NCBI RefSeq assembly: GCF_000016665.1
Contig: NC_009523.1
Span: forward strand, 3,100,001-3,164,000
DNA: 64,000 nucleotides
Source of the DNA: Roseiflexus sp. RS-1
GTDB lineage: Bacteria > Chloroflexota > Chloroflexia > Chloroflexales > Roseiflexaceae
Reading direction: 5' to 3'
Position 1 is the first letter of the stretch. Every line of letters begins with the position of its first letter. This document shows, in pieces, positions 1-64,000 of the stretch. The position numbers and the translations under genes are program-made. The notes beneath the pieces were generated by a model. It searched no databases. It saw only the letters and a list, made by a program, of their open reading frames with translations, and had not been told where the DNA came from.

Positions 1-956
1 CGCGCTTTGTAGTACGGCTGGTTCAGGGAAAGGATGATGATCGCTGCCAGCGGAACCACGAGCCAGGCGAGCGCCATGCCGGTCGCGCGCGGCGATGTGC
101 GCCACGTCGTCAACGCCAGCGCCAGCAGCGCCACGAAGCCGATGAGCCAGAACCAGAACACTGGCGCCGCCGCCGGTCCAAGACTGAACACGCGCAGCGC
201 ATCAGACAGGATGAAGAGCGGGTCGGTCGGTTGTTTGGCGAATGTCCAGACTGCCAGACGCTCCCGACTTCCCCAGACAAGCAAAAGGAAGAACCCGGCG
301 AGAGTCAGGTGCAGGGCAATCCACAGCAGCAACGCATTGCGTCGCAGAACCAGCGCACCCGCAAGCGCCGTCGCTGCCACAAATGCTACCATGAAGTAAT
401 GAGTCGCAAGGGCTGCCAGTGCCGTGAGACTGTAGAGTATCCACCACATCCAGCGTGATTGTCGCAGCGTGCGCGGTGTGTCCGGCGTTGACTGTTCGCG
501 GATTGCAGCGTCAAACGCCAGCCAGAGACAGATTGCCAGCAGCATTGCCAGCGCGTACATGCGGGTTTCCTGGCTGTAATGAATGGCGAAAGGGGAGACT
601 GTGGCGGCGATGCCGGCGAGCCATCCGGCGCTCTCGCCGAACCAGCGCCGTCCGAGGATCGTCGTCAGAACCACAGCGGCTGCACCGCACACTGCGCTGA
701 ACGCGCGCGCCGCCGCTTCGCCGGTCCCCATCAGCAGCACCCACCCGTGGAGCAACCAGTAATAGAGGGGCGGGTGCACATCAGCGGCGGCGGCGCGCGC
801 GATGGCGTCGAGCGGCTGGACGGCAAGCGCAATCGTCAGCCCTTCGTCGTACCAGAAACTCTGGGCATCGATGCGGTAGAGGCGCAGCGCCAGCGCAATT
901 GCGAAGAGCGCCGCGAGACCGGGGGCGGGAAATGTCAGATGTGGAGTGTGACCCAT
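1..956 (-). CDS. Membrane glycosyltransferase, GT39/PMT-like (C-terminus beyond window)
   Basis: The minus-strand frame opens at ATG 956 (start MGHTPHLTFPAPG) and runs open through the left edge, so about 318 N-terminal residues are visible. Near residue 30 is WYDEG followed by ADVHPPLYYWLLHGW; an acidic residue in a first loop and a HPPLYY block are typical of the dolichyl-phosphate-mannose/ArnT-like family, which moves sugars from polyprenyl phosphate carriers across the membrane. SPFAIHYSQETRMYAL near residue 130 is a second family signature. Six or more hydrophobic segments follow. It is expected in the cytoplasmic membrane, acting on cell-envelope glycans; acceptor and donor cannot be told. 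The upstream side is a heptanucleotide repeat tract with no recognisable promoter. The next gene on the same strand is more than 380 bp away, so it is probably transcribed alone. Confidence 0.8.
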   Translation of the reverse strand, partial: MGHTPHLTFPAPGLAALFAIALALRLYRIDAQSFWYDEGLTIALAVQPLDAIARAAAADVHPPLYYWLLHGWVLLMGTGEAAARAFSAVCGAAAVVLTTILGRRWFGESAGWLAGIAATVSPFAIHYSQETRMYALAMLLAICLWLAFDAAIREQSTPDTPRTLRQSRWMWWILYSLTALAALATHYFMVAFVAATALAGALVLRRNALLLWIALHLTLAGFFLLLVWGSRERLAVWTFAKQPTDPLFILSDALRVFSLGPAAAPVFWFWLIGFVALLALALTTWRTSPRATGMALAWLVVPLAAIIILSLNQPYYKA

Positions 957-978
957 CTCATACTGATGAATGGCTAAC

Positions 979-1133
979 GTTGAAGGTTGAACGTTGAAGG
1001 TTGAACGTTGAAGGTTGAACGTTGAAGGTTGAACGTTGAACGTTGAACGTTGTAATGTTGAAGGTTGAACGTTGAAGGTTGAACGTTGAACGTTGAAGGT
1101 TGAACGTTGAAGGTTGAACGTTGAACGTTGAAC
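979..1133. repeat. Heptanucleotide tandem repeat (GTTGAAC/GTTGAAG)
   Basis: About 22 consecutive 7-bp units alternate between GTTGAAC and GTTGAAG, with one disturbed unit near 1050. Reading frames remain open through it, which creates spurious small proteins rich in STFN/QRSTFN. The same heptad recurs at 17174-17460 and 63898-64000. No gene is seen here. Confidence 0.95.
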
Positions 1134-1168
1134 GGGCGACAACCACCTTCCACCTTCAACCTTTCCCA

Positions 1169-1345
1169 CCTCTCGCCTCATCCCCTCTCGCCTCTCGCCT
1201 CATCCCCTCTCGCCTCTCGCCCCTCGCCTCATCCCCTCTCGCCTCTCGCCTCTCGCCTCTCGCCTCATCCCCTCTCGCCTCTCACCTCTCGCCTCTTGCC
1301 TCCCGCCTCACCCCTTGCGCCCCTTGCCTCGCGCCCCGCGCCTCA
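1169..1345. repeat. Pyrimidine-rich heptad repeat (CTCGCCT with CATCCCCT)
   Basis: Irregular tandem copies of CTCGCCT mixed with CATCCCCT fill the space between the GTTGAA tract and the stop codon of the GGDEF gene. One strand is almost pure pyrimidine. No gene or promoter could be supported in it. A complementary-looking remnant (GAGGCGAGAGGGG) appears near 63890. Confidence 0.9.
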
Positions 1346-2509
1346 CTATACACCCCACGCCTCGACCGGATCGCTGTCCAGAACGATCCGGTTGCGCCCG
1401 GTGGCTTTGGCAAGGTATAACGCCTGATCGGCGCGGTGCAGGAGTGATTCGGAGGTATCGCCGGGAAGATACGCTGCGATGCCAAAGCTTGCGGTGATAG
1501 CGTGCACATTGGGGAGAGCAATAGTGTGCAGCGCCAGACGCACCCGCTCCAGCGCCGTCTGCGCATCGTTGAGACGTGTTTGCGGCAGCAGGACGACGAA
1601 CTCTTCGCCGCCCCAGCGCCCGAAGAGATCAGCAGCGCGCAGATGCAGCCGCGCCACCTGCGCCACTTCCTGCAACACCTGATCGCCGACCAGATGACCA
1701 TGGGTGTCATTCAGGCGCTTGAAGTGGTCCAGATCGAACAGACAGACGCAGAACTCCTGCCCATACCGTTCCGCCAGTGCGATCAGGCGGTACACATCTT
1801 CGTACAGACGACGGCGGTTGGGCAGGCTGGTCAGGGTATCGGTATAGGCGAGATTCGCCATAACCTCGTATTCGGTGTGGAGACGCTCGATATGCGAACG
1901 GTACATCGCCAGGACGACCAGAAACACCAGCAATGCACCTCCCATCAGATAGGCTCTGAGGACATGTTCACTGTCCTCGCCGTCGATGCCGGGCATATTC
2001 CAGGACACGATCTGCACTACGACAATCGCAAAGGACAGACTATACACGATTCCGGCAATCAATGCGCCACGCCGCAGATCATAGAGGTGAACCGCCAGCA
2101 CGCAGACGATCAGCAGAAACCAGATGTCGTCGCCAATCGTGTCAAGAAAGAGATTGTCGAGATGCTGGCGCAACAACGCCGGAACGATGCTGTTGAAGAC
2201 AAGCGACTGGAAGATGAAAAAGAAGAGCATGAACCGTTCGACGCGCTCCAGCGGTATCTGTTGCTGTCCCAGCGTCCAGACAATTGCAAAGCAAACGCCG
2301 GCAAACGCAATATGGTTGATGGTGTAGATGATTTCGTACAGCGGGGACTCTTCGGTTCCGATGTAGATAATGTACTGCGTATACAGGATCGCCAGCATAC
2401 CGAGCACTCCTGCAACGCGGTAGATGCGCCGACGCTGCTGCTCGAAGGAGCGGCGTTCCTGTTCGATCTGCTTCATCGTAGCTGGCTGGGGTGAAACTGG
2501 AATGTCCAT
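1346..2509 (-). CDS. Membrane diguanylate cyclase (GGDEF)
   Basis: Predicted to condense two GTP into cyclic-di-GMP. The start is placed at ATG 2509 (MDIPVSPQPATMKQ), giving 387 aa; the frame is open further upstream to 2647, but that part has no protein-like character and an alternative ATG lies at 2476. Residues about 30-200 contain roughly six hydrophobic segments, a membrane sensor of unknown input. The catalytic domain begins with DTLTSLPNRRRL, carries DLDHFKRLND for metal and base binding, and has GGEEF at residues 300-304. RAAD precedes GGEEF by exactly five residues, so the product-inhibition I-site is intact. TASFGIA and the DQALYLAK helix complete the domain. No EAL domain is present. 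The next plus-strand gene, a STAS protein, diverges about 200 bp away. Confidence 0.93.
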   Translation of the reverse strand: MDIPVSPQPATMKQIEQERRSFEQQRRRIYRVAGVLGMLAILYTQYIIYIGTEESPLYEIIYTINHIAFAGVCFAIVWTLGQQQIPLERVERFMLFFFIFQSLVFNSIVPALLRQHLDNLFLDTIGDDIWFLLIVCVLAVHLYDLRRGALIAGIVYSLSFAIVVVQIVSWNMPGIDGEDSEHVLRAYLMGGALLVFLVVLAMYRSHIERLHTEYEVMANLAYTDTLTSLPNRRRLYEDVYRLIALAERYGQEFCVCLFDLDHFKRLNDTHGHLVGDQVLQEVAQVARLHLRAADLFGRWGGEEFVVLLPQTRLNDAQTALERVRLALHTIALPNVHAITASFGIAAYLPGDTSESLLHRADQALYLAKATGRNRIVLDSDPVEAWGV

Positions 2510-2713
2510 TGCTGAAAAAGGCGAGGGATAGGGCAACCTGTGCGGCGCTGACGTATGACTTCGGGGATCATACCACATCCGACAAAGCATTGTAAAGGCG
2601 ACTGGCGTAACAGGTTCGCTATGGATTCGCTTCAAATTCGAGTCCATTTTGTCGTTTGCGTTGTGCTACCATACGAGCGTGTCTGGTTCATTTTTGGTTG
2701 CGGGAGGCGTCCG

Positions 2714-3787
2714 ATGTCGAACGAAGTGTTTACCGATCACTATGCTGTCGTGCTCAATCGCGCACCGTTCGAGTGGTCGGTCAACGAAGGGCGACTGCGG
2801 TTTTTTGGCATACCGTCTGCGCTCTTGTGGTTGAATCCCTCGTTGTTGAACATTCTGCGCCCGCTGGCAGATGAGATCGGCATTCCGCTCTTTCGCTTGC
2901 TGGTGGCGCATAGTGGAAGTTTCGGCACTGCCGAAGATTATCACGACGTGGTGAAAGCGCTGGGCGCCACATTCGAGGAAGGACTCCTCGCCTGGGGGGA
3001 GGTCATCAGTACGATTGGATGGGGGCGCCTGGAGTTGCCATTCTGTGATATGCAGCAACGACGGGCGATTGTGCGCATTCGCAACCCGTGGGAACTTGAC
3101 ATGCAGCGCGGGCAGGCGGTGAACTGGGGATGCCCGTTCCTCCAGGGCAAGATCATCGGTCTGTTCACGCATGCCTTCGGCGTCCCGTGCTGGGCTGACG
3201 AGAAGAATATGGTGACCGACGGGGATGAGACATCTGTTGAGTTCCACGTGTATGAATCGAACCGCACGATTGAGAGTGAGATTGCCATCCTGCGCGAGGC
3301 GCGCGAGCGTGAGCGCCAGCAACGCCTGCTCGACGAAATCGCCGCCAAGACGCTGGAACTTCAGAAGGCGAACGAAGAGCGCCTGCAACTTCAGGAGCAG
3401 ATTATCGCAATGCAGGCGCGCACGCTGGCTGAACTTTCGACGCCGCTCATTCCGCTGAATAAGCGCGTCCTGCTGATGCCGCTGATCGGCGCCTTCGACT
3501 CGCAGCGCACGCAACTGACGGTTGATCGCCTGCTACACGGCGTTGCTGAATACCATGCGTCGGTGGTGATCCTCGATATTACAGGCGTGCCGATTGTGGA
3601 TACGCACGTGGCAAGCGCGCTGATGCAGGCGGCGCAGGCGGTGCGATTGCTGGGAGCGGAAGTGGTGCTGACCGGTATCCGCCCCGAAGTCGCCCAGACG
3701 CTCGTCGGCATGGGGGTGAGTCTGCAGGGTATTGTCACACGCGGAACCCTTCAGAGCGGCATCGAGTATGCGAACAGCACCCAGTAG
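2714..3787 (+). CDS. STAS-domain protein, RsbR-like
   Basis: The start is ATG 2714 because GGGAGG sits six bases upstream; the frame is open 53 codons further back but without a ribosome site. The 357-aa product has an N-terminal region of about 170 residues that I do not recognise (possibly heme-NO-binding-like or another sensor). A charged coiled coil follows (about 180-240, many E/R/Q). The C-terminal STAS domain (about 245-350) contains VVILDITGVPIVDTHVA. The Thr in DITG, and DT after VPIV, match the phosphorylatable positions of RsbR/RsbS stressosome proteins. A soluble cytoplasmic protein relaying an input to a partner-switching system is the likely role. No kinase or phosphatase partner is adjacent. 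Confidence 0.85.
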   Translation: MSNEVFTDHYAVVLNRAPFEWSVNEGRLRFFGIPSALLWLNPSLLNILRPLADEIGIPLFRLLVAHSGSFGTAEDYHDVVKALGATFEEGLLAWGEVISTIGWGRLELPFCDMQQRRAIVRIRNPWELDMQRGQAVNWGCPFLQGKIIGLFTHAFGVPCWADEKNMVTDGDETSVEFHVYESNRTIESEIAILREARERERQQRLLDEIAAKTLELQKANEERLQLQEQIIAMQARTLAELSTPLIPLNKRVLLMPLIGAFDSQRTQLTVDRLLHGVAEYHASVVILDITGVPIVDTHVASALMQAAQAVRLLGAEVVLTGIRPEVAQTLVGMGVSLQGIVTRGTLQSGIEYANSTQ

Positions 3788-3811
3788 TCTCTTTTCGGTT
3801 ATACTGGGCAT

Positions 3812-4849
3812 ATGCCCAAGCGCATTGTAATCTGCACGGCGCAGGTGCCGTTTGCGCGTGGCGGCGCTGAACTGCTGGTCGATGGATTGCGGGATGCCCT
3901 TCAGGCGCGCGGTCATCTGGTGGATGTGGTTGCGCTCCCCTATGCCTGGCAACCGCACGAACGCCTCATCCCATCGGCGCTGGCGTGGCGTCTCCTCGAT
4001 CTCGAGCATGTCAACGGCGTGCCGGTCGATCAGATCATCTGCACCAAATTCCCATCGTATGCGGCGCGCCATCCGCGCAAGGTCGTCTGGCTGGTTCATC
4101 AGCATCGTCAGGCATACGACTGGTACGGCACACCGCTCTCCGATTTCGCCAATACTCCGGAAGACCGTGCAATCCGCGATCAACTGCTGCGAATGGACCG
4201 CACGACGCTGAGTGAGGCGCAGCGGCTGTTCGCCATTTCACGGAATGTCGCAACGCGCCTCAAGCGGTTCATTGGTCTGGACGCGCAACCGCTCTACCCG
4301 CCAAGCCGGTATGTCGGGCGTCTGCGATCTGGTCCGTATGGCGATTACCTCCTTTCCGATGCGCGTCTCGATGCTGCCAAACGCCTCGATCTGCTCCTCC
4401 GGGCGCTTGCCCGCACCAGGCTTCCCGTGCGCTGCGTGTTCATCGGCGCCGGTGAGGAGCGCGCACGGCTGGAACGCCTGGCATCCGACCTGCGCCTGGG
4501 TTCACGCGTCGAGTTTCGCGGTTTTGTGCCCGATGACGAATTGATCGACCTGTATGCCTCGGCGCGCGCCGTCTACTATGCGCCGTTCGATGAAGACTAC
4601 GGGTTCACTGCGGTTCAGGCGCTGGCTGCCGCACGCCCGGTGATCACTGCCAGTGATGCAGGCGGCGTGCTGGAGTTTGTCGACCATGGCGTCACAGGGC
4701 TGGTCGCCCCGCCGGATCCCGATGCGCTTGCGGCGCATATCGATGCGCTGTTCGAGGATGTTGCACGTGCAGAACGCCTCGGCGCCGCCGGACCGGCGCG
4801 CGTGGCGGATATTTCATGGGATCGGGTTCTTCAGGCATTAGTGTTGTAA
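3812..4849 (+). CDS. Glycosyltransferase family 4 (GT-B)
   Basis: This 345-aa protein opens with MPKRIVICTAQVPFARGGAE, the N-terminal Rossmann strand and glycine loop of GT-B enzymes. The C-terminal half has SDARLDAAKRLDLLLRAL, GAGEERARLERLA, EFRGFVPDDELIDLYASARA and DEDYGFTAVQALAAARPVI; the E-x7-E-like segment (DYGFTAVQALA) is where nucleotide-sugar ribose is bound. A cytoplasmic retaining transferase for envelope polysaccharide is likely. TATACT (3800-3805) lies only six bases before ATG and no ribosome site is seen, so the messenger may be leaderless. The stop codon at 4847-4849 overlaps the AAGGAG ribosome site of the next gene, suggesting co-transcription. Confidence 0.88.
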   Translation: MPKRIVICTAQVPFARGGAELLVDGLRDALQARGHLVDVVALPYAWQPHERLIPSALAWRLLDLEHVNGVPVDQIICTKFPSYAARHPRKVVWLVHQHRQAYDWYGTPLSDFANTPEDRAIRDQLLRMDRTTLSEAQRLFAISRNVATRLKRFIGLDAQPLYPPSRYVGRLRSGPYGDYLLSDARLDAAKRLDLLLRALARTRLPVRCVFIGAGEERARLERLASDLRLGSRVEFRGFVPDDELIDLYASARAVYYAPFDEDYGFTAVQALAAARPVITASDAGGVLEFVDHGVTGLVAPPDPDALAAHIDALFEDVARAERLGAAGPARVADISWDRVLQALVL

Positions 4850-4860
4850 GGAGAAAACTA

Positions 4861-7245
4861 TTGCGTTCCGCTATCATCAGCATTCTGATGCTCATAACGC
4901 TCACCGGTTTCTGCTCAGCGCCCGCCAGCACTTCCCCGTCGCTCCCTCCCGCTTCCGCCCGTGAACTGGTTCAATGGACCTATCTGGCGGATAGCGACGC
5001 TCCTCCGATGGCAGGTCCTCTTGAGCAAACGATGATGCTCTCGCTCGATATTGACCGCGATGGGCGCGATGATATTGTCGTCGGAGGGCGTGGCAGAGCG
5101 CCAGCGCTTGTCTGGTTGCGCTACACGGCAAGCGGATGGCAGCGTTCCCTGATTGAACCGGAAAGCCTGAGCATCGAAGCTGGCGGTGCATTTGCAGACA
5201 TCGACGGCGACGGCGACCTGGACATTGTTGCCGGAGAGGATTACAGCAGCAACCGCGTTTTCTGGTGGGAAAATCCGTACCCGCACAACGACCCAAACAC
5301 CGGCTGGACCAGGCGAACGATCAAAAGCGGCGGGCAGAATCGGCACCACGACCAGGTGTTCGGCGATTTTAACGGCGACGGACGAATGGAACTGGCGTTC
5401 TGGAATCAGGGAAATCGGAATCAGCCGTCGATTCTGTACATCGCTTCGATTCCACCCGATCCGCGTCAGGCGACCCTCTGGTCATCGACTGCGATCTTCA
5501 CGTCCACCGTCTATGCCGAGGGTCTGACCGCCGCCGATATTGACGGGAATGGCGTGACCGATCTGGTCGGCGGCGGGTACTGGTTTCGTTTCGAGAACGG
5601 CAGGTACGTTGCTGAAGCGATCGACGCCGGACAGCGCGGTATTCGTGTTGTCGCCGGTCAGATCATCCCCGGCGGTCGTCTGGAAGTCGTCACGAGCACC
5701 AGTCACGGGCAGGGGACGATTACCCTGTATCGCTGGACAGGCGCCGGTTGGGAGCGTCGGGTGTTGATCGATCGCGTGGAGGATGCCCATAGCCTGGCGC
5801 TTGCCGATCTCAACAATGATGGCGCGCTGGATATTTTTTGCGGGGAAATGCGTCTCGATGGCAGCAACCCCGATTCGCGCATGATCCTGCTTTTCGGCGA
5901 TGGCGCAGGCAATTTCCATCTCGCCGAAGGACCGCCGGGGGTCGATCACCACGAATCGCGATTGGGCGACATTGACGGTGATGGCGACCTGGATATTCTT
6001 GGCAAGCCGTACAACTTCGAGACGCCGAGGCTGGATATCTGGCTAAACGGAACAAATAACCCGACCAAACTCAGTCTGTCGCGCTGGCAGCGGCATGTTA
6101 TCGACGATGCCCGACCGGATCGCGCGATTTTTGTGCTGCACGGCGATCTTGACGGCGATGGTTTCCCGGATGTGGTCAGTGGTGCGTGGCGGTATCGCAA
6201 TCCGGGACGCGCCGATGGCGTGTGGGTGCGCTCAGCTATCGGCGAGCCACTGCGCAATGCCGCGCTTCTGGCGGACATGGATGGCGACGGCGACCTGGAT
6301 ATCTTCGGCACGCAGGGTCGCGGTTCAGAGCGAAACGGGCAGCTGGCGTGGGCGCGCAACGATAATGGCACATTTACGATTCTGACCAACCTGAATGCCG
6401 GTAGCGGCGACTTCTTGCAGGGAGCGGTCGGTGCGCATTTCACGCCTGAAGGTCCATTCGAAATCGCGCTTTCCTGGCACGAAGCCGGGCGCGGCATTCA
6501 GAAGATACACGTCCCGGACGACCCGGATCGCACGGTGTGGACACTGCGCACGATCTCATCACTATCGCAGGACGAAGACCTCAGTGCTGACGATATCGAC
6601 CGGGACGGCGATCTCGACCTGCTCCAGGGCACGCGCTGGTTGCGCAACGATGGTAGTGCGTGGACATCGCTGGTGTTGAGTGATAGTTCCGGCAATCCAG
6701 ATCGCAACCGTCTGGCGGATATCAACCGTGATGGACGGCTGGACGCGGTGGTGGGGTTCGAAGCGATCGGCGTTCCCGGCAAACTCGCCTGGTATGAGCA
6801 GGGGGACGACCCGGCGGCGCGATGGACGGAGCATATCATCGCCGTCGATGTTATCGGTCCCATGAGCCTGGATGTTGGCGACATCGACGGCGATGGCGAT
6901 CTCGACATCGTGGTCGGCGAGCACGATCCGTACCGACCAGACCGTGCACGTCTGCTGATCTTCGAGAATGATGACGGGCACGGATCGAGATGGCGGCGCT
7001 GGGTGGTCTTTACCGGCGATGAGCACCACGACGGTGCGCTTCTGGTTGATATCGACCGCGATGGCGATCTCGACATCATTTCGATTGGGTGGTCGCACAA
7101 TCGCGTCATGCTGTATGAAAACCTGGCGGCGCCGCTCTCGCCTGCTCCCACCCCATCGCCGCATCCGCCTGTCCCTACACCGGAATCACCCACCCCGCGC
7201 GATCAACATCGTGTGCATCTTCCGGCGATTATGACGCTGCCATAG
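4861..7245 (+). CDS. Exported FG-GAP/VCBS repeat protein
   Basis: The start is TTG 4861, preceded by AAGGAG at 4848-4853 with seven bases between. An in-frame ATG at 4816 lies inside the previous gene and lacks such a site. The 794-aa product begins with a hydrophobic signal peptide (about residues 1-25). It then carries many calcium-loop units of the form DIDGDGDLDIV, DLNNDGALDIF and DINRDGRLDAV, spread to about residue 745; these build a beta-propeller. The C-terminus is a Pro/Thr/Ser-rich linker (PAPTPSPHPPVPTPES) followed by RVHLPAIMTLP, a tail resembling that of other Chloroflexota exported proteins. The role is probably extracellular binding; no catalytic domain is visible. It is probably co-transcribed with the glycosyltransferase upstream. 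Confidence 0.87.
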   Translation: MRSAIISILMLITLTGFCSAPASTSPSLPPASARELVQWTYLADSDAPPMAGPLEQTMMLSLDIDRDGRDDIVVGGRGRAPALVWLRYTASGWQRSLIEPESLSIEAGGAFADIDGDGDLDIVAGEDYSSNRVFWWENPYPHNDPNTGWTRRTIKSGGQNRHHDQVFGDFNGDGRMELAFWNQGNRNQPSILYIASIPPDPRQATLWSSTAIFTSTVYAEGLTAADIDGNGVTDLVGGGYWFRFENGRYVAEAIDAGQRGIRVVAGQIIPGGRLEVVTSTSHGQGTITLYRWTGAGWERRVLIDRVEDAHSLALADLNNDGALDIFCGEMRLDGSNPDSRMILLFGDGAGNFHLAEGPPGVDHHESRLGDIDGDGDLDILGKPYNFETPRLDIWLNGTNNPTKLSLSRWQRHVIDDARPDRAIFVLHGDLDGDGFPDVVSGAWRYRNPGRADGVWVRSAIGEPLRNAALLADMDGDGDLDIFGTQGRGSERNGQLAWARNDNGTFTILTNLNAGSGDFLQGAVGAHFTPEGPFEIALSWHEAGRGIQKIHVPDDPDRTVWTLRTISSLSQDEDLSADDIDRDGDLDLLQGTRWLRNDGSAWTSLVLSDSSGNPDRNRLADINRDGRLDAVVGFEAIGVPGKLAWYEQGDDPAARWTEHIIAVDVIGPMSLDVGDIDGDGDLDIVVGEHDPYRPDRARLLIFENDDGHGSRWRRWVVFTGDEHHDGALLVDIDRDGDLDIISIGWSHNRVMLYENLAAPLSPAPTPSPHPPVPTPESPTPRDQHRVHLPAIMTLP

Positions 7246-7264
7246 ACCGGGCGCGGGGTCCCGC

Positions 7265-7293
7265 TTGACAGCCTCCCGTCGGTGCGCTAGTAT
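7265..7293 (+). promoter_or_regulatory. Sigma70-type promoter of the ROK-kinase operon
   Basis: TTGACA (7265-7270) and TAGTAT (7288-7293) are separated by exactly 17 bp, ahead of the ROK kinase ATG at 7329. This is the cleanest promoter in the window and marks the start of a five-gene operon. Confidence 0.75.
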
Positions 7294-7328
7294 CGATGCA
7301 TTGCAAAATCTTCAAAATAGAGAAGAAA

Positions 7329-8318
7329 ATGAGTGTCTACCTCGGCATCGATCTGGGCGGCACCAAGATCGCCGCAGCCGCCGTTGATGTACGCACCGGC
7401 GAGCGCCTGCTGCAACTGATTGTCCCCACCGAAGCCCACGAGGGACCGGCGGCGGTCATCGAGCGCATGGCAGCGCTGGCGGCACAGGTTTGCACTCAAG
7501 CCAATGTTGCGCTCGAACATATTCCGGCGATTGGCATTGGCGTACCCGGCGTCATCGATCTGGAGCGCGGAGTTACAGTGTTGCTACCCAATCTGCCATC
7601 AGGCTGGCGGAATGTTCCGCTCGCCGCCAACATTACTCATCTTACCGGTCGCCCGACGGCAATTATCAATGATGCGCGCGCGTTTACCCTGGCGGAGGCG
7701 ACCTTTGGCGCCGGGCGCGATGCGTCCAGCGTCGTCGGCATCACGCTGGGCACCGGCATTGGCGGCGGTATTGCGTTCAATGGGCGACTGCACCTGGGCA
7801 TCGACGGCACTGCTGGCGAGGTCGGGCATATGACGATCGACCCGTACGGACCGCGCTGCGGCTGCGGCAACCGGGGCTGCCTGGAGACATTCGCCAGCGG
7901 TCCTTCGATCACGGCGATGGGGTTGCGCGCTGTTGCCCAGGGAATGACAACCCAGATCGGCGCGCTGGTGGACTATGATCTGAACAAGATCACGCCCGGC
8001 GTCATTGCGCGCGCCGCCGAGAATGGCGACACGGTTGCGCGCGAGATCCTTCAGCGCGCCGGGAGTTATCTCGGCATCGGCATCGCCAACCTGATCACGA
8101 TCTTCAGCCCCGAACGTGTCGTGATCGGCGGCGGACTGTCGCGCCTGGGTGAGTGGCTTCTCGAACCGGCGCGCGCTGAGGTGACAGCGCGTTGCCATCT
8201 CACTCCGCTCGATCGCGTTCAGATTATGCTGGCGCAACTGGGCGGCGAGGCGGGCGTGATCGGCGCAGCAGTGTGGGCAGCGCAACGCTACCCTGCATGG
8301 TCAATGGACGTTCGGTGA
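7329..8318 (+). CDS. glk: ROK-family sugar kinase (glucokinase-like)
   Basis: This 329-aa protein phosphorylates a hexose with ATP. The start ATG 7329 gives MSVYLGIDLGGTKIAAAAVD, the phosphate-1 motif of the ASKHA fold. VGITLGTGIGGGIAFNGRLH (about residues 140-158) is the phosphate-2/adenosine region, with the catalytic Asp expected in INDARAFTLAEA. The zinc-binding ROK signature is complete as CGCGNRGCLETFASG after a His-rich GEVGHMTIDP. There is no N-terminal helix-turn-helix, so it is a kinase rather than a NagC-type repressor. It is the first gene of the operon running to 12209; 24 bp separate it from the next gene. Glucokinase is the best guess, but N-acetylmannosamine, allose or fructose kinases share these motifs, and the operon context suggests a less common sugar. 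Confidence 0.85.
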   Translation: MSVYLGIDLGGTKIAAAAVDVRTGERLLQLIVPTEAHEGPAAVIERMAALAAQVCTQANVALEHIPAIGIGVPGVIDLERGVTVLLPNLPSGWRNVPLAANITHLTGRPTAIINDARAFTLAEATFGAGRDASSVVGITLGTGIGGGIAFNGRLHLGIDGTAGEVGHMTIDPYGPRCGCGNRGCLETFASGPSITAMGLRAVAQGMTTQIGALVDYDLNKITPGVIARAAENGDTVAREILQRAGSYLGIGIANLITIFSPERVVIGGGLSRLGEWLLEPARAEVTARCHLTPLDRVQIMLAQLGGEAGVIGAAVWAAQRYPAWSMDVR

Positions 8319-8342
8319 TGAACGGTGAGCAAAGGAGCACGT

Positions 8343-9542
8343 ATGAAATCGCACACCATCACACTCCTCGGCACAGGACTGATCGGCATGTTCTACGCCA
8401 TGACGCTCCACGGGCATCGTGGGCGTGATCGGATTGCGACGGTCTACTCACGCACGCCCGGGCGCGCTGAGGCGTTCGCTGCGCAGTGGGGCATTGCGAA
8501 CGCCACCAGCGACCTCAAAGCAGCGATTGAAGACCCCGATACCGATACGGTCATCATCGGTTTGCCCAACGATCAGCATGTGCTTGCGACCGAAATGGCG
8601 GCGGCAGCCGGTAAAGCAGTGCTCTGCACCAAACCGCTGGGACGCACCGCAGCCGAAGCGCGACAGATGCTCGAAGCGGTCGAGAAGGCGGGTGTGTTCG
8701 CCGGATACCTGGAAGACCTGGTCTATACCCCCAAAACGCTCAAAGCGCTGGAGTCGGTTAAAGCCGGTGCACTGGGCGACGTGCTCTGGGTGCGTTCGCG
8801 TGAGACGCATCCCGGACCGCACAGCGCCTGGTTCTGGGATGCGCACGTGGCAGGCGGCGGAGCAATTATCGACCTGGGATGCCACTGCGCCGAGATCATT
8901 CGCAATTTCGCCGGTAAGAACAACCGACCGGTAGAGGTGATGTGCTGGGCGGACACGCTGGTGCATCCGATCGCTGCCGAAGATAACGCAATTGCGCTGA
9001 TCCGATTCGAGAACGGCGCTGTCGGACAGTTTGAAGTCAGCTGGACCTTCCGCGGCGGCATGGACCTGCGTGACGAGGTTGCCGGAACGAACGGCACCAT
9101 CTGGCTCAACCACTTTCTGCGCACCGGCTTCGAGATGTTTACCGCCGCTGGCGGCGGATACGTCGCCGAAAAGGCGGAGACCGAAACCGGCTGGCTCTTC
9201 CCGGTCGGTGATGAAGTGCACGAACTGGGGTACAACCACATGTTCACCGACATGTTCGAGGCGATGGACAACAACCGCGCGCCGATGGAGACGTTCTACG
9301 ATGGCTATGTGGTCAACGCCATCCTGGACGCCGCTTACCGTTCGGCGAAGTCGCGGCAGTGGGAAGCGGTAGATATCGAATGGCGCGCAACTGAGCCGAT
9401 GAAGCCGCTGCGCCGCGTTGCGCAGGAGATCGACGGGTATGCGCTGGTGAAGGAAGAGCGCATGCACGGCAACAAATTGAAACAGATCCTCTCCGATAGA
9501 ACCACCGGTCGGATCATCGAACGGGTGATCGATATCCAGTGA
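8343..9542 (+). CDS. Gfo/Idh/MocA-family sugar dehydrogenase
   Basis: The start ATG 8343 is chosen for the AAAGGAG at 8331-8337. The 399-aa product has an N-terminal Rossmann fold ([10 protein letters not shown], about residues 5-14). [17 protein letters not shown] (about 95-111) is the family EKP motif with Thr in place of Glu, leaving the conserved Lys that contacts the nicotinamide ring. [20 protein letters not shown] (about 175-194) holds the GGG-x-DxGxH catalytic region, with the His that follows DLGC. It oxidises or reduces a hydroxyl on a cyclic sugar or sugar derivative with NAD(P); the substrate is unknown. It lies second in the operon, before an SIS-domain protein and an SDR, which suggests successive modification of one phosphosugar or sugar acid. 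Confidence 0.87.
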
Positions 9543-9562
9543 TCTTCCGGATGAGAGATGCT

Positions 9563-10375
9563 ATGACCCTCGACCCCGCCCCCGCACTCGACTATCTGGA
9601 ACGCGCTGAAGCGATCGTGCGCCGGGTGCGCGAGACCCAGATCGATGCGATTATCAGAGCAGCGCAGATCTGCGCCGATTCGATCGCCGCCGGTGGATTG
9701 GTGCACATGTTCGGCACCGGGCACTCGCGCATTCCGATAGAGGAAATGTTTCCGCGCCACGGCAGTTTCCCCGGCTTTCATCCAATCGTCGAACTGTCGC
9801 TCACCTACCACAACCCGGTGGTTGGGGCAAACGGGCAACGTCAGGCGATGTTCCTCGAAAAGGTTGAGGGGTTTGGTCAGGTGATCCTGCGCAATTTTGT
9901 GTTTGGTCCTCACGACAGTTTCATGATCTTCTCGAATAGCGGGGTCAATCAGGTGGTGATTGATGTGGCCCTCGAAGCCAGAGCGCGCGGCATGCCGGTG
10001 ATCGCCGTAGTGTCGGTCGCCCACTGTCTGGCATCGTCGCCGCGTCACAGCAGCGGCAGGCGCCTGATCGATTGCGCCGATGTGACGATCGATACCTGTT
10101 CACCGGCTGGCGATGCGCTGGTGACGGTTGAAGGACTGGCATACCCGGTTGGTCCTGGCTCGACAATCGGGTTCGCGGCAGTGGTCAATGCGCTCAAATG
10201 CCTGGTTGCCGCCGAACTGACGAAACGCGGTCAGCCGCCGCTGGTGCTGACGAGTAGCGTGCTGATCGGGAACGCTGCGTCGGCGGAACTGTTCGAGCGC
10301 ACATACGACGACTATCGGGCGCGGGTGGCGCAGGTCTACGGCGGAAAGCGCGACCAGGATCAGGCGTCGTGTTGA
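9563..10375 (+). CDS. SIS-domain phosphosugar-binding protein (UPF0309-like)
   Basis: Three starts are possible (GTG 9539, ATG 9551, ATG 9563). The last is chosen because GAGAG lies just upstream and the first overlaps the preceding stop. The 270-aa product carries one sugar-isomerase domain with GGLVHMFGTGHSRIPIEEM, whose Gly/Ser loop binds sugar phosphate, and FMIFSNSGVNQVVIDVALEARARGMPVI, the second phosphate loop. The overall shape (single SIS domain with HNPVVGANGQRQ) resembles the UPF0309 family, whose reaction is not established; isomerase, etherase or deaminase are possible. Context between an oxidoreductase and an SDR points to sugar-phosphate interconversion. Confidence 0.8.
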   Translation: MTLDPAPALDYLERAEAIVRRVRETQIDAIIRAAQICADSIAAGGLVHMFGTGHSRIPIEEMFPRHGSFPGFHPIVELSLTYHNPVVGANGQRQAMFLEKVEGFGQVILRNFVFGPHDSFMIFSNSGVNQVVIDVALEARARGMPVIAVVSVAHCLASSPRHSSGRRLIDCADVTIDTCSPAGDALVTVEGLAYPVGPGSTIGFAAVVNALKCLVAAELTKRGQPPLVLTSSVLIGNAASAELFERTYDDYRARVAQVYGGKRDQDQASC

Positions 10376-10389
10376 ATATCCAGTGTGCG

Positions 10390-11160
10390 ATGCGTCTGGC
10401 AGGCAAAACAGCGCTGGTAACCGGCGCGGCGAGCGGCATCGGGCGCGCGGTCGCCCTGCGGTTCCTCGCCGAGGGCGCGCAGGTAGCCGGTTTCGATATC
10501 AATGCCGATGGTTTGAATGAGACGCGCGCGCAGAGCGGCGCGGCAGATGCGTTCCTGCCGGTCGTGTGCGACCTGACCGATCCCTCACAGGTGGATCAGG
10601 GCGTGTCACACGCGATGGCGACCCTGCAACGTCTCACAGTCGTCTTCAACGGTGCTGGCGCAAGTGGACGGCGCTGGGGTGATGGACCCGTCGGCGCCTG
10701 TACGCTCGAAGGATGGCAACGGACGCTGGACGTGAACCTGACCAGCGTCTTCCTGATGTGTCGCGCTGCGCTGCCGCATGTGCTGGCGGCTGGCGGCGGA
10801 TCGATCATCAATCTCAGCTCTGTGCTGGGCATGGTCGGTGGCGATGCCGACTTCGCCACCCATGCCTATGCCGCTGCAAAAGCAGGGATCATCGGACTGT
10901 CGCGCGCAATGGCGGTGTACTACGCGCCGCACGGGGTGCGGGTCAATGTGATTGCCCCCGGACTGATTGCAACGCCGATGAGCCGACGGGCACAGGAGGA
11001 TGAACGGATTCAGCAGCGATTGGCGCACCTGCAACCGCTGACCGGCGCGATGGGCGCACCCGACGATGTCGCCGGAGCGGCCGTGTATCTGGCATCTGAT
11101 GACGCCGCTTTCGTCACCGGCGTGGTGTTGCCGGTCGATGGCGGCTGGACTGCGTGGTGA
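10390..11160 (+). CDS. Short-chain dehydrogenase/reductase (SDR)
   Basis: The start ATG 10390 gives MRLAGKTALVTGAASGIGRA, the normal beginning of a classical SDR; a GTG at 10369 overlapping the upstream stop is an alternative. The 256-aa length is usual. Visible motifs are TGAASGIG for NAD(P), FNGAGASG in place of NNAG, NLSSV for the catalytic Ser, and YAAAKAG with the catalytic Tyr and Lys. VNVIAPGLIATPM closes the cofactor site. DINADG after the second strand has an acidic residue, which favours NAD(H). It is fourth in the operon; sugar or polyol oxidation is likely but the substrate is not shown. Confidence 0.9.
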   Translation: MRLAGKTALVTGAASGIGRAVALRFLAEGAQVAGFDINADGLNETRAQSGAADAFLPVVCDLTDPSQVDQGVSHAMATLQRLTVVFNGAGASGRRWGDGPVGACTLEGWQRTLDVNLTSVFLMCRAALPHVLAAGGGSIINLSSVLGMVGGDADFATHAYAAAKAGIIGLSRAMAVYYAPHGVRVNVIAPGLIATPMSRRAQEDERIQQRLAHLQPLTGAMGAPDDVAGAAVYLASDDAAFVTGVVLPVDGGWTAW

Positions 11161-11186
11161 AGGCGCACTGCTCAATGAGGTGATGC

Positions 11187-12209
11187 ATGGATCTCCCCCT
11201 TCTCCCAACCAGTGTCATTGGTTCCTATGCCTGGCCCGCGTGGTTGCACGTCGCTCTCTGGGCGGCGCAGCGCGGCGAACTTGGACCGGAAGACATGCGC
11301 GAAACTCAGGACGATGCGGTTGATATGGCGTTGCGCGATCAGGAAGATGCTGGCGTGGACATCGTCAGCGATGGCGAAATGCGGCGCGCCGGTTTTTTCA
11401 CGGCGGCGTTCTACGGTTTTCTGACAGGACTGCGCGAACTGCCGCCGCAGCGCCGGATCGGCGTCGCCGGTCACGATCAGCGGGAGAGTTACGAAGCCGT
11501 TGAGCCGATCACCGCACCGAACGGTCTTGGCCTGCTCGCCGAGTTTAGTTATGTCAAGCAGCGCACGACACGCCCGATCAAGATGCCGTGTCCCGGACCG
11601 TTCACGCTCGCCGGGCGGATCAAACCCGGCGCGGTCTACAAAACGCGGTGGGATGTAGCAGAAGCCCTTGTTCCGATCATCAACGCCGAACTCAGGGCGC
11701 TGGTCGCCGCAGGATGCACCTTCATTCAGATCGACGAACCCTCGATAGCGGTGCGTCCCGATAATCCACGCGCATTCGTGGAACTATTCAACGCCACGGT
11801 CGCCGGGGTCGATGCGAAGATTGGACTACACCTCTGTTTCGGCAACTATGTCGGGCGTCCCACAGCGAAGCGCACCTATCGTCCGCTCTTTCCGCACATT
11901 CTCGACGCGTGCGCCGATCAATATGCGCTGGAATTCGCCAACCGCGAACTGGCTGAGATCGACCTGTGGCATGAATTTCCGAGTGAGAAGGAACTTGCTG
12001 CGGGACTGGTCGACGTGAAGAACTATTATATCGAAACACCGGAGGATGTTGCCGGGCGGATCCGGATCGCACTACAGTATGTCCCGCCGGAAAAGTTGAC
12101 GATCGTGCCCGACTGCGGGTTCAGCCAGACGGCGCGCTGGGCGGCGCGCGCCAAACTGAAGGCGATGGTGGACGGAGCGCGCATTGTTCGACGCGAACTG
12201 ACCGGGTGA
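11187..12209 (+). CDS. MetE-like (methionine synthase II C-terminal type) barrel protein
   Basis: This 340-aa protein has the fold of the C-terminal, zinc-binding half of cobalamin-independent methionine synthase. FIQIDEPSIAVR supplies the acidic substrate site. LHLCFGNY supplies His and Cys zinc ligands, and IVPDCGFSQTARW carries the third Cys. The N-terminal homocysteine/folate half is absent, as in archaeal-type MetE-like proteins and in epoxyalkane-CoM-transferase relatives. It is therefore a thiol or one-carbon methyltransferase, or a repurposed barrel. It is last in an operon of sugar genes, which is an unexpected place for methionine synthesis. The start ATG 11187 has GAGG six bases upstream. 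The transcript ends at the hairpin at 12238-12259. Confidence 0.82.
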   Translation: MDLPLLPTSVIGSYAWPAWLHVALWAAQRGELGPEDMRETQDDAVDMALRDQEDAGVDIVSDGEMRRAGFFTAAFYGFLTGLRELPPQRRIGVAGHDQRESYEAVEPITAPNGLGLLAEFSYVKQRTTRPIKMPCPGPFTLAGRIKPGAVYKTRWDVAEALVPIINAELRALVAAGCTFIQIDEPSIAVRPDNPRAFVELFNATVAGVDAKIGLHLCFGNYVGRPTAKRTYRPLFPHILDACADQYALEFANRELAEIDLWHEFPSEKELAAGLVDVKNYYIETPEDVAGRIRIALQYVPPEKLTIVPDCGFSQTARWAARAKLKAMVDGARIVRRELTG

Positions 12210-12237
12210 TTCCGGGTCGCAGGAGCGACAACGACAA

Positions 12238-12259
12238 GAGCCGCCTGATCGGGCGGCTC
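12238..12259 (+). terminator. Hairpin after the ROK-kinase operon
   Basis: GAGCCGCC and GGGCGGCTC flank a short loop (TGATC) 28 bases after the MetE-like stop. There is no T-run, so it could be a weak or bidirectional terminator between this operon and the converging small gene at 12286. Confidence 0.6.
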
Positions 12260-12285
12260 CCTCATGCTGCTATGGCTGATGCCAC

Positions 12286-12444
12286 TTATGCGCTGGTCGT
12301 TTCCATCAACCGATCTTCAGCATACTCCGTCTCAGCAGCCTCGACACCCAGCAATTCTGCAGTAATAAACGCAGCCAGCGCCGGTGAGATCCGACCGTTT
12401 TCCACGCCCTCTTCAATGAGCGCCAGAAGATCCTCGTTCGTCAT
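12286..12444 (-). CDS. Small acidic protein, unknown function
   Basis: This 52-aa protein begins MTNEDLLALIEEGVENGRIS and continues with SPALAAFITAELLGVEAAE. It is acidic and mostly helical by eye. The start ATG 12444 follows a GGGGGG ribosome-site-like run; the frame is open 37 codons further upstream, but that part overlaps promoter-like DNA. I do not recognise a family. It is divergent from the lipid kinase gene and converges on the operon terminator. TATAAT read on the minus strand (12503-12508) may drive it. Confidence 0.5.
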   Translation of the reverse strand: MTNEDLLALIEEGVENGRISPALAAFITAELLGVEAAETEYAEDRLMETTSA

Positions 12445-12502
12445 TGTGCCCCCCTTTCTATCCATGCGGTTGACAGACGCGCCATCGCGCCAGGGTTCAC
12501 AG

Positions 12503-12601
12503 ATTATACCCGAAATTGTCAAAAAAAGATAGGGGAAGTTTGGATGATTATACACGAATTCCCCTGAAAAAGATAGGGGAACTTTTCACATCCGGTATAA
12601 T
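12503..12601. promoter_or_regulatory. Divergent promoter region with twin AAAAGATAGGGGAA boxes
   Basis: A minus-strand TATAAT (12503-12508) faces the small gene and a plus-strand TATAAT (12596-12601) faces the lipid kinase. Between them AAAAAGATAGGGGAA occurs twice (about 12523 and 12567), and TTCCCCT/AGGGGAA form an inverted pair (12559-12565, 12575-12581). The arrangement looks like a shared operator; no regulator is identified. Confidence 0.5.
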
Positions 12602-12648
12602 CGCTGCGGCGGCGTGTTCTGCGTCGTCAGGACAGTGAGCAGGAGCAT

Positions 12649-13563
12649 ATGGGCAAGGCGCTGATCATTCTCAACCCCTGGGCCGGGCGGGGTCTTGCTG
12701 GCGAACGACGACACGATCTGGATCTGGCGCTCGAGCGGGCTGGCGTCGATTACGATATGGTGATGACCCACACGCGGGGCGGTGCGATCGAAATGGCGCG
12801 CCAGGCAATCGAACGCGGCTACAGTTCCGTCGTCGCTGTCGGCGGCGATGGGACGCTCAACGAAGCCGTCAACGGCATCAAGAGCGCAGAAGCGGCAGGC
12901 GGGCGACGTGTGCCGCTGGGGATTATCCCGCTGGGCACCGGCTGCGATTTTATCAAGGCGCTCGATGGTTTTGTGCCAAATGACATCTATGGCAGCGTCC
13001 AGCGCATCGTTCGCGGGCAGACGCGCACCGTCGATCTGGGTCTGGTCCGGGTGGACAACGAACAGGAGCGGTGGTTCATCAATGCGCTGGGCACCGGCTT
13101 TGATGCGCAGGCAGCCGCCGAAGCCTTGAAGATCACCCGTGTCAAGGGGTTTGCCGTCTATCTTCTGGCGATCATTCGGGCGATGGCGAACTACAAGGCG
13201 CATCCGATGACCGTCGAGTTCGATGGGCGCCGGGTTCAGCGGCGGTTGCTCTTCGCCAGCATTGCGAATGGTCGCTACCAGGCGGGCGGGTTTTTGCTCA
13301 CTCCCGACGCACACATCGATGACGGGTACTTCGACGCCTGCCTGGTCGATAATCTGCGCATCGATGAGATCATTCGCCATATTCCAAAAGTGCTCGAAGG
13401 GACGCACACGAAACTGCGCCAGGTGACGATGGCGCGTGTGCGGCACGTTGCCATCAGCAGTTCTGCGCCGATCCCGGTTGCCACCGACGGCGAGGTGCTT
13501 TCCGTCCGTGCCCGTTCGGTAACGGCGGAACTTATTCCCGCCGCCATCGATATTCTTGCGTAG
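12649..13563 (+). CDS. Diacylglycerol/lipid kinase family (YegS/DgkB-like)
   Basis: This 304-aa soluble protein starts MGKALIILNPWAGRG, with AGGAG just upstream. The nucleotide loop VVAVGGDGTLNEAVNGI (about residues 63-79) is the DAGK signature. LGIIPLGTGCDFIKAL is the second conserved block, with Cys/Phe where most relatives have N-F-A-R. FINALGTGFDAQAA and ATDGE near the C-terminus complete the family pattern. It transfers the gamma-phosphate of ATP to a lipid hydroxyl (diacylglycerol, phosphatidylglycerol or a sphingoid base; unknown here) at the membrane surface. It is transcribed alone and converges with the EamA gene five bases away. Confidence 0.88.
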   Translation: MGKALIILNPWAGRGLAGERRHDLDLALERAGVDYDMVMTHTRGGAIEMARQAIERGYSSVVAVGGDGTLNEAVNGIKSAEAAGGRRVPLGIIPLGTGCDFIKALDGFVPNDIYGSVQRIVRGQTRTVDLGLVRVDNEQERWFINALGTGFDAQAAAEALKITRVKGFAVYLLAIIRAMANYKAHPMTVEFDGRRVQRRLLFASIANGRYQAGGFLLTPDAHIDDGYFDACLVDNLRIDEIIRHIPKVLEGTHTKLRQVTMARVRHVAISSSAPIPVATDGEVLSVRARSVTAELIPAAIDILA

Positions 13564-13568
13564 CACAC

Positions 13569-14546
13569 TTACTGATCGCCACGCTCTCCACGTGCTGCAA
13601 CGGCGATGCCCGCCAGCAGGATCACGAAGCCTGCCAGTTGCAGCGGCGCAAACCATTCGCCAAAGAGGATCAGCGCCAGCACCGCCGATCCGATCGGTTC
13701 GCCCAGGAGCGCAACGGTGACAAAGGTGGCGGAGAGGTAGCGCAACGACCAGTTGAAGGCGGTGTGTCCGAGCAACTGTGGTCCAACCGCCAGCCCGAGG
13801 AGCAACAGGTAGGCAAGCGGCGGGTAGCCGCCAAACAGGGTGAGCGGGTTTGCCGTTCCGGCAAACACCAGCGCCATCAGCAGCAACACTACAGCGGCGC
13901 TTGTGTAGACCAGCCAGATGTACGCCAGCACCGAGACGTGTCGCCGCAGACTGCGCCCGACCAGGAAGTAGATCGAGCCGCCGAGTGCGCCAAGCAGCGC
14001 CAGCAGGTTCCCCAACAGCGCATTGCCGCTGTCAGGACCGGCGCTGTCGCTGATGCCGATCAGGATGCTGCCCGCGATGGTCAGGACAACCCCCGCCATG
14101 GTCAGGAGCGACGGACGTTCGCGCAGCAGCAGCGCCGACAGCAGCGCCACCCACAGCGGGTTGGTCGATACGAGCGCAACCGACGACGCGACCGAGGTGT
14201 ATGCCAGTGATGAGATCCAGGCGGCGAAGTGGACCGCCAGGAAGACGCCTGAAGCGACGCCGAGCAGAAGATCGCGCCGTGAAAGGCGGCGCAGTTCATT
14301 CCCCGCGCGCGACCAGGCGATGGGCAGCAGGATGATCGCTGCCAGCCCCAACCGACCGGCGGCAATCGTTATCGAGGGCATCTCCATTGCCTGAGCATAG
14401 CGGATCATGATCGCAGCAGCGGCAGCGACCATCACCCCGCCGAAGAGCACCAGATATGGCAGCGCCCGCGCCAGGCGGGTGACAGGGCGTTCAGTCGCCT
14501 GTTCGAGAACCGAAGATTCGGACACGCTTGCACCCTTTCCGATCAT
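13569..14546 (-). CDS. EamA/DMT-family transporter
   Basis: The 325-aa product has ten hydrophobic segments arranged as two five-helix EamA halves, with the second half beginning near GNLLALLGALGGSIYFLVGRSL. The first half contains FAAWISSLAYTSVASSVALVSTNPLWVALLSALLL and the second FNWSLRYLSATFVTVALLGEPIGSAVLALILFGE, both standard EamA hallmarks (the Glu in LGEP). It exports or imports a small metabolite; the substrate cannot be told. ATG 14546 is given as start. GTG 14525 has a better ribosome site (GGAAAGGG, seven bases) and would remove seven residues. It diverges from the VWA gene; the intergenic gap is about 35 bp. Confidence 0.88.
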   Translation of the reverse strand: MIGKGASVSESSVLEQATERPVTRLARALPYLVLFGGVMVAAAAAIMIRYAQAMEMPSITIAAGRLGLAAIILLPIAWSRAGNELRRLSRRDLLLGVASGVFLAVHFAAWISSLAYTSVASSVALVSTNPLWVALLSALLLRERPSLLTMAGVVLTIAGSILIGISDSAGPDSGNALLGNLLALLGALGGSIYFLVGRSLRRHVSVLAYIWLVYTSAAVVLLLMALVFAGTANPLTLFGGYPPLAYLLLLGLAVGPQLLGHTAFNWSLRYLSATFVTVALLGEPIGSAVLALILFGEWFAPLQLAGFVILLAGIAVAARGERGDQ

Positions 14547-14569
14547 ACTGAGGTCTGCGGTCTCTATAG

Positions 14570-14575
14570 TATAAT
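14570..14575 (+). promoter_or_regulatory. -10 element seven bases before the VWA start codon
   Basis: TATAAT at 14570-14575 precedes ATG 14583 by seven bases, the usual distance from a -10 box to a transcription start. No ribosome site fits. If used, the message for the VWA gene would be leaderless. Confidence 0.5.
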
Positions 14576-14582
14576 GGATAGC

Positions 14583-15932
14583 ATGCCAACCCTGACACTT
14601 TCCACCAGCCCAGGACCACTGATCCTCGAAGCGCGCTGCGAACCGCAGGTCTGCTACGTGTTACTCACGGTGCGTGCTGCGGCAACCGGCGACGCTGGCG
14701 TGCGCCCGGTCAACTGGGCGCTGGTCGCAGACGCGAGCCGCTCAATGCGCATTCCCATCGTTGATGAAACCCAGTTTCGCTCATTGTTGCGCAACGGCTC
14801 AGCGCAGGAGACGCTGGTTGATGGCGTTCCGGTATGGCAGTTGAGCGGTTCGGTGCCGCAGGAGGTGCGCAAGGCAGCATCGAGCGCCCTCGATCATGTC
14901 GTCCATGCGCTGCACACCGTGGTCGAACGGCTCGACCGGAATGATCGGCTGTCGCTGGTCGTCTTTGCCGATCACGCCCTCCTCCTGATACCGGGGATGG
15001 TCGGTTCGGATCGGGTCACGCTGGTACGTGCCATCGAACGGTTGCCCGGTCTTGATCTGGGGGATGGCACAAATCTGGCAGACGGGATTGCGCTGGCGCT
15101 CAATCAGATCCGCGCCAACCGCGACGCACGCCGCGCCAACCGGGTTCTGCTGCTGACCGATGGCTTCACCCGCGATCCGGCGGCCTGTCTGACGCTGGCC
15201 GACCAGGCGGCTGACGAGCATATCGCCATCACCACCATCGGTCTGGGTGGTGAGTTTCAGGACGATCTGCTGACAGGGATTGCCGACCGGAGCGGGGGAA
15301 ATGCTCTCTTTTTGAAGCGCGCTTCTGCCATCCCGCGCGCTATCAGCGCCGAACTCGAGTCGGCGCGCGCAGCCGCTCTGCCAGGGGTGGACATTGCTAT
15401 CGCCCCGATGCGTGGCGTCATGCTGCGGCGGGTCACCCGTACGCGACCGGTGCTGGCAATTCTCGCCGAGCCGACCGGCACCGGGGCATCTGATGTCGTT
15501 TCCGTTCTCCTGGGGGATCTGCCCGCCGGATCGCCGGTGACGCTGCTGCTGGAATTCCTCGTACCGGCAGCAAACCCCGGGCCGCTATGGATTGCCGGAG
15601 TTGCGGCGCGGTCGGCGGGGGTGCGTCTGGCGGAAGCGGACATCAGGGCGACCATCGCACACGGCGCCCCGCCACTGAGCGACGATGTGCGCGCGGCAGC
15701 GGCGCGGGCAATGGCAGCTCGCCTGATGCGTCGTGCAATCGCCGCATCCGACTCGATCGAAGCGGCGCGTCTGATGCGCGCCGCTGCCGCGCGCTTCGAT
15801 GAACTCGGCGAACCGGCGCTTGCCGCTGCCGCTCGTGAACAGGCGGCGACCATCGAGCGCAACGGGCGCGCCGCCAGCATCGTCACCCGTGAATTAATCT
15901 ATGCGACTCGCCGACTTGGCGATGCATCCTGA
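14583..15932 (+). CDS. VWA-domain protein
   Basis: The 449-aa product (MPTLTLSTS start; an earlier ATG at 14574 overlaps the TATAAT) has a von Willebrand A domain between about residues 45 and 250. The metal-ion site is complete: DASRSM (DxSxS type), GDGTNLADG for the Thr, and LLLTDGFTRD for the Asp. A beta-rich region and a C-terminal helical part rich in Ala/Arg follow. No signal peptide or membrane segment is seen, so it is probably cytosolic, of the kind that pairs with MoxR ATPases or with Ser/Thr kinases. No such partner is adjacent. It is followed after 20 bp by trpB, which may be co-transcribed. Confidence 0.85.
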   Translation: MPTLTLSTSPGPLILEARCEPQVCYVLLTVRAAATGDAGVRPVNWALVADASRSMRIPIVDETQFRSLLRNGSAQETLVDGVPVWQLSGSVPQEVRKAASSALDHVVHALHTVVERLDRNDRLSLVVFADHALLLIPGMVGSDRVTLVRAIERLPGLDLGDGTNLADGIALALNQIRANRDARRANRVLLLTDGFTRDPAACLTLADQAADEHIAITTIGLGGEFQDDLLTGIADRSGGNALFLKRASAIPRAISAELESARAAALPGVDIAIAPMRGVMLRRVTRTRPVLAILAEPTGTGASDVVSVLLGDLPAGSPVTLLLEFLVPAANPGPLWIAGVAARSAGVRLAEADIRATIAHGAPPLSDDVRAAAARAMAARLMRRAIAASDSIEAARLMRAAAARFDELGEPALAAAAREQAATIERNGRAASIVTRELIYATRRLGDAS

Positions 15933-15952
15933 ACTTCTGCTGAGGAGCATAT

Positions 15953-17173
15953 ATGACGTCGAGCGTGCATCAGGATCCGACCATTGATACTGTCCGATCC
16001 GGTCGTTTTGGTCCCTACGGCGGCGCCTACATTCCCGAAACGCTGGCAACGTCAGTTACGGCGCTCGAGCAGGCGTATGCGGCTGCGCGTCAGGACCCCG
16101 CCTTCTGGGCGGAACTGGATCGTCTGCACCGCAGTTATACCGGGAGACCGACACCGCTCACCTTCGCCCGGCGTCTGACGGAATACCTTGGCGGAGCGCA
16201 GATCTATCTCAAGCGAGAAGACCTGGCGCACACCGGCGCGCACAAGATCAACAATGCGCTCGGTCAGGGGTTGCTGGCAAAACGTATGGGCAAAAGGCGG
16301 ATCATCGCCGAAACCGGCGCCGGGCAGCATGGTGTTGCGACGGCGACTGTGTGCGCCCTGCTGGGGATGGAATGTGTGGTCTACATGGGTGTCGATGACA
16401 TGGCGCGCCAGCAACCGAATGTTTTCCGCATGCGCCTGCTGGGTGCGGAGGTGCGTGGGGTCGCCAGCGGCTCCCGTACCCTTAAGGATGCCATCAACGA
16501 AGCCATGCGCGACTGGGTGACCAATCCGGACTCCTATTATCTGCTCGGTTCGGCGCTCGGTCCGCATCCGTACCCGACCATGGTGCGCGACTTTCAGAGC
16601 ATCATCGGACGAGAGGCGCGCGAACAGATTCTTGCGGCGACCGGGCGTTTGCCCGATGTTGTGCTGGCATGCGTTGGCGGCGGCTCGAATGCCATCGGCA
16701 TCTTCAGTGCGTTCATTGCCGATGAAGGGGTTGAACTGCGCGGCGTTGAGGCAGGGGGACGCGGTACGACCCTTGGTGACCACGCCGCGCGCTTCTCCGG
16801 CGGGCGACCGGGAGTGTTGCAGGGAACCTACACGTATGTGTTGCAGAACGACGATGGGCAGATCGGATTGACGCACAGCATTTCGGCTGGTCTCGACTAT
16901 GCTGCGGTTGGACCGGAGCACGCGCTGCTTCACGATCAGGGGCGCGCCACCTACACCACAGCCGATGACGAAGAAGCGCTCGACGCCTTTCAGACGCTGG
17001 CGCGACTCGAAGGGATCATCCCGGCGCTGGAGAGCGCTCACGCGGTAGCCGAAGCGATCAAGATCGCGCCTGCCATGCGCCCGGATCAGATCATCCTGAT
17101 TAACCTGTCGGGGCGCGGTGACAAAGACATTTTCACTGTTGCGCGGGCGCTGGGAGTGGAGGTTGGGGGTTGA
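15953..17173 (+). CDS. trpB: Tryptophan synthase beta subunit
   Basis: This 406-aa enzyme joins indole and L-serine to tryptophan using pyridoxal phosphate. [15 protein letters not shown] opens the TrpB1 type. [20 protein letters not shown] (about residues 84-103) holds the Schiff-base Lys in [20 protein letters not shown] is the catalytic loop, and [12 protein letters not shown] binds the cofactor phosphate. [12 protein letters not shown] and LSGRGDKD near the end are also canonical. GAGGAG precedes the ATG. trpA and other trp genes are not adjacent; the gene sits between a VWA gene and a heptad-repeat tract, so its partner subunit must be encoded elsewhere. Confidence 0.97.
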
Positions 17174-17460
17174 AGGGTGAAGGTTGAACGTTGCACCGTT
17201 GAAGGTTGAACGTTGCACCGTTGAAGGTTGAACGTTGCACCGTTGAAGGTTGAACGTTGCACCGTTGAAGGTTGCGCCTTGGTGAACGGTGAACGGGGTA
17301 AACGTTGAACCGTTGAAGGTTGAACGTTGAACGTTGGGGGGTGAACGGTGAAGGTTGAACGTTGAACGTTGGGGAGGTGGAACGGTGAACGGGGTAAACG
17401 TTGAACGTTGAACGTTGAACGTTGGGGGGTGAACGGTGCGCGTCGGGGGGTGAACGTCGG
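17174..17460. repeat. GTTGAAGGTTGAACGTTGCACC tandem tract
   Basis: The tract directly follows the trpB stop. It begins with about five near-identical 22-bp copies of GTTGAAGG/TTGAACG/TTGCACC and continues as GTTGAACGTTGGGGGGTGAACG variants. It is built from the same heptad as 979-1133. Long spurious frames on the opposite strand run through it. It ends just before the ribosome site of the next gene. Confidence 0.93.
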
Positions 17461-17480
17461 CGATGAGAGACGAGGGGCGT

Positions 17481-17822
17481 ATGGTGGAAAAGCAGGCAAC
17501 AGTCGGTCCGGTACAAGTCGGGGTTGTCCTGCTGGCGCTGGCGACGGCGATCATCCACATTGTTCTGGCGCTGCCGACGAACCTGATCATGTTTTACCTC
17601 AACGGCGCGGGGTATATCGGATTGACGGCGGCGCTCTATCTGCCTCAACTGGCTGTATATCGTCGCCGCCTGCGATGGGCGCTGATCGGCTACACCGCGA
17701 TAACCATCGTCGGATGGGCGGTTGTGGGCGAACGCTCCCTGATCGCGTACCTCGACAAACTCATCGAAGTGGCGCTCATTGGTCTGCTTGCGATTGAGGT
17801 GAGACAGGAAGGCGAACGTTGA
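17481..17822 (+). CDS. Small membrane protein upstream of nth
   Basis: The 113-aa product starts at ATG 17481 with GAGGGG five bases before it. It has four likely membrane segments: GVVLLALATAIIHIVLALP, LIMFYLNGAGYIGLTAALYL, LIGYTAITIVGWAVV and LIEVALIGLLAIEV. I do not recognise a named family beyond 'small integral membrane protein'. Its TGA overlaps the TTG start of nth (TTGA), so the two are translationally coupled. Confidence 0.7.
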   Translation: MVEKQATVGPVQVGVVLLALATAIIHIVLALPTNLIMFYLNGAGYIGLTAALYLPQLAVYRRRLRWALIGYTAITIVGWAVVGERSLIAYLDKLIEVALIGLLAIEVRQEGER

Positions 17823-18478
17823 CCGGATTCGACATCCACGCTGCGATGGCGATCCTGCGCGCCGAGATGCCGCGTTTCCCCAAGCCGCTGATCGACGGCA
17901 TGGGCGAGGAAGAGGCGCGTAACCCGTTTCGTATTTTGATCGCCACGATCCTGAGCCTGCGCACCAAAGATACCATGACCGCTGTGGTCGCGCCACGTCT
18001 GTTTGCAGCAGCCGACACGCCGGAGAAGATGCTGGCGCTTGGCGAAGACGAGATTGCCGCACTGATCTATCCGGTCGGCTTCTACCGCAACAAAGCGCGC
18101 ACGATCCGCACGATCTGTCAAATCCTTATCGATCAGTATGGCGGCGAGGTTCCTGCCGATCTCGATGCGTTACTGGCACTGCCCGGCGTCGGGAGGAAAA
18201 CCGCCAACCTGGTGCTTACCGCCGGTTTCGATCTGCCGGGGATCTGTGTTGACACCCACGTTCACCGCATCTGTAATCGTTGGGGCTATGTGCAAACCAG
18301 AACGCCTGAAGAGACGGAAATGAGACTGCGTGAGATTCTGCCGCCGGAATACTGGAAGGAGATTAACGGGTTGCTGGTGACCCTTGGGCAGAATATCTGC
18401 CACCCGACCTCGCCGCGCTGTAGTGTTTGTCCGCTGGCGCATCTCTGCGCGCGGATCGGTGTGGAGCGCCGTCGTTAG
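17819..18478 (+). CDS. nth: Endonuclease III
   Basis: This 219-aa base-excision-repair glycosylase/AP lyase removes oxidised pyrimidines. It starts at TTG 17819 (AGGAAGG upstream), overlapping the previous stop. LPGVGRKTANLVL (about residues 121-133) is the helix-hairpin-helix with the catalytic Lys. VDTHVHRICNRWG carries the catalytic Asp. The C-terminus has C-x6-C-x2-C-x5-C (CHPTSPRCSVCPLAHLC), the [4Fe-4S] loop. Family length is normal. Coupling to the small membrane protein is the only unusual feature. Confidence 0.96.
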   Translation: MTGFDIHAAMAILRAEMPRFPKPLIDGMGEEEARNPFRILIATILSLRTKDTMTAVVAPRLFAAADTPEKMLALGEDEIAALIYPVGFYRNKARTIRTICQILIDQYGGEVPADLDALLALPGVGRKTANLVLTAGFDLPGICVDTHVHRICNRWGYVQTRTPEETEMRLREILPPEYWKEINGLLVTLGQNICHPTSPRCSVCPLAHLCARIGVERRR

Positions 18479-18592
18479 CAGCGATTTGTATTCCGGAGCG
18501 CTTTCTGAAGAGCATGTTATACTACTGAAGCAGGGAGTATTTGCAAGGCTGTTCAGGAAACCGCGTGCTGGAGAAGGGTCACAGGGGTAACC

Positions 18593-19015
18593 ATGTACAT
18601 ACGCTGGATCGTTCGTAAACACAAAAACGCCGGTGCGGCAAACGTTTCGTTCCACGATGCGTATCTGGTGGAAAGTTATCGTGACGAAAACGACTCGCCA
18701 CGTCAGCGAACTATTTGTTATCTGGGGAATATCCGACAGATCGGCGATGAATTTCCGCCGCTGGAGCGCGAGATCTTCTTCCTGCGCGCAGAGCGCATTC
18801 TTATGAGCATCCCGGAGATCGATAGCGAGGAGCGTGAGGCGATCCTGGCATTGCTCCGTCAGAAGGTGCCGGAGTTATCAGAAGAAGAAGCGATCATCGC
18901 GTTCCACAACAACCTGCGCTGGTTTGCGCGCTGGATTCGCTCGCGCGGTCGGCGCGTCTCGCGCGATGAACTGCTCCGCATGATCGATACGGCTGCCGAG
19001 AGTATCGAGGTGTAG
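18593..19015 (+). CDS. Conserved-looking hypothetical protein
   Basis: The 140-aa product begins MYIRWIVRKHKNAGAANVSF, then HDAYLVESYRDENDSPRQRT and ICYLGNIRQIGDE, followed by two charged helical regions. The N-terminal part resembles the start of some IS1634-type transposases (a short strand-rich segment before 'RQR..YLG'), but no catalytic domain follows, so I do not call it a transposase. It has its own upstream region with TATACT at about 18518 and AGGGG before the ATG. It ends at a GC hairpin shared with bchH. Function unknown. Confidence 0.6.
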   Translation: MYIRWIVRKHKNAGAANVSFHDAYLVESYRDENDSPRQRTICYLGNIRQIGDEFPPLEREIFFLRAERILMSIPEIDSEEREAILALLRQKVPELSEEEAIIAFHNNLRWFARWIRSRGRRVSRDELLRMIDTAAESIEV

Positions 19016-19017
19016 GA

Positions 19018-19097
19018 GGGGCGCAGCGTTGCAGCGCCCCTGGCGCCCCCGATGCCCGTAGAGGCGCTGCGCCGCAGTCGGGGCGCTGCAGCGCCCC
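19018..19097. terminator. Pair of GGGGCGC hairpins between converging genes
   Basis: GGGGCGC/GCGCCCC form a stem at 19018-19040, and GGGGCGCTG/CAGCGCCCC a second, perfect one at 19080-19097, right at the bchH stop. They lie between converging genes and may act as a bidirectional terminator, although neither has a T-run. Confidence 0.6.
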
Positions 19098-22000
19098 TAC
19101 GGGAACGTCACCCCTTCCAGGCGATCTTCCAGGTCTGCGTAGATCATCTGCAGGCGTTCGATGGTCTCATCATCAGCCTGCCACAACCCGCGCCCGTGGC
19201 TTTCGAGGAGACGGGCGACGGCGTTGCGCGCAGCGCGCGGGTTCGCCTGCGCCAACCGCTCACGCATGGCTTCGTCAAGCACGAACGTTTCCGCCATCTG
19301 GTCGTAGACCCATTTTTCGACGGCGCCGGTGGTGGCGCTCCATCCCAGCAGATAGGTGAAGCGGTTGCCGATCTCGGCTGCGCCAGCGTACCCGTGCTGA
19401 AGCATCGCTTCGTACCAGCGCGGGTTGAGGAGTTTGGTGCGCGCCTCCAACCGAATGAACTGATCCGCAGACCCAATGCGCACGACGCCAGTGTGGGTTT
19501 CCGCATAACTCAACGGCACGTCGCCGCCACGCTCGCGCCCCGCTGCCAGTCGGATCGCGCCGCTGTGTCCGTAGTAGTGCTGCATATCGGTCAAACCATA
19601 CTCGACGCTGTCGATCGCCTGGAAGACGTGATCGACGGCGCCGAGCAGACCGCGCAGCGCTTCGGCAGCTTCCTGCCCACCGCGCCCGCCGCCATAGGCG
19701 TACCCGTTGCGGCGGACATACATGTCTGCCAGGTCGTGCGTGTTCTGCCACTGACCCTCTTCCACCAGTTCGTCCACGCCGGTGCCGTACCTGCCGGGCG
19801 CCTGGGTGAAGATGCGCGCCGTCGCCTGTTCCCAACTCAAGCCGCGCGCCTGCTGTTCCAGCGCATGCGCCCGGACGAAGTTCCGCTCCGGCGGTTCGTC
19901 CGCTTCCGCCGCGCGGCGGAACAGATCGTCGAGCAGATCGAGACTGATCTGGAAGGTGTCGCGGAAAATGGCGCTGACATCGAGCAGCACATCGATCCGC
20001 GGACGTCTGAGTTCTTCCAGCGGGATAAGGTCATAGCGCCAGATTTTGCCCTGCCCGTCGCGCTCAGGACGCGCACCGACCAGCGCCAGCACCGCACCGA
20101 TACTTTCACCTTCGGTCTTGATCGTGTCAAGCGCCCACAGCGTGAGTGCGATCATCTGCGGGTACGCCCCGTTCGACGAGTGCTGGAGGTGTTGCTCCAG
20201 CAGGCGCTCCGCCATCTGCTGACCGCGCACCAGCGCAGCGTCCGACGGGAGCCGCCACGGATCGATACTGTGAATGTTGCGTCCGCTTGGCAGAGCGGCC
20301 ACACCGGCGCGCACGGGGTCTGCGCCGGGCGCCGGGTGGACATACCCGCCGTCGAGGGCGTGGATGAGTGCGTCGAGTTCGCCGGGCGCCTGCAAGAGAC
20401 CATCGAGCATGGCGCGCCCGTAATCGATGTAGAACTGCGGATCGAACAGCACGCCGACATCGGCAGGACGTCCAAAGGTGGAGAGCCACTCATCGAGATG
20501 CAGCGTCTGCCGTTCGATGATGAAGCGCCGCACAAAATCGGCGCGCGCCTGAGCGATTTGCGTTTCAGGCACACCGACGCCGCGCAATGCGCTGGCAAGC
20601 CCCAGGCGACCCTCGCGTGACACATCGAGAGCTGCTTCGATCAGTGCGGCTGCGCGATCCGGCGCTGGCGCTTTGCCAAAGATGTGCAGTCCGTCAAGGA
20701 TCAACCGCTGCTCGACATCATCCAGATACCGGCGGACACGCCGCAGGAATGCGTCGGCAGCTTCACCGGGGAGCGGCGCCAGATCGGGAAACTGTGAACT
20801 CAGGAATGGCAGCCGCTCGTAGAGGGTGTGCGCGTCATAGTCGTTGCTGCGCGCTTCGTACTGTTCCATTTCGGCGCGGAGGATCGCCAGTTGCCGGTAC
20901 AACCCCGCGCGCGCATACGGCGGCGTCAGATGGCTGATGATCGTCGCGTAGCCGCGTCGCCGGGCAATTGCCGCTTCCGCCGGATTGTTCAGCGGGTACA
21001 GGTAGAGGTGCGGCGCATCGCCGAGCAACAGATCGGGCCAGCAATTTTCGGTTAACCCTAATTGCAGCCCCGGCATCCACTCAGCAGTGCCGTGCATCCC
21101 GACGTGCACGATGGCGTCGGCGCGCCAGCGTTGCGTGAGCCAGCGGTAGAACGCCACATATTGGTGGTGCGGCGTGAAATCGCGGTCGAACAGCAGGCGC
21201 ATCGGGTCGCCGGGGACGCCCATCGGCGGCTGAACCGCAACGATGACGTTGCCGAAGGAGAGGGTATCGAGGCGGATCGCATCACGCCCATGCGGGGCGA
21301 TTTCTCCAGGAGGCGACCCCCATTTGCGATCAATCCGTTCTGCGTGCGGGGCAGGAACGATGGCGTGATACTCCGCCAGCGGCACGACTGTGCGCGTTGA
21401 CGCGAGGGTTTGCGGTTCATCGGCGACATCAAGAGCGGCGATCTGCCGCGCCAGTTCTTCAACCGTCGCCGGAACGCCTTCCACGCGGTACCCTTCGGCG
21501 GCGAGACGCTGAAGGATCGCGTGCAACGTTGCCGGTACGTCGAGGAGCGCCGCTGTACCGAGTTTCCCCAGACCGGGCGGAAAGTTGTAGATCACCAGCG
21601 CCACGCGCTTTTCGGCATTCGCCTTGCGCCGCAGACGCACCCATCCGGTCACCAGACGCGCCGCGCGCGCCAGGCGATCAGGTGTGGCGACGATCCGTTG
21701 TTCGTGGATTGCGCCGAGCGCAACTGACGCAGTGCTGCCGTCCATTTCCGGCAGGTCGTACATGATCACCGCCTGCATTGGCGCGACGCCATGGGTATGC
21801 CAGTGCTCAATCTCCTGCATTTGCAGCGGTTGAATGATCATGTACGGCACATCGATGCCCGCCAGCAGGTTGATCGCCGTCTCGCGGTGCTGCCCCGGTT
21901 TGGTGGAACCTGCCGGTCCGCCGATGATCGGGAAGCCCATCGTGTTGATAATCAGATCGACCTTCTGCCGCGCCACCCATTCGCGCACTGCGACGTGCAT

Positions 22001-22849
22001 CTCGATGCCGCTGACCACAATCGGCAGCACCGCCATCCCCTGCGCCTCCAGCGCTTCGATCAGGTCGGCGACATACTGCTGGCGCTGAACGATATGCTTG
22101 CGGAAGGTGAGGATCGCCACCAGTGGTGCATCGGCAGGGTTCGCAGCGCCCCTTCTGCGCTTCGGGTCGCGCTGTTTCCGATACCACTTCAGGTAGGCGT
22201 CGGGGTTGGGGAAGAGTTCGTCGGTTGCGGGATGGAAGCACCCCATCATCGGGATGATGCGCACCGGCGCCACGTCGAGGCGTTGCCCCAGACAGTCGCG
22301 CAGGATCAGGCGGACCATCTGCGTCAGGTTGTAGGGGTCGGGCTGGTTCCAGTAGATATTGACGCTGAGCCAGGTGCGGAAATCCTTCAGTTTGGGGGGC
22401 ATGAGCGGCAACAGTTTCGCCGTGAGTTTGGTCAGTTTGGTGTAGGCGTAGAGGGTGTCTTCTTCGCGTCCGCGAGTCATCAGGCGCAGGACTGCCTGCA
22501 TCGGCTTCGGCATCGACGCCCGCCCGCCATTCTGAACCCGATATTCGCCGACGCGGGTGAGCGCCATGACTTCGGGCATGCTCTCGAACGCGAACACCGT
22601 CGGCGTACCGGCACGGTCGATCTGTTCCTTCAACCACTGCGCCTGGTCGCGCATGTTGATCAGGGTGATGAAGAGAACATCCGCCTGCGCAATCGCCTCC
22701 GCAAGCGCCGGATCGCGTCGCTCGACGTGCCCGTCGTGGAAGCGGAGCAGCCGCACCTCGACACCAGACTGGCGCAGGTTCTGTTCGACTTCTTCCCAGA
22801 TATGAGCGTTGAACCGCTCCATGCCAAGAATGAAGGTGAGCGTTCTCAT
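19097..22849 (-). CDS. bchH: Magnesium chelatase subunit H
   Basis: This 1250-aa large subunit inserts Mg2+ into protoporphyrin IX with BchI/BchD, the first committed step of bacteriochlorophyll synthesis. The start ATG 22849 (MRTLTFILGMERFN) is chosen because it begins the BchH N-terminal domain (DUF3479-type). The frame is open 157 codons more, but only through a 25-bp tandem repeat. Diagnostic segments are MMGCFHPATDELFPNPDAYLKWY (about residues 200-222), VHVGMHGTAEWMPGLQLG with the conserved HGTxEW, and YGTGVDELVEEGQW with YGGGRGG. CobN is the nearest alternative, but the N-terminal domain favours BchH. Chloroflexota often carry several BchH paralogues (BchH/S/T); which one this is cannot be told. 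bchI/D are not in the window. Confidence 0.9.
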   Translation of the reverse strand: MRTLTFILGMERFNAHIWEEVEQNLRQSGVEVRLLRFHDGHVERRDPALAEAIAQADVLFITLINMRDQAQWLKEQIDRAGTPTVFAFESMPEVMALTRVGEYRVQNGGRASMPKPMQAVLRLMTRGREEDTLYAYTKLTKLTAKLLPLMPPKLKDFRTWLSVNIYWNQPDPYNLTQMVRLILRDCLGQRLDVAPVRIIPMMGCFHPATDELFPNPDAYLKWYRKQRDPKRRRGAANPADAPLVAILTFRKHIVQRQQYVADLIEALEAQGMAVLPIVVSGIEMHVAVREWVARQKVDLIINTMGFPIIGGPAGSTKPGQHRETAINLLAGIDVPYMIIQPLQMQEIEHWHTHGVAPMQAVIMYDLPEMDGSTASVALGAIHEQRIVATPDRLARAARLVTGWVRLRRKANAEKRVALVIYNFPPGLGKLGTAALLDVPATLHAILQRLAAEGYRVEGVPATVEELARQIAALDVADEPQTLASTRTVVPLAEYHAIVPAPHAERIDRKWGSPPGEIAPHGRDAIRLDTLSFGNVIVAVQPPMGVPGDPMRLLFDRDFTPHHQYVAFYRWLTQRWRADAIVHVGMHGTAEWMPGLQLGLTENCWPDLLLGDAPHLYLYPLNNPAEAAIARRRGYATIISHLTPPYARAGLYRQLAILRAEMEQYEARSNDYDAHTLYERLPFLSSQFPDLAPLPGEAADAFLRRVRRYLDDVEQRLILDGLHIFGKAPAPDRAAALIEAALDVSREGRLGLASALRGVGVPETQIAQARADFVRRFIIERQTLHLDEWLSTFGRPADVGVLFDPQFYIDYGRAMLDGLLQAPGELDALIHALDGGYVHPAPGADPVRAGVAALPSGRNIHSIDPWRLPSDAALVRGQQMAERLLEQHLQHSSNGAYPQMIALTLWALDTIKTEGESIGAVLALVGARPERDGQGKIWRYDLIPLEELRRPRIDVLLDVSAIFRDTFQISLDLLDDLFRRAAEADEPPERNFVRAHALEQQARGLSWEQATARIFTQAPGRYGTGVDELVEEGQWQNTHDLADMYVRRNGYAYGGGRGGQEAAEALRGLLGAVDHVFQAIDSVEYGLTDMQHYYGHSGAIRLAAGRERGGDVPLSYAETHTGVVRIGSADQFIRLEARTKLLNPRWYEAMLQHGYAGAAEIGNRFTYLLGWSATTGAVEKWVYDQMAETFVLDEAMRERLAQANPRAARNAVARLLESHGRGLWQADDETIERLQMIYADLEDRLEGVTFP

Positions 22850-23040
22850 AGCGTCCTCGCCGAACGATGGTTGCAGACAGTGCGCAACCTTAAGTATACA
22901 GGGTATCCACCGGCAATGCGCGGGGTGAAGCGGAAGCGGGGCATGACTGTTGGTTAAGAAAACACAACCATGCGATCTGCAGAGGATGTGTGGAGGTTGT
23001 GGGTGTGGGATGTGGAGGTTTTGCGGAGCGGGGCGCGCCG

Positions 23041-23240
23041 GCGGCGCGCGCTTCCAGGGGCATCGGCGGCGCGCGCTTCCAGGGGCATCGGCGGCGCGCG
23101 CTTCCAGGGGCATCGGCGGCGCGCGCTTCCAGGGGCATCGGCAGCGCGCGCTCCCAGGGGCATCGGCGGCGCGCGCTTCCAGGGGCATCGGCGGCGCGCG
23201 CTTCCAGGGGCATCGGCGGCGCGCGCTTCCAGGGGGTGCT
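23041..23240. repeat. Eight-copy 25-bp tandem repeat upstream of bchH
   Basis: CTTCCAGGGG (one copy CTCCCAGGGG) recurs at 23051, 23076, 23101, 23126, 23151, 23176, 23201 and 23226, always followed by CATCGGC(G/A)GCGCGCG, a 25-bp period. Since 25 is not a multiple of three, each frame reads a 25-residue super-repeat; all frames stay open and the bchH frame is artificially lengthened. It lies between the bchH start and the glycosyltransferase stop. Confidence 0.95.
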
Positions 23241-23255
23241 GCTCCAGGAGCGTCC

Positions 23256-24704
23256 CTACTGGCGTCGCCAGCGGATGTCGCACTCGTCGCGGTTGCCGAG
23301 GGCGCGCTGCAACACGTCAATCAGGTGCGGACTCGCGCCGCGATCGGCGAGCAGCGCCAGGGTATCGCGGTTGATGTAGAAATCGGCGTCGGTGGTGCTC
23401 TCGATCTCCAGGTTGTCGAACAGGACGCGCATCTCTTTGCCGGTCACTTCGTCGATCAGCTCGCCGCTCAGCGCATCGACAATGGTGAACCGGTCATCGT
23501 CCGCCAGCGGCGGGTCAAACAGGTCGGCGAGATTGATACGAAATGGCAGAATCCTGATCGGCGGCGACTCCTCGATCACCACCGGCTCGTTCACTTCGTG
23601 GAGCAATGTATCGACAATCACGCGCGCAGCGTCGGGACGTCCAATGTTGCGGGTGTTTTCGCGCATACGCGCCAGGCGTTCGGGGTTCTGCAACAGACGA
23701 TCAACTTTGTAGGCAAGGGTGGTCATCTGATTGCAGCGCAGCGCCACCCCTTCTTCGAGAAGGTGATCACTGTTGCGCTCTTCCTGACCGGGAATAGGCG
23801 AGATGATGACCATCGGCAATCCGGCAGCCATGGCTTCAGAAGAAGTCAATCCGCCCGGCTTACCGATCAGGATCGTTGCGATCTTCATCAGCGATGGCAT
23901 ATCGTCGGTGAATCCCAGTAAACGGAAGCGTTTCGCCTGCGGTTCGGTCAATTCAATGAGTTCTTTGCGCAGTTCTTCATTCCTGCCGCATACCACAATG
24001 ACCTGTGATGGCGTCTTCATCGTCATGATCTGCTGCACCACGTCGCGCGCTGGACCAATGCCCGCTGCACCTGCCGACACCAGGATCATCGGCAGGTCGG
24101 GGCGCAGGTGGTAGTGCGCCAGGACCTCGTCGCGGTTGATCGGCGCCTCGAAAGCGGGATCGACCGGGATGCCGGAGATGGTAATGCGATCCTCCGGCAG
24201 TCCGAGCGCCATCAGATGCACCTTTGTTTCTTCCAGCGCGACAAAGTAGCGATTGAATCTCGGACTGAGCCACATCGAGTGGAAGTCGTAATCGGTGGTC
24301 ACAATTGCCAGCCGGGTGTCGATGGCGTCTTCTGCTAGCAACTGCGCCACGATGCCGGCGGGCATGAAGTGAGTGCAGACGGTGATCGTGGGACGGAACT
24401 CGCGAATGAAGCGGGTCAGCGGGTCGGCGTTGATCCGGTCGAACAGCAGGCGGAAGGTGTCGGTCTTCCACGGTTCGTCGCTCGCCTGATACCACCAACC
24501 GACGAGTTGCGGACGCTCCTGCACCAACCGCAGGTAGAGATCGGAGTAGAAGGCGCGGTACAGTTCGTTGGTGCGTTCGAGCGCATCGAGATTGACGAGT
24601 TCTTCGACCTGCGGCGAACGTTGAAAGACCTTCTCGAGCGCGGCTGCGGCGGATTTGTGCCCGGAACCGGCGCTGGTGGAGAGAATAAGGACGCGATGTT
24701 TCAC
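23256..24704 (-). CDS. MGDG-synthase-like glycosyltransferase (GT28)
   Basis: The 482-aa product starts MKHRVLILSTSAGSGHKSAA. The SAGSGHKSAA loop is typical of monogalactosyldiacylglycerol synthases and processive diacylglycerol glycosyltransferases, which transfer sugar to membrane diacylglycerol. VTTDYDFHSMWLSPRFNRYF and ISGIPVDPAF follow in the acceptor half. SAGAAGIGPARDVVQQIM and IGKPGGLTSSEAMAAGLPMV (about residues 285-304) form the UDP-sugar site. About 100 residues beyond the usual end (from VVIEESPP) form a charged extension I do not recognise. It lies upstream of bchH on the same strand but some 400 bp away; galactolipid synthesis next to a bacteriochlorophyll gene would suit photosynthetic membranes. 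Confidence 0.85.
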   Translation of the reverse strand: MKHRVLILSTSAGSGHKSAAAALEKVFQRSPQVEELVNLDALERTNELYRAFYSDLYLRLVQERPQLVGWWYQASDEPWKTDTFRLLFDRINADPLTRFIREFRPTITVCTHFMPAGIVAQLLAEDAIDTRLAIVTTDYDFHSMWLSPRFNRYFVALEETKVHLMALGLPEDRITISGIPVDPAFEAPINRDEVLAHYHLRPDLPMILVSAGAAGIGPARDVVQQIMTMKTPSQVIVVCGRNEELRKELIELTEPQAKRFRLLGFTDDMPSLMKIATILIGKPGGLTSSEAMAAGLPMVIISPIPGQEERNSDHLLEEGVALRCNQMTTLAYKVDRLLQNPERLARMRENTRNIGRPDAARVIVDTLLHEVNEPVVIEESPPIRILPFRINLADLFDPPLADDDRFTIVDALSGELIDEVTGKEMRVLFDNLEIESTTDADFYINRDTLALLADRGASPHLIDVLQRALGNRDECDIRWRRQ

Positions 24705-24718
24705 TGTGCCTCACTTTG

Positions 24719-25075
24719 CTAGCCCGCGCAGGCGGGATTTGCCCCGGATGACCGATAGCCGATAGCCGATAGCCGATAGCCGATAGCCGATAGCCGATAG
24801 CCGATAGTCGATGGTCGAGAGGGTCACCGTTGGAGGTCGCGTGACGCGCAGGCGGGCTTCGCCCTGGATAGGCGATAGGCGATAGGCTCACTGCAGCCCG
24901 CGCAGGCGGGCTTCGCCTTGCATAGCCGAGGGCTGATGGTCTTTGAGTAATTATTCCGCTCTCGCCCGCGCAGGCGGGCTTCGCCTTGACTAGCCGAGGG
25001 GTTCACCCCGACGGCAAGAGGCGCATATCGGACTTAATTCTCAATCTCCACCATATGAGCACTGCGCTCCCTCTC
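24719..25075. repeat. Composite intergenic repeat: CCGATAG heptads and GCCCGCGCAGGCGGGC hairpins
   Basis: It holds about eight CCGATAG heptads (24750-24808), then three or four copies of GCCCGCGCAGGCGGGCTTCG hairpins, a GGTCTTTGAGTAA block, and a tail reading CGGACTTAATTCTCAATCTC. The same order, at lower identity, recurs at 48685-48965. No gene is seen; the small open frame here is built from the hairpins. Confidence 0.88.
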
Positions 25076-25128
25076 TCCGCGCCTTCGCGCCTCCGCGTGA
25101 GCCGGTTCGACGTTCCCATCTTCATCAT

Positions 25129-26268
25129 TCAGTGAAACCGCTGCGGATCGAACAACCGGATCGGGTGGCGAGTGGCGCCGTCAAGGGCAAGATCGGTCAG
25201 GATTTCTCCCATCACACTGGCGAACTTGAAGCCATGACCGGAGCACGGTGAGGCGATGACGACGTTGGGATGCTGCGAGTGCAAGCCGACGACGAAGTGC
25301 TGGTCTGGCGTTGTGGTGTACATACAGACTGCCGACGCCAGATGTTTGCCGTTGAGCGTCGGAATGAGATGGGCGATGGCTGCGCGCATGGCGGCGATCT
25401 CGGCGGGATGCACCGCGCGATCAACGGTATCGGGGTCGCACGGTTCACCGGCGCGGAAGAGCGCAACCTTGACGCCGCCGGGCGGTCCTTCCTGGTGGGG
25501 AAAGCCGTAGAACTGCGTGCCGTCTTCCGCTTCCCAGATATAGATCGGAAAGCGGTCGGGCAGAAACGGCTCAACGCCGCCCTTCGGCGCAAACCAGTGG
25601 AGCGTTTGTCGCTCCACCACCAGCGGCGCGCCGAGATCCGCCAGCAGACGCGGCGCCCACGGACCGGGCGCAACGATCAGGCGTTCGGCGGTATAGCGGT
25701 TGCGCGTCGTTGTTACCGTCACTCCACCTGCGTCGGCTTCCCATGCCAGCGCCGGCTCCTCGAAGCGCAGGTCGGCGCCGAGCGCCACAGCGCGTCGCAG
25801 GTGCGCAGCGACGCTGGTTTCGGGGCGGACGAAACCAGCCTGGTGTTCGTACAGGGCAACGGTTCCCTCCGGCGGACGGAGCGGCGGAAAACGGCGCCGT
25901 ATCGTGGCGGCGTCGAGCAGTTCGTACTCCAGCCCGTGTTCCTGCGCGCTACGCAGCGCCCCGGCGACGGTATGACTCTCAGGAGAACCGATCATCAACC
26001 CGCCAGTGATGGTCAACAGATGCGCGCCGCTGTCGCGTTCGATCTGCCGCCACAGTTCATAGGCGCGCAAGAGCAACGGCACGTATGCCGGGTCCTCAAA
26101 ATACGCCTGACGGATGATGCGCGACCGACCGTGGCTGGAGCCAAGGGTATGGGCGATCGTGTGACGCTCGATGCCAAGGACGCGCCGCCCGCGCCGTGCT
26201 GCGTGGTATGCTGCGGCGCTCCCCATACCGCCGAGTCCGATGATGATCACGTCGTATGCTGGTGTCAT
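25129..26268 (-). CDS. solA: Monomeric sarcosine oxidase / N-methyl-amino-acid oxidase-like flavoenzyme
   Basis: The 379-aa protein starts at ATG 26268 (MTPAYDVIIIGLGGMGSAAA), the FAD dinucleotide fold. GSSHGRSRIIRQAYFEDPAYVPL (about residues 43-65) is characteristic of the MSOX/MTOX family. VCMYTTTPDQHFVVG near residue 310 contains the Cys used for covalent FAD attachment. SPCSGHGFKFASVMGE is the C-terminal cofactor region. It oxidatively demethylates sarcosine or N-methyl amino acids, giving formaldehyde and H2O2; the exact substrate is uncertain. A 72-bp stretch of this gene (25481-25552) is repeated at 27050-27121. Confidence 0.88.
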   Translation of the reverse strand: MTPAYDVIIIGLGGMGSAAAYHAARRGRRVLGIERHTIAHTLGSSHGRSRIIRQAYFEDPAYVPLLLRAYELWRQIERDSGAHLLTITGGLMIGSPESHTVAGALRSAQEHGLEYELLDAATIRRRFPPLRPPEGTVALYEHQAGFVRPETSVAAHLRRAVALGADLRFEEPALAWEADAGGVTVTTTRNRYTAERLIVAPGPWAPRLLADLGAPLVVERQTLHWFAPKGGVEPFLPDRFPIYIWEAEDGTQFYGFPHQEGPPGGVKVALFRAGEPCDPDTVDRAVHPAEIAAMRAAIAHLIPTLNGKHLASAVCMYTTTPDQHFVVGLHSQHPNVVIASPCSGHGFKFASVMGEILTDLALDGATRHPIRLFDPQRFH

Positions 26269-26387
26269 ATGCCGTGCATTGTAGCACATCCCGCCAGCAG
26301 AGGAGTGGGGGCGCGGCGGCGGGCGGGGGCGGGCGATTGACATCGCGCTGGCGCGGCTACGAACCGCAGTGTGCCGACCAGGTATGG

Positions 26388-26432
26388 TATACTACTGACA
26401 CTACTCGTGGCGCTCAAGATACGAGAACTACT
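26388..26432 (+). promoter_or_regulatory. Promoter/operator of mntA copy 1
   Basis: TATACT (26388-26393) is followed by ACTACTCGTGGCGCTCAAG and ACGAGAACT; CTCGT and ACGAG are inverted around the spacer. The same block precedes the second mntA (28067-28111) almost unchanged, so it is probably the autoregulated control region. Confidence 0.6.
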
Positions 26433-26747
26433 ATGGCAACTATTGTACGCCAACCACAACCGATTGAACCCATTATCCAGCAATTACAGAATATCTTGCC
26501 TCAACTCCGCGAGGAATATGATGTAGAACGGCTTGGCGTCTTTGGATCGTATGTGCGAAATGAGCAACATGCTGAGAGTGATATTGATATTCTTGTATCG
26601 TTCCGCAGTACGCCCGGGTTGTTAAAGTACATCTCACTGGAGCAGTACCTTTCTGATTTATCAGGTATGCGTGTTGATTTAGTCATGGAAAGTGCATTAA
26701 AACCAGAAATCGGTGCACGTATTCGTACTGAGGTGCACTATCTATGA
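26433..26747 (+). CDS. mntA: MntA-type nucleotidyltransferase antitoxin, copy 1
   Basis: The 104-aa product has the minimal nucleotidyltransferase core: GSYVRNEQHAESDIDILV is an exact GS-x10-DxD motif, followed by VDLVMESALKPEIGARI. In MNT-HEPN modules this enzyme adds AMP to the Tyr of the HEPN toxin's RX4HXY motif and so blocks its RNase. ATG 26433 starts it; the frame is open further upstream without support. The 3' end overlaps the toxin gene by four bases (ATGA), but that toxin is truncated here, leaving this as an antitoxin without partner. It is nearly identical to copy 2 at 28112. Confidence 0.88.
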   Translation: MATIVRQPQPIEPIIQQLQNILPQLREEYDVERLGVFGSYVRNEQHAESDIDILVSFRSTPGLLKYISLEQYLSDLSGMRVDLVMESALKPEIGARIRTEVHYL

Positions 26748-26842
26748 CATCAGAGCGTTCATATAGCGATTATCTCAGCGATATTATTGACGCAATGGAG
26801 AAAATCGGCCGCTTTATCGAAGGATTAAGTGAGCAACAGTAA
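26744..26842 (+). pseudogene. Truncated HepT (HEPN) toxin, copy 1
   Basis: The first 30 codons match the intact toxin at 28423 (MTSERSYSDYLSDIIDAM and on to EGLSE). The sequence then diverges at 26835-26842 and stops (QQ then TAA). The RX4HXY catalytic motif is missing, so no RNase activity is expected. Confidence 0.88.
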
Positions 26843-27049
26843 AATTTTGATGACGTATATGCCCTTCATATTGCCCCAGACCACGACTGGGAGCTACCGC
26901 CTGACAGCAGCGCCTTGTTCAATGCGCTGGTGATGATCCGCAGGCGCCAGACACGCTCTACGTCGCCAAAACGCCGACCGCCATCTGCAAGTTGTCTTGT
27001 CGCCAGGCACAGATATCAAAGCAATTCCCGGTCGGGCGTCCGATGCAAG

Positions 27050-27121
27050 GGCGGTCCTTCCTGGTGGGGAAAGCCGTAGAACTGCGTGCCGTCTTCCGCT
27101 TCCCAGATATAGATTGGAAAG
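27050..27121. repeat. 72-bp copy of an internal solA segment
   Basis: Matches 25481-25552, in the same orientation, with one mismatch seen (AGATTGG against AGATCGG). Read on the minus strand it encodes IYIWEAEDGTQFYGFPHQEG of the oxidase. It is too short to be functional. Confidence 0.92.
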
Positions 27122-27436
27122 GCGCTGGCATTCATGCATGCACAGCCACACCATGCCTGGCAGGTCGCATCCCTGGCGCGCGCGCTGGCATGCTCACGTT
27201 CAACATTTGCGTCCCGCTTCACTGCGCTGGTCGGCGAACCGCCGATGGAATACCTGACGCGCTGGCGGATGCAGATTGCTTCTCGCCTGTTGATCGAAGA
27301 CCCCTCTCTGCGTATCGGTGACATTGCCGCCCGCGTCGGCTATCGCTCCGAAGCGGCATTCAGCAAAGCGTTCAAGCGACTGATGGGCGTTGCGCCCATC
27401 GCTTATCGCAGCGCTTCAGGGCAGGCAGCCGATTAA
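27122..27436 (+). pseudogene. AraC-family regulator, C-terminal DNA-binding fragment
   Basis: About 104 codons read ALAFMHAQPHHAWQVASLAR, then CSRSTFASRFTALVGEPPMEYL and IGDIAARVGYRSEAAFSKAFKRLMG. These are the two helix-turn-helix motifs of an AraC/XylS regulator that normally follow a cupin sensor of about 200 residues. That sensor is missing: the frame begins at the junction with the solA fragment. An internal ATG (27134) could still express a bare DNA-binding domain. Confidence 0.82.
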
Positions 27437-27667
27437 TCGCTCATTCGATTTACAGAGAGTGTGAGTTGATATACACTGCTTCATGTCAGCCCGCCTATGG
27501 TGAAACCAACGCACGATGCTATCAGAGGGCGGAGACCTGAAGACGCATTGGCGCCGGCAAGGCGAAGTCAGTCGGTGAAACTCACTGCGTGGTCGGGGAA
27601 GTGCATCGCTTCAGGCAACGGTCAGTCCGTTGGCCCTGAGCCTGTCGAAGGGTGCAGAGCGCGGTCG

Positions 27668-28060
27668 ATGAGACATTTCGGGAAGAACAGGTCTGTTGAT
27701 AACCGGAGGACTCGGCGCCTGCGTGACCCAACGCTGCATTTCTTCGTCGTCTGGCTCCTTGCGCCGATCTTCGCCATCGTCGGCGCATCCCTCGATCGGG
27801 CCGTCTGGGACCTGTCTGCAACGCTGGTCGGCTGGTTGATCACGCTCAGTTTATGGAGCGGCTTCGGCATCCGCAGCGTCGTCTATCAGTGGAAAGCCTT
27901 GCCGCGTTCGCCCCGGAAGCGCTGGCCCGATCTGTCGAGAATAACCGCCATCGAATTGAATCTTCTGACAGGCATCGGTCTGGTGACGCTGGTCTCATCC
28001 ATAGCCGCCCTGATGGTCTGCGGGCTGCTTATCGTTGGGATAGCCAACAGACGTATTTGA
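27668..28060 (+). CDS. Small membrane protein of the MNT-HEPN unit, copy 1
   Basis: From the codons for RLRDPTLHFFVVWLLAPIFA to IAALMVCGLLIVGIA it is nearly identical to the 114-aa protein at 28875. It has segments FFVVWLLAPIFAIVGASLD, ATLVGWLITLSLWSGFGI and TLVSSIAALMVCGLLIVGI. The N-terminus differs: the first codons are replaced by unrelated DNA (27510-27710). That DNA includes GGCCCTGAGCCTGTCGAAGG, a dispersed repeat seen in many bacteria. ATG 27668 is the nearest start and has no good ribosome site, so expression is doubtful. Function unknown. Confidence 0.55.
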   Translation: MRHFGKNRSVDNRRTRRLRDPTLHFFVVWLLAPIFAIVGASLDRAVWDLSATLVGWLITLSLWSGFGIRSVVYQWKALPRSPRKRWPDLSRITAIELNLLTGIGLVTLVSSIAALMVCGLLIVGIANRRI

Positions 28061-28111
28061 ACGTGGTATACTACTGACACTACTCGTGGCGCTCAAGGGA
28101 CGAGAACTCCT

Positions 28112-28426
28112 ATGGCAACTATTGTACGCCGACCACCACCGATTGAACCCATTATCCAGCAATTACAGAATATCTTGCCTCAACTCCGCGAGGAATATGA
28201 TGTAGAATGGCTTGGCGTCTTTGGATCGTATGTACGAAATGAGCAACACGCTGAGAGCGATATTGATATTCTTGTATCGTTTCGTAGTACACCTGGGTTG
28301 TTAAAGTACATCTCACTGGAGCAGTACCTTTCTGATTTATTAGGTATGCGTGTTGATTTGGTTATGGAAAGTGCATTAAAACCAGAAATTGGTGCACGTA
28401 TCCGTACTGAGGTACACTATCTATGA
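28112..28426 (+). CDS. mntA: MntA-type nucleotidyltransferase antitoxin, copy 2
   Basis: The 104-aa product has the same GS-x10-DxD core (GSYVRNEQHAESDIDILV) and differs from copy 1 at only a few residues (for example VRRPPP, DVEWLG, LLGMR). Its stop overlaps the toxin ATG (ATGA), and the two are expected to be co-translated. The promoter block with TATACT at 28067-28072 begins right after the stop of the preceding membrane protein. Known members AMPylate the HEPN toxin to neutralise it. Confidence 0.92.
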   Translation: MATIVRRPPPIEPIIQQLQNILPQLREEYDVEWLGVFGSYVRNEQHAESDIDILVSFRSTPGLLKYISLEQYLSDLLGMRVDLVMESALKPEIGARIRTEVHYL

Positions 28427-28773
28427 CATCAGAGCGTTCATATAGCGATTATCTCAGCGATATTATTGACGCAATGGAGAAAATCGGTCGTTTTATCGAA
28501 GGATTAAGTGAGAAACAGTTTCAAGAGGACGATAAAACCGCCTTTGCGGTCATTCGAGCGCTCGAAATTATTGGCGAAGCAACAAAATGCCTCCCTGATA
28601 CATTCCGCTCTGCTTATCCGCAGATCCCCTGGAAGGCGATGGCAGGCATGCGGGACAAGCTGATTCACCAGTACATGGGAGTTGATCTCCGAGTCGTATG
28701 GAAGACGGCGACGGAAGATATTCCGGCGCTTTTACCACAGATACAGCATATATATCGCACAATGAAACCCTGA
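28423..28773 (+). CDS. hepT: HepT-type HEPN RNase toxin
   Basis: The 116-aa product is an all-helical HEPN domain. AFAVIRALEIIGEATKCLP is the first conserved region, and AGMRDKLIHQYMGVDLRVVW holds RDKLIHQY, an exact RX4HXY catalytic motif whose Tyr is the AMPylation target. It is predicted to cleave RNA and arrest growth when free of MntA. This is the only intact toxin; copy 1 has lost the motif. The length is normal for the family. Confidence 0.92.
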   Translation: MTSERSYSDYLSDIIDAMEKIGRFIEGLSEKQFQEDDKTAFAVIRALEIIGEATKCLPDTFRSAYPQIPWKAMAGMRDKLIHQYMGVDLRVVWKTATEDIPALLPQIQHIYRTMKP

Positions 28774-28874
28774 TGAGCCGGTTGCCACTCTATTCGCGTA
28801 GTGCGCTGCACCGGCGGGACTATTGCGGAGCGCGTCTCTTCGCGTCACGTCAGCCTGCCTGGGGTGAAACCAAC

Positions 28875-29219
28875 ATGCGGCTCTTGCGTGACCCAACGCT
28901 GCATTTCTTCGTCGTCTGGCTCCTTGCGCCGATCTTCGCCATCGTCGGCGCATCCCTCGACCGGGCCGCCTGGGACCTGTCTGCAACGCTGGTCGGTTGG
29001 TTGATCACGTTCAGTTTATGGAGCGGCTTCGGCATCCGCAGCGTCGTTTACCAGTGGAAAGCCTTGCCGCGTTCGCCCCGGAAGCGCTGGCCCGATCTGT
29101 CAAGAACAACTGCCATCGAATTGCATCTTCTGACAGGCACCGGTCTGGTGACGCTGGTCTCATCCATAGCCGCCCTGATTGTATGCGGGCTGCTTATCAT
29201 TGACATAGCCAGTGTGTGA
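28875..29219 (+). CDS. Small membrane protein of the MNT-HEPN unit, copy 2
   Basis: The 114-aa product (MRLLRDPTLHFFVVWLLAPI start) has two hydrophobic segments near the N-terminus, a basic loop (WKALPRSPRKRWPDLSR) and a hydrophobic pair at the C-terminus. ATG 28875 is used; GGGGTGA lies about nine bases upstream. It repeats as the third element of the tandem MNT-HEPN units, so it may belong to the module, but I know of no documented link. Function unknown. Confidence 0.65.
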   Translation: MRLLRDPTLHFFVVWLLAPIFAIVGASLDRAAWDLSATLVGWLITFSLWSGFGIRSVVYQWKALPRSPRKRWPDLSRTTAIELHLLTGTGLVTLVSSIAALIVCGLLIIDIASV

Positions 29220-29455
29220 GCAGCACAAAGCACGCTGCTCCTTGCGTAATGGTAGTTGTTTTGGAAAGATCCTGCGCGTCATCTCCCGCTTCAGGCATCA
29301 GGTCGCTCAAACTCCCCCTTCTCCCACGAGGGATCAAAAGCGCACGGGAGTCTGGACAAACATGTATCCATCTACCACAGCACAGGCGGGCATAGGCGGA
29401 CGTGGTCGCTCTCCTTCGTGTTGGTCAAAAATGGGAAGAAAAAGGCACGACGTGA
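29220..29455. other. Gene-free stretch with a decayed dispersed-repeat fragment
   Basis: It contains a damaged piece of the CTCCCCCTTCTCCC-type dispersed element (about 29280-29330: TCAGGCATCAGG then ACTCCCCCTTCTCCCAC). Nothing else is recognised. Confidence 0.6.
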
Positions 29456-29461
29456 TATAAT
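29456..29461 (+). promoter_or_regulatory. -10 element seven bases before ATG 29469
   Basis: TATAAT at 29456-29461 stands exactly seven bases before ATG 29469, the same geometry as at 14570-14583. AGGAG overlaps the gap, but is too close to that ATG to serve it; it could serve ATG 29481. Confidence 0.5.
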
Positions 29462-29468
29462 CAGGAGT

Positions 29469-29799
29469 ATGACGGAGAACATGTTTGCAGGCACAGTGCT
29501 ATTTGAGGTCGAGACACCTCTTTGGTTTTCGGGTCCGTGTGACCCGCGATTACTGGGAGTTGATCACCACCATCAAGCATCCCGTTATGGCCGGGCAAGA
29601 GGCAGCAGTACAGGAAGTGCTGGAACAACCGGATGAAATCCGGCAGAGCCGTAGCGATCCTGCTGTGCATCTCTTCTACCGTGCTAGAGGGCAGCGCTGG
29701 TTCTGTGCCGTAGCCAGGCGATTGAACGGTGACGGCTTCTTGATAACGACTTACCCGACAGACTCTATCAAGGAAGGTACACGTATATGGCCGAAGTAA
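29469..29799 (+). pseudogene. DUF2283-partner gene (DUF4258/RelE-like?), frameshifted
   Basis: Frame one reads MTENMFAGTVLFEVETPL from ATG 29469. At CCTCTTTGG (about 29517-29525) it must shift to reach GFRVRVTRDYWELITTIKHP, then VMAGQEAAVQEVLEQPDEIR and the C-terminal YPTDSIKEGTRIWPK. Removing one T restores a single frame of about 109 residues. The body looks like the small nuclease-like proteins (DUF4258/RelE-type) that precede DUF2283 genes; the assignment is tentative. If the shift is real, only an internal GTG/ATG start could express the C-terminal part. A sequencing error is possible. Confidence 0.6.
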
Positions 29800-29999
29800 A
29801 GGTATTCTACGATCGTGCTGGCAATACGCTCACAGTCTGGTTTGGCGATCCGCTCGACGAGCATGTCTGCGAGGAAACCGGGAACGAAGTTATCTTGATC
29901 AAAGACCAATCTGGACAGGTCATTGGCTTTGAACGGCTGAATTTCTCCGTCGCCGCCCTGGAGCCGCTGCGGGTCGCTTTCGAGACGGTCACTGTCTGA
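29787..29999 (+). CDS. DUF2283 family protein
   Basis: This 70-aa protein (MAEVKVFYDRAGNTLTVWFG start) has the typical DUF2283 pattern of a small beta-sheet protein: YDRAGNTLTVWFGDP, then EETGNEVILIKDQSGQVIGFE and RLNFSV. It overlaps the end of the frameshifted gene by 13 bases. The order 'small basic protein then DUF2283' recurs in bacteria and behaves like a toxin-antitoxin layout, with DUF2283 as likely antitoxin; this is inference. Confidence 0.8.
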   Translation: MAEVKVFYDRAGNTLTVWFGDPLDEHVCEETGNEVILIKDQSGQVIGFERLNFSVAALEPLRVAFETVTV

Positions 30000-30049
30000 G
30001 CACCTTGCGGACCAACCCACTGGTTGATAGACAATTTTCCTGATAATGA

Positions 30050-30346
30050 CCGCATCCATCACCAAACCTGCAAACGCCTTCCATCACCCTCGGCTGCGCC
30101 TATACGCCCGGTTACGGCTTCCGCGACGCGCTGATAGTCCACCCATCCGACCCCAACTACGGCTGGTGGAGCGACCGCTACAGCGCCCTGGTGCAGGAGT
30201 GGCTGTTCCTGGCACTGGTCAACCACCAGAATGGCTTCATCTGGCGCTATTTCTATCGCCATCCCGGCGTGCTGCGCGCACATATCGAAATGTACGGCGG
30301 CGCGACGGTGTATCTGCCGCTGGTGCTGCGCGCCGGGGAAGCCTGA
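30050..30346 (+). pseudogene. C-terminal fragment of an exported protein with YLP tail
   Basis: An open frame without a start codon (preceded by TGA 30047) reads PHPSPNLQTPSITLGCAYTP, then GFRDALIVHPSDPNYGWWSD and LVNHQNGFIWRYFYRHPG, ending TVYLPLVLRAGEA. The last part is the hydrophobic-LP tail seen on Chloroflexota exported proteins, next to a Pro-rich stretch. The N-terminal part is absent, so it is a remnant. The family of the intact protein is not recognised. Confidence 0.65.
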
Positions 30347-30594
30347 TAGGCAGCAATGCATAAAGCTGAACTACAGCAGTTCTCATACAGGTTGACAACA
30401 AATGCACTCATCGCGATATTTGAAATCAGGTTTGTTGTATACCTCAATTGCGGCAATCATTGCAGCGATTGCCTGATCCAGCAGTTTTTTTCTAAGGTTC
30501 CTCATAGTATAAGCCTGGCACTTTTAAGGATGCGTTATAGCGAAGTGCAGAACAGTTGACCACCAGGATTGCGCATCTCTGGCGCTTCCTGTCC

Positions 30595-30705
30595 CCGTCC
30601 TCCCCATGTGGAGCATCAGGACGCCCCAACCTCCCCCTTCTCCCCTTGTGGGAGAAGGGGGCAGGGGGGATGAGGGGCACAAACGCGCACCGGAATGCAA
30701 CAAAA
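30595..30705. repeat. Dispersed palindromic element (CCCCCTTCTCCC...GGGAGAAGGGGG)
   Basis: CATCAGGACGCCCC, then CCTCCCCCTTCTCC and a mirrored GGAGAAGGGGGCAGGGGGG, then GAGGGGCACAAACGCGCACC. The arms form a strong hairpin just past the stop of the methylase gene, where it could end transcription. Other copies are at 37425-37545, 43258-43420, 58130-58280 and 59662-60160. The stretch 30347-30594 before it holds nothing I recognise. Confidence 0.85.
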
Positions 30706-30710
30706 CCGCG

Positions 30711-33700
30711 TCAGACCCGCCCCGTCGCCACTGCCAGGTTGAGGTCGAGCAGCCGCTGCACCACCGCGCGCTGCACCGCCGGCGCCATGCCGAAGCGCGT
30801 CTGCCCGCGCGCGTTCGCGTGGAAATCGTGCCCCGGATCGAGATCGTCCCAGCCGTAGCACGCCAGGATCGCCGCATCCAGCGCCGCGTGCAGCCGCCGC
30901 AGGTCTGCAATGTCGGCATCAAGGCAGGCGGGGTCGTGGAGCAGGTTGTACGTTTTCGTCAACCCGATCCGGCGCGCCTGCATCACCTCCCGGCGCCGCT
31001 CGTGGTACGCCGCTCCGATCTGCGCCGCATGCGCGAACGCCGGGTGCGCCAGCACCCGCGCCAGGTCGGGAGCAGCATCCTCCGCCGGCGGGAAGGGAAA
31101 CGTGGCGAAGCAGTCGGTGGGGGTGTAGCGCAGATCGGTGCGCAGACTGGACGCCTGGCGGCGCGCCCACGCCTCGTGCACGCCGGATTGCAACAGCGCG
31201 AAGTGATAGTCGTCGTCGAAGGCGAAGACGACCAGTTGCTCATTGTATATCCAACCCTTGGGAACAAACACCGGCGCATGCATCTCACTGATGCGACTCC
31301 GCGCCAGCACCCGGCGCAGCGGGGCGATGGCGTGACGCATGCCCGCGCGGTAGGCGCCGAACTGCCACCAGGCCGCGCGGTTGCGCGCGTCCCCCGGACC
31401 ACGCAGCCCCTCCCGCTCCGGCTTCACCCGCTCCTCCACGATCCGCAGCAGGTCGGGGTACTGCTGCGCCCGCGCCAGGTCCCAGTCGTGGAAGCAGATC
31501 ACCCATCGCCCCGGCTGCTGCGCCGGATGGGTGTTCAGGTCGTCGCCGTTCAGGTAGGGGAACAGGCAGTCAGCGTTGCGCGGGTCGCGCGCCAGCAGCG
31601 CCTCCGCCTCTGCCGCCTCCAGCACGAAGCCGAGACCACGCACGAAATCGCCGATGAACGCCTTGCCGTCGTTCTGGCGCAGGCGCGCCGGTTCGCCGTC
31701 CGGTTCGGCATCGAGCCGCGACGAGATCGCCGCAACCGGGTGGTCGTCGAGCAGCGCGCCGCCGTCTCCCCCAGTCCCCTCCTGCGTGCGGCGGGCGCGC
31801 GGCGCTTCAATGACGACCAGGTTGACTTCGACGCTCGCCTGTCCGGGCCAGCGCACGAAGCGGCGGGCGAACGCAATGCGCCCGCCCTGCGCCAGGATGA
31901 CCTTCAGCCCGCTTTCGCGCGTGTCCCCCTGCCCGATGGTGTTGGTGGCGATCATCCCCAGCCGCCCGCCGGGACGCAGCAGCGCGAACGCCCGCCGGAA
32001 GAACGCCGCGCAGAGGTCGGCTGTGCCGCCGAACGGCACCAGCGCCGCTTCCAGCCAGCGCCGGTACGCTTCGCCCGCGACGCCGCTGATGCGCAATCCC
32101 CCCATGAACGGCGGGTTGCCGAGGATGACATCGAACCCGCCTGCCGCCGCCGCGTCCGGGAACTCCAGCGACCAGTGGAAGAAGGCGCGCTCGTCGCGCG
32201 TGACGGTCACGAACGCTCCCTGGCGCGGGTCGCTCAGCGCGCCGTGCGTCAGCGCCTCCTGAACCGCCATCGTCGTCAGCGCCACCCCCACCACCCCCAT
32301 GCCCCCCCCGCGTGCGTGGGGGGTTGGCGGGGGGGACTGGGGGGGTGCGAAGGATTGGAAGAACGCCGCCGTCCACACGTCGCACGCCAGGCGCAGGCGG
32401 CGATAGGCGTCCTGGGTGATCACCCGTCGGTATGCGGCGCTCTTGGCATGCACCTGCTCCACCGTTCGATCCGGCATCGCGGCGACCTGATGCATCTGCG
32501 CCGCCAGGTCTGCCAGCGGCGCGGTGACGAACCCGTGGCGGAAGAGATCCATGCGCGCCTCGCGCGCGTTGCGCGCCTTGACCTGCCGCGCGTGGGCGCG
32601 GTCGTCGGTTCCCAGCGGACGGTAGGCGTCATCGGGAATGCCGGCTTCGAGCGCCTGCAGGTCGGCGACCCCCAGGAGCGAATCGCCGCAGCGGATGCGG
32701 TGGTCGAGAAAGGTGAGCGGCCTGCCCCGCGCATGCCCTTCCAGCCAGAGCGCGACGCGGCAGAGTTCGACCGCCAGCGGATTTTTGTCCACCCCGTACA
32801 GGCAGTGGGCAATCACGTCGCGCACTGCGTCACGGACGATCTCCGGGGCGGGGGCGGCGTCGCCGCTGCGGATGCGCGCCAGTTCGGTCCCCAGATGCCG
32901 CGCCGCCGCCAGCAGGAAATGCCCGCTGCCGCATGCCGGATCGAGCACGGTCAGTCCAAGGAGCGCCGCTTCCCGTTCGGCAGGTGTGGGGCATGGCGCA
33001 AGACGCGCCCGCAGCGCCGGCTCCAGCGCGTGCTGCACGAGCGGCGCCACCAGCTCCGGCGGAGTGTAGTGCGAGCCGGTGGCGCGCCGTTCGGCGCTGC
33101 GTGCGGCGAAGGCAACGACGGGAACCGCGCCGCGCCAGGCGATGGTCGGGTGCAGTTCGAGCAGACTTTCGTACACCGACCCCAGTTCTTCGGTGTCGAG
33201 CGCCGCATAGTTGATGCGGCGCGGCGGATCGCCGTACCAGGCGAGATGGCGGAAGGCGTGCAGCAGGTCGCGGTTGGTAATCACAGCGGCGTCGAGATCG
33301 ACGGGCGCAAACAGGTCGCCGTTGAGCGGCGCCGCGCCCAGCAGCGCGGCCAGCGCCGCATCGCTCACGATCTGGCGCAGCGTCTGGAACCCCAGCCAGA
33401 GGTCGACGTGATCGGTGAAGGCGCTGCGGCGCGTCAGGAGTCGCCGCAGTCGCCCGACGCCATAGTGCGCGTAGTGCGGGTCGTCGCTGATCAGCCCGCG
33501 ATCTTCGGCGGTCAGCAGGAAGAGCACGCGGTAGACGATGCGCAGCGCCTGGCGATACAGCGCAGCGGCAACGTCATCCGGGACCGGTTCGCCCGGCGGC
33601 GGGAGACGGAGCGCGGCGCGCAGCGCTCCGTTCGCCGGGTGCGCCAGGAAGCCGTTCGCCAGGATCAGGAGCGCCTGTTCCACGCCGTCGCGCAGGCGGT

Positions 33701-34442
33701 CGCGCACCCGTCCGCCCTGTTCCAGCGCGTGCTGATGGTAGCGTTCCAGCCAGCAGTCGCGCGCGTCCGCAGCGGTCTGCGGCAGGCGCGTGCGGTGGAT
33801 CAGCCGGTAGAGCGCGGCGAAGTCGGCGAAGCGCTGCTCATCGAGGATCTGCGCCAGGTCGCACTCGACATACGCCTGCCGCCGGAGGTACGTGCTGTTG
33901 CGCAGCAGACGCAGGGTGCGCCCGTTGGCGACCAGCCCCCACACCTGCTCGCTGCGGTTGAGATACTCCTGCACCAGCACGTGCGGCGCCATCCGCACCC
34001 CCCCGGTTCGGGAGGGTGCGGGCGGGACGCGCCCCAGGTCCTGGCGCACCCCGACGATATGCACCGGCGGGGCGTCGTCCGCAGCGCCAGCGCGGTGCGA
34101 AATGGCGAAGCGCGCCCCGTCGATCGCATACGGGTGCGGGTTGGCGTGCAGGTCGTAGCCGAGCAGACTGAGGAACGGGATGACCCAGGCATCGCGGGTG
34201 ATTGCGGTCGCCGGGTCATCGTCCGGCAGGCGCGCCAGGCGGCGGCGGAAGAGCGCCCACTGCGCCTGGGCGTCGGCGAAGGCGCCAGCGATCTCATCGG
34301 TGAGGGAGCGCGACCCGTCCAGCCCGAAATCGCGCGGTTGCTGCCCTGGCAGATCGCCGGCAAGCGCCGCGTCCAGAATGTCGGGACCAAGCAGACCGCC
34401 TTCGAGACGGATCGCCGGAGTTGGTGCGTGGATGTGACTCAT
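30711..34442 (-). CDS. Eco57I/DrmMI-type adenine DNA methylase
   Basis: This 1243-aa protein is predicted to methylate adenine in DNA. TVLDPACGSGHFLLAAARHL (motif I at about residues 500-508) binds S-adenosylmethionine. YGVDKNPLAVELCRVALWLE follows, and NPPFMGG (about 775) is the catalytic NPPF. An N-terminal region of about 450 residues without recognised nuclease motif (no PD-ExK seen) and a C-terminal target-recognition-like region complete it. Length and layout fit PglX/DrmMI and type IIG relatives. Its ATG overlaps the helicase stop by four bases (ATGA), so the two form one operon and probably one defence system. There is a large open frame on the opposite strand, a GC artefact. Confidence 0.85.
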   Translation of the reverse strand: MSHIHAPTPAIRLEGGLLGPDILDAALAGDLPGQQPRDFGLDGSRSLTDEIAGAFADAQAQWALFRRRLARLPDDDPATAITRDAWVIPFLSLLGYDLHANPHPYAIDGARFAISHRAGAADDAPPVHIVGVRQDLGRVPPAPSRTGGVRMAPHVLVQEYLNRSEQVWGLVANGRTLRLLRNSTYLRRQAYVECDLAQILDEQRFADFAALYRLIHRTRLPQTAADARDCWLERYHQHALEQGGRVRDRLRDGVEQALLILANGFLAHPANGALRAALRLPPPGEPVPDDVAAALYRQALRIVYRVLFLLTAEDRGLISDDPHYAHYGVGRLRRLLTRRSAFTDHVDLWLGFQTLRQIVSDAALAALLGAAPLNGDLFAPVDLDAAVITNRDLLHAFRHLAWYGDPPRRINYAALDTEELGSVYESLLELHPTIAWRGAVPVVAFAARSAERRATGSHYTPPELVAPLVQHALEPALRARLAPCPTPAEREAALLGLTVLDPACGSGHFLLAAARHLGTELARIRSGDAAPAPEIVRDAVRDVIAHCLYGVDKNPLAVELCRVALWLEGHARGRPLTFLDHRIRCGDSLLGVADLQALEAGIPDDAYRPLGTDDRAHARQVKARNAREARMDLFRHGFVTAPLADLAAQMHQVAAMPDRTVEQVHAKSAAYRRVITQDAYRRLRLACDVWTAAFFQSFAPPQSPPPTPHARGGGMGVVGVALTTMAVQEALTHGALSDPRQGAFVTVTRDERAFFHWSLEFPDAAAAGGFDVILGNPPFMGGLRISGVAGEAYRRWLEAALVPFGGTADLCAAFFRRAFALLRPGGRLGMIATNTIGQGDTRESGLKVILAQGGRIAFARRFVRWPGQASVEVNLVVIEAPRARRTQEGTGGDGGALLDDHPVAAISSRLDAEPDGEPARLRQNDGKAFIGDFVRGLGFVLEAAEAEALLARDPRNADCLFPYLNGDDLNTHPAQQPGRWVICFHDWDLARAQQYPDLLRIVEERVKPEREGLRGPGDARNRAAWWQFGAYRAGMRHAIAPLRRVLARSRISEMHAPVFVPKGWIYNEQLVVFAFDDDYHFALLQSGVHEAWARRQASSLRTDLRYTPTDCFATFPFPPAEDAAPDLARVLAHPAFAHAAQIGAAYHERRREVMQARRIGLTKTYNLLHDPACLDADIADLRRLHAALDAAILACYGWDDLDPGHDFHANARGQTRFGMAPAVQRAVVQRLLDLNLAVATGRV

Positions 34443-37348
34443 AGGCGTGTGTTGGCGCGTTCCAGTACGACCACTCCCAGCAGATCGGGCGGGAACTGCG
34501 GCGTCATCTCAAGCCCGCGCACCCGCAGCGCCACTGCCTGGCGGATGCGTTTGTGCGCTTCGGTCAGGTCGGCGGCGCGACGGTCGATCCACTGCCGGAT
34601 GCCGGACTGGATCGGATGGTCGTCGCCCCATCTTCCTCCCTGCACCGGGCGCCATTCACCAATGCGCGCGAGCGCCTGACGCAGGATGGTCTGCTTTTCT
34701 TCCAGCGGCATGTTGGCGGCGGGTCGGGCGGACGCCAGGAGACTCAGCGCTTCGCCATGGTCGAGCCAGTGCATCTCGCTGCCATGGTCGCGGTAGCCGA
34801 GCGCCAGCACTTCTTCGGACAGCACGGGTTGAGCGTTGGGATATTCGAGCATGTAGCGCACCCGCAGCAGCAGGATGGTCGTCGTTTCCTGCACCGCGTG
34901 CGTGCGGATCGCGCCGCAGCGCCGGGCAATCGCCGTCTCGGATCGTTCCAGCGCCTCTTCGAAGAGGAACTGCGCCAGCGCCATGACGAAGCGGTGGTTG
35001 CGCCCGACATACTCCGCACCCTCCGGCGTCGGCGAAATGAAACTGATCGACCAGAAGGGGTTGGCGCGGCGCGCGGCGGACGACGAAGAGTCGGGCAGTT
35101 CCATGCGAATAGCATCGGGCAGAGCACGCAGCACATCCGGCGCCAGGCTGACGCGGAAAACATCCGCGCGCCTCGGGTCTGGCGTGATCGGCAGGTTGAG
35201 GCGTTGGGCGGTTTCCAGCACAAAATCGCGCACGGCGGACGGATCGCCGAGCACTGCGTCGGTCGCTTCGAGTTCACGCTGCACTTCTTCGGGTTTCAGC
35301 GCGCGCTGAGCGAACCGGGTGCGATTGACCCGCTCGCGATCCACATCGCGATCCCAGCGTCGGTGCAACTCTTCAACCGCCGGTATGCCCAGGTCGAGGG
35401 TGAGTTGTGCGCCTGGCGTGCGCCGACCCCGGAGGAACAGCGCTTCGAGCACCGCCTGGGTGACGCTCTCGCTCTCTTCCGGCACCGGCACATACGTGCC
35501 GAGGGTGCGATGGATCGTGCGCGCTTTGTTGAGCAGCACATCGAGCACCGCGCCATCCACCGGATTGTCGCGCCCGAAAAAACGGATGACCCTGACACGC
35601 GGCGCCGGTTGCCCGTAGCGATCCACGCGCCCTTCGCGCTGCTCCAGGCGATTCGGGTTCCAGGGCAGATCGTAATGCACCACGGCGGTGAACAGCGACT
35701 GGAGGTTGACCCCTTCGGAGAGACAATCGGTTGCCACCAGCACCCGCGGACGGTCGGCGTCCAGTTCCGCAATTCGCGCCTGCCGCTCTTCGTCCCCCAT
35801 CCGCCCGGTCACACACGCAACCTGGACACCATCGGGCAGATCGCGCTGCACCTGATCGGCGACATACTCTGCGGTGGCGACGTAGCGACACCAGAGGATC
35901 GGGTGGAAGCCTTCATCGATCAGGTGGCGCGTTAACTCGACAGCGCGGCGCAGTTTGGCGTCGTGCTCCGATCCGTAGAGGTCGCGCGCCAGCCGCGCCA
36001 GGTCGCGCAACCGCCGCCGGTCGGCGTCCGGTAATGTTTCGACCGTCGCTTCCAGCGGCGGTGTCGGCGACTCGTCCGTTGCGCGTTCTTCGGTCACTTC
36101 AAACACAAATGGACGGAAATCCGCCTCTTCATCGCTATCAAACACCAGCGCGCCACGGCTGGCGAGGGTCGCAACCGCTGCTGCCGGACTCGACATCACG
36201 CAGCGCAGGAGCGAGAGCGCGCCCCAGGATCGCACCCGACGGCGGCGCGCGTCGAGGTGTTCACCGGTCTGCACGATCTCGAAACAAAACTGATAGGTGC
36301 GCTCAAAGAGACGACGGTAGCCATCGGACAATTCGTAGGTCTCGTCCTGCGGTTCGCGCTGCGGGAAACAGGTGATCGCTTCCCACCCCTGCTCGATGTC
36401 GCGGCGGGTGCGCTGCACGAAGTGGCGCGCCAGTTCGCTGCGTTGCGCATCACTCAACGCATCGAGGCGCCAGTCGGCGAACTCAGGACGCACCAGCCCC
36501 AGGAGTGATCGGAATGCCTCCTCGATACCGGAGTGCGGCGTGGCGGTCAGCAGGATGAGGTGGCGCCGCGGCTTCCTGGCGACATCCTGCACCAGGGCAT
36601 GGCGCTCCTGCTGACCGCGCCCCTGCGCCGCCGCTGCGCCGTGCGCCTCGTCAACGATCACCAGATCGGGGCAAAACTGAAGAAACTGGTGGCGATTCCG
36701 CTCGGTTTTGACAAAATCGATGCTGATCACCTGCACCGGGAACGACTCATAGATCGTTGCGCCGGGAGGAACCTGGCGCTCCAGCTGGCTGACCGTGCCA
36801 GAGCGGACGATCACCGCGTCCAGGTTGAACTTCTCCGCCAGTTCTTTTGACCACTGCTCACACAGCGCGGGCGGACAGAGGACGCAGAACCGACCGATCT
36901 CACCGCGGTCGAGCAGTTCACGGGCAACCAGCAGCGCCTCGATGGTCTTCCCCACACCGACGTCATCGGCGATAAACAATCGCACCGGATCGAGGCGCAG
37001 CGCCATCAGGAGCGGCACAAACTGATAGGTGCGCGGACGGATCGAGATGCGTCCAAGCGAACGAAACGGCGTGGCGCCTTCACGCAGCGACAGGCGGGCC
37101 GCCTGCCAGAGCAGATGCGCGCTGGCAGCGTCAGCAACGTGGTCGGCGTCCGGCGGAGGAAACGCAGCTGGCGTGATACGTTCCGAAGGCAACGTATAGC
37201 CGATCAGGTCGATCAGGCGACGGTAGAGAGTCAGGGTCTCATCATCACTGCCGGTGAGCGGGCGCAGCGTCACGTGATCGGGGGATGCCGAGGGGAGCAG
37301 CGCCCACAACCGCTGACGGAACCGTACAATTGAGCCGGGGTTGGTCAT
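34439..37348 (-). CDS. SNF2-type helicase of a methylase-linked defence pair (DrmD-like)
   Basis: This 969-aa protein starts at ATG 37348 (MTNPGSIVRFRQRLWALLPS). LFIADDVGVGKTIEALLVAR (Walker A at about 128-135), VIVDEAHGAAAA (DEAH at 233-236) and LLTATPHSGIEEAF form the first RecA half. HYDLPWNPNRLEQREGRVDRYGQ forms motif VI of the second half. The family is SNF2/RapA-like. It translocates on duplex DNA and, with the methylase, may discriminate unmodified DNA, as proposed for DISARM DrmD. No drmA, drmB or drmC follows. A promoter with TTGAAC-N18-TATCAT lies just upstream (37389-37418). Its first codons and promoter are duplicated at 41016-41103 and 43025-43226. Confidence 0.85.
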   Translation of the reverse strand: MTNPGSIVRFRQRLWALLPSASPDHVTLRPLTGSDDETLTLYRRLIDLIGYTLPSERITPAAFPPPDADHVADAASAHLLWQAARLSLREGATPFRSLGRISIRPRTYQFVPLLMALRLDPVRLFIADDVGVGKTIEALLVARELLDRGEIGRFCVLCPPALCEQWSKELAEKFNLDAVIVRSGTVSQLERQVPPGATIYESFPVQVISIDFVKTERNRHQFLQFCPDLVIVDEAHGAAAAQGRGQQERHALVQDVARKPRRHLILLTATPHSGIEEAFRSLLGLVRPEFADWRLDALSDAQRSELARHFVQRTRRDIEQGWEAITCFPQREPQDETYELSDGYRRLFERTYQFCFEIVQTGEHLDARRRRVRSWGALSLLRCVMSSPAAAVATLASRGALVFDSDEEADFRPFVFEVTEERATDESPTPPLEATVETLPDADRRRLRDLARLARDLYGSEHDAKLRRAVELTRHLIDEGFHPILWCRYVATAEYVADQVQRDLPDGVQVACVTGRMGDEERQARIAELDADRPRVLVATDCLSEGVNLQSLFTAVVHYDLPWNPNRLEQREGRVDRYGQPAPRVRVIRFFGRDNPVDGAVLDVLLNKARTIHRTLGTYVPVPEESESVTQAVLEALFLRGRRTPGAQLTLDLGIPAVEELHRRWDRDVDRERVNRTRFAQRALKPEEVQRELEATDAVLGDPSAVRDFVLETAQRLNLPITPDPRRADVFRVSLAPDVLRALPDAIRMELPDSSSSAARRANPFWSISFISPTPEGAEYVGRNHRFVMALAQFLFEEALERSETAIARRCGAIRTHAVQETTTILLLRVRYMLEYPNAQPVLSEEVLALGYRDHGSEMHWLDHGEALSLLASARPAANMPLEEKQTILRQALARIGEWRPVQGGRWGDDHPIQSGIRQWIDRRAADLTEAHKRIRQAVALRVRGLEMTPQFPPDLLGVVVLERANTRL

Positions 37349-37388
37349 ATGCGCATCAATCTCATACAAATGCGTCAGACGTGTGGCT

Positions 37389-37418
37389 ATGATACCATGA
37401 TCGACGCTGAATGTTCAA
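37389..37418 (-). promoter_or_regulatory. Promoter of the helicase-methylase operon
   Basis: On the minus strand TTGAAC (37413-37418) and TATCAT (37389-37394) are 18 bp apart, giving a leader of about 35 bases before ATG 37348. The same block is preserved at 43197-43226. Confidence 0.7.
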
Positions 37419-37424
37419 TCGAAG

Positions 37425-37545
37425 GGGGGAGGTGTCTGTGCCCCCTCATCCCCCCGACCCCCTTCTCCCACACGGGGAGAAGGGGGAGTGTGGACGTCCT
37501 GATGCCTGAAACGGGCGATGGTACGCAGGCACTCGACCACGCGCC
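37425..37545. repeat. Dispersed palindromic element, copy next to the helicase promoter
   Basis: GTGTCTGTGCCCCCTCATCC, then CCCCCTTCTCCCACACGGGG and AGAAGGGGG, then GACGTCCTGATGCCTGAAAC. The copy at 43320-43420 has the same left and right neighbours, showing that helicase 5' end and element were duplicated together. Confidence 0.85.
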
Positions 37546-37566
37546 TGCCTGCGCGGGCGCGGCGCA

Positions 37567-38600
37567 GCAGCGATTGCAATCGCCCCTGAAGGGCCTCCGA
37601 CCGCGCGCCCGCCGGCGCGGGCGATCCTCCTTCACCGCCGCACGCACCAGCGATTGCAATCGCCCCTGGCGGGCCTCCGGCCGCTCGCCCGCCAGCGCGG
37701 GCGATCCTCCTTCACCGCCTCACACGCCAGCGATTGAAATCGCCCCTGGCGGGCCTTCGACTGGTCGCCCGCCGGCGCGGGCGAGGAAGCAGCGATTGAC
37801 ATCGCCCCTGGCGGGCCTCCGGCCGCTCGCCCGCCTGCGCGGGCGATCCTCCTTCACCGCCTCACACGCCAGCGATTGACATCGCCCCTGGCGGGCTTCC
37901 GGCCGGTCACCCGCTGGCGCGGGCGCGGCAGGACCCGCGATTGAAATCGCCCCTCAAGGGCCTCCAGCCGGTCGCCCGCCTGCGCGGGCGATCCTCCTTC
38001 ACCGCCTCACGCACCAGCGATTGACATCGCCCCTGGCGGGCCTCCGGCCGCTCGCCCGCCGGCGCGGGCGATCCTCCTTCACCGCCTCACGCACCAGCGA
38101 TTGAAATCGCCCCTCAAGGGCCTTCGACCGGTCGCCCGCCTACGCGGGCGATCCTTCTTCACCGCCTCACGCACCAGCGATTGAAATCGCCCCTGGCGGG
38201 CTTCCGGCCGCTCGCCCGCCGGCGCGGGCGAGGAAGCAGCGATTGACATCGCCCCTGGCGGGCCTTCGACCGGTCGCCCGCCGGCGCGGGCGAGGAAGCA
38301 GCGATTGACATCGCCCCTGGCGGGCCTTCGACCGGTCGCCCGCCTGCGCGGGCGATCCTCCTTCACCGCCTCACACGCCAGCGATTGACATCGTCCCTGG
38401 CGGGCTTCCGGCCGCTCGCCCGCCGGCGCGGGCGATCCTCCTTCACCGCCTCACACGCCAGCGATTGACATCGTCCCTGGCGGGCTTCCGGCCGCTCGCC
38501 CGCCGGCGCGGGCGATCCTCCTTCACCGCCTCACGCACCAGCGATTGACATCGCCCCTGGCGGGCCTCCGGCCGGTCACCCGCTGGCGCGGGTGAGGAAG
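37567..38600. repeat. Left REP-like array (about 14 units)
   Basis: The unit core AGCGATTG(A/C)(A/C)ATCGCCCC occurs at about 37570, 37649, 37731, 37792, 37871, 37941, 38015, 38095, 38177, 38238, 38301, 38380, 38460 and 38541. After each come GGCGGGCCTCCGGCC and a hairpin GCCCGCCGGCGCGGGCG. Spacing is about 80 bp when GATCCTCCTTCACCGCCTCA is present and about 61-63 bp when it is absent. GCGAT/ATCGC is an inverted pair. The array stops at the end of the transposase gene. It is not CRISPR because the intervals are themselves repeated. Confidence 0.92.
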
Positions 38601-38604
38601 CGTC

Positions 38605-39036
38605 CTATTCATCACTCTTTATTTCCTCGAAGGTTTCTTCAAACTCTGGCACAAGTTCACCGCTCCGATGATGCTCTTTCTGGCGTTTGATGTACTCCTT
38701 GATCCTGGCAACGTCCCAGCGGCTGACAGTGAACGCGCCGTAACTGCCTTGCCACTTGAATTGCGCCGACGGCCGCAACGTCTCATTGACAAAACGTGAT
38801 GACACGCCTTTGACGTGTTTGAGCAAATCGGCGATGGTGATGGTGGTTGGGAAGATCACCAACAAGTGTACATGGTCCTCCGTACCGTTGAGCGCGAGAA
38901 CGGTGCAACCCTGTTTCCGAGCCTCGCTCTCGATGTTGCGGTACAGACGTCGCTCGATGTCCGGCGTGATGAGCGGGAGGCGATCCCACGTCGCCCAGAC
39001 CAGGTGAAGGAAGAGAGCAAGTTTGTTGCGTCGCAT
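38605..39036 (-). CDS. REP-associated tyrosine transposase (RAYT, Y1/HUH)
   Basis: The 143-aa product begins MRRNKLALFLHLVWATWDRLP (ATG 39036; GGAGG five bases upstream). HVHLLV (residues 55-60) is the HUH metal motif, and Tyr115 in RIKEYIKRQKEHH is the single catalytic tyrosine. The Y1 (IS200-like) fold nicks and joins single-stranded DNA at a hairpin and would act on the flanking palindromes. It is the sole coding gene between about 14 REP-like units on one side and about 34 on the other, the typical setting of a domesticated RAYT rather than of IS200, which has hairpin ends only. No TnpB is present. Confidence 0.9.
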   Translation of the reverse strand: MRRNKLALFLHLVWATWDRLPLITPDIERRLYRNIESEARKQGCTVLALNGTEDHVHLLVIFPTTITIADLLKHVKGVSSRFVNETLRPSAQFKWQGSYGAFTVSRWDVARIKEYIKRQKEHHRSGELVPEFEETFEEIKSDE

Positions 39037-39059
39037 GGTGTCCTCCATGTGCCACAGCG

Positions 39060-40975
39060 GACGGAGCAGCGTCCACGAAGGTGGACGCCCGGCGGAACGC
39101 CCGCACGGCGCGATTTCCAATCGCCAGCCCCTCCCCCGGCGGAACGCCCGCACGGCGCGATGTCAATCGCCAGCCCCGCAGCGCACAGGGCAGCGTCCAC
39201 GAAGGTGGACGCCCGGCGGCACGCCCGCGCGGCGCGATGTCAATCGCCAGCCCTTCAGCGGCACGCCCGCGCGGCGCAATTTCCAATCGCCAGCCCCGCA
39301 GCGCACAGAGCAGCGTCCACGAAGGTGGACGCCCGGCGGCACGCCCGCGCGGCGCGATTTCCAATCGCCAGCCCTTCAGCGACACGCCCGCACGGCGCGA
39401 TGTCAATCGCCAGCCCTTCAGCAGAACGCCCGCGCGGCGCGATTTCCAATCGCCAGCCCTTCAGCGGCACGCCCGCACGGCGCGATTTCCGATCGCCAGC
39501 CCCGCAGCGCACAGGGAAGCGTCCACGAAGGTGGACGCCCGGCGGCACGCCCGCGCGGCGCGATTTCAATCGCCAGCCCTTCAGCAGAACGCCCGCGCGG
39601 CGCGATTTCCAATCGCCAGCCCTTCAGCGGCACGCCCGCGCGGCGCGATTTCAATCGCCAGCCCTTCAGCGACACGCCCGCACGGCGCGATGTCAATCGC
39701 CAGCCCCGCAGCGCACAGGGAAGCGTCCACGAAGGTGGACGCCCGGCGGCACACCCGCGCGGCGCGATTTCCAATCGCCAGCCCTTCAGCAGAACGCCCG
39801 CACGGCGCGATTTCCAATCGCCAGCCCCGCAGCGCACAGGGCAGCGTCCACGAAGGTGGACGCCCGGCGGCACGCCCGCGCGGCGCGATTTCCAATCGCC
39901 AGCCCTTCAGCGACACGCCCGCACGGCGCGATTTCCAATCGCCAGCCCCGCAGCGCACAGGGCAGCGTCCACGAAGGTGGACGCCCGGCGGCACGCCCGC
40001 GCGGCGCGATGTCAATCGCCAGCCCTTCAGCGGCACGCCCGCGCGGCGCGATTTCCAATCGCCAGCCCCGCAGCGCACAGAGCAGCGTCCACGAAGGTGG
40101 ACGCCCGGCGGCACGCCCGCGCGGCGCGATTTCCAATCGCCAGCCCTTCAGCGACACGCCCGCACGGCGCGATGTCAATCGCCAGCCCCTCCCCCGGCGG
40201 CACACCCGCGCGGCGCGATTTCCAATCGCCAGCCCTTCAGCGGCACGCCCGCACGGCGCGATTTCCGATCGCCAGCCCCGCAGCGCACAGGGAAGCGTCC
40301 ACGAAGGTGGACGCCCGGCGGCACGCCCGCGCGGCGCGATGTCAATCGCCAGCCCTTCAGCGGCACGCCCGCACGGCGCGATGTCAATCGCCAGCCCCGC
40401 AGCAGACGGGGCGGCGTCCACGAAGGTGGACGCCCGGCGGCACGCCCGCGCGGCGCGATGTCAATCGCCAGCCCTTCAGCGACACGCCCGCACGGCGCGA
40501 TTTTCAATCGCCAGCCCCGCAGCAGACGGGGCGGCGTCCACGAAGGTGGACGCCCGGCGGCACGCCCGCGCGGCGCGATTTCAATCGCCAGCCCTTCAGC
40601 AGAACGCCCGCGCGGCGCGATTTCCAATCGCCAGCCCTTCAGCGGCACGCCCACGCGGCGCGATTTCAATCGCCAGCCCTTCAGCGACACGCCCGCACGG
40701 CGCGATGTCAATCGCCAGCCCCGCAGCGCACAGGGAAGCGTCCACGAAGGTGGACGCCCGGCGGTACGCCCGCACGGCGCGATTTCCAATCGCCAGCCCT
40801 TCAGCGAAACGCCCGCGCGGCGCGATTTCCAATCGCCAGCCCCGCAGCAGACGGGGCGGCGTCCACGAAGGTGGACGCCCGGCGGCACGCCCGCGCGGCG
40901 CGATTTCAATCGCCAGCCCTTCAGCGGCACGCCCGCACGGCGCGATTTCAATCGCCAGCCCCTCTCCTCTCACAC
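39060..40975. repeat. Right REP-like array (about 34 units)
   Basis: Units of GGCGCGAT(TT/GT)(C)CAATCGCCAGCCC occur about every 40-80 bp from 39110 to 40960. Short units are joined by CTTCAGCGGCACGCCCGC; longer ones insert CGCAGCGCACAGGGCAGCG and the hairpin CGTCCACGAAGGTGGACG. Read on the other strand the core is GGCGATTGA(A/C)ATCGC, the same as the left array, so the two arrays face each other around the transposase gene. All forward frames stay open for 1.9 kb, producing false proteins of over 600 residues. Confidence 0.93.
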
Positions 40976-41015
40976 CCGCCAACCACCGCTTGCCACAGCG
41001 GACGGGGCAGCGTCC

Positions 41016-41103
41016 GCTGACGGAACCGCACAATTGAGCCGGGATTGGTCATATGCGCATCAGTCTTATACAAATGTGTCGGACGTGTGGCTATGATACC
41101 AGG
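41016..41103 (-). pseudogene. Helicase 5'-end fragment, copy 2
   Basis: It matches the start of the helicase gene and its upstream region (CGCTGACGGAACCGCACAAT and on to GGCTATGATACC). Read on the minus strand it begins MTNPGSIVRFRQR and then runs into REP DNA. The TATCAT -10 survives but the -35 is lost, because homology ends at 41103. Confidence 0.85.
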
Positions 41104-41119
41104 CGCGCAATTCCGGCGG

Positions 41120-42961
41120 TCAACTGTTTTGCACTTCGCTGCAGAGACTCAAGGAAGAGGCGCCTTCTTCCAGCGATGCCGCTTGCAGACGGTAGAGTCG
41201 AGCATAAATTCCTTGTTGAGCCATCAGATCCTCATGTCGTCCATTCTCACGGATCTCACCATTTTCCAGTACAATAATACGATCCGCCATGCGAACTGTT
41301 GAGAAACGATGCGAAATAATAATACCGATCTGGTCTTTCGATAGACTACGCTTGAGATGATGGAAAAACGCAACCTCTGACGCAGGGCTAAGCGAAGCCG
41401 TTGGTTCATCCAGAATAACAACAGTTGCTGGACGTACCAATGCGCGCGCCACTGCAAGCATTTGCCATTGCCCCCCGGAGAGTTCGTGCCCCTCTTCAAA
41501 GAGTTTACCCACCAGAGTGTCATATCCTCGCGGTAAGTCCTGGATGAATGAATGTATTCCGGATCTTTCTGCAGCTTTTTTGATCTCTGCCAGTTCAGGA
41601 TCGGATAAAGAAGGAATGTAACCATAGCCGATATTCTCGCGCACTGTGGCCTGATAATTGACGAAATCTTGAAATATAACGCTATATTGGCGTCTTAGTT
41701 GATCAAGATCGTATGATTTTATGTCAACACCGTTGAGCATAATCACGCCTTGTGTAGGATCGTAGAGCCGACAGAGGAGTTTGATGAGCGTGGTTTTGCC
41801 TGCACCATTTTCTCCGACAATCGCAACGATCTCTCCAGGTTGAATGATAAGATTGATATTGCGTAAGACGGGATCTTTAGCTTCTGGATACGTGAACCAA
41901 ACATTGATCAAATCTAGACCACGTTCCAGTGGATGGACGATTGGTTGCGGCTCAGAAGGACTAACTATACCTGGAGAAAATGACATAAATCTTTCAAGAT
42001 GGTTGAGGAACAAACCAGCCTGATAGAGGGCGGCAGTCGTACCAATAAGTGAGGAAAGGTATATCTGACTCTGAAAGAACGTGCTTGTGAGCATGGTCAA
42101 ATCACCAACGCTCAAATCCCGGCGTAGAGCGGCAGTAATAAGATACAAATATACACCAGCAAAGATCAGCGCCCCAATTGTGCCGCTCAACAATCCAATC
42201 CGGGCACGATGATGTGCAACATTGCGTTTCTCCTCATTGTGCTTTCGAAGTAGATTTAGATATTCAGTACGAAAGAGATTTCCTAACCCGAAGATCCGAA
42301 TTTCTTTTGTAGCTCCACTGGTGGTAAGCAGGGAACTCAAATAGGCGAGCTTGCGTGTTTCGGGTATTTGATGATCGAGAACAGAAAATTCCCACGCAGC
42401 AAGTCGGGATTGTCCAAAAATCGAAACAAAAGCGCCAATAAAAAGTGCTATGAAGATAATGGGATTGAATTGTAAAAGTATGACGATAAGGGCTACAAGA
42501 GTCAACAGACTCTGTAACATCTGAACACTGTATAATAGTATCTCTGTTGGGCGATAGAGTGCTTCCTGTTGAGCGCGCGCAAGGCTATCGTAATATTCAG
42601 CTGTCTCGAAAAAGCGTAGATCGAGCTGATTGACTCTATCCAGGATATCACCATTGATCTTTTCACTTAGTTGATCGTTCAGTCGTTTTTGTACGACCAG
42701 GTTTATCTGCTGAAACAAGATGCTCAGGATTTTCAATCCGCCCTCAGCGGCAACCAGTCCGAAGATAAGCGTAAGGGAGATAGGAGTGCCGCCTATCGCT
42801 GCGACAATCGCATCGATGATTAACTTGCCAATCCATAGTTGGAACGCAAGAATCGGACTCTCCAGGAGAATGACGACCGCAAGAGCGACAACGGCGCGCC
42901 AGTTCGTTCGCCAGACGAGTTGCAAGGCAAAGTATATTGTGTGAACACTTGTTCTTAACAC
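41120..42961 (-). CDS. ABC exporter (fused permease-ATPase)
   Basis: The 613-aa half-transporter has an N-terminal six-helix type IV export domain (about residues 20-320) and a C-terminal ATPase. IVGENGAGKTTLIKLL is Walker A, FQDFVNYQATVRENI the Q-loop region, HELSGGQWQMLAVARALVRP the signature, and VVILDEPTASLSP Walker B, with ISHRFSTV for the H-loop. The export substrate is unknown (lipid, peptide or drug are typical). The start is GTG 42961, without clear ribosome site. The DNA is visibly AT-richer than its neighbours and is bracketed by fragments of the helicase gene, both signs of acquisition. A copy of the helicase promoter (43197-43226) points at it. Confidence 0.9.
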   Translation of the reverse strand: MLRTSVHTIYFALQLVWRTNWRAVVALAVVILLESPILAFQLWIGKLIIDAIVAAIGGTPISLTLIFGLVAAEGGLKILSILFQQINLVVQKRLNDQLSEKINGDILDRVNQLDLRFFETAEYYDSLARAQQEALYRPTEILLYSVQMLQSLLTLVALIVILLQFNPIIFIALFIGAFVSIFGQSRLAAWEFSVLDHQIPETRKLAYLSSLLTTSGATKEIRIFGLGNLFRTEYLNLLRKHNEEKRNVAHHRARIGLLSGTIGALIFAGVYLYLITAALRRDLSVGDLTMLTSTFFQSQIYLSSLIGTTAALYQAGLFLNHLERFMSFSPGIVSPSEPQPIVHPLERGLDLINVWFTYPEAKDPVLRNINLIIQPGEIVAIVGENGAGKTTLIKLLCRLYDPTQGVIMLNGVDIKSYDLDQLRRQYSVIFQDFVNYQATVRENIGYGYIPSLSDPELAEIKKAAERSGIHSFIQDLPRGYDTLVGKLFEEGHELSGGQWQMLAVARALVRPATVVILDEPTASLSPASEVAFFHHLKRSLSKDQIGIIISHRFSTVRMADRIIVLENGEIRENGRHEDLMAQQGIYARLYRLQAASLEEGASSLSLCSEVQNS

Positions 42962-43024
42962 TCAATATGTCCTGGCAGGTCTTCTGGTCGTTGCGCGTGA
43001 TAACTCACCACCACATCTCCAGAC

Positions 43025-43226
43025 GACAGTAGAGAGGCAGAGTCTCATCATTGCTGCCGGTGAGCGGGCGCAACGTCACGTGATTGGGGGATGCCGAGGG
43101 GAGCCGCGCTCACAACCGCTGACGGAACCGCACGATCGAGCCTGGATTGGTCATATGCGCATCAGTCTTATACCAATGCGTCAGGCATGGGGCTATGATA
43201 CCATGATCGACGCTGAATGTTCAACC
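43025..43226 (-). pseudogene. Helicase 5'-end fragment with complete promoter, copy 3
   Basis: It matches 37217-37418 throughout: about 43 codons of the helicase, its ATG (43154) and the TTGAAC-N18-TATCAT promoter (43197-43226). A change converts the Trp codon after RFRQRL to TGA, so only a 14-residue peptide could be made. The promoter is intact and lies about 235 bp upstream of the ABC exporter. Confidence 0.85.
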
Positions 43227-43257
43227 GTCGGAGAGATGACCGGTTTTCGGCATTCCC

Positions 43258-43420
43258 GTGCGCGTTTGCCCCCTCATCCCCCCTGCCCCCTTCTCCCACA
43301 CGGAGAGAAGGGGGAGGCGTCTGTGCCCCCTCATCCCCCCTGCCCCCTTCTCCCACACGGGGAGAAGGGGGCGTGTGGTCGTCCTGATGCCTGAAACGGG
43401 AAGATGGTACGCAGGGACTT
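43258..43420. repeat. Dispersed palindromic element, two head-to-tail copies
   Basis: GCCCCCTCATCCCCCCTGCC, then CCCTTCTCCCACACGG(G/A)G and AGAAGGGGG appear twice (43268-43315 and 43324-43372), followed by GTCCTGATGCCTGAAACGGG. The arms can form hairpins. Confidence 0.88.
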
Positions 43421-43449
43421 TCCAACAAACCTGCCCCTGCAAGGCAGGA

Positions 43450-43560
43450 GGGTGAGGGGCAACAGCGCAACGTTAACGTACCCGCACCCGGGTCGCTTGG
43501 ATCAAGCGCGCTGAGCGTAACGGTGAGGGGCAACAGCGCAACGTTAACGTACCCGCACCC
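43450..43560. repeat. Direct repeat of the 3' end of the membrane-protein gene
   Basis: GGTGAGGGGCAACAGCGCAA followed by CGTTAACGTACCCGCACCC occurs at about 43450-43488 and 43522-43560. The second copy contains the stop codon and last codons of the gene at 43544; the first is a duplicate of them just downstream. Confidence 0.85.
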
Positions 43561-46377
43561 ACCCGATCGGCGCCGCGTCCTGTCCATCGAGCGGCAACGG
43601 GCGACCGGTCGCCAGATCGTAGACCACCAGGATCAGGCGGTAATCGCCAGGGGGCGTGGCGGTATCGAGGGTCAGCGGTACATCCTGGCGCACGGCTTCC
43701 CCTGGCGTCCACACCGGCACAGGTCGCCAGTCTCCGCCGGTCAATCCGTCCCACTGCGCCCATTTGCGGTACTCATCATCCAGCAGTTGCACCGACACCA
43801 TGGGCATCACCGCAGAGGAAGCGTGATCCGCTGCTGCGCGCCAGTATATCTGCACGGTCAGGCGTTCGCCGGGAGCAAGCGGCATGTCGGGGGTGACGCC
43901 GGGAGGAGGCGCGTGTCGTTCAAGGATTGCCTGTTCGATCACAATGCGTAACGGATCGCATATCAGCGGCGTTCCGTCAAGCAGTGCGCGTCGGTGGGCA
44001 GGCAGGGGAAGGGGTTCAGACCCGGCACGGACGCTTTCCACCGAGAATGCCACCGGCTCGAAGGTGGTGATCGCGCCGTCTGTAACGCTTATCACAACGA
44101 TTGGCGCCTGAGCGACCGCTGCACCGCCGCTGTAGATCGTCAGGACGCCGAAGTAGCGCCCGTTGGGTGGCGCCGCTGCGACTTCCGCTTCCAGCAGCGG
44201 CGTGGGACTGCCGTTCATCCGTGCCTCGGACGCACCACGCGCCAGGTCGAGCGCCAGACGCCACTCGCCTTCCAGCGGCGCAGCGCCGAGCACACGCACA
44301 ATGCGCCGCGGCGCGTTGAACGTGTCTTCGATGATTGTCACTTCGTAGCGCAGTGCATACCGACCTGGATTTGCCAGGCGCGTGGTGATCACCAACTGAT
44401 GATTGCCCTGTTGTTCGGCAGTGACGCTCCATGCGCCCTGGGTTGCGTCGAGAGCGGCGGCGGGCAGCGGCGATGGAGAGACCGCCGGACGCAGAACGGC
44501 AGAAATCAGCGCGAGCGGCGCTTCAGGTATCACCCGCACCGTCGAACCAGCGGTTGCTTCGACAGTCGTTATTCCCGCCTGCACTGCGAGCGTCTGCGTA
44601 CTCTCGTCATCATGCACCAGAAGGCGCTGCGGTGTCAGCGATGCCAGCTTCAGATGAATGGTCGTGCGCTGCGTAAGGTTCAGGCTCAGAGGGTCTTCAG
44701 GGGTCAGCATGCGGTTGTGCCCGGCGCGACGCCAGATCGCCAGCGAGGCAGGCGATTTGGGATCGACCGGAGTGTTGCGATGAATCTCACTGCGCCCCGG
44801 CAGGAACACGACATCGGTCGGCAGATCGTACAGCGCAACGACGCTGCTGCGCCACAGTTCCCGTCCGCCGATCTCCAGGGGCCACGGCGCCTCGCGTGCT
44901 GCCAGCACAACATAGTCCGGCGTTCCGCCGGGAGTCCAGGAGGACTGTGAGGTATACGCGGCAGGCACACGCCCCCAGATTTCCTTACCGTACAGCATCG
45001 TTGCCAGCAACCCATTGATCGGACCGGTCAGGGTCTCATCACCGCTCAGCAGCACCTTCGCTCCTTGCGGAAGGCGCGCTGCTATCGGTTCGAATGCCAC
45101 CAGATCGCGGGTGAAGATCGCCGGTCCGCGCATATGGTCAGCAACCGTGAGCGCCTGCGCCCAACCGGTGCAGACCAGGATCAGAAACGCAGCGCCGGAA
45201 GCCAGCACGGCGTCGGTTCGGCGAGCGCGTTCGACGAGCCGTTCGATCCCGTGCGCTGCCAGCCCCCACAGCACACATGTGGTATAGGCGGCGCCTTTCA
45301 TAAAACCGTACTCATACGGTCTCCCAAAGCGCAACCAGAACAGCGTTGCGGTAATTGCCGCCCCCGCGAGTATCCAGCGCCAGCGAAACGCGCCACTGCC
45401 GCGCGATGGCAGCGCCAGCCCTGCAACGCAAAGCAGCACTGCCGCCAGCGCCGCAGCGCCGACCAGCAGCGCCGGCGGTTGCGCGCCGCCGGTCGTCAGG
45501 CGAAACACGGTCAGTCCGATGATCTCCTCCAGACCGATGAAGCGGTCAGGTCCGATCTTCGGCTCAATCAGCGAATAACGAAAACTAAACCCCTCGAAAT
45601 AGTCCAGGATAGCAAGTGTCGCGGCAGCGAACGTCGGGACGGCAAGCGCCAGCGCCGCCAGGATCAACGCGACTGGAGTGATCTGGCGCTACGGGTAATG
45701 CCGGATTTCCAGCAGGCGCGCTGCGCCGGTTGCGGCAATCAGCGGCACGGCGACAACCAGCGCCGGGTAGTAGGCAACCGGGATGGACGCCAGTATGATC
45801 GCCGCCAGCAGTGCCGCGCGCCATGCCGCTGTACGACGCTGCGCCAGTTCGTCCACTGCCGCCAATCCGACGGTCAGCGCCAGCGGCAACAGGCACCAGG
45901 CGGACATCTGCATCCCGAAGTTGAAATAGCCGATCCAGAGTGGCAGCGACGCCAGCGTGGTCAACAGTGCGCCGAAGAACGATCCTGTTCGCCCCAACGC
46001 CCGATGATAGTCAGGTATCCGTAACTCAGCAGAGGCAGAATGCCGGTCAACAGCGCCAGCAGCGGCGGAATCAGCGCCTCCGGCTGCGCGCGCAGCCACG
46101 TCAGCGGTCGCGGTCGTCCTTCGGCGCGCCAGGCGAGGACATTGAGCATGGTCGCGCCTGCCAGAAGAACCACCAGCGTCCAGCGCAGGTTCAATGCCAG
46201 GCTCGCCAGTATGAACCCGACCCAGAGTACCGTTGCATAGCCGACCAGCGGCGTCAACGGAGCGCGGAACGGCATCAGCGATGGCGGCAGCGCAAGGCGC
46301 GCCACACCCCATCCGACGTAGATGCAGAGAAGCGCGGCAGATGCCACGATGATCGTCAGTTCGATGAGCAATGGCAT
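43544..46377 (-). pseudogene. Large membrane protein gene with frameshift and in-frame amber
   Basis: Three pieces make one protein of about 940 residues. The first runs from ATG 46377 (MPLLIELTIIVASAALLCIY) to LLSYGYLTIIGR. Near 46010 a one-base change is needed to continue as LGRTGSFFGALLTTLASLPL. That piece ends RLLEIRHYP at TAG 45689-45691. Downstream, in the same frame, reading resumes RQITPVALILAALALAVPTF and continues to 43544. The N-terminal 500 residues are multi-helix membrane; the rest is beta-rich and ends VVYDLATGRPLPLDGQ. It looks like a GT39/PMT-type or O-antigen-type envelope protein, but the family is uncertain. Two lesions make it probably dead, unless the C-terminal 707 codons are expressed from TTG 45667. 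Confidence 0.7.
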
Positions 46378-46546
46378 GGCGAATATCGATGCTGCATACA
46401 GGATGCAGGAGACTCTTCGATTGTCCAGAGGACTGGAGCGCTGGCGTATGATACGGGCAGACCGATAGTTCTGCAAGACCGACTCTGTGATATGATAGAC
46501 GAACCATTGCCGATCCGCCATTCATCATCCTACCGGGGTGTCATCC

Positions 46547-47473
46547 ATGAGCGCCAACCGCTTTGCTTTCTTCAACGGCGAATTTGTTCCGATTGAGCAG
46601 GCGCAGGTCAGCGTGATGACGGCTGCGCTGAACTATGGTCTTGGCGTGTTCGAAGGCATTCGCGCCTACTGGAATGCGGACGACGCGCAACTCTACGTGT
46701 TTCATCTGCGCGAACATATGGAGCGCCTGAAGCGTTCATGCGCAATTATGTTCATGGAACTGCCCTACAGCGTCGATGACCTGTGCAATCTGACCATCGA
46801 ACTCCTGCGACGCGAGGGATTTCGTGAGGACGCCTACATCCGTCCGCTGGTCTTCAAAAGTGATCACACGATTGCCGTTCGCCTCAACAACATGACTGAC
46901 GCATTCGCGCTCTATGCCGTGCCCTTCGGACAGTACATTCCCGGATCGGCGGTGCGCGCCTGCGTCTCTTCGTGGCGCCGCATCGAAGACAACATCATGC
47001 CGTCGCGGGCGAAGGTGTCGGGCGGGTACGTCAATTCGGCGCTGGCGAAGACCGAGGCGCTGCTCAACGGTTATGACGAAGCGATTGTGCTCGGCAGCGA
47101 TGGGCAGGTATCGGAGGCAAGCGCGGCGAACCTGTATATTGTGCGTCATGGCGCACTTGTCACCCCGCCGATCACCAGCGATATTCTGGAAGGGATTACC
47201 CGTCGGGTCGTCGCAGAACTGGCGCAGGCGGAGTTGGGGGTGCAGGTGATCGAGCGACCAATTGACCGCACCGAACTGTATGTTGCCGAAGAAGCATTTT
47301 TCTGCGGCACCGGCGCCGAAGTCAAACCGATTATCGAGATCGACCGGCGACCGGTCGGGAACGGTGAGGTTGGCAGCATAACGGCGCGTCTGGTGGAACT
47401 GTACAGCACCGTGGTGCGTGGTCAGGCGCCGACGTATCGCGCCTGGTGCACACCGGTGTATGCTCAGCAATAA
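46547..47473 (+). CDS. ilvE: Branched-chain amino acid aminotransferase
   Basis: This 308-aa PLP enzyme of fold type IV interconverts Val/Leu/Ile and their 2-oxo acids. It starts at ATG 46547 (MSANRFAFFNGEFVPIEQAQ). LNYGLGVFEGIRAYW is the N-terminal family block. MPSRAKVSGGYVNSALAKTE carries the Schiff-base Lys in RAK. VSEASAANLYIV, ILEGITRRVV and EAFFCGTGAEVKPI are the further IlvE signatures that bind the phosphate and the carboxylate. It is followed after 12 bp by a thiolase gene and probably co-transcribed, which would fit branched-chain amino acid turnover to acyl-CoA. Confidence 0.95.
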   Translation: MSANRFAFFNGEFVPIEQAQVSVMTAALNYGLGVFEGIRAYWNADDAQLYVFHLREHMERLKRSCAIMFMELPYSVDDLCNLTIELLRREGFREDAYIRPLVFKSDHTIAVRLNNMTDAFALYAVPFGQYIPGSAVRACVSSWRRIEDNIMPSRAKVSGGYVNSALAKTEALLNGYDEAIVLGSDGQVSEASAANLYIVRHGALVTPPITSDILEGITRRVVAELAQAELGVQVIERPIDRTELYVAEEAFFCGTGAEVKPIIEIDRRPVGNGEVGSITARLVELYSTVVRGQAPTYRAWCTPVYAQQ

Positions 47474-47485
47474 GGGGGAAGAGCC

Positions 47486-48643
47486 ATGCCGGAAGCCTTG
47501 ATCATCGATGCTGTGCGCACCCCGATCGGGAAGCGCGGCAAAGCGTTGCGCGACATGCACCCGGTCGATCTGCTGGGACAGCACATCGCGGCGCTGCTGG
47601 CGCGCACTGGTGTCGATCCCGCCGCCATCGACGACGTGATCGCCGGTTGTGTCAGTCAGTCAGGGGAACAATCCGCCAATATCGCGCGCAACGCCTGGCT
47701 TGCCGCCGGTCTGCCCGAATCAGTTCCGGCGACCACAATCGACCGGCAGTGTGGATCGAGTTTACAGGCGATCCATTTCGCTGCTCAGGGGGTTATGGCA
47801 GGCGTGTACGACCTGGTGATCGCCGCAGGCGTCGAGTCGATGACCCGCGTACCGATCGGCGCCTCGATCATGGTCGGTCCTGGAACGCCGCTCAGTCCGG
47901 GGCTGGCGACCCGCTACGGATTAGAGCGCGGATGGTTCGACCAGGCGCGCGGCGCGGAGTGGATGGCGCGCGAATGGCGTTTCACCCGCGAAGATCTCGA
48001 CCGCTACAGCCTGCGCAGTCATCGCCTGGCTGCCGAAGCGCGCGCTGCCGGGCGTTTCACCGCCGAGATCATCCCGGTATCGTTGACCGACGGCACGCAC
48101 TTCGAAGCCGATGAAGGCATCCGTCCCGATACATCGGCAGATCAACTTGCCGCGCTCAAACCTGCCTTTCCCGACCTGGAACTGATCACTGCTGGTAACG
48201 CCAGCCAGATTTCGGACGGCGCCGCCGCGACGCTGATCGCATCGCCATCCGCTGCTCAGGCGTTGGGGCTGCGTCCGCAGGCGCGGTTCGTCTCCTTCGC
48301 CGTCGTCGGCGTCGATCCGGTCACCATGCTGACCGGACCCATCCCGGCGACGCGGCGCGTGCTGGAGCGCGCCGGTCTTCACGTGAACGACATCGACCTG
48401 TTCGAGGTCAACGAGGCGTTTGCGCCGGTCGTGCTGGCGTGGCAGAAAGAGATCGGCGCACCCTGGGAACGGGTCAACGTCAATGGCGGCGCAATTGCGC
48501 TTGGACACCCACTGGGCGCAACCGGCGCACGGATCATGGCGACACTGCTGCACGAACTGGAGCGGCGCGGCGGGCGTTACGGACTGATCGCAATCTGCGA
48601 GGGGGGCGGCATGGCAAACGCGACGATCATCGAGCGGGTATAA
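47486..48643 (+). CDS. Acetyl-CoA acyltransferase (thiolase)
   Basis: This 385-aa enzyme condenses or cleaves acyl-CoA and acetyl-CoA. It starts MPEALIIDAVRTPIGKRGKA, with GGGGGAAGAG upstream. The nucleophilic Cys is in TTIDRQCGSSLQAIHFAAQG (about residue 90). NEAFAPV, GGAIALGHPLGATGARI with the catalytic His, and CEGGGMANA with the second Cys are complete. Degradative and biosynthetic thiolases are not separable by eye. Coupling to ilvE suggests degradation of branched-chain acids. Confidence 0.95.
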   Translation: MPEALIIDAVRTPIGKRGKALRDMHPVDLLGQHIAALLARTGVDPAAIDDVIAGCVSQSGEQSANIARNAWLAAGLPESVPATTIDRQCGSSLQAIHFAAQGVMAGVYDLVIAAGVESMTRVPIGASIMVGPGTPLSPGLATRYGLERGWFDQARGAEWMAREWRFTREDLDRYSLRSHRLAAEARAAGRFTAEIIPVSLTDGTHFEADEGIRPDTSADQLAALKPAFPDLELITAGNASQISDGAAATLIASPSAAQALGLRPQARFVSFAVVGVDPVTMLTGPIPATRRVLERAGLHVNDIDLFEVNEAFAPVVLAWQKEIGAPWERVNVNGGAIALGHPLGATGARIMATLLHELERRGGRYGLIAICEGGGMANATIIERV

Positions 48644-48684
48644 TGTGGGTGGCTCTGTCGCCTGTTTCAGCAAGGAGCTGGTCA

Positions 48685-48965
48685 TATAGCCGATAGGCGA
48701 TAGCCGATAGCTGATAGCCGATAGCCGATAGCCGATGGTCGATAGGGTCGCTGTTGGAGTTCGTGTTACGCGCAGGAGGGCGTTGCCTTAGGCGCACGCG
48801 AGGGGGTGGTGGTCTAGCGGAGGGCTTCCGGTCTTTGAGTAAATAAGCCGGTATAGCCCGCGCAGACGGGCTTTGCCCTGGCTAGCCGAGGGCAAAGCCC
48901 GACGGCTCGTTCGGTATAGCGGACTAAATGCTCAATCTCCATTGGCCCGACGGCACGAGGCGCAG
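48685..48965. repeat. Composite intergenic repeat, second copy
   Basis: CCGATAG heptads (48688-48745), TTACGCGCAGGAGGGCGTTG, GGTCTTTGAGTAA, GCCCGCGCAGACGGGC and GGACTAAATGCTCAATCTCC appear in the same order as at 24719-25075. The copy is diverged. No gene is seen; the stretch 48644-49426 as a whole holds only repeats and hairpins. Confidence 0.85.
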
Positions 48966-49065
48966 AGCGGATTATAGCAGTTCTCGCAAAGATTGGTCTT
49001 GTTGGGCAGGGTTCCACCCGCCAATGAAAGCAGATGCCTTGTGCACCATCCCTCGGCGTGCTCCG

Positions 49066-49102
49066 CGTCTCGGCGGTGAACAATACATACACCGCCGAGA
49101 CG
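49066..49102. repeat. Perfect 13-bp inverted repeat
   Basis: CGTCTCGGCGGTG (49066-49078) and CACCGCCGAGACG (49090-49102) enclose an 11-base loop. A further CCTCGGCG/CGCCGAGG pair partly extends the stem. It is not followed by a T-run, and its role is unknown. The remaining DNA to 49426 shows no supportable gene. Confidence 0.8.
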
Positions 49103-49426
49103 CCGAGGGTGCCGAGAGGCGGAGCGCAGCGCTCACACGGCCGTTTGGACAGGGCTGCACCTGTCGCCGCAAACGGGCGCCGCGCGCAATGCGGCAGACC
49201 CGGACAGCGGACTGGATCAACCCGGCGCCCGTCGGCAGAGGGAAGGGTGACGGACACGCCAGCCCCGCAGGGGCTTCCACGCGCTCAGGGAGGGCTTTTA
49301 GCCCGCACACGCGGTCGCGCCCGACGACGAACAATGGCGGATGGCTTCTCTCCGACCGCCACGCACAGCGGTCGCCGCATTGGGGCGCGAGCGTGACTGC
49401 GCTTGTCCTGGGAGGTTCAACCTTCA

Positions 49427-51457
49427 TCAGCCCGCCGGCGCCCAACGCCCCGCAGGCGGCGCCAGCGCACACCCCCGCACCCGGTCCAGCCGAAACGTCC
49501 GTTCCGCGCGGCGCTGCAAACAATAGGCGTGCAACAGCCACTGGTCGCCCCGCCGCTCCAGCGCCAGCGGTCGCACCGTGCGCTGCGTGACCCGTCCTTC
49601 GCCGCCCGTGTCGTAGGCAATCGTCACCAGGCGCTGCTGCGTCAGCGCCCGCTGCACCGTCCGCAGCGCCGCGTCCGGGTCCGCAGGCGGCAGCGGCGCC
49701 GCGTCCGTCCCTCCGTCCGCCGCCGGCCCCTCCGGCGCCTCGATCCCCGCCAGCGCCGCCTCCACCGCCGCGCGCAGCGGCGGCGTCAGCCCCTGCCACA
49801 ACCGCGCTTCCAGCGTGGCGGGGATGACCAGCGGCAGCCCCTCCGGCGCGTACCGGCGAGCATACGCGCACGCCGCCAGCAGCGCCGCGCACTCCCCCGG
49901 CGCCAGCGGCGCCGCCGGGAGCGCCCCGCCCGCCGCCGCCCCGCTCCCCGCCGCGACCGCCACCGCGATCCCCTGCCGCGCCAGCGCCCGCGTCACCGCC
50001 GCGACGTGTTCCGCCCGCACCAGCGCGACGCCCGGCGCCAGCCGCTGCGCATACCGCCGCACGCTCCGCCCGCGCAGCGCCTGCTCCAGGTCACCCGGCG
50101 CATCCGCCAGCAGCAGCGCCCCCTCCGCCAGGCGCAACGCCGGCGCCTCGTCTGTCGGCGTCCCCCACCCGTCCGGCGCGTCCCCCGCGCGGCGCGCCAG
50201 CAATTCCCGCACCTGCGCCCCCAGCACGCCGCGCGCAGCCGCGACCTGCACCGTCAACCCTCCGGCATCGCCCCGCACCCAGCGTCCCCCCTGCGCCAGC
50301 GTCAGCGCTGCGGCGTCGAGCGCGCCGAACGGCGCCGTGACCTCCCCCGGCGCGCCGTAGCGCCAGGCGCCGTCTGCCAGCGCCCACGTCGTCGGACGCA
50401 CCACCCGTCCGTCGTGCCAGGCGACGACCCCCAGCCAGGCGAGCGGTCCCCGCAGCGCCGCCTGCCACACCCGCGCCTCGCTGCGCCGCCGCCACGGCGG
50501 ACGGCGGACGACGCGGAAGCCGTGGGTGTGCGCATCGGCGAGCGGCCCGAACGTCGCCGCCAGCGCGTCATACGTCGCCTCCGGCGCGAGCAGGCGGTCG
50601 GGCGGCAGCGCCTGCGCCCACTGCACCAGGCGGCGGCGCAGCGCCGGTGCGTCCAGCCCGCTGTCCGCCACGCGCAAGCGGCGCAGCCAGGCGTCCGGCG
50701 CGGCGCTGTGCAACCACGCCTCGACCAGGCGCGCGCGCTGGTCATCAAGCGGCGCCGCCAGAAACGCCGCCGCCCCCGGCGCCGTCGTGCATTGCCCGCC
50801 GTGGCGCTGCACCAGCCCGCGCGCCTCCAGCAGCGGCAGCAGGAAGCGGCAGAGCGCCTCGAGCTCCGGTGCGGGCGCGTCGGGCAGCAGCGGCTGCAGG
50901 CGGCGCAGCGCGCCGCGGCGCAGCGCGCCATCGCGGCGGAGCGGCAGCGGCGCGGCGGCGGCGACGAGCAGCAGGGCGAGGGCGGCGCGCTGCGCCAGCG
51001 GGAGCGGCGCCGGGGGCGCGGGGCCGTCATCGGCGAGCCGCAACGGCTGCGGCAGCCAGCGGCGCACTTCGGGAGCCAGCGCGAAGCGCGGCGCGCGTCC
51101 GGGAGCGGCGGGGCGCGGCAGCAGCCAGCCGAGGAGCAGCAGGCGTTCGGCGACCGAGCGCGGCTGCGGGTCGCGCGCCAGTTGGCGCCAGGGACGCACC
51201 GCGCCATAGCGCGCCGTGAAGGTCGCCGCATCGAGACCGCGCCGGCAGCGGCGCAGATCGGCGAGCGCAGCACGGACATCGGCGTCGAGCGTGGCGTAGA
51301 CGGCGCGCACGGCGGCGGGGGTGCAGAGGGCGCGGCGCAGGCGGCGGAGGCGCTCATCGGCGGAACCGGCGCGGGGGAGGGAAATGCGATGGGTGCGGGC
51401 GATCAGGCGCTGCGCGACGGCGGGGGCGGCGGCGAGCCAGCGGGACCAGCGATTCAT
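49427..51457 (-). CDS. XPB/Ssl2-associated-domain and WYL-domain protein next to the CRISPR leader
   Basis: The 676-aa protein starts at ATG 51457 with GGAGG six bases upstream. The N-terminal 350 residues are helical and Ala/Arg-rich. LLLADAPGDLEQALRGRSVR and LAPGVALVRAEHVAAVTRAL belong to the helicase-associated XPB/Ssl2-type C-terminal domain (about residues 450-560). The C-terminal WYL domain (about 590-665) has QRLVTIAYDTGGEGRVTQRT, VRPLALERRGDQWLLHAYCL and RAERTFRLDRVRG. WYL domains sense nucleic-acid-like ligands and regulate CRISPR and defence loci in several bacteria. No helicase motor is visible. Divergent placement about 160 bp from the first CRISPR repeat suggests control of the array, but this is inference. 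Confidence 0.75.
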   Translation of the reverse strand: MNRWSRWLAAAPAVAQRLIARTHRISLPRAGSADERLRRLRRALCTPAAVRAVYATLDADVRAALADLRRCRRGLDAATFTARYGAVRPWRQLARDPQPRSVAERLLLLGWLLPRPAAPGRAPRFALAPEVRRWLPQPLRLADDGPAPPAPLPLAQRAALALLLVAAAAPLPLRRDGALRRGALRRLQPLLPDAPAPELEALCRFLLPLLEARGLVQRHGGQCTTAPGAAAFLAAPLDDQRARLVEAWLHSAAPDAWLRRLRVADSGLDAPALRRRLVQWAQALPPDRLLAPEATYDALAATFGPLADAHTHGFRVVRRPPWRRRSEARVWQAALRGPLAWLGVVAWHDGRVVRPTTWALADGAWRYGAPGEVTAPFGALDAAALTLAQGGRWVRGDAGGLTVQVAAARGVLGAQVRELLARRAGDAPDGWGTPTDEAPALRLAEGALLLADAPGDLEQALRGRSVRRYAQRLAPGVALVRAEHVAAVTRALARQGIAVAVAAGSGAAAGGALPAAPLAPGECAALLAACAYARRYAPEGLPLVIPATLEARLWQGLTPPLRAAVEAALAGIEAPEGPAADGGTDAAPLPPADPDAALRTVQRALTQQRLVTIAYDTGGEGRVTQRTVRPLALERRGDQWLLHAYCLQRRAERTFRLDRVRGCALAPPAGRWAPAG

Positions 51458-51614
51458 GCTTGACCTCCGGGGAATGACCTGGTATACTGCACGTGTCAGG
51501 GAATGATGCCGGGTTTGGGTCAAAACGGCAAGCGCGTGCAGATGATGTGGTCGCACGGAAGTCGCCTCTTCCGCAGCAGGACGCCGAACAATGAGGAGGG
51601 CGTTGTGCGAGGGA
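51458..51614 (+). promoter_or_regulatory. CRISPR leader
   Basis: The 157 bases between the WYL start codon and the first repeat contain TATACT (51482-51487), a plausible -10 for array transcription to the right. Two facts place the leader here: the newest repeat variant is next to it, and the degenerate last repeat is at the other end. Confidence 0.7.
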
Positions 51615-54600
51615 GAAGCGACCACTGCCCCGCAATGAAGGGGATTGAAGCACGGGGGCGGGGTCTACCCCGCCCGATCCAATCTGGGAAGCGACCACTG
51701 CCCCGCAATGAAGGGGATTGAAGCCTGGAGGGACGGGTCGTTTGCCAGGATGTTCCTAAGGCGAAGCGACCACTGCCCCGCAATGAAGGGGATTGAAGCT
51801 TCGCACCACGCCCGCCACACGGCGGCGATTCCGGGAAGCGACCACTGCCCCGCAATGAAGGGGATTGAAGCTCAGTGTTGGCTCCGGACCAAACTGCGGA
51901 CTGTGCGTGAAGCGACCACTGCCCCGCAATGAAGGGGATTGAAGCCGCGCTCGCTGTCCTCGCCGCATGGCGGGAAGCAGCGGGAAGCGACCACTGCCCC
52001 GCAATGAAGGGGATTGAAGACGAGCTCACTCTCGGAGATGCTCCGCGCGATCTCGGTGAAGCGACCACTGCCCCGCAATGAAGGGGATTGAAGTGACCTG
52101 GCGCCGCCGGACGCGGCGGGTGCGGCGGACGCCGAAGCGACCACTGCCCCGCAATGAAGGGGATTGAAGTTTGGTTCGCACTCGTAACCCGGATATGGAT
52201 CATACGAAGCGACCACTGCCCCGCAATGAAGGGGATTGAAGTCCTGCGACGTCAGCGACAGCGCGACGCCCAGCGCCTGGAAGCGACCACTGCCCCGCAA
52301 TGAAGGGGATTGAAGTTCAGCGCCTCCGCGTCTCCCTCGACCTTCTTCAGCTGAGAAGCGACCACTGCCCCGCAATGAAGGGGATTGAAGAGCGCCTCAA
52401 TCAACGTGCTCTCGTCGACAACCTGCGGAGAAGCGACCACTGCCCCGCAATGAAGGGGATTGAAGACCTCCTTCTTGTTCATTTAGAAGTGCAAGCCAGA
52501 GCGAGAAGCGACCACTGCCCCGCAATGAAGGGGATTGAAACCCGCCCGTCTCCGCGACCAGGCGCTGCGCCTGGTCGCGGAAGCGACCACTGCCCCGCAA
52601 TGAAGGGGATTGAAACTCGTCGGAGACCGCGGCCAGTTCTTTCCGAATGCGTTCGAAGCGACCACTGCCCCGCAATGAAGGGGATTGAAACATTAACGTT
52701 CGGTCCCATTCCATATATACGGTCCGTGGGAAGCGACCACTGCCCCGCAATGAAGGGGATTGAAACAACACTAAAGTGGAGGGAGGCGTATAAGTGACTA
52801 CGCGAAGCGACCACTGCCCCGCAATGAAGGGGATTGAAACCCGCATCCGACTCGCACTTGGCTAACTTCGCCTGAAGGAAGCGACCACTGCCCCGCAATG
52901 AAGGGGATTGAAACGATACCGGTCCGTCATGTTTCTCCTCCTTTGCCCGCGAAGCGACCACTGCCCCGCAATGAAGGGGATTGAAACGAACGACCCGGCG
53001 CTCGGCGTCGCGCGCGCGCCTCTCGAAGCGACCACTGCCCCGCAATGAAGGGGATTGAAACGCGACGCCGAGCGCCGGGCCGCGCGGCTTGGCGCGGGAA
53101 GCGACCACTGCCCCGCAATGAAGGGGATTGAAACAGCGGACCGCGCCGCGGTAGACCTCCACGGCGTCATCGAAGCGACCACTGCCCCGCAATGAAGGGG
53201 ATTGAAACAAGACGACGAGGAAGATAGCAGCCACCAGGCATCCTTGAAGCGACCACTGCCCCGCAATGAAGGGGATTGAAACCAACTCGCGCCGCCGCTT
53301 CACGCTGCGCGCGCTCCGGAAGCGACCACTGCCCCGCAATGAAGGGGATTGAAACACAACGTTGCAGCGTTCCTCGGCGAGGTCGGCTCCGAGAAGCGAC
53401 CACTGCCCCGCAATGAAGGGGATTGAAACCGGACCCCCCAGGCGAGGGACAACCTCACGCCCTGCAGAAGCGACCACTGCCCCGCAATGAAGGGGATTGA
53501 AACGTACGGCGGGGAGATCCCCATGGCCGGCGCCCCTCCCCGGAGAAGCGACCACTGCCCCGCAATGAAGGGGATTGAAACACGGTCAACGACATGCCCG
53601 GTCTTCACCGTCCCCAATATGAAGCGACCACTGCCCCGCAATGAAGGGGATTGAAACAAATAAAAGAAGAATGCGTGTTGTGACGGCGAAGGGAAGCGAC
53701 CACTGCCCCGCAATGAAGGGGATTGAAACTTTCGATTTGGTTCTCGAGTCGCTGGCGACGCTCTGGAGAAGCGACCACTGCCCCGCAATGAAGGGGATTG
53801 AAACAGGCACGCCGTGCGGCGGCGCCAGTCTTGTCCAGCTGGAAGCGACCACTGCCCCGCAATGAAGGGGATTGAAACAACTAGCCAAGGCGGAATTTGA
53901 TGCCGAGGCGCTGCTGAAGAAGCGACCACTGCCCCGCAATGAAGGGGATTGAAACAGGGGGTCCCCCCCCACAGCGTTTCGCAGCCGCTCGGAAGCGACC
54001 ACTGCCCCGCAATGAAGGGGATTGAAACTTTCGCAGCCGCTCGATGATCGCCTCCGCCTCCGTGAGGAAGCGACCACTGCCCCGCAATGAAGGGGATTGA
54101 AACGATATGGATCTATTTTTTGGAGGTACGCGGCGTAGCATGAAGCGACCACTGCCCCGCAATGAAGGGGATTGAAACTTCGCCCGCGCTTCCGCCTCGG
54201 CCCGAGCGGCCGCGAAGCGACCACTGCCCCGCAATGAAGGGGATTGAAACTTCTTTGCCCCGAAACCCCGCCCGCCTTCGGCAGACGGAAGCGACCACTG
54301 CCCCGCAATGAAGGGGATTGAAACTTTCTTCCGCCTTCTTCTCTTCCGCCTTCTTGTTCTTGAAGCGACCACTGCCCCGCAATGAAGGGGATTGAAACGC
54401 TTCCTGCTGCGCCCGTTGCTCTGCCTCCGCGCGGGAGAGAAGCGACCACTGCCCCGCAATGAAGGGGATTGAAACCTGCCTCCGCGCGGGCCGCCGCTTC
54501 CTGCTGCGCGCGCGAAGCGACCACTGCCCCGCAATGAAGGGGATTGAAACTTTTCTCCTCCTTGCCCCCCCGCCGTGCGGCGGGATGGAAGCGACCACTG

Positions 54601-57600
54601 CCCCGCAATGAAGGGGATTGAAACTAAACTCATCTGGCGTACCCAGAGTCGAGTGAGTGCGAGAAGCGACCACTGCCCCGCAATGAAGGGGATTGAAACG
54701 CTGCCAGTCGGTTCCACTGTCTGGTAACCGTCTTCCAGAAGCGACCACTGCCCCGCAATGAAGGGGATTGAAACCTTCTCGCTTTGGATGACGACCTTAA
54801 TCCTCCCTCGAAGCGACCACTGCCCCGCAATGAAGGGGATTGAAACCTGCTCCTCCGCAACCGCACGGGCTCCCGCCTCCGCCCAGAAGCGACCACTGCC
54901 CCGCAATGAAGGGGATTGAAACGTACGGCGGGGAGATCCCCATGGCCGGCGCCCCTCCCCGGAGAAGCGACCACTGCCCCGCAATGAAGGGGATTGAAAC
55001 ACGGTCAACGACATGCCCGGTCTTCACCGTCCCCAATATGAAGCGACCACTGCCCCGCAATGAAGGGGATTGAAACAAATAAAAGAAGAATGCGTGTTGT
55101 GACGGCGAAGGGAAGCGACCACTGCCCCGCAATGAAGGGGATTGAAACTTTCGATTTGGTTCTCGAGTCGCTGGCGACGCTCTGGAGAAGCGACCACTGC
55201 CCCGCAATGAAGGGGATTGAGACTCCGCCTCCTCCACGAGCGTCCACGCCGGGCGCGCCTCGAAGCGACCACTGCCCCGCAATGAAGGGGATTGAGACGC
55301 GAGGGGGAGATCGGGCCGCGCAGCGGGCGCAGATGAAGCGACCACTGCCCCGCAATGAAGGGGATTGAGACGCGTCGTCCTCCTCGCCCCGCAGCCGGTC
55401 GAGGAGGTGAAGCGACCACTGCCCCGCAATGAAGGGGATTGAGACCTGCAGCAGCAGGGGGGGCGGGATCACGAATGATCCCAGAAGCGACCACTGCCCC
55501 GCAATGAAGGGGATTGAGACCAGACGATATCCTCGTCCGCGCCGGCGACCGCGCGCGAAGCGACCACTGCCCCGCAATGAAGGGGATTGAGACGTCGCCA
55601 GACGCTGCTGGCGCTCGATGCGACCTGGACGAAGCGACCACTGCCCCGCAATGAAGGGGATTGAGACCCTGTTTTGTTGCAGGTACGCCTGTGTATACAG
55701 CAAATGGAAGCGACCACTGCCCCGCAATGAAGGGGATTGAGACTAGCTCACGATTGTACATTTAGAGTGCATCGCCAAAGGAAGCGACCACTGCCCCGCA
55801 ATGAAGGGGATTGAGACATAGTCACAACTAGGCTAAGGCACCCTTCAAGCGCAAGAAGCGACCACTGCCCCGCAATGAAGGGGATTGAGACCTGGTGGGG
55901 TTAATCGACCGGGATCCGGAGCGCAGGAAGCGACCACTGCCCCGCAATGAAGGGGATTGAGACACCGCCGCCCTTCGCACTCGTAACCCGTACGTGTAAC
56001 GAAGCGACCACTGCCCCGCAATGAAGGGGATTGAGACCGGCTTCCCGCGCCGCCTCCGCGCGCCACGCCCGCCACGAAGCGACCACTGCCCCGCAATGAA
56101 GGGGATTGAGACAACGCGCCCCCGGCGGCGCCGGGAGCGGGGGAGGGACAAGAAGCGACCACTGCCCCGCAATGAAGGGGATTGAGACTCCTTGCCCCCC
56201 CGCCGTGCGGCGAGGCGGGCATTCAACATGAAGCGACCACTGCCCCGCAATGAAGGGGATTGAGACACGATGTCGCGGGAGGACCTCGCCCGATCCAGAT
56301 TGAAGCGACCACTGCCCCGCAATGAAGGGGATTGAGACCTCCCGGACCCCCTCTCCCGATGCCGCAGCATCATTGGAAGCGACCACTGCCCCGCAATGAA
56401 GGGGATTGAGACACGGCGAGGCGCGCCGCGGACCCGCCGGCGCGCGCCGGAGAAGCGACCACTGCCCCGCAATGAAGGGGATTGAGACCTGCGAGACGGC
56501 GTCTCTCAGCACAACTAAGGCGTTCCGAAGCGACCACTGCCCCGCAATGAAGGGGATTGAGACTCGACGAGCGTGCGCTCGTCGACACGCTTCACGATGA
56601 AGCGACCACTGCCCCGCAATGAAGGGGATTGAGACGCGCCTGCGCCTCCGCATGCGCCCGCCATACGGCGAGAAGCGACCACTGCCCCGCAATGAAGGGG
56701 ATTGAGACTCGCAGACGGCGTGCCAGAGGTCATCGTTGAGCGCCAGGAAGCGACCACTGCCCCGCAATGAAGGGGATTGAGACAAGATCTCCTCGATGTC
56801 GTCCATACTCCCTCCTTTGAAGCGACCACTGCCCCGCAATGAAGGGGATTGAGACACGGCGAGCGCTGCGACAACCAGCGCCGTCGTCGAGAGAGAAGCG
56901 ACCACTGCCCCGCAATGAAGGGGATTGAGACTGGTGGTCCTCCTTGCTGCCCCCCGCCTTGCGGCGAGCGAAGCGACCACTGCCCCGCAATGAAGGGGAT
57001 TGAGACGAGATGATGACTCCGACTTCCATGTGGTGGTCCTCCTTGAAGCGACCACTGCCCCGCAATGAAGGGGATTGAGACACGGGTCGTTTTCCAACAC
57101 GTGCCGCAGGCGCTGGAAGCGACCACTGCCCCGCAATGAAGGGGATTGAGACGTCTCCGGCGCTGCCGCCGCCGCCGCCGCCGCGTCCGGAAGCGACCAC
57201 TGCCCCGCAATGAAGGGGATTGAGACTAGACGAAGTGCCTTGAGGGGAAAAGGAGCAAAGTCAAGAAGCGACCACTGCCCCGCAATGAAGGGGATTGAGA
57301 CAACTATCCGTCCAACTTACTAACTCACCAACAGCCTTAGAAGCGACCACTGCCCCGCAATGAAGGGGATTGAGACATTAGCATAAAAATAACCGCTGCT
57401 AACGCAGCCAGCAAGAAGCGACCACTGCCCCGCAATGAAGGGGATTGAGACATCTAATATAAGGATAGCGTCGTCTAATCGGGATACCGAAGCGACCACT
57501 GCCCCGCAATGAAGGGGATTGAGACATGACTTCCATCTCTTTTTCCTCCTTGCCCCCCCGCCTGAAGCGACCACTGCCCCGCAATGAAGGGGATTGAGAC

Positions 57601-58045
57601 TCGGAGGTCGCGTCCAGCCCCTTGCGGAGCTGGACGGGAAGCGACCACTGCCCCGCAATGAAGGGGATTGAGACGAAACCCCGCCCGCCTTCGGCGGGGC
57701 GGGGCTGACACGAAGCGACCACTGCCCCGCAATGAAGGGGATTGAGACCCCCGTTGATCCCACATTGGAGGTTGCACCCCCCGAGTCGAAGAAGCGACCA
57801 CTGCCCCGCAATGAAGGGGATTGAGACGCCAAGGACAACCTAACTCCGTGGAGGTCCGGGTCCGAAGCGACCACTGCCCCGCAATGAAGGGGATTGAGAC
57901 CGTCGCGCGCCGCAAGCGCGGCGACGACGGCGACAGCCTGAAGCGACCACTGCCCCGCAATGAAGGGGATTGAGACACGAGGATGACAAGCCGCCACCCG
58001 GGCGGCTCGTCGAGAGAAGCGACCACTGCCCCGCAATGAAGGGGA
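51615..58045 (+). CRISPR. CRISPR array, 87 repeats (last one truncated), 86 spacers
   Basis: The repeat is 37 bp: GAAGCGACCACTGCCCCGCA followed by ATGAAGGGGATTGAAAC. Starts run from 51615 to 58016 at 72-78 bp intervals, giving spacers of about 35-41 bp. The 3' end defines three blocks: ATTGAAG then a variable base (repeats 1-12), ATTGAAAC (13-48, from 52505) and ATTGAGAC (49-86, from 55187). Repeat 87 (58016-58045) breaks off after GAAGGGGA. The ATTGAAAC end is common in I-B, I-D and III types, so the type is not decided. No cas gene is in the window. Spacers 26-29 (53467-53767 with repeats) recur as 45-48 (54886-55186). Confidence 0.98.
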
Positions 58046-58047
58046 AT

Positions 58048-58278
58048 GTCAGGCGCAGCGTGGCTACGCCCCTGTCGTGGCTCGCGGGGGCGGGTTTTTT
58101 GAAAAGCCCTTGTGCCCCTTCGCTCGTTCTGGGCATCAGGACGCCCAGACTCCCCTTTCTCCCCGTGTGGGATTCAGAAGGTAGGGCTTACAGGAGTAGG
58201 TTTTTGGGGAAGCCCCTGCGTGCCATCTCCCGTTTTCAGGCATCAGGACGCCCAAACTCCCCCTTCTCCCCGTGTGGG
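58048..58278. repeat. Dispersed repeat unit, copy A (interrupted by the IS4 element)
   Basis: GTCAGGCGCAGCGTGGCTAC and GGGGGCGGGTTTTTTGAAAA open the unit. Two 107-bp copies of CATCAGGACGCCCA... follow (58134, 58241). The unit continues after the insertion element at 59662-59755 (AGAAGGGGGCAGGGGGGATG). It is nearly identical to copy B at 59775-60187. Confidence 0.9.
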
Positions 58279-59661
58279 TTGAAAGGGGGGGGATTCGCAG
58301 GCAGATTGTCAACCGTTTCCGTTCCACCGAACGCACGGGCCGATCCGTCGGTAGCATGATCATGGAAGGATCGCGAGACACGGAGGATGGTATGTCCCGC
58401 ACGTCCACAGAACGGTTGCTGCAGCAGCAGATCCAGACCCTCTTCCCGCGCTTGTCGCGTCACCGGCGCCGCGCCCTGGCCCGCTGGGTCTTGGGCGCCC
58501 TCTTGGCGGGGAGCGCCAATCGTCCCGCGCTGGCGCCAGCGCTCGCCACTGCCGGGATCGCCCGCGCCGCCACCCTGGCGGACGCCTGGGATGCCTGGAT
58601 CGCCGCCCCGGCCCATCTCATAAACACCGCCGACCCACCCGCAGCGGGTGCGCCACCGGTGGTCCGTCCGCTGGCGTGCGGCGCCGACCTGCTCCGCTGG
58701 ATTCGCGCGCACTGGACCGGCGGACCGCTGGTGCTCGGGCTGGATGCCTCCCATCGGCGCGATGACGTCGTTCTGCTGCGCATGAGCGTCCTCTATCGGG
58801 GCACCGCCCTGCCGGTCGCCTGGGTGATCGTCCCGGCGAACCAACCGGGTGCGTGGGAACCGCACTGGGAGCGGATGCTGCGCTGGGCCCGCAGCGCGCT
58901 GCCGCGCGACCAGGAGGTCCTCACGCTGGCGGATCAGGGGTTGTGGAGCCCCCGGCTGTGGCACGCCATCCGGTCGCAGCAGTTCCATCCCATCATGCGG
59001 GTGCGCACCACGTCGACCTTCGCGCCGACCGGTCAGGCGCGCCAGTCGGTGCTGCGCCTGGCGCCCGGACCGGGGCATGGATGGGTGGGCGTGGGGGTCG
59101 CCTTCACGCACGCACCCAAGCGGATTGCGGGCACGCTGGCGGTGGCGTGGGGCGCCGACCATGCGGAACCGTGGGCGCCGCTCGTCGAGCGTTCAGCCGC
59201 GCGGGTGGATGCCGCGTGGTATGCCCTGCGCAGTTGGGATGAGGCGGGCTTCCGCCAAAGTACGTCGATGGGCTGGGACTGGCAACGCGGTCAGGTGACG
59301 GACCCGGATGCCGTCGCCTGGCAGTATCTGGTAGTGGCGACGGTCACGCTGTGGACGGTGGCCGTCGGCACGCGGATCGACGATGCAGAACCGCAGGGGG
59401 TTCCGCCCGGTCGCTTGCGCCGGGCGCCGCCGACGACCGGCGCGCCGCCGCGCCGTCGCTGGAGCGGCACGGCGCAGCGGGTGATCAGCCTGCTCCGGCG
59501 GGGGGCAGGTCGGCGCCTGCGCTGGTTGCTGGCGCAAGGGCGTTGTTGGGTCCGCTTGTGGTTGCGCCCGGAGCCCTTGCCCAAAATAGGTGACAGCGTA
59601 ACCATGCATATCTATGACCCGTCCCAATGCCTGAAATCGCCCTAAATCCCCCCCCTTTCAA
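58279..59661 (+). mobile_element. IS4-family insertion sequence, 1383 bp
   Basis: Terminal inverted repeats are perfect over 17 bp: TTGAAAGGGGGGGGATT at the left end and its complement at 59645-59661. Both ends are flanked by CCCCGTGTGGG (58268-58278 and 59662-59672), an 11-bp target duplication. Removing the element and one copy restores the CTCCCCGTGTGGGAGAAGGG of the dispersed palindrome. One transposase gene fills it. Confidence 0.93.
58392..59645 (+). CDS. IS4-family DDE transposase
   Basis: The 417-aa protein starts at ATG 58392 (MSRTSTERLLQQQIQTLFPR), with GGAGG five bases upstream. VLGLDASHRRDDVVLLRMSV gives the first Asp and VLTLADQGLWSPRLWHAI the second. AWYALRSWDEAGFRQ matches the IS4 signature Y-x2-R-x3-E around the third acidic residue, with Thr in place of the usual final Lys. 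The C-terminal region is basic and ends only 16 bp before the element's right end. It is apparently intact, so the element may be active or recently so. Confidence 0.88.
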   Translation: MSRTSTERLLQQQIQTLFPRLSRHRRRALARWVLGALLAGSANRPALAPALATAGIARAATLADAWDAWIAAPAHLINTADPPAAGAPPVVRPLACGADLLRWIRAHWTGGPLVLGLDASHRRDDVVLLRMSVLYRGTALPVAWVIVPANQPGAWEPHWERMLRWARSALPRDQEVLTLADQGLWSPRLWHAIRSQQFHPIMRVRTTSTFAPTGQARQSVLRLAPGPGHGWVGVGVAFTHAPKRIAGTLAVAWGADHAEPWAPLVERSAARVDAAWYALRSWDEAGFRQSTSMGWDWQRGQVTDPDAVAWQYLVVATVTLWTVAVGTRIDDAEPQGVPPGRLRRAPPTTGAPPRRRWSGTAQRVISLLRRGAGRRLRWLLAQGRCWVRLWLRPEPLPKIGDSVTMHIYDPSQCLKSP

Positions 59662-59774
59662 CCCCGTGTGGGAGAAGGGGGCAGGGGGGATGAGGGGCAA
59701 ATGCGCACCGGAATGCAGCAAACCGCCCATCTCTCCCAAGAAATCTACCCTTGGGAGCTGCAAGGACGGGGAAG

Positions 59775-60187
59775 GTCAGGCGCAGCGTGGCTACGCCCCT
59801 GTCGTGGCTCGCGGGGGCGGGTTTTTTGAAAAGCCCTTGTGCACCTTCGCTCATTCTGGGCATCAGGACGCCCAGACTCCCCTTTCTCCCCGTGTGGGAT
59901 CAGAAGGTAGGGCTTACAGGGGTAGGTTTTTGGGGAAGCCCCTGCGTGCCATCTCCCGTTTTCAGGCATCAGGACGCCCAGACTCCCCTTTCTCCCCGTG
60001 TGGGATTCAGAAGGTAGGGCTTACAGGAGTAGGTTTTTGGGGAAGCCCCTGCGTGCCATCTCCGGTTTCAGGCATGAGGACGCCCAAACTCCCCCTTCTC
60101 CCCGTGTGGGAGAAGGGGGCAGGGGGGATGAGGGGCAAATGCGCACCGGAATGCAGCAAACCGCTCATCTCTTCCAAGAAATCTACC
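59775..60187. repeat. Dispersed repeat unit, copy B
   Basis: It has the same opening as copy A, but with three CATCAGGACGCCC segments 106 bp apart (59861, 59967, 60073) and an intact GGGAGAAGGGGGCAGGGGGG end. It runs to the stop codon of the glycosyltransferase. The gene-free 59673-59774 is the tail of copy A plus TTGGGAGCTGCAAGGACGGG. Confidence 0.9.
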
Positions 60188-61291
60188 TCAGGCTTGACCT
60201 CTCTCGCGCACCACCTGACGATAGACCCGCTCTACCGCATCCAGCATGCGCTCGCGTGAGAAGAGTGTCCGCGCGCGATGTACGGCTGCCTGACCATACC
60301 TTGCACGCAGCGCCGGGTCGTCCCGAAGGCGTCGGATTGCCTCCGCCAGCGCCGTCGCATCGCCTGGCGGAACAACCAGCCCTGTCTCGTTGTGGACGTT
60401 CACAAAATCGGTGCCGGTTCCGAGCGCGGTGCTGATGCACGGCAACCCGCTCGCCAGCGCTTCGACCAGCACAATGCCGAACGCTTCCGCGCGCAGGTGC
60501 GATGGGAGCACAAAGATATCCGCCTGCCGGTAGAGCGCGGGCAGGTCCTCATCCGCCACATCGCCGAGAAAGCGCACCCGATCACCCAACCCGGCATCGG
60601 CAACCTGTCGCTCCAGTCGCGTGCGCTCTGGACCGTTCCCGGCAATCCAGAGTTCCGCCCCTTCGACCTGTCGCAGCGCCTCTATCAGGAAATGCAGCCC
60701 CTTGTAGTACCGCAGTCGTCCGACGAAGAGCAGGCGCGGCACGGCGTTGGCGCGCCTGTCGTTGGGAGTGAACCGCGTGACATCGACGCCAATCGGAACA
60801 ACCTCGCATTTTGCGGCATAGGGGCGAAGAAACGGCGATGAGGCGATGTACCCAGGACTGGACGTGATGATCCGCGCTGCGCGTCGCAAGGTCAGCGCCA
60901 GCAACGGTCGGTAGAGGCGCAACAGCGTTTTTTGGCGCACAATATCGCTCTGGTACGAAATGACGAGCGGCGGCGATCCAGGCGCTGCCAGCGCTGCCAG
61001 GTCACCCGGCGGGTAGGGAAACTGCAGGTGAACAATGTCGGCGCGAATGCCCCGCGCCAGCGCAATCATCGCCGGGCTGAGCGGCGTCGATGCCAGGTGC
61101 AGCATCCGCGCCGCCCGGATCACGGTCAGACCCGGCGACGGTCGCTCAATCGAGGTGCCGCGATCCGTACTGGTCACCAGCACCGTTGCCTGATACCCGC
61201 GCGCAACCAGTCCCTCCGCCAGGTCGCGCACGTGTCCCTCAATACCCCCCAGTACCGGCGGGTAGTCTTTGTAGATGTGAAGGATATGCAC
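60188..61291 (-). CDS. Glycosyltransferase family 4 (GT-B)
   Basis: The 367-aa product starts at GTG 61291 (VHILHIYKDYPPVLGGIEGH), two bases after the stop of the peptidase gene. The frame is open 51 codons further upstream, but only inside that gene. LGGIEGHV is the N-terminal glycine loop. LLFVGRLRYYKGLHFLIEAL, ELWIAGNGPERTRLERQVAD, RFLGDVADEDLPALYRQADI and LPSHLRAEAFGIVLVEALAS form the donor domain with the E-x7-E motif (EAFGIVLVEA). A mannosyl- or glucosyltransferase of lipid or polysaccharide synthesis is likely. Confidence 0.9.
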   Translation of the reverse strand: MHILHIYKDYPPVLGGIEGHVRDLAEGLVARGYQATVLVTSTDRGTSIERPSPGLTVIRAARMLHLASTPLSPAMIALARGIRADIVHLQFPYPPGDLAALAAPGSPPLVISYQSDIVRQKTLLRLYRPLLALTLRRAARIITSSPGYIASSPFLRPYAAKCEVVPIGVDVTRFTPNDRRANAVPRLLFVGRLRYYKGLHFLIEALRQVEGAELWIAGNGPERTRLERQVADAGLGDRVRFLGDVADEDLPALYRQADIFVLPSHLRAEAFGIVLVEALASGLPCISTALGTGTDFVNVHNETGLVVPPGDATALAEAIRRLRDDPALRARYGQAAVHRARTLFSRERMLDAVERVYRQVVRERGQA

Positions 61292-61293
61292 CG

Positions 61294-62640
61294 CTATGCT
61301 GCAAATGCCTGAATGAACGCCCCCATGCAGCGCATTGCCGTCCAGTAGTCGTCCAGGCGAATGTTTTCGTCTGGCGCATGCACCTGAGACCCCTGGTATC
61401 CTGTGCCGCACCCCGACGCCATGGGCGTGCCGACAGCGGTGCAAACCGGGTAGACCGGACCGGTGCCCGCCATGGTGGGGTAAATGACGGGTTCTTTGTG
61501 GTACGTCACGCGAATGGCAGTCGTCATTGCCCGAACAATATGCGAATCGGGATCGGATCGCCCTGGCTTCTCGTGCCCGTACTCGATGATCGCAATATCG
61601 TCGAAACCATGTGCATCGAGATGCTGGCGCAGCGCCGTGACCACATCTGCCGGGTCCATATCGGGCACGAGACGGAAGTCGATCTTGGCGCGCGCTTCGG
61701 AGGGTAGCACCGTCTTCGATCCTTCGCCGGTGTATCCGGCAAACAACCCGCAGATCGTGCAGGTGGGATTGAACAGATGCGCTTTCAGACGTTCAATGCC
61801 ACGCAAGCCGCCGAGAAACTGCGGAATGCCGAAATCCGCCAGCAATGCATCGTCGTCGAGCGGGATGCGCGCCAGCGCCGCCATGTCCGCTTCCGATGGC
61901 GGACGCACGCGGTCGTAGAAGCCCGGTATCAGCACGCGCTCATCGGGCGCCTTGAGCGTCGCCAGCGCCCATACCAGGCGCCACGCCGGGTTGGGAACCA
62001 TGGTCGCATTAGCGGAGTGCAGGTCATACGCCGCACCGCGCACCACCAGTTCAACATAGCAGATGCCCTTTGCGCCGCACGCAATGGTGGGTTGCTCAAG
62101 CGCATTCACTCCGCCGGTTTCCCACAGACACCCATCGGCGCGCAACAGTTCAGGATGGCTCTGGCAGAATGACTCGAGATTGACCGACCCGATCTCTTCT
62201 TCTCCTTCGACGAGAAAGTTGATGCGGCAGGGGAGATCGCCCTGCGTGGCGAGCCATGACTCGATAGCCTGAATGCGGAGCATCAGGTTGCCCTTGTTAT
62301 CCGCAACACCACGCGCGTACAGTTTGCCGTCGCGCAAGGTCGGCTCAAAAGGCGGGGAATGCCACAGATCGAGCGGTTCCGGCGGCTGAACATCATAGTG
62401 GTCGTAGACCAGGAGCGTCCGCGCGCCGTCGCCAATGCTGCCGTACACCACCGGCGCCGCGCCGGGCATGCGGAATATCTCCACCTGCGCACCAAGCCGT
62501 TCGAGCCGCTGCGCCACCAGCATCGCCGTCTCTTCAATGCCAATACCCTGAGCCGCAATCGACGGTTGACGCAGCAGCGTGCAGAGTTCATCGAAATAGC
62601 GTCCCTTGTTCTCTTCGATGTGCGCATCAAAGCGGTTCAT
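61294..62640 (-). CDS. M20-family dipeptidase
   Basis: The 448-aa metallopeptidase starts MNRFDAHIEENKGRYFDELC. LLVYDHYDVQPPEPLDLWHS holds the first metal His in DHYD. RGVADNKGNLM gives the bridging Asp, and FLVEGEEEIGSVNLESF the catalytic Glu and next ligand. DLHSANATM (dimerisation His) and SQVHAPDENIRLDDY at the end carry the last ligand. It removes residues from dipeptides or N-acyl amino acids in the cytoplasm with two Zn2+. It is immediately upstream of the glycosyltransferase and co-transcribed, although the functional link is unclear. Confidence 0.93.
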   Translation of the reverse strand: MNRFDAHIEENKGRYFDELCTLLRQPSIAAQGIGIEETAMLVAQRLERLGAQVEIFRMPGAAPVVYGSIGDGARTLLVYDHYDVQPPEPLDLWHSPPFEPTLRDGKLYARGVADNKGNLMLRIQAIESWLATQGDLPCRINFLVEGEEEIGSVNLESFCQSHPELLRADGCLWETGGVNALEQPTIACGAKGICYVELVVRGAAYDLHSANATMVPNPAWRLVWALATLKAPDERVLIPGFYDRVRPPSEADMAALARIPLDDDALLADFGIPQFLGGLRGIERLKAHLFNPTCTICGLFAGYTGEGSKTVLPSEARAKIDFRLVPDMDPADVVTALRQHLDAHGFDDIAIIEYGHEKPGRSDPDSHIVRAMTTAIRVTYHKEPVIYPTMAGTGPVYPVCTAVGTPMASGCGTGYQGSQVHAPDENIRLDDYWTAMRCMGAFIQAFAA

Positions 62641-62744
62641 AGCACGACACCTTTACAAAAGAACCTCACAAAAGGTGCAACGATCCTTCTCAGAAGCCAC
62701 TGATGATCGTTTATACTATTGCCGCACAGTGTACCACGGTTCCC

Positions 62745-62820
62745 GATTCTTGGTTCTCAGTTCTCGGTTCTCGGCTCTCAGTTCCCCGTTCTCAGTTCTC
62801 AGTTTTCGGTTCTTGGTTCT
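62745..62820. repeat. Heptanucleotide tandem repeat (GTTCTCA/GTTCTCG)
   Basis: About ten 7-bp units (GTTCTCA, GTTCTCG and variants) lie directly before the PHP gene and end at its ATG. The frame through them is open and gives a false 34-residue extension. Confidence 0.92.
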
Positions 62821-63879
62821 ATGTACCACTACCCTGGCGCGCTCCACATGCACACCCGCTTCTCCGACGGCAGCGGCAGCGTCGAAGACCTGGCGCGCGC
62901 GGCGTGTGATGCCGGGTTGCGCTGGATTATCATCACCGACCACGATGATCTCCAGGCGAAGCAGTATGAGGGCTGGCTGCACGATGTGCTGGTGATCGTC
63001 GGTCATGAGATCACGCCGCCGCGTAATCATTTTCTTGCGCTCGGCATTGATCGCGTCATCGACAATCGCCTGCCGCCCCAGACGTTCATCGATCAGGTGT
63101 ACGACGCTGGCGGATTCGGCATCATCGCCCATCCCGACGAGCGGGTGAAGAACAGTTTCAAGGACATCTACCGCTGGGACGATTGGGGCATCGACGGTCC
63201 GCGCCACCGCAACGGGCGCACCGTCGGGATCGAACTGTGGAACCTGATGAGCGACTGGGGCGAGCATCTCACACCACGCAACAAGGAACTGATCTATTTT
63301 TTTCCGCGACTCGGCATCAGCGGTCCGACCCCGGAAACCCTGGCATGGTGGGACCGGCTCAACATGGCGGGGCGGCGCACCTTTGGCGTCGGTGGGGTTG
63401 ACGCGCATGCCTTCATCCGTCAAACGTTCTGGGGGAAGGTCGAAGTCTTTCCCTACCGCTGGATGTTTGGCACGTTGACCAACTATGTGATCCTGCCAGA
63501 ACGTTTGCCGCTCGATCCGGCCGCAGCAATTCACACCATCCTCGACGCTCTGGCGAACGGGCGATCCTATTTCGTCAATCGTCTCGACGGCGATTGCCCG
63601 GACCTGACGTTTCACGCAGTACGCGGCGCCGAACGCTGGCATCCGGGTGACACCGCCAGCCTGCACGGCGGACCGCTCACCTTCGTCGCCGATGTAGGAT
63701 GCGACGCTGAAGTGCATCTAATCCACGACGGACGCATCCTGGCGCGCGGGCTGCGCATCCTGCGGCACTCCGTCATCCTGCCCGGCGTCTATCGTCTGGA
63801 AGCGTATCGTCGCGGGATGCCGTGGCTGTACACCAATCCGGTATATGTGACAGGTAAGAGGCGAGAGGGGATGAGGTGA
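62821..63879 (+). CDS. PHP-domain phosphoesterase
   Basis: The 352-aa protein starts at ATG 62821 (MYHYPGALHMHTRFSDGSGS); the longer frame is built from heptad repeats. HMHTRFSDGSG is the first PHP metal motif, IITDHDDL the second, VGHEITPPRNHFLALG the third and FGIIAHPDE the fourth. These sites bind up to three metals for phosphate-ester hydrolysis. GVDAHAF supplies the last Asp-x-His. The C-terminal 90 residues are a beta-rich domain (ending ANPVYVT-like TNPVYVTGKRREG). The substrate is unknown. No ribosome site is visible because the repeat occupies its place. Confidence 0.87.
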   Translation: MYHYPGALHMHTRFSDGSGSVEDLARAACDAGLRWIIITDHDDLQAKQYEGWLHDVLVIVGHEITPPRNHFLALGIDRVIDNRLPPQTFIDQVYDAGGFGIIAHPDERVKNSFKDIYRWDDWGIDGPRHRNGRTVGIELWNLMSDWGEHLTPRNKELIYFFPRLGISGPTPETLAWWDRLNMAGRRTFGVGGVDAHAFIRQTFWGKVEVFPYRWMFGTLTNYVILPERLPLDPAAAIHTILDALANGRSYFVNRLDGDCPDLTFHAVRGAERWHPGDTASLHGGPLTFVADVGCDAEVHLIHDGRILARGLRILRHSVILPGVYRLEAYRRGMPWLYTNPVYVTGKRREGMR

Positions 63880-63897
63880 GAGGGGATCAGGCGTGAG

Positions 63898-64000
63898 GCG
63901 AGAGGGGTTGAAGGTTGAACGTTGCACGTTGAACGTCGGACGCCGACTCGTGTGATTTGGGCGTCGCACATCCTGAGGTTGAGGGTTGAACGTTGCACGT
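63898..64000. repeat. GTTGAAG/GTTGAAC repeat remnant at the right edge
   Basis: GGGGTTGAAGGTTGAACG TT and GAGGGTTGAACGTTGCACGT appear around a short unrelated stretch. The tract continues beyond the window. Confidence 0.8.

Follow-up and report, generated by a model that had tools for sequence, protein, structure and literature searches.

The window considered here, a 64,000-nucleotide stretch at positions 3,100,001-3,164,000 of the Roseiflexus sp. RS-1 genome (a single contig of 5,801,598 bases), contains a Y1 (HUH) transposase gene enclosed by two arrays of palindromic units (Table 1). A sequence-only reading had described about 48 units in mirror-oriented arrays around a single Y1 gene, and both the layout and the number hold, as we count 14 units on the forward strand and 34 on the reverse strand, 48 together. 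The genes beside the left array (30711-37369) resemble a defence pair, comprising a DrmMI-like methylase (PADLOC E 5e-232) and a DpdE/DrmD-like SNF2 helicase (E 5e-186 and 3e-87).

Table 1. Features of the locus, in window positions, and of related elements elsewhere in the genome. R1 is the covariance model described in the text.
Feature	Position	Strand	Description
88-nt host sequence, helicase gene start region	37310..37397	+	a direct repeat of it lies past the right array
Segment missing from sister species G065 at the orthologous site	37525..41107	.	about 75 nt of other sequence there
Left array	37567..38596	+	14 two-hairpin units; R1 matches on + only
Y1 (HUH) transposase gene, 143 aa	38605..39036	-	TnpA-Y1 class 1, subclass 1.2 signature
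Right array	39063..40962	-	34 outer hairpins; 24 R1 matches, all on -
Second copy of the 88-nt host sequence, 93%	41014..41101	+	related sequence also at 43020-43316
163-bp MITE-like elements	L013, L015, L018, L019		GTAACTNCTCAGGC ends and 8-bp target duplications; some tandem, with the duplication common to neighbours

The left outer cores, 14 on the forward strand, span 37570-38541, are of the type GCGATTG(A/C)AATCGC and recur at periods of mainly 80 or 62 nt. The outer hairpin here is GCGATTGAMATCGC, and the inner hairpin GCCCGC-CNGC-GCGGGC follows every one of the cores (14/14). On the right, 34 outer cores on the reverse strand span 39124-40955; the inner hairpin CGTCCACCTTCGTGGACG is present in 13 of these 34 units, and the remaining 21, short units, measure 42-47 nt. 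The 5' tag of the right array is GGGCTG, and the left-array tags are mostly CCA or GCA. Left and right units give 54-nt inverted matches of about 72-76% identity and have one common layout, which makes the arrays mirror images of each other. The same core is thus found on both sides, as the sequence-only reading had it; what it took for a separate accessory hairpin is the second stem of a single two-stem unit. The core 14-mer has 86 matches in the genome against 0 for a reversed control, and both arrays are far above chance expectation. When units are folded as single-stranded DNA, a check proposed with the earlier reading, two full left units (z -3.1 and -3.6) and one full right unit stand out from shuffled sequences (all three within z -3.1 to -3.6), another full right unit stands out less (z -1.7), and one short right unit folds no better than its shuffles (z 0.6). 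An Rfam search of the arrays returned no match.

The protein encoded between the arrays matches PF01797 (E 2e-23) and passes the cut-off of the NCBIfam IS200/IS605 model (71 bits, cut-off 55), which is also matched by 30/30 aligned homologues, while it falls below that of the RAYT model (21 bits, cut-off 80). The HVH motif and the tyrosine picked out by the sequence-only reading are present, the former at residues 55-57, and across 12 diverse homologues H55, H57, W95, Q96, Y115, Q119, H122 and H123 are invariant. The protein has YIKRQKEHH, as against the Y--xNP of RAYTs. An AlphaFold model (pLDDT 89.9) has its best structure matches in the ISDra2, IS200 and IS608 TnpA proteins (about 1e-8), with E. 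coli TnpA-REP (4er8) at 9e-5, and sequence profiles match IS200/IS605-type structures only. Model scores, motifs and structure matches together indicate that the enzyme is class 1, IS200-type, and not a RAYT. Within class 1, the WQ motif, Y---Q--HH and a length of about 148 aa (the family median is 148) mark subclass 1.2, which was described as mostly confined to Cyanobacteria and Bacteroidetes and is entered as REP = ‘no’ in Table 1 of Quentin et al. 2018 (PMC6006769); our protein is assigned to the subclass 1.2 type by motif and length only. The earlier attribution to the RAYTs does not survive the RAYT model score and the subclass 1.2 signature, nor the near absence of the GT[AG]G tag of canonical REPs, which occurs in 2/112 candidate flanking units. 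Also absent is the IS200/IS605 (1.1) trait of many near-identical copies with subterminal hairpins in direct layout, the ends here being inverted, multiplied units. The genome holds two Y1 genes, 34% identical to each other, and the only other one (L014 3276-3689; genome 907790-908182) sits within palindromic arrays of a different sequence.

In G065, from the same genus, the flanking sequence runs collinear with the window at 95% identity as far as position 37524 and the match resumes at 41108, so that the 3.6 kb with the arrays and the gene is missing from the orthologous site; neither a Y1 homologue nor the core was found in G065. The nearest proteins (63-81% identical) come mostly from Anaerolineae and other Chloroflexota outside the genus, which favours gain of the locus in this genome over its loss in G065. 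Derivatives lie elsewhere on the chromosome. At 3,070,073-3,070,742, 67 kb away, a second copy has 4 right-type and 4 left-type units, with the first ~15 codons of the gene fused to its end between the two sets, and is an internal-deletion derivative; a gene-less right-type array is found at 3,780,903. The number of units beside one gene is extreme, as the sequence-only reading held, but it is not unique. In Ca. Thermoflexus japonica (L064; protein 63% identical) the gene lies within about 2.3 kb of such repeats, in an array of similar scale, and giant arrays therefore recur.

We asked how widely such units accompany homologous genes, with 80 named loci fetched and 76 analysed (Cyanobacteria, Chloroflexota and others). 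The upstream and downstream flanks give an inverted match with a score of at least 14 at 77% of the 75 loci with usable flanks and at 2.6% of 502 control positions of the same geometry, although the controls are mostly probably coding, so part of this contrast may be one of intergenic against coding sequence. The segment matched between the flanks is a two-hairpin unit, in which a linker separates an outer hairpin, whose loop is TGAA-like, from an inner hairpin with the loop CTNC. The cyanobacterial unit is roughly CCGG-GCGATTGGAAATCGC-GGCTACACAGACGA-AACCCACCTTCGTGGGTT with 14 nt of linker and flanks the Y1 gene directly; linkers in Chloroflexota units frequently measure 20-25 nt and frequently include a small middle stem. 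A homologue branch with a DERYVWD C-terminus (L053-L056) showed no clear units.

A first count of hairpin pairs at these loci did not separate orientations, so a covariance model, R1, was built from 20 units (Cyanobacteria, Anaerolineae and others) with no Roseiflexus sequence among them. Both-side changes occur in 9/12 of its base pairs, and pairing is 99.6%, a figure partly by construction since the training units were picked as perfect hairpins. Over the 76 loci, training loci included, R1 gives 285 matches at E <= 0.01, and a unit lies within 600 nt of the gene at 66/76 loci and on both sides at 57/76. Match density is 9.0/kb within 100 nt of the gene and 0.04-0.21/kb beyond 500 nt, and the nearest unit points inward, toward the gene, in 85/123 cases (p = 2.7e-5). 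Inward-pointing units on each side of the gene are thereby shown, by comparison, to be the basic arrangement across phyla. Applied to the window, R1 is an independent test: all 4 matches in the left array are on the forward strand and all 24 in the right array on the reverse strand (E 0.0009 to 0.06), so that single scores are weak and the orientation is consistent, as predicted. The rest of the 64-kb window has 4 matches; isolated R1-matched two-hairpin units lie on the reverse strand at 24891-25012 and 48851-48903. Genome-wide, at least 150 R1-type units are dispersed.

The association is specific to one type of Y1 gene. Among 30 Y1 loci collected by a separate Pfam search of 17 cyanobacterial genomes, flanking R1 matches were present at 9/11 subclass 1.2 loci, and 0/19 subclass 1.1-type (IS200) loci had a match within about 1.5 kb, where 13 of the 19 were typed by a Y---Q motif without HH and 6 by Pfam-search rank only. 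Among 149 Cyanobacteriales genomes, units (R1, E <= 1e-6) occur in 40/48 that bear the gene and in 24/101 in which it was not detected (Fisher p = 5.5e-12, with phylogeny ignored). Units clearly outlast the gene in some genomes. The dependence of units on the gene that the sequence-only reading anticipated is accordingly mixed, with this co-occurrence (phylogeny again ignored) on one side, and on the other the 24 genomes with no gene detected, together with a Roseiflexus sister genome, G068, that carries units and in which the gene was likewise not detected. Subclass 1.2 genes have units at most loci tested, which is opposite to the REP = ‘no’ of Quentin et al. 2018 (PMC6006769), and subclass 1.2-type members also include proteins from Chloroflexota and from records under the labels Gemmatimonadetes, Poribacteria and Abditibacteriaceae. 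A literature search that lacked most subscription papers and all preprints yielded nothing on the unit sequences and no report of REP-like partners of subclass 1.2, so the association of this subclass with two-hairpin units appears to be unreported.

The core is not confined to the locus, a question that the earlier reading had raised; about 17 further genomic places carry it, for the most part inside a different element. Most of these matches sit in a 163-bp element in which two units face each other as a REPIN-like dimer between 14-bp terminal inverted repeats, GTAACTNCTCAGGC. Of the 12 bounded copies, 8 adjoin target duplications of 8 bp; these 8 come from four independent places, and two of those places are tandem arrays. 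The terminal sequence was found with a perfect match at 163-bp elements only, and no autonomous partner with these ends was seen elsewhere in the genome. Terminal repeats together with 8-bp target duplications suggest that a DDE-type transposase, and not the Y1 enzyme, probably dispersed the copies in this genome, and the same features led us to drop Y1 as their mover. Palindromic units do belong with the Y1 gene, as had been proposed, but the accompanying idea of amplification by the transposase gains no support from these dispersed copies, which lie inside elements of the DDE-MITE type.

A comparison of related strains gives a divided picture: G065 is without gene and core, and G068 carries 54 cores, with the Y1 gene not detected. 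The G068 elements inspected resemble the 163-bp elements but carry other terminal repeats of about 20 bp, the Roseiflexus element end sequences being GTAACTNCTCAGGC and GGTSCAGGCATGA; the two MITE types thus have unrelated ends and the same internal two-unit layout. All 8 G068 first halves compared are closest to the left units of the window (78-84%), and the second half, in 4 copies where its outer core is intact, clearly resembles the right units most (84-87% vs 68-69%). The second half of L158 is nearly equal in its matches (76% and 78%), and L156, L159 and L162 have no recognised core in the second half. A dimer without the gene thus also shows the left-right pairing of the window, whereas at the window locus the gene sits between the two halves of that pairing. 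Terminal repeats of either MITE kind were not seen at the window locus itself.

Taken together, these observations make it probable, in our judgement, that the locus represents a REPtron-like element whose Y1 enzyme belongs to class 1 (subclass 1.2 type), whose ends consist of two-hairpin units and which has been amplified locally to an extreme degree. Its structure would be [two-hairpin unit]n - tnpA(Y1, subclass 1.2) - [inverted two-hairpin unit]n, in which the units are the putative cognate ends of the class 1 enzyme and each end unit has presumably been multiplied head to tail in this genome. The enzyme may act at the replication fork, where it would recognise the hairpin in its single-stranded form, cut next to it through Tyr115 and rejoin strands. 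Head-to-tail units on one strand would offer equivalent cut sites, and we propose that strand transfer between them, with slippage and unequal recombination, could on this account lengthen or shorten the arrays. Cleavage of the units by Y1, and its part in array growth, is a prediction from sequence; the growth may have come about by strand transfer, slippage or unequal recombination. Gene-less two-unit derivatives might then be carried passively inside DDE-type MITEs.

It is conceivable that the enzyme has little to do with the arrays as they stand, and that slippage and unequal recombination built them, with Y1 a bystander or the founder of the first unit only. We regard this as possible, if on the doubtful side. 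Multi-unit blocks are copied at 95-97%, the block duplications of the right array (97% over 300 nt) are explicable by recombination alone, four left-type units at L021 keep an exact 81-nt period, and the 163-bp MITE-like element also forms tandem arrays in the same genome. Such growth nevertheless leaves unexplained both why, in several phyla, subclass 1.2 genes are accompanied by units that share one architecture and why 1.1-type genes lack them, and it is compatible with the REPtron-like interpretation as a mechanism of array growth only. The units could instead have begun as parts of DDE-type MITEs into which a Y1 gene inserted by chance, in keeping with the target duplications beside the GTAACTNCTCAGGC termini and with the about 20-bp terminal repeats of the G068 copies. 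This is unlikely, as neither kind of terminal repeat is seen at the window locus, two MITE types with unrelated ends share the same internal two-unit layout, and cyanobacterial units directly flank the Y1 gene; the systematic association with Y1 across phyla argues against it as a general account, although it may hold for dispersal in Roseiflexus. We give very little credence to a domesticated hairpin array with a host function in transcription insulation or nucleoid organisation beside DISARM-like genes: the arrays do have a DrmD/DpdE-like helicase gene on one side and an ABC transporter gene on the other, but the locus is absent in the closest relative (G065), the gene family is patchy, and a decayed copy is present. 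Least credible is a canonical REP/RAYT locus, with a class 2 TnpA-REP and GT[AG]G-tagged REPs, that is merely very large, for although REP-like hairpins inverted around a Y1 gene are the RAYT-defining layout (PMC2817692) and 4er8 is among the structure matches, membership is ruled out by the model scores, by YIKRQKEHH in place of Y--xNP, by profiles that match IS200/IS605-type structures only, and by the missing tag.

The REPtron-like interpretation places the locus among several known systems without identity to any of them. With the RAYT/TnpA-REP systems and their REPs, REPINs and BIMEs, or REPtrons (PMC2817692, PMC3116915), it shares a Y1 HUH gene between inverted hairpin units, related units that are both dispersed and clustered, and REPIN-like inverted dimers of two units; it differs in its class 1 rather than class 2 enzyme, in the absence of the GT[AG]G tag, and in having two hairpins per unit and up to 34 head-to-tail cores on one side. 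Subclass 1.2 (PMC6006769) agrees in protein length (143 aa vs a median of 148), in WQ and Y---Q--HH, in low copy number and in its occurrence in Cyanobacteria, whereas units at most loci, and members beyond Cyanobacteria and Bacteroidetes, depart from the published description. The subclass 1.1 elements of the IS200/IS605 family (IS608, ISDra2) have the same fold and catalytic residues, carry hairpins at their ends and provide the best structure matches, but the ends here are inverted, multiplied two-hairpin units, of a kind present at 0/19 1.1-type loci. TIRYTs and their TIRtrons, with ‘double palindromic TIRs’ (PMC3733652), likewise place a Y1 gene between inverted repeats, possibly double palindromes, that form repeat families; by their description they are set apart as RAYT-like proteins with their own signatures.

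More generally, we suggest tentatively, as a proposal that is quite possible but falls short of likely, that subclass 1.2 Y1 enzymes, together with their two-hairpin units, constitute another REPtron-like lineage apart from the RAYTs in several phyla, in which the enzyme would itself amplify its cognate units into long head-to-tail arrays by single-strand transfer and unrelated DDE MITEs would have captured and dispersed the dimers. The origin and mobility of REPs are an open question, and most of the attention so far has gone to class 2 RAYTs and their GTAG tags. Should subclass 1.2 have two-hairpin partners of its own, the IS200 lineage would be another in which REP-like systems arose or diversified, and a candidate enzyme would be at hand for a large class of cyanobacterial and Chloroflexota hairpin repeats. 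The enzyme-unit pair is small, and the assays of single-strand cleavage and strand transfer established for TnpA-REP could be applied to it directly.

Repeats of other kinds also lie in the window. A different dispersed repeat of ~88 bp at 37442-37529 has many copies here and in same-genus genomes, and a very long CRISPR-like array with the repeat GAAGCGACCACTGCCCCGCAATGAAGGGGATTGAAAC occupies ~6.4 kb at 51615-58045.
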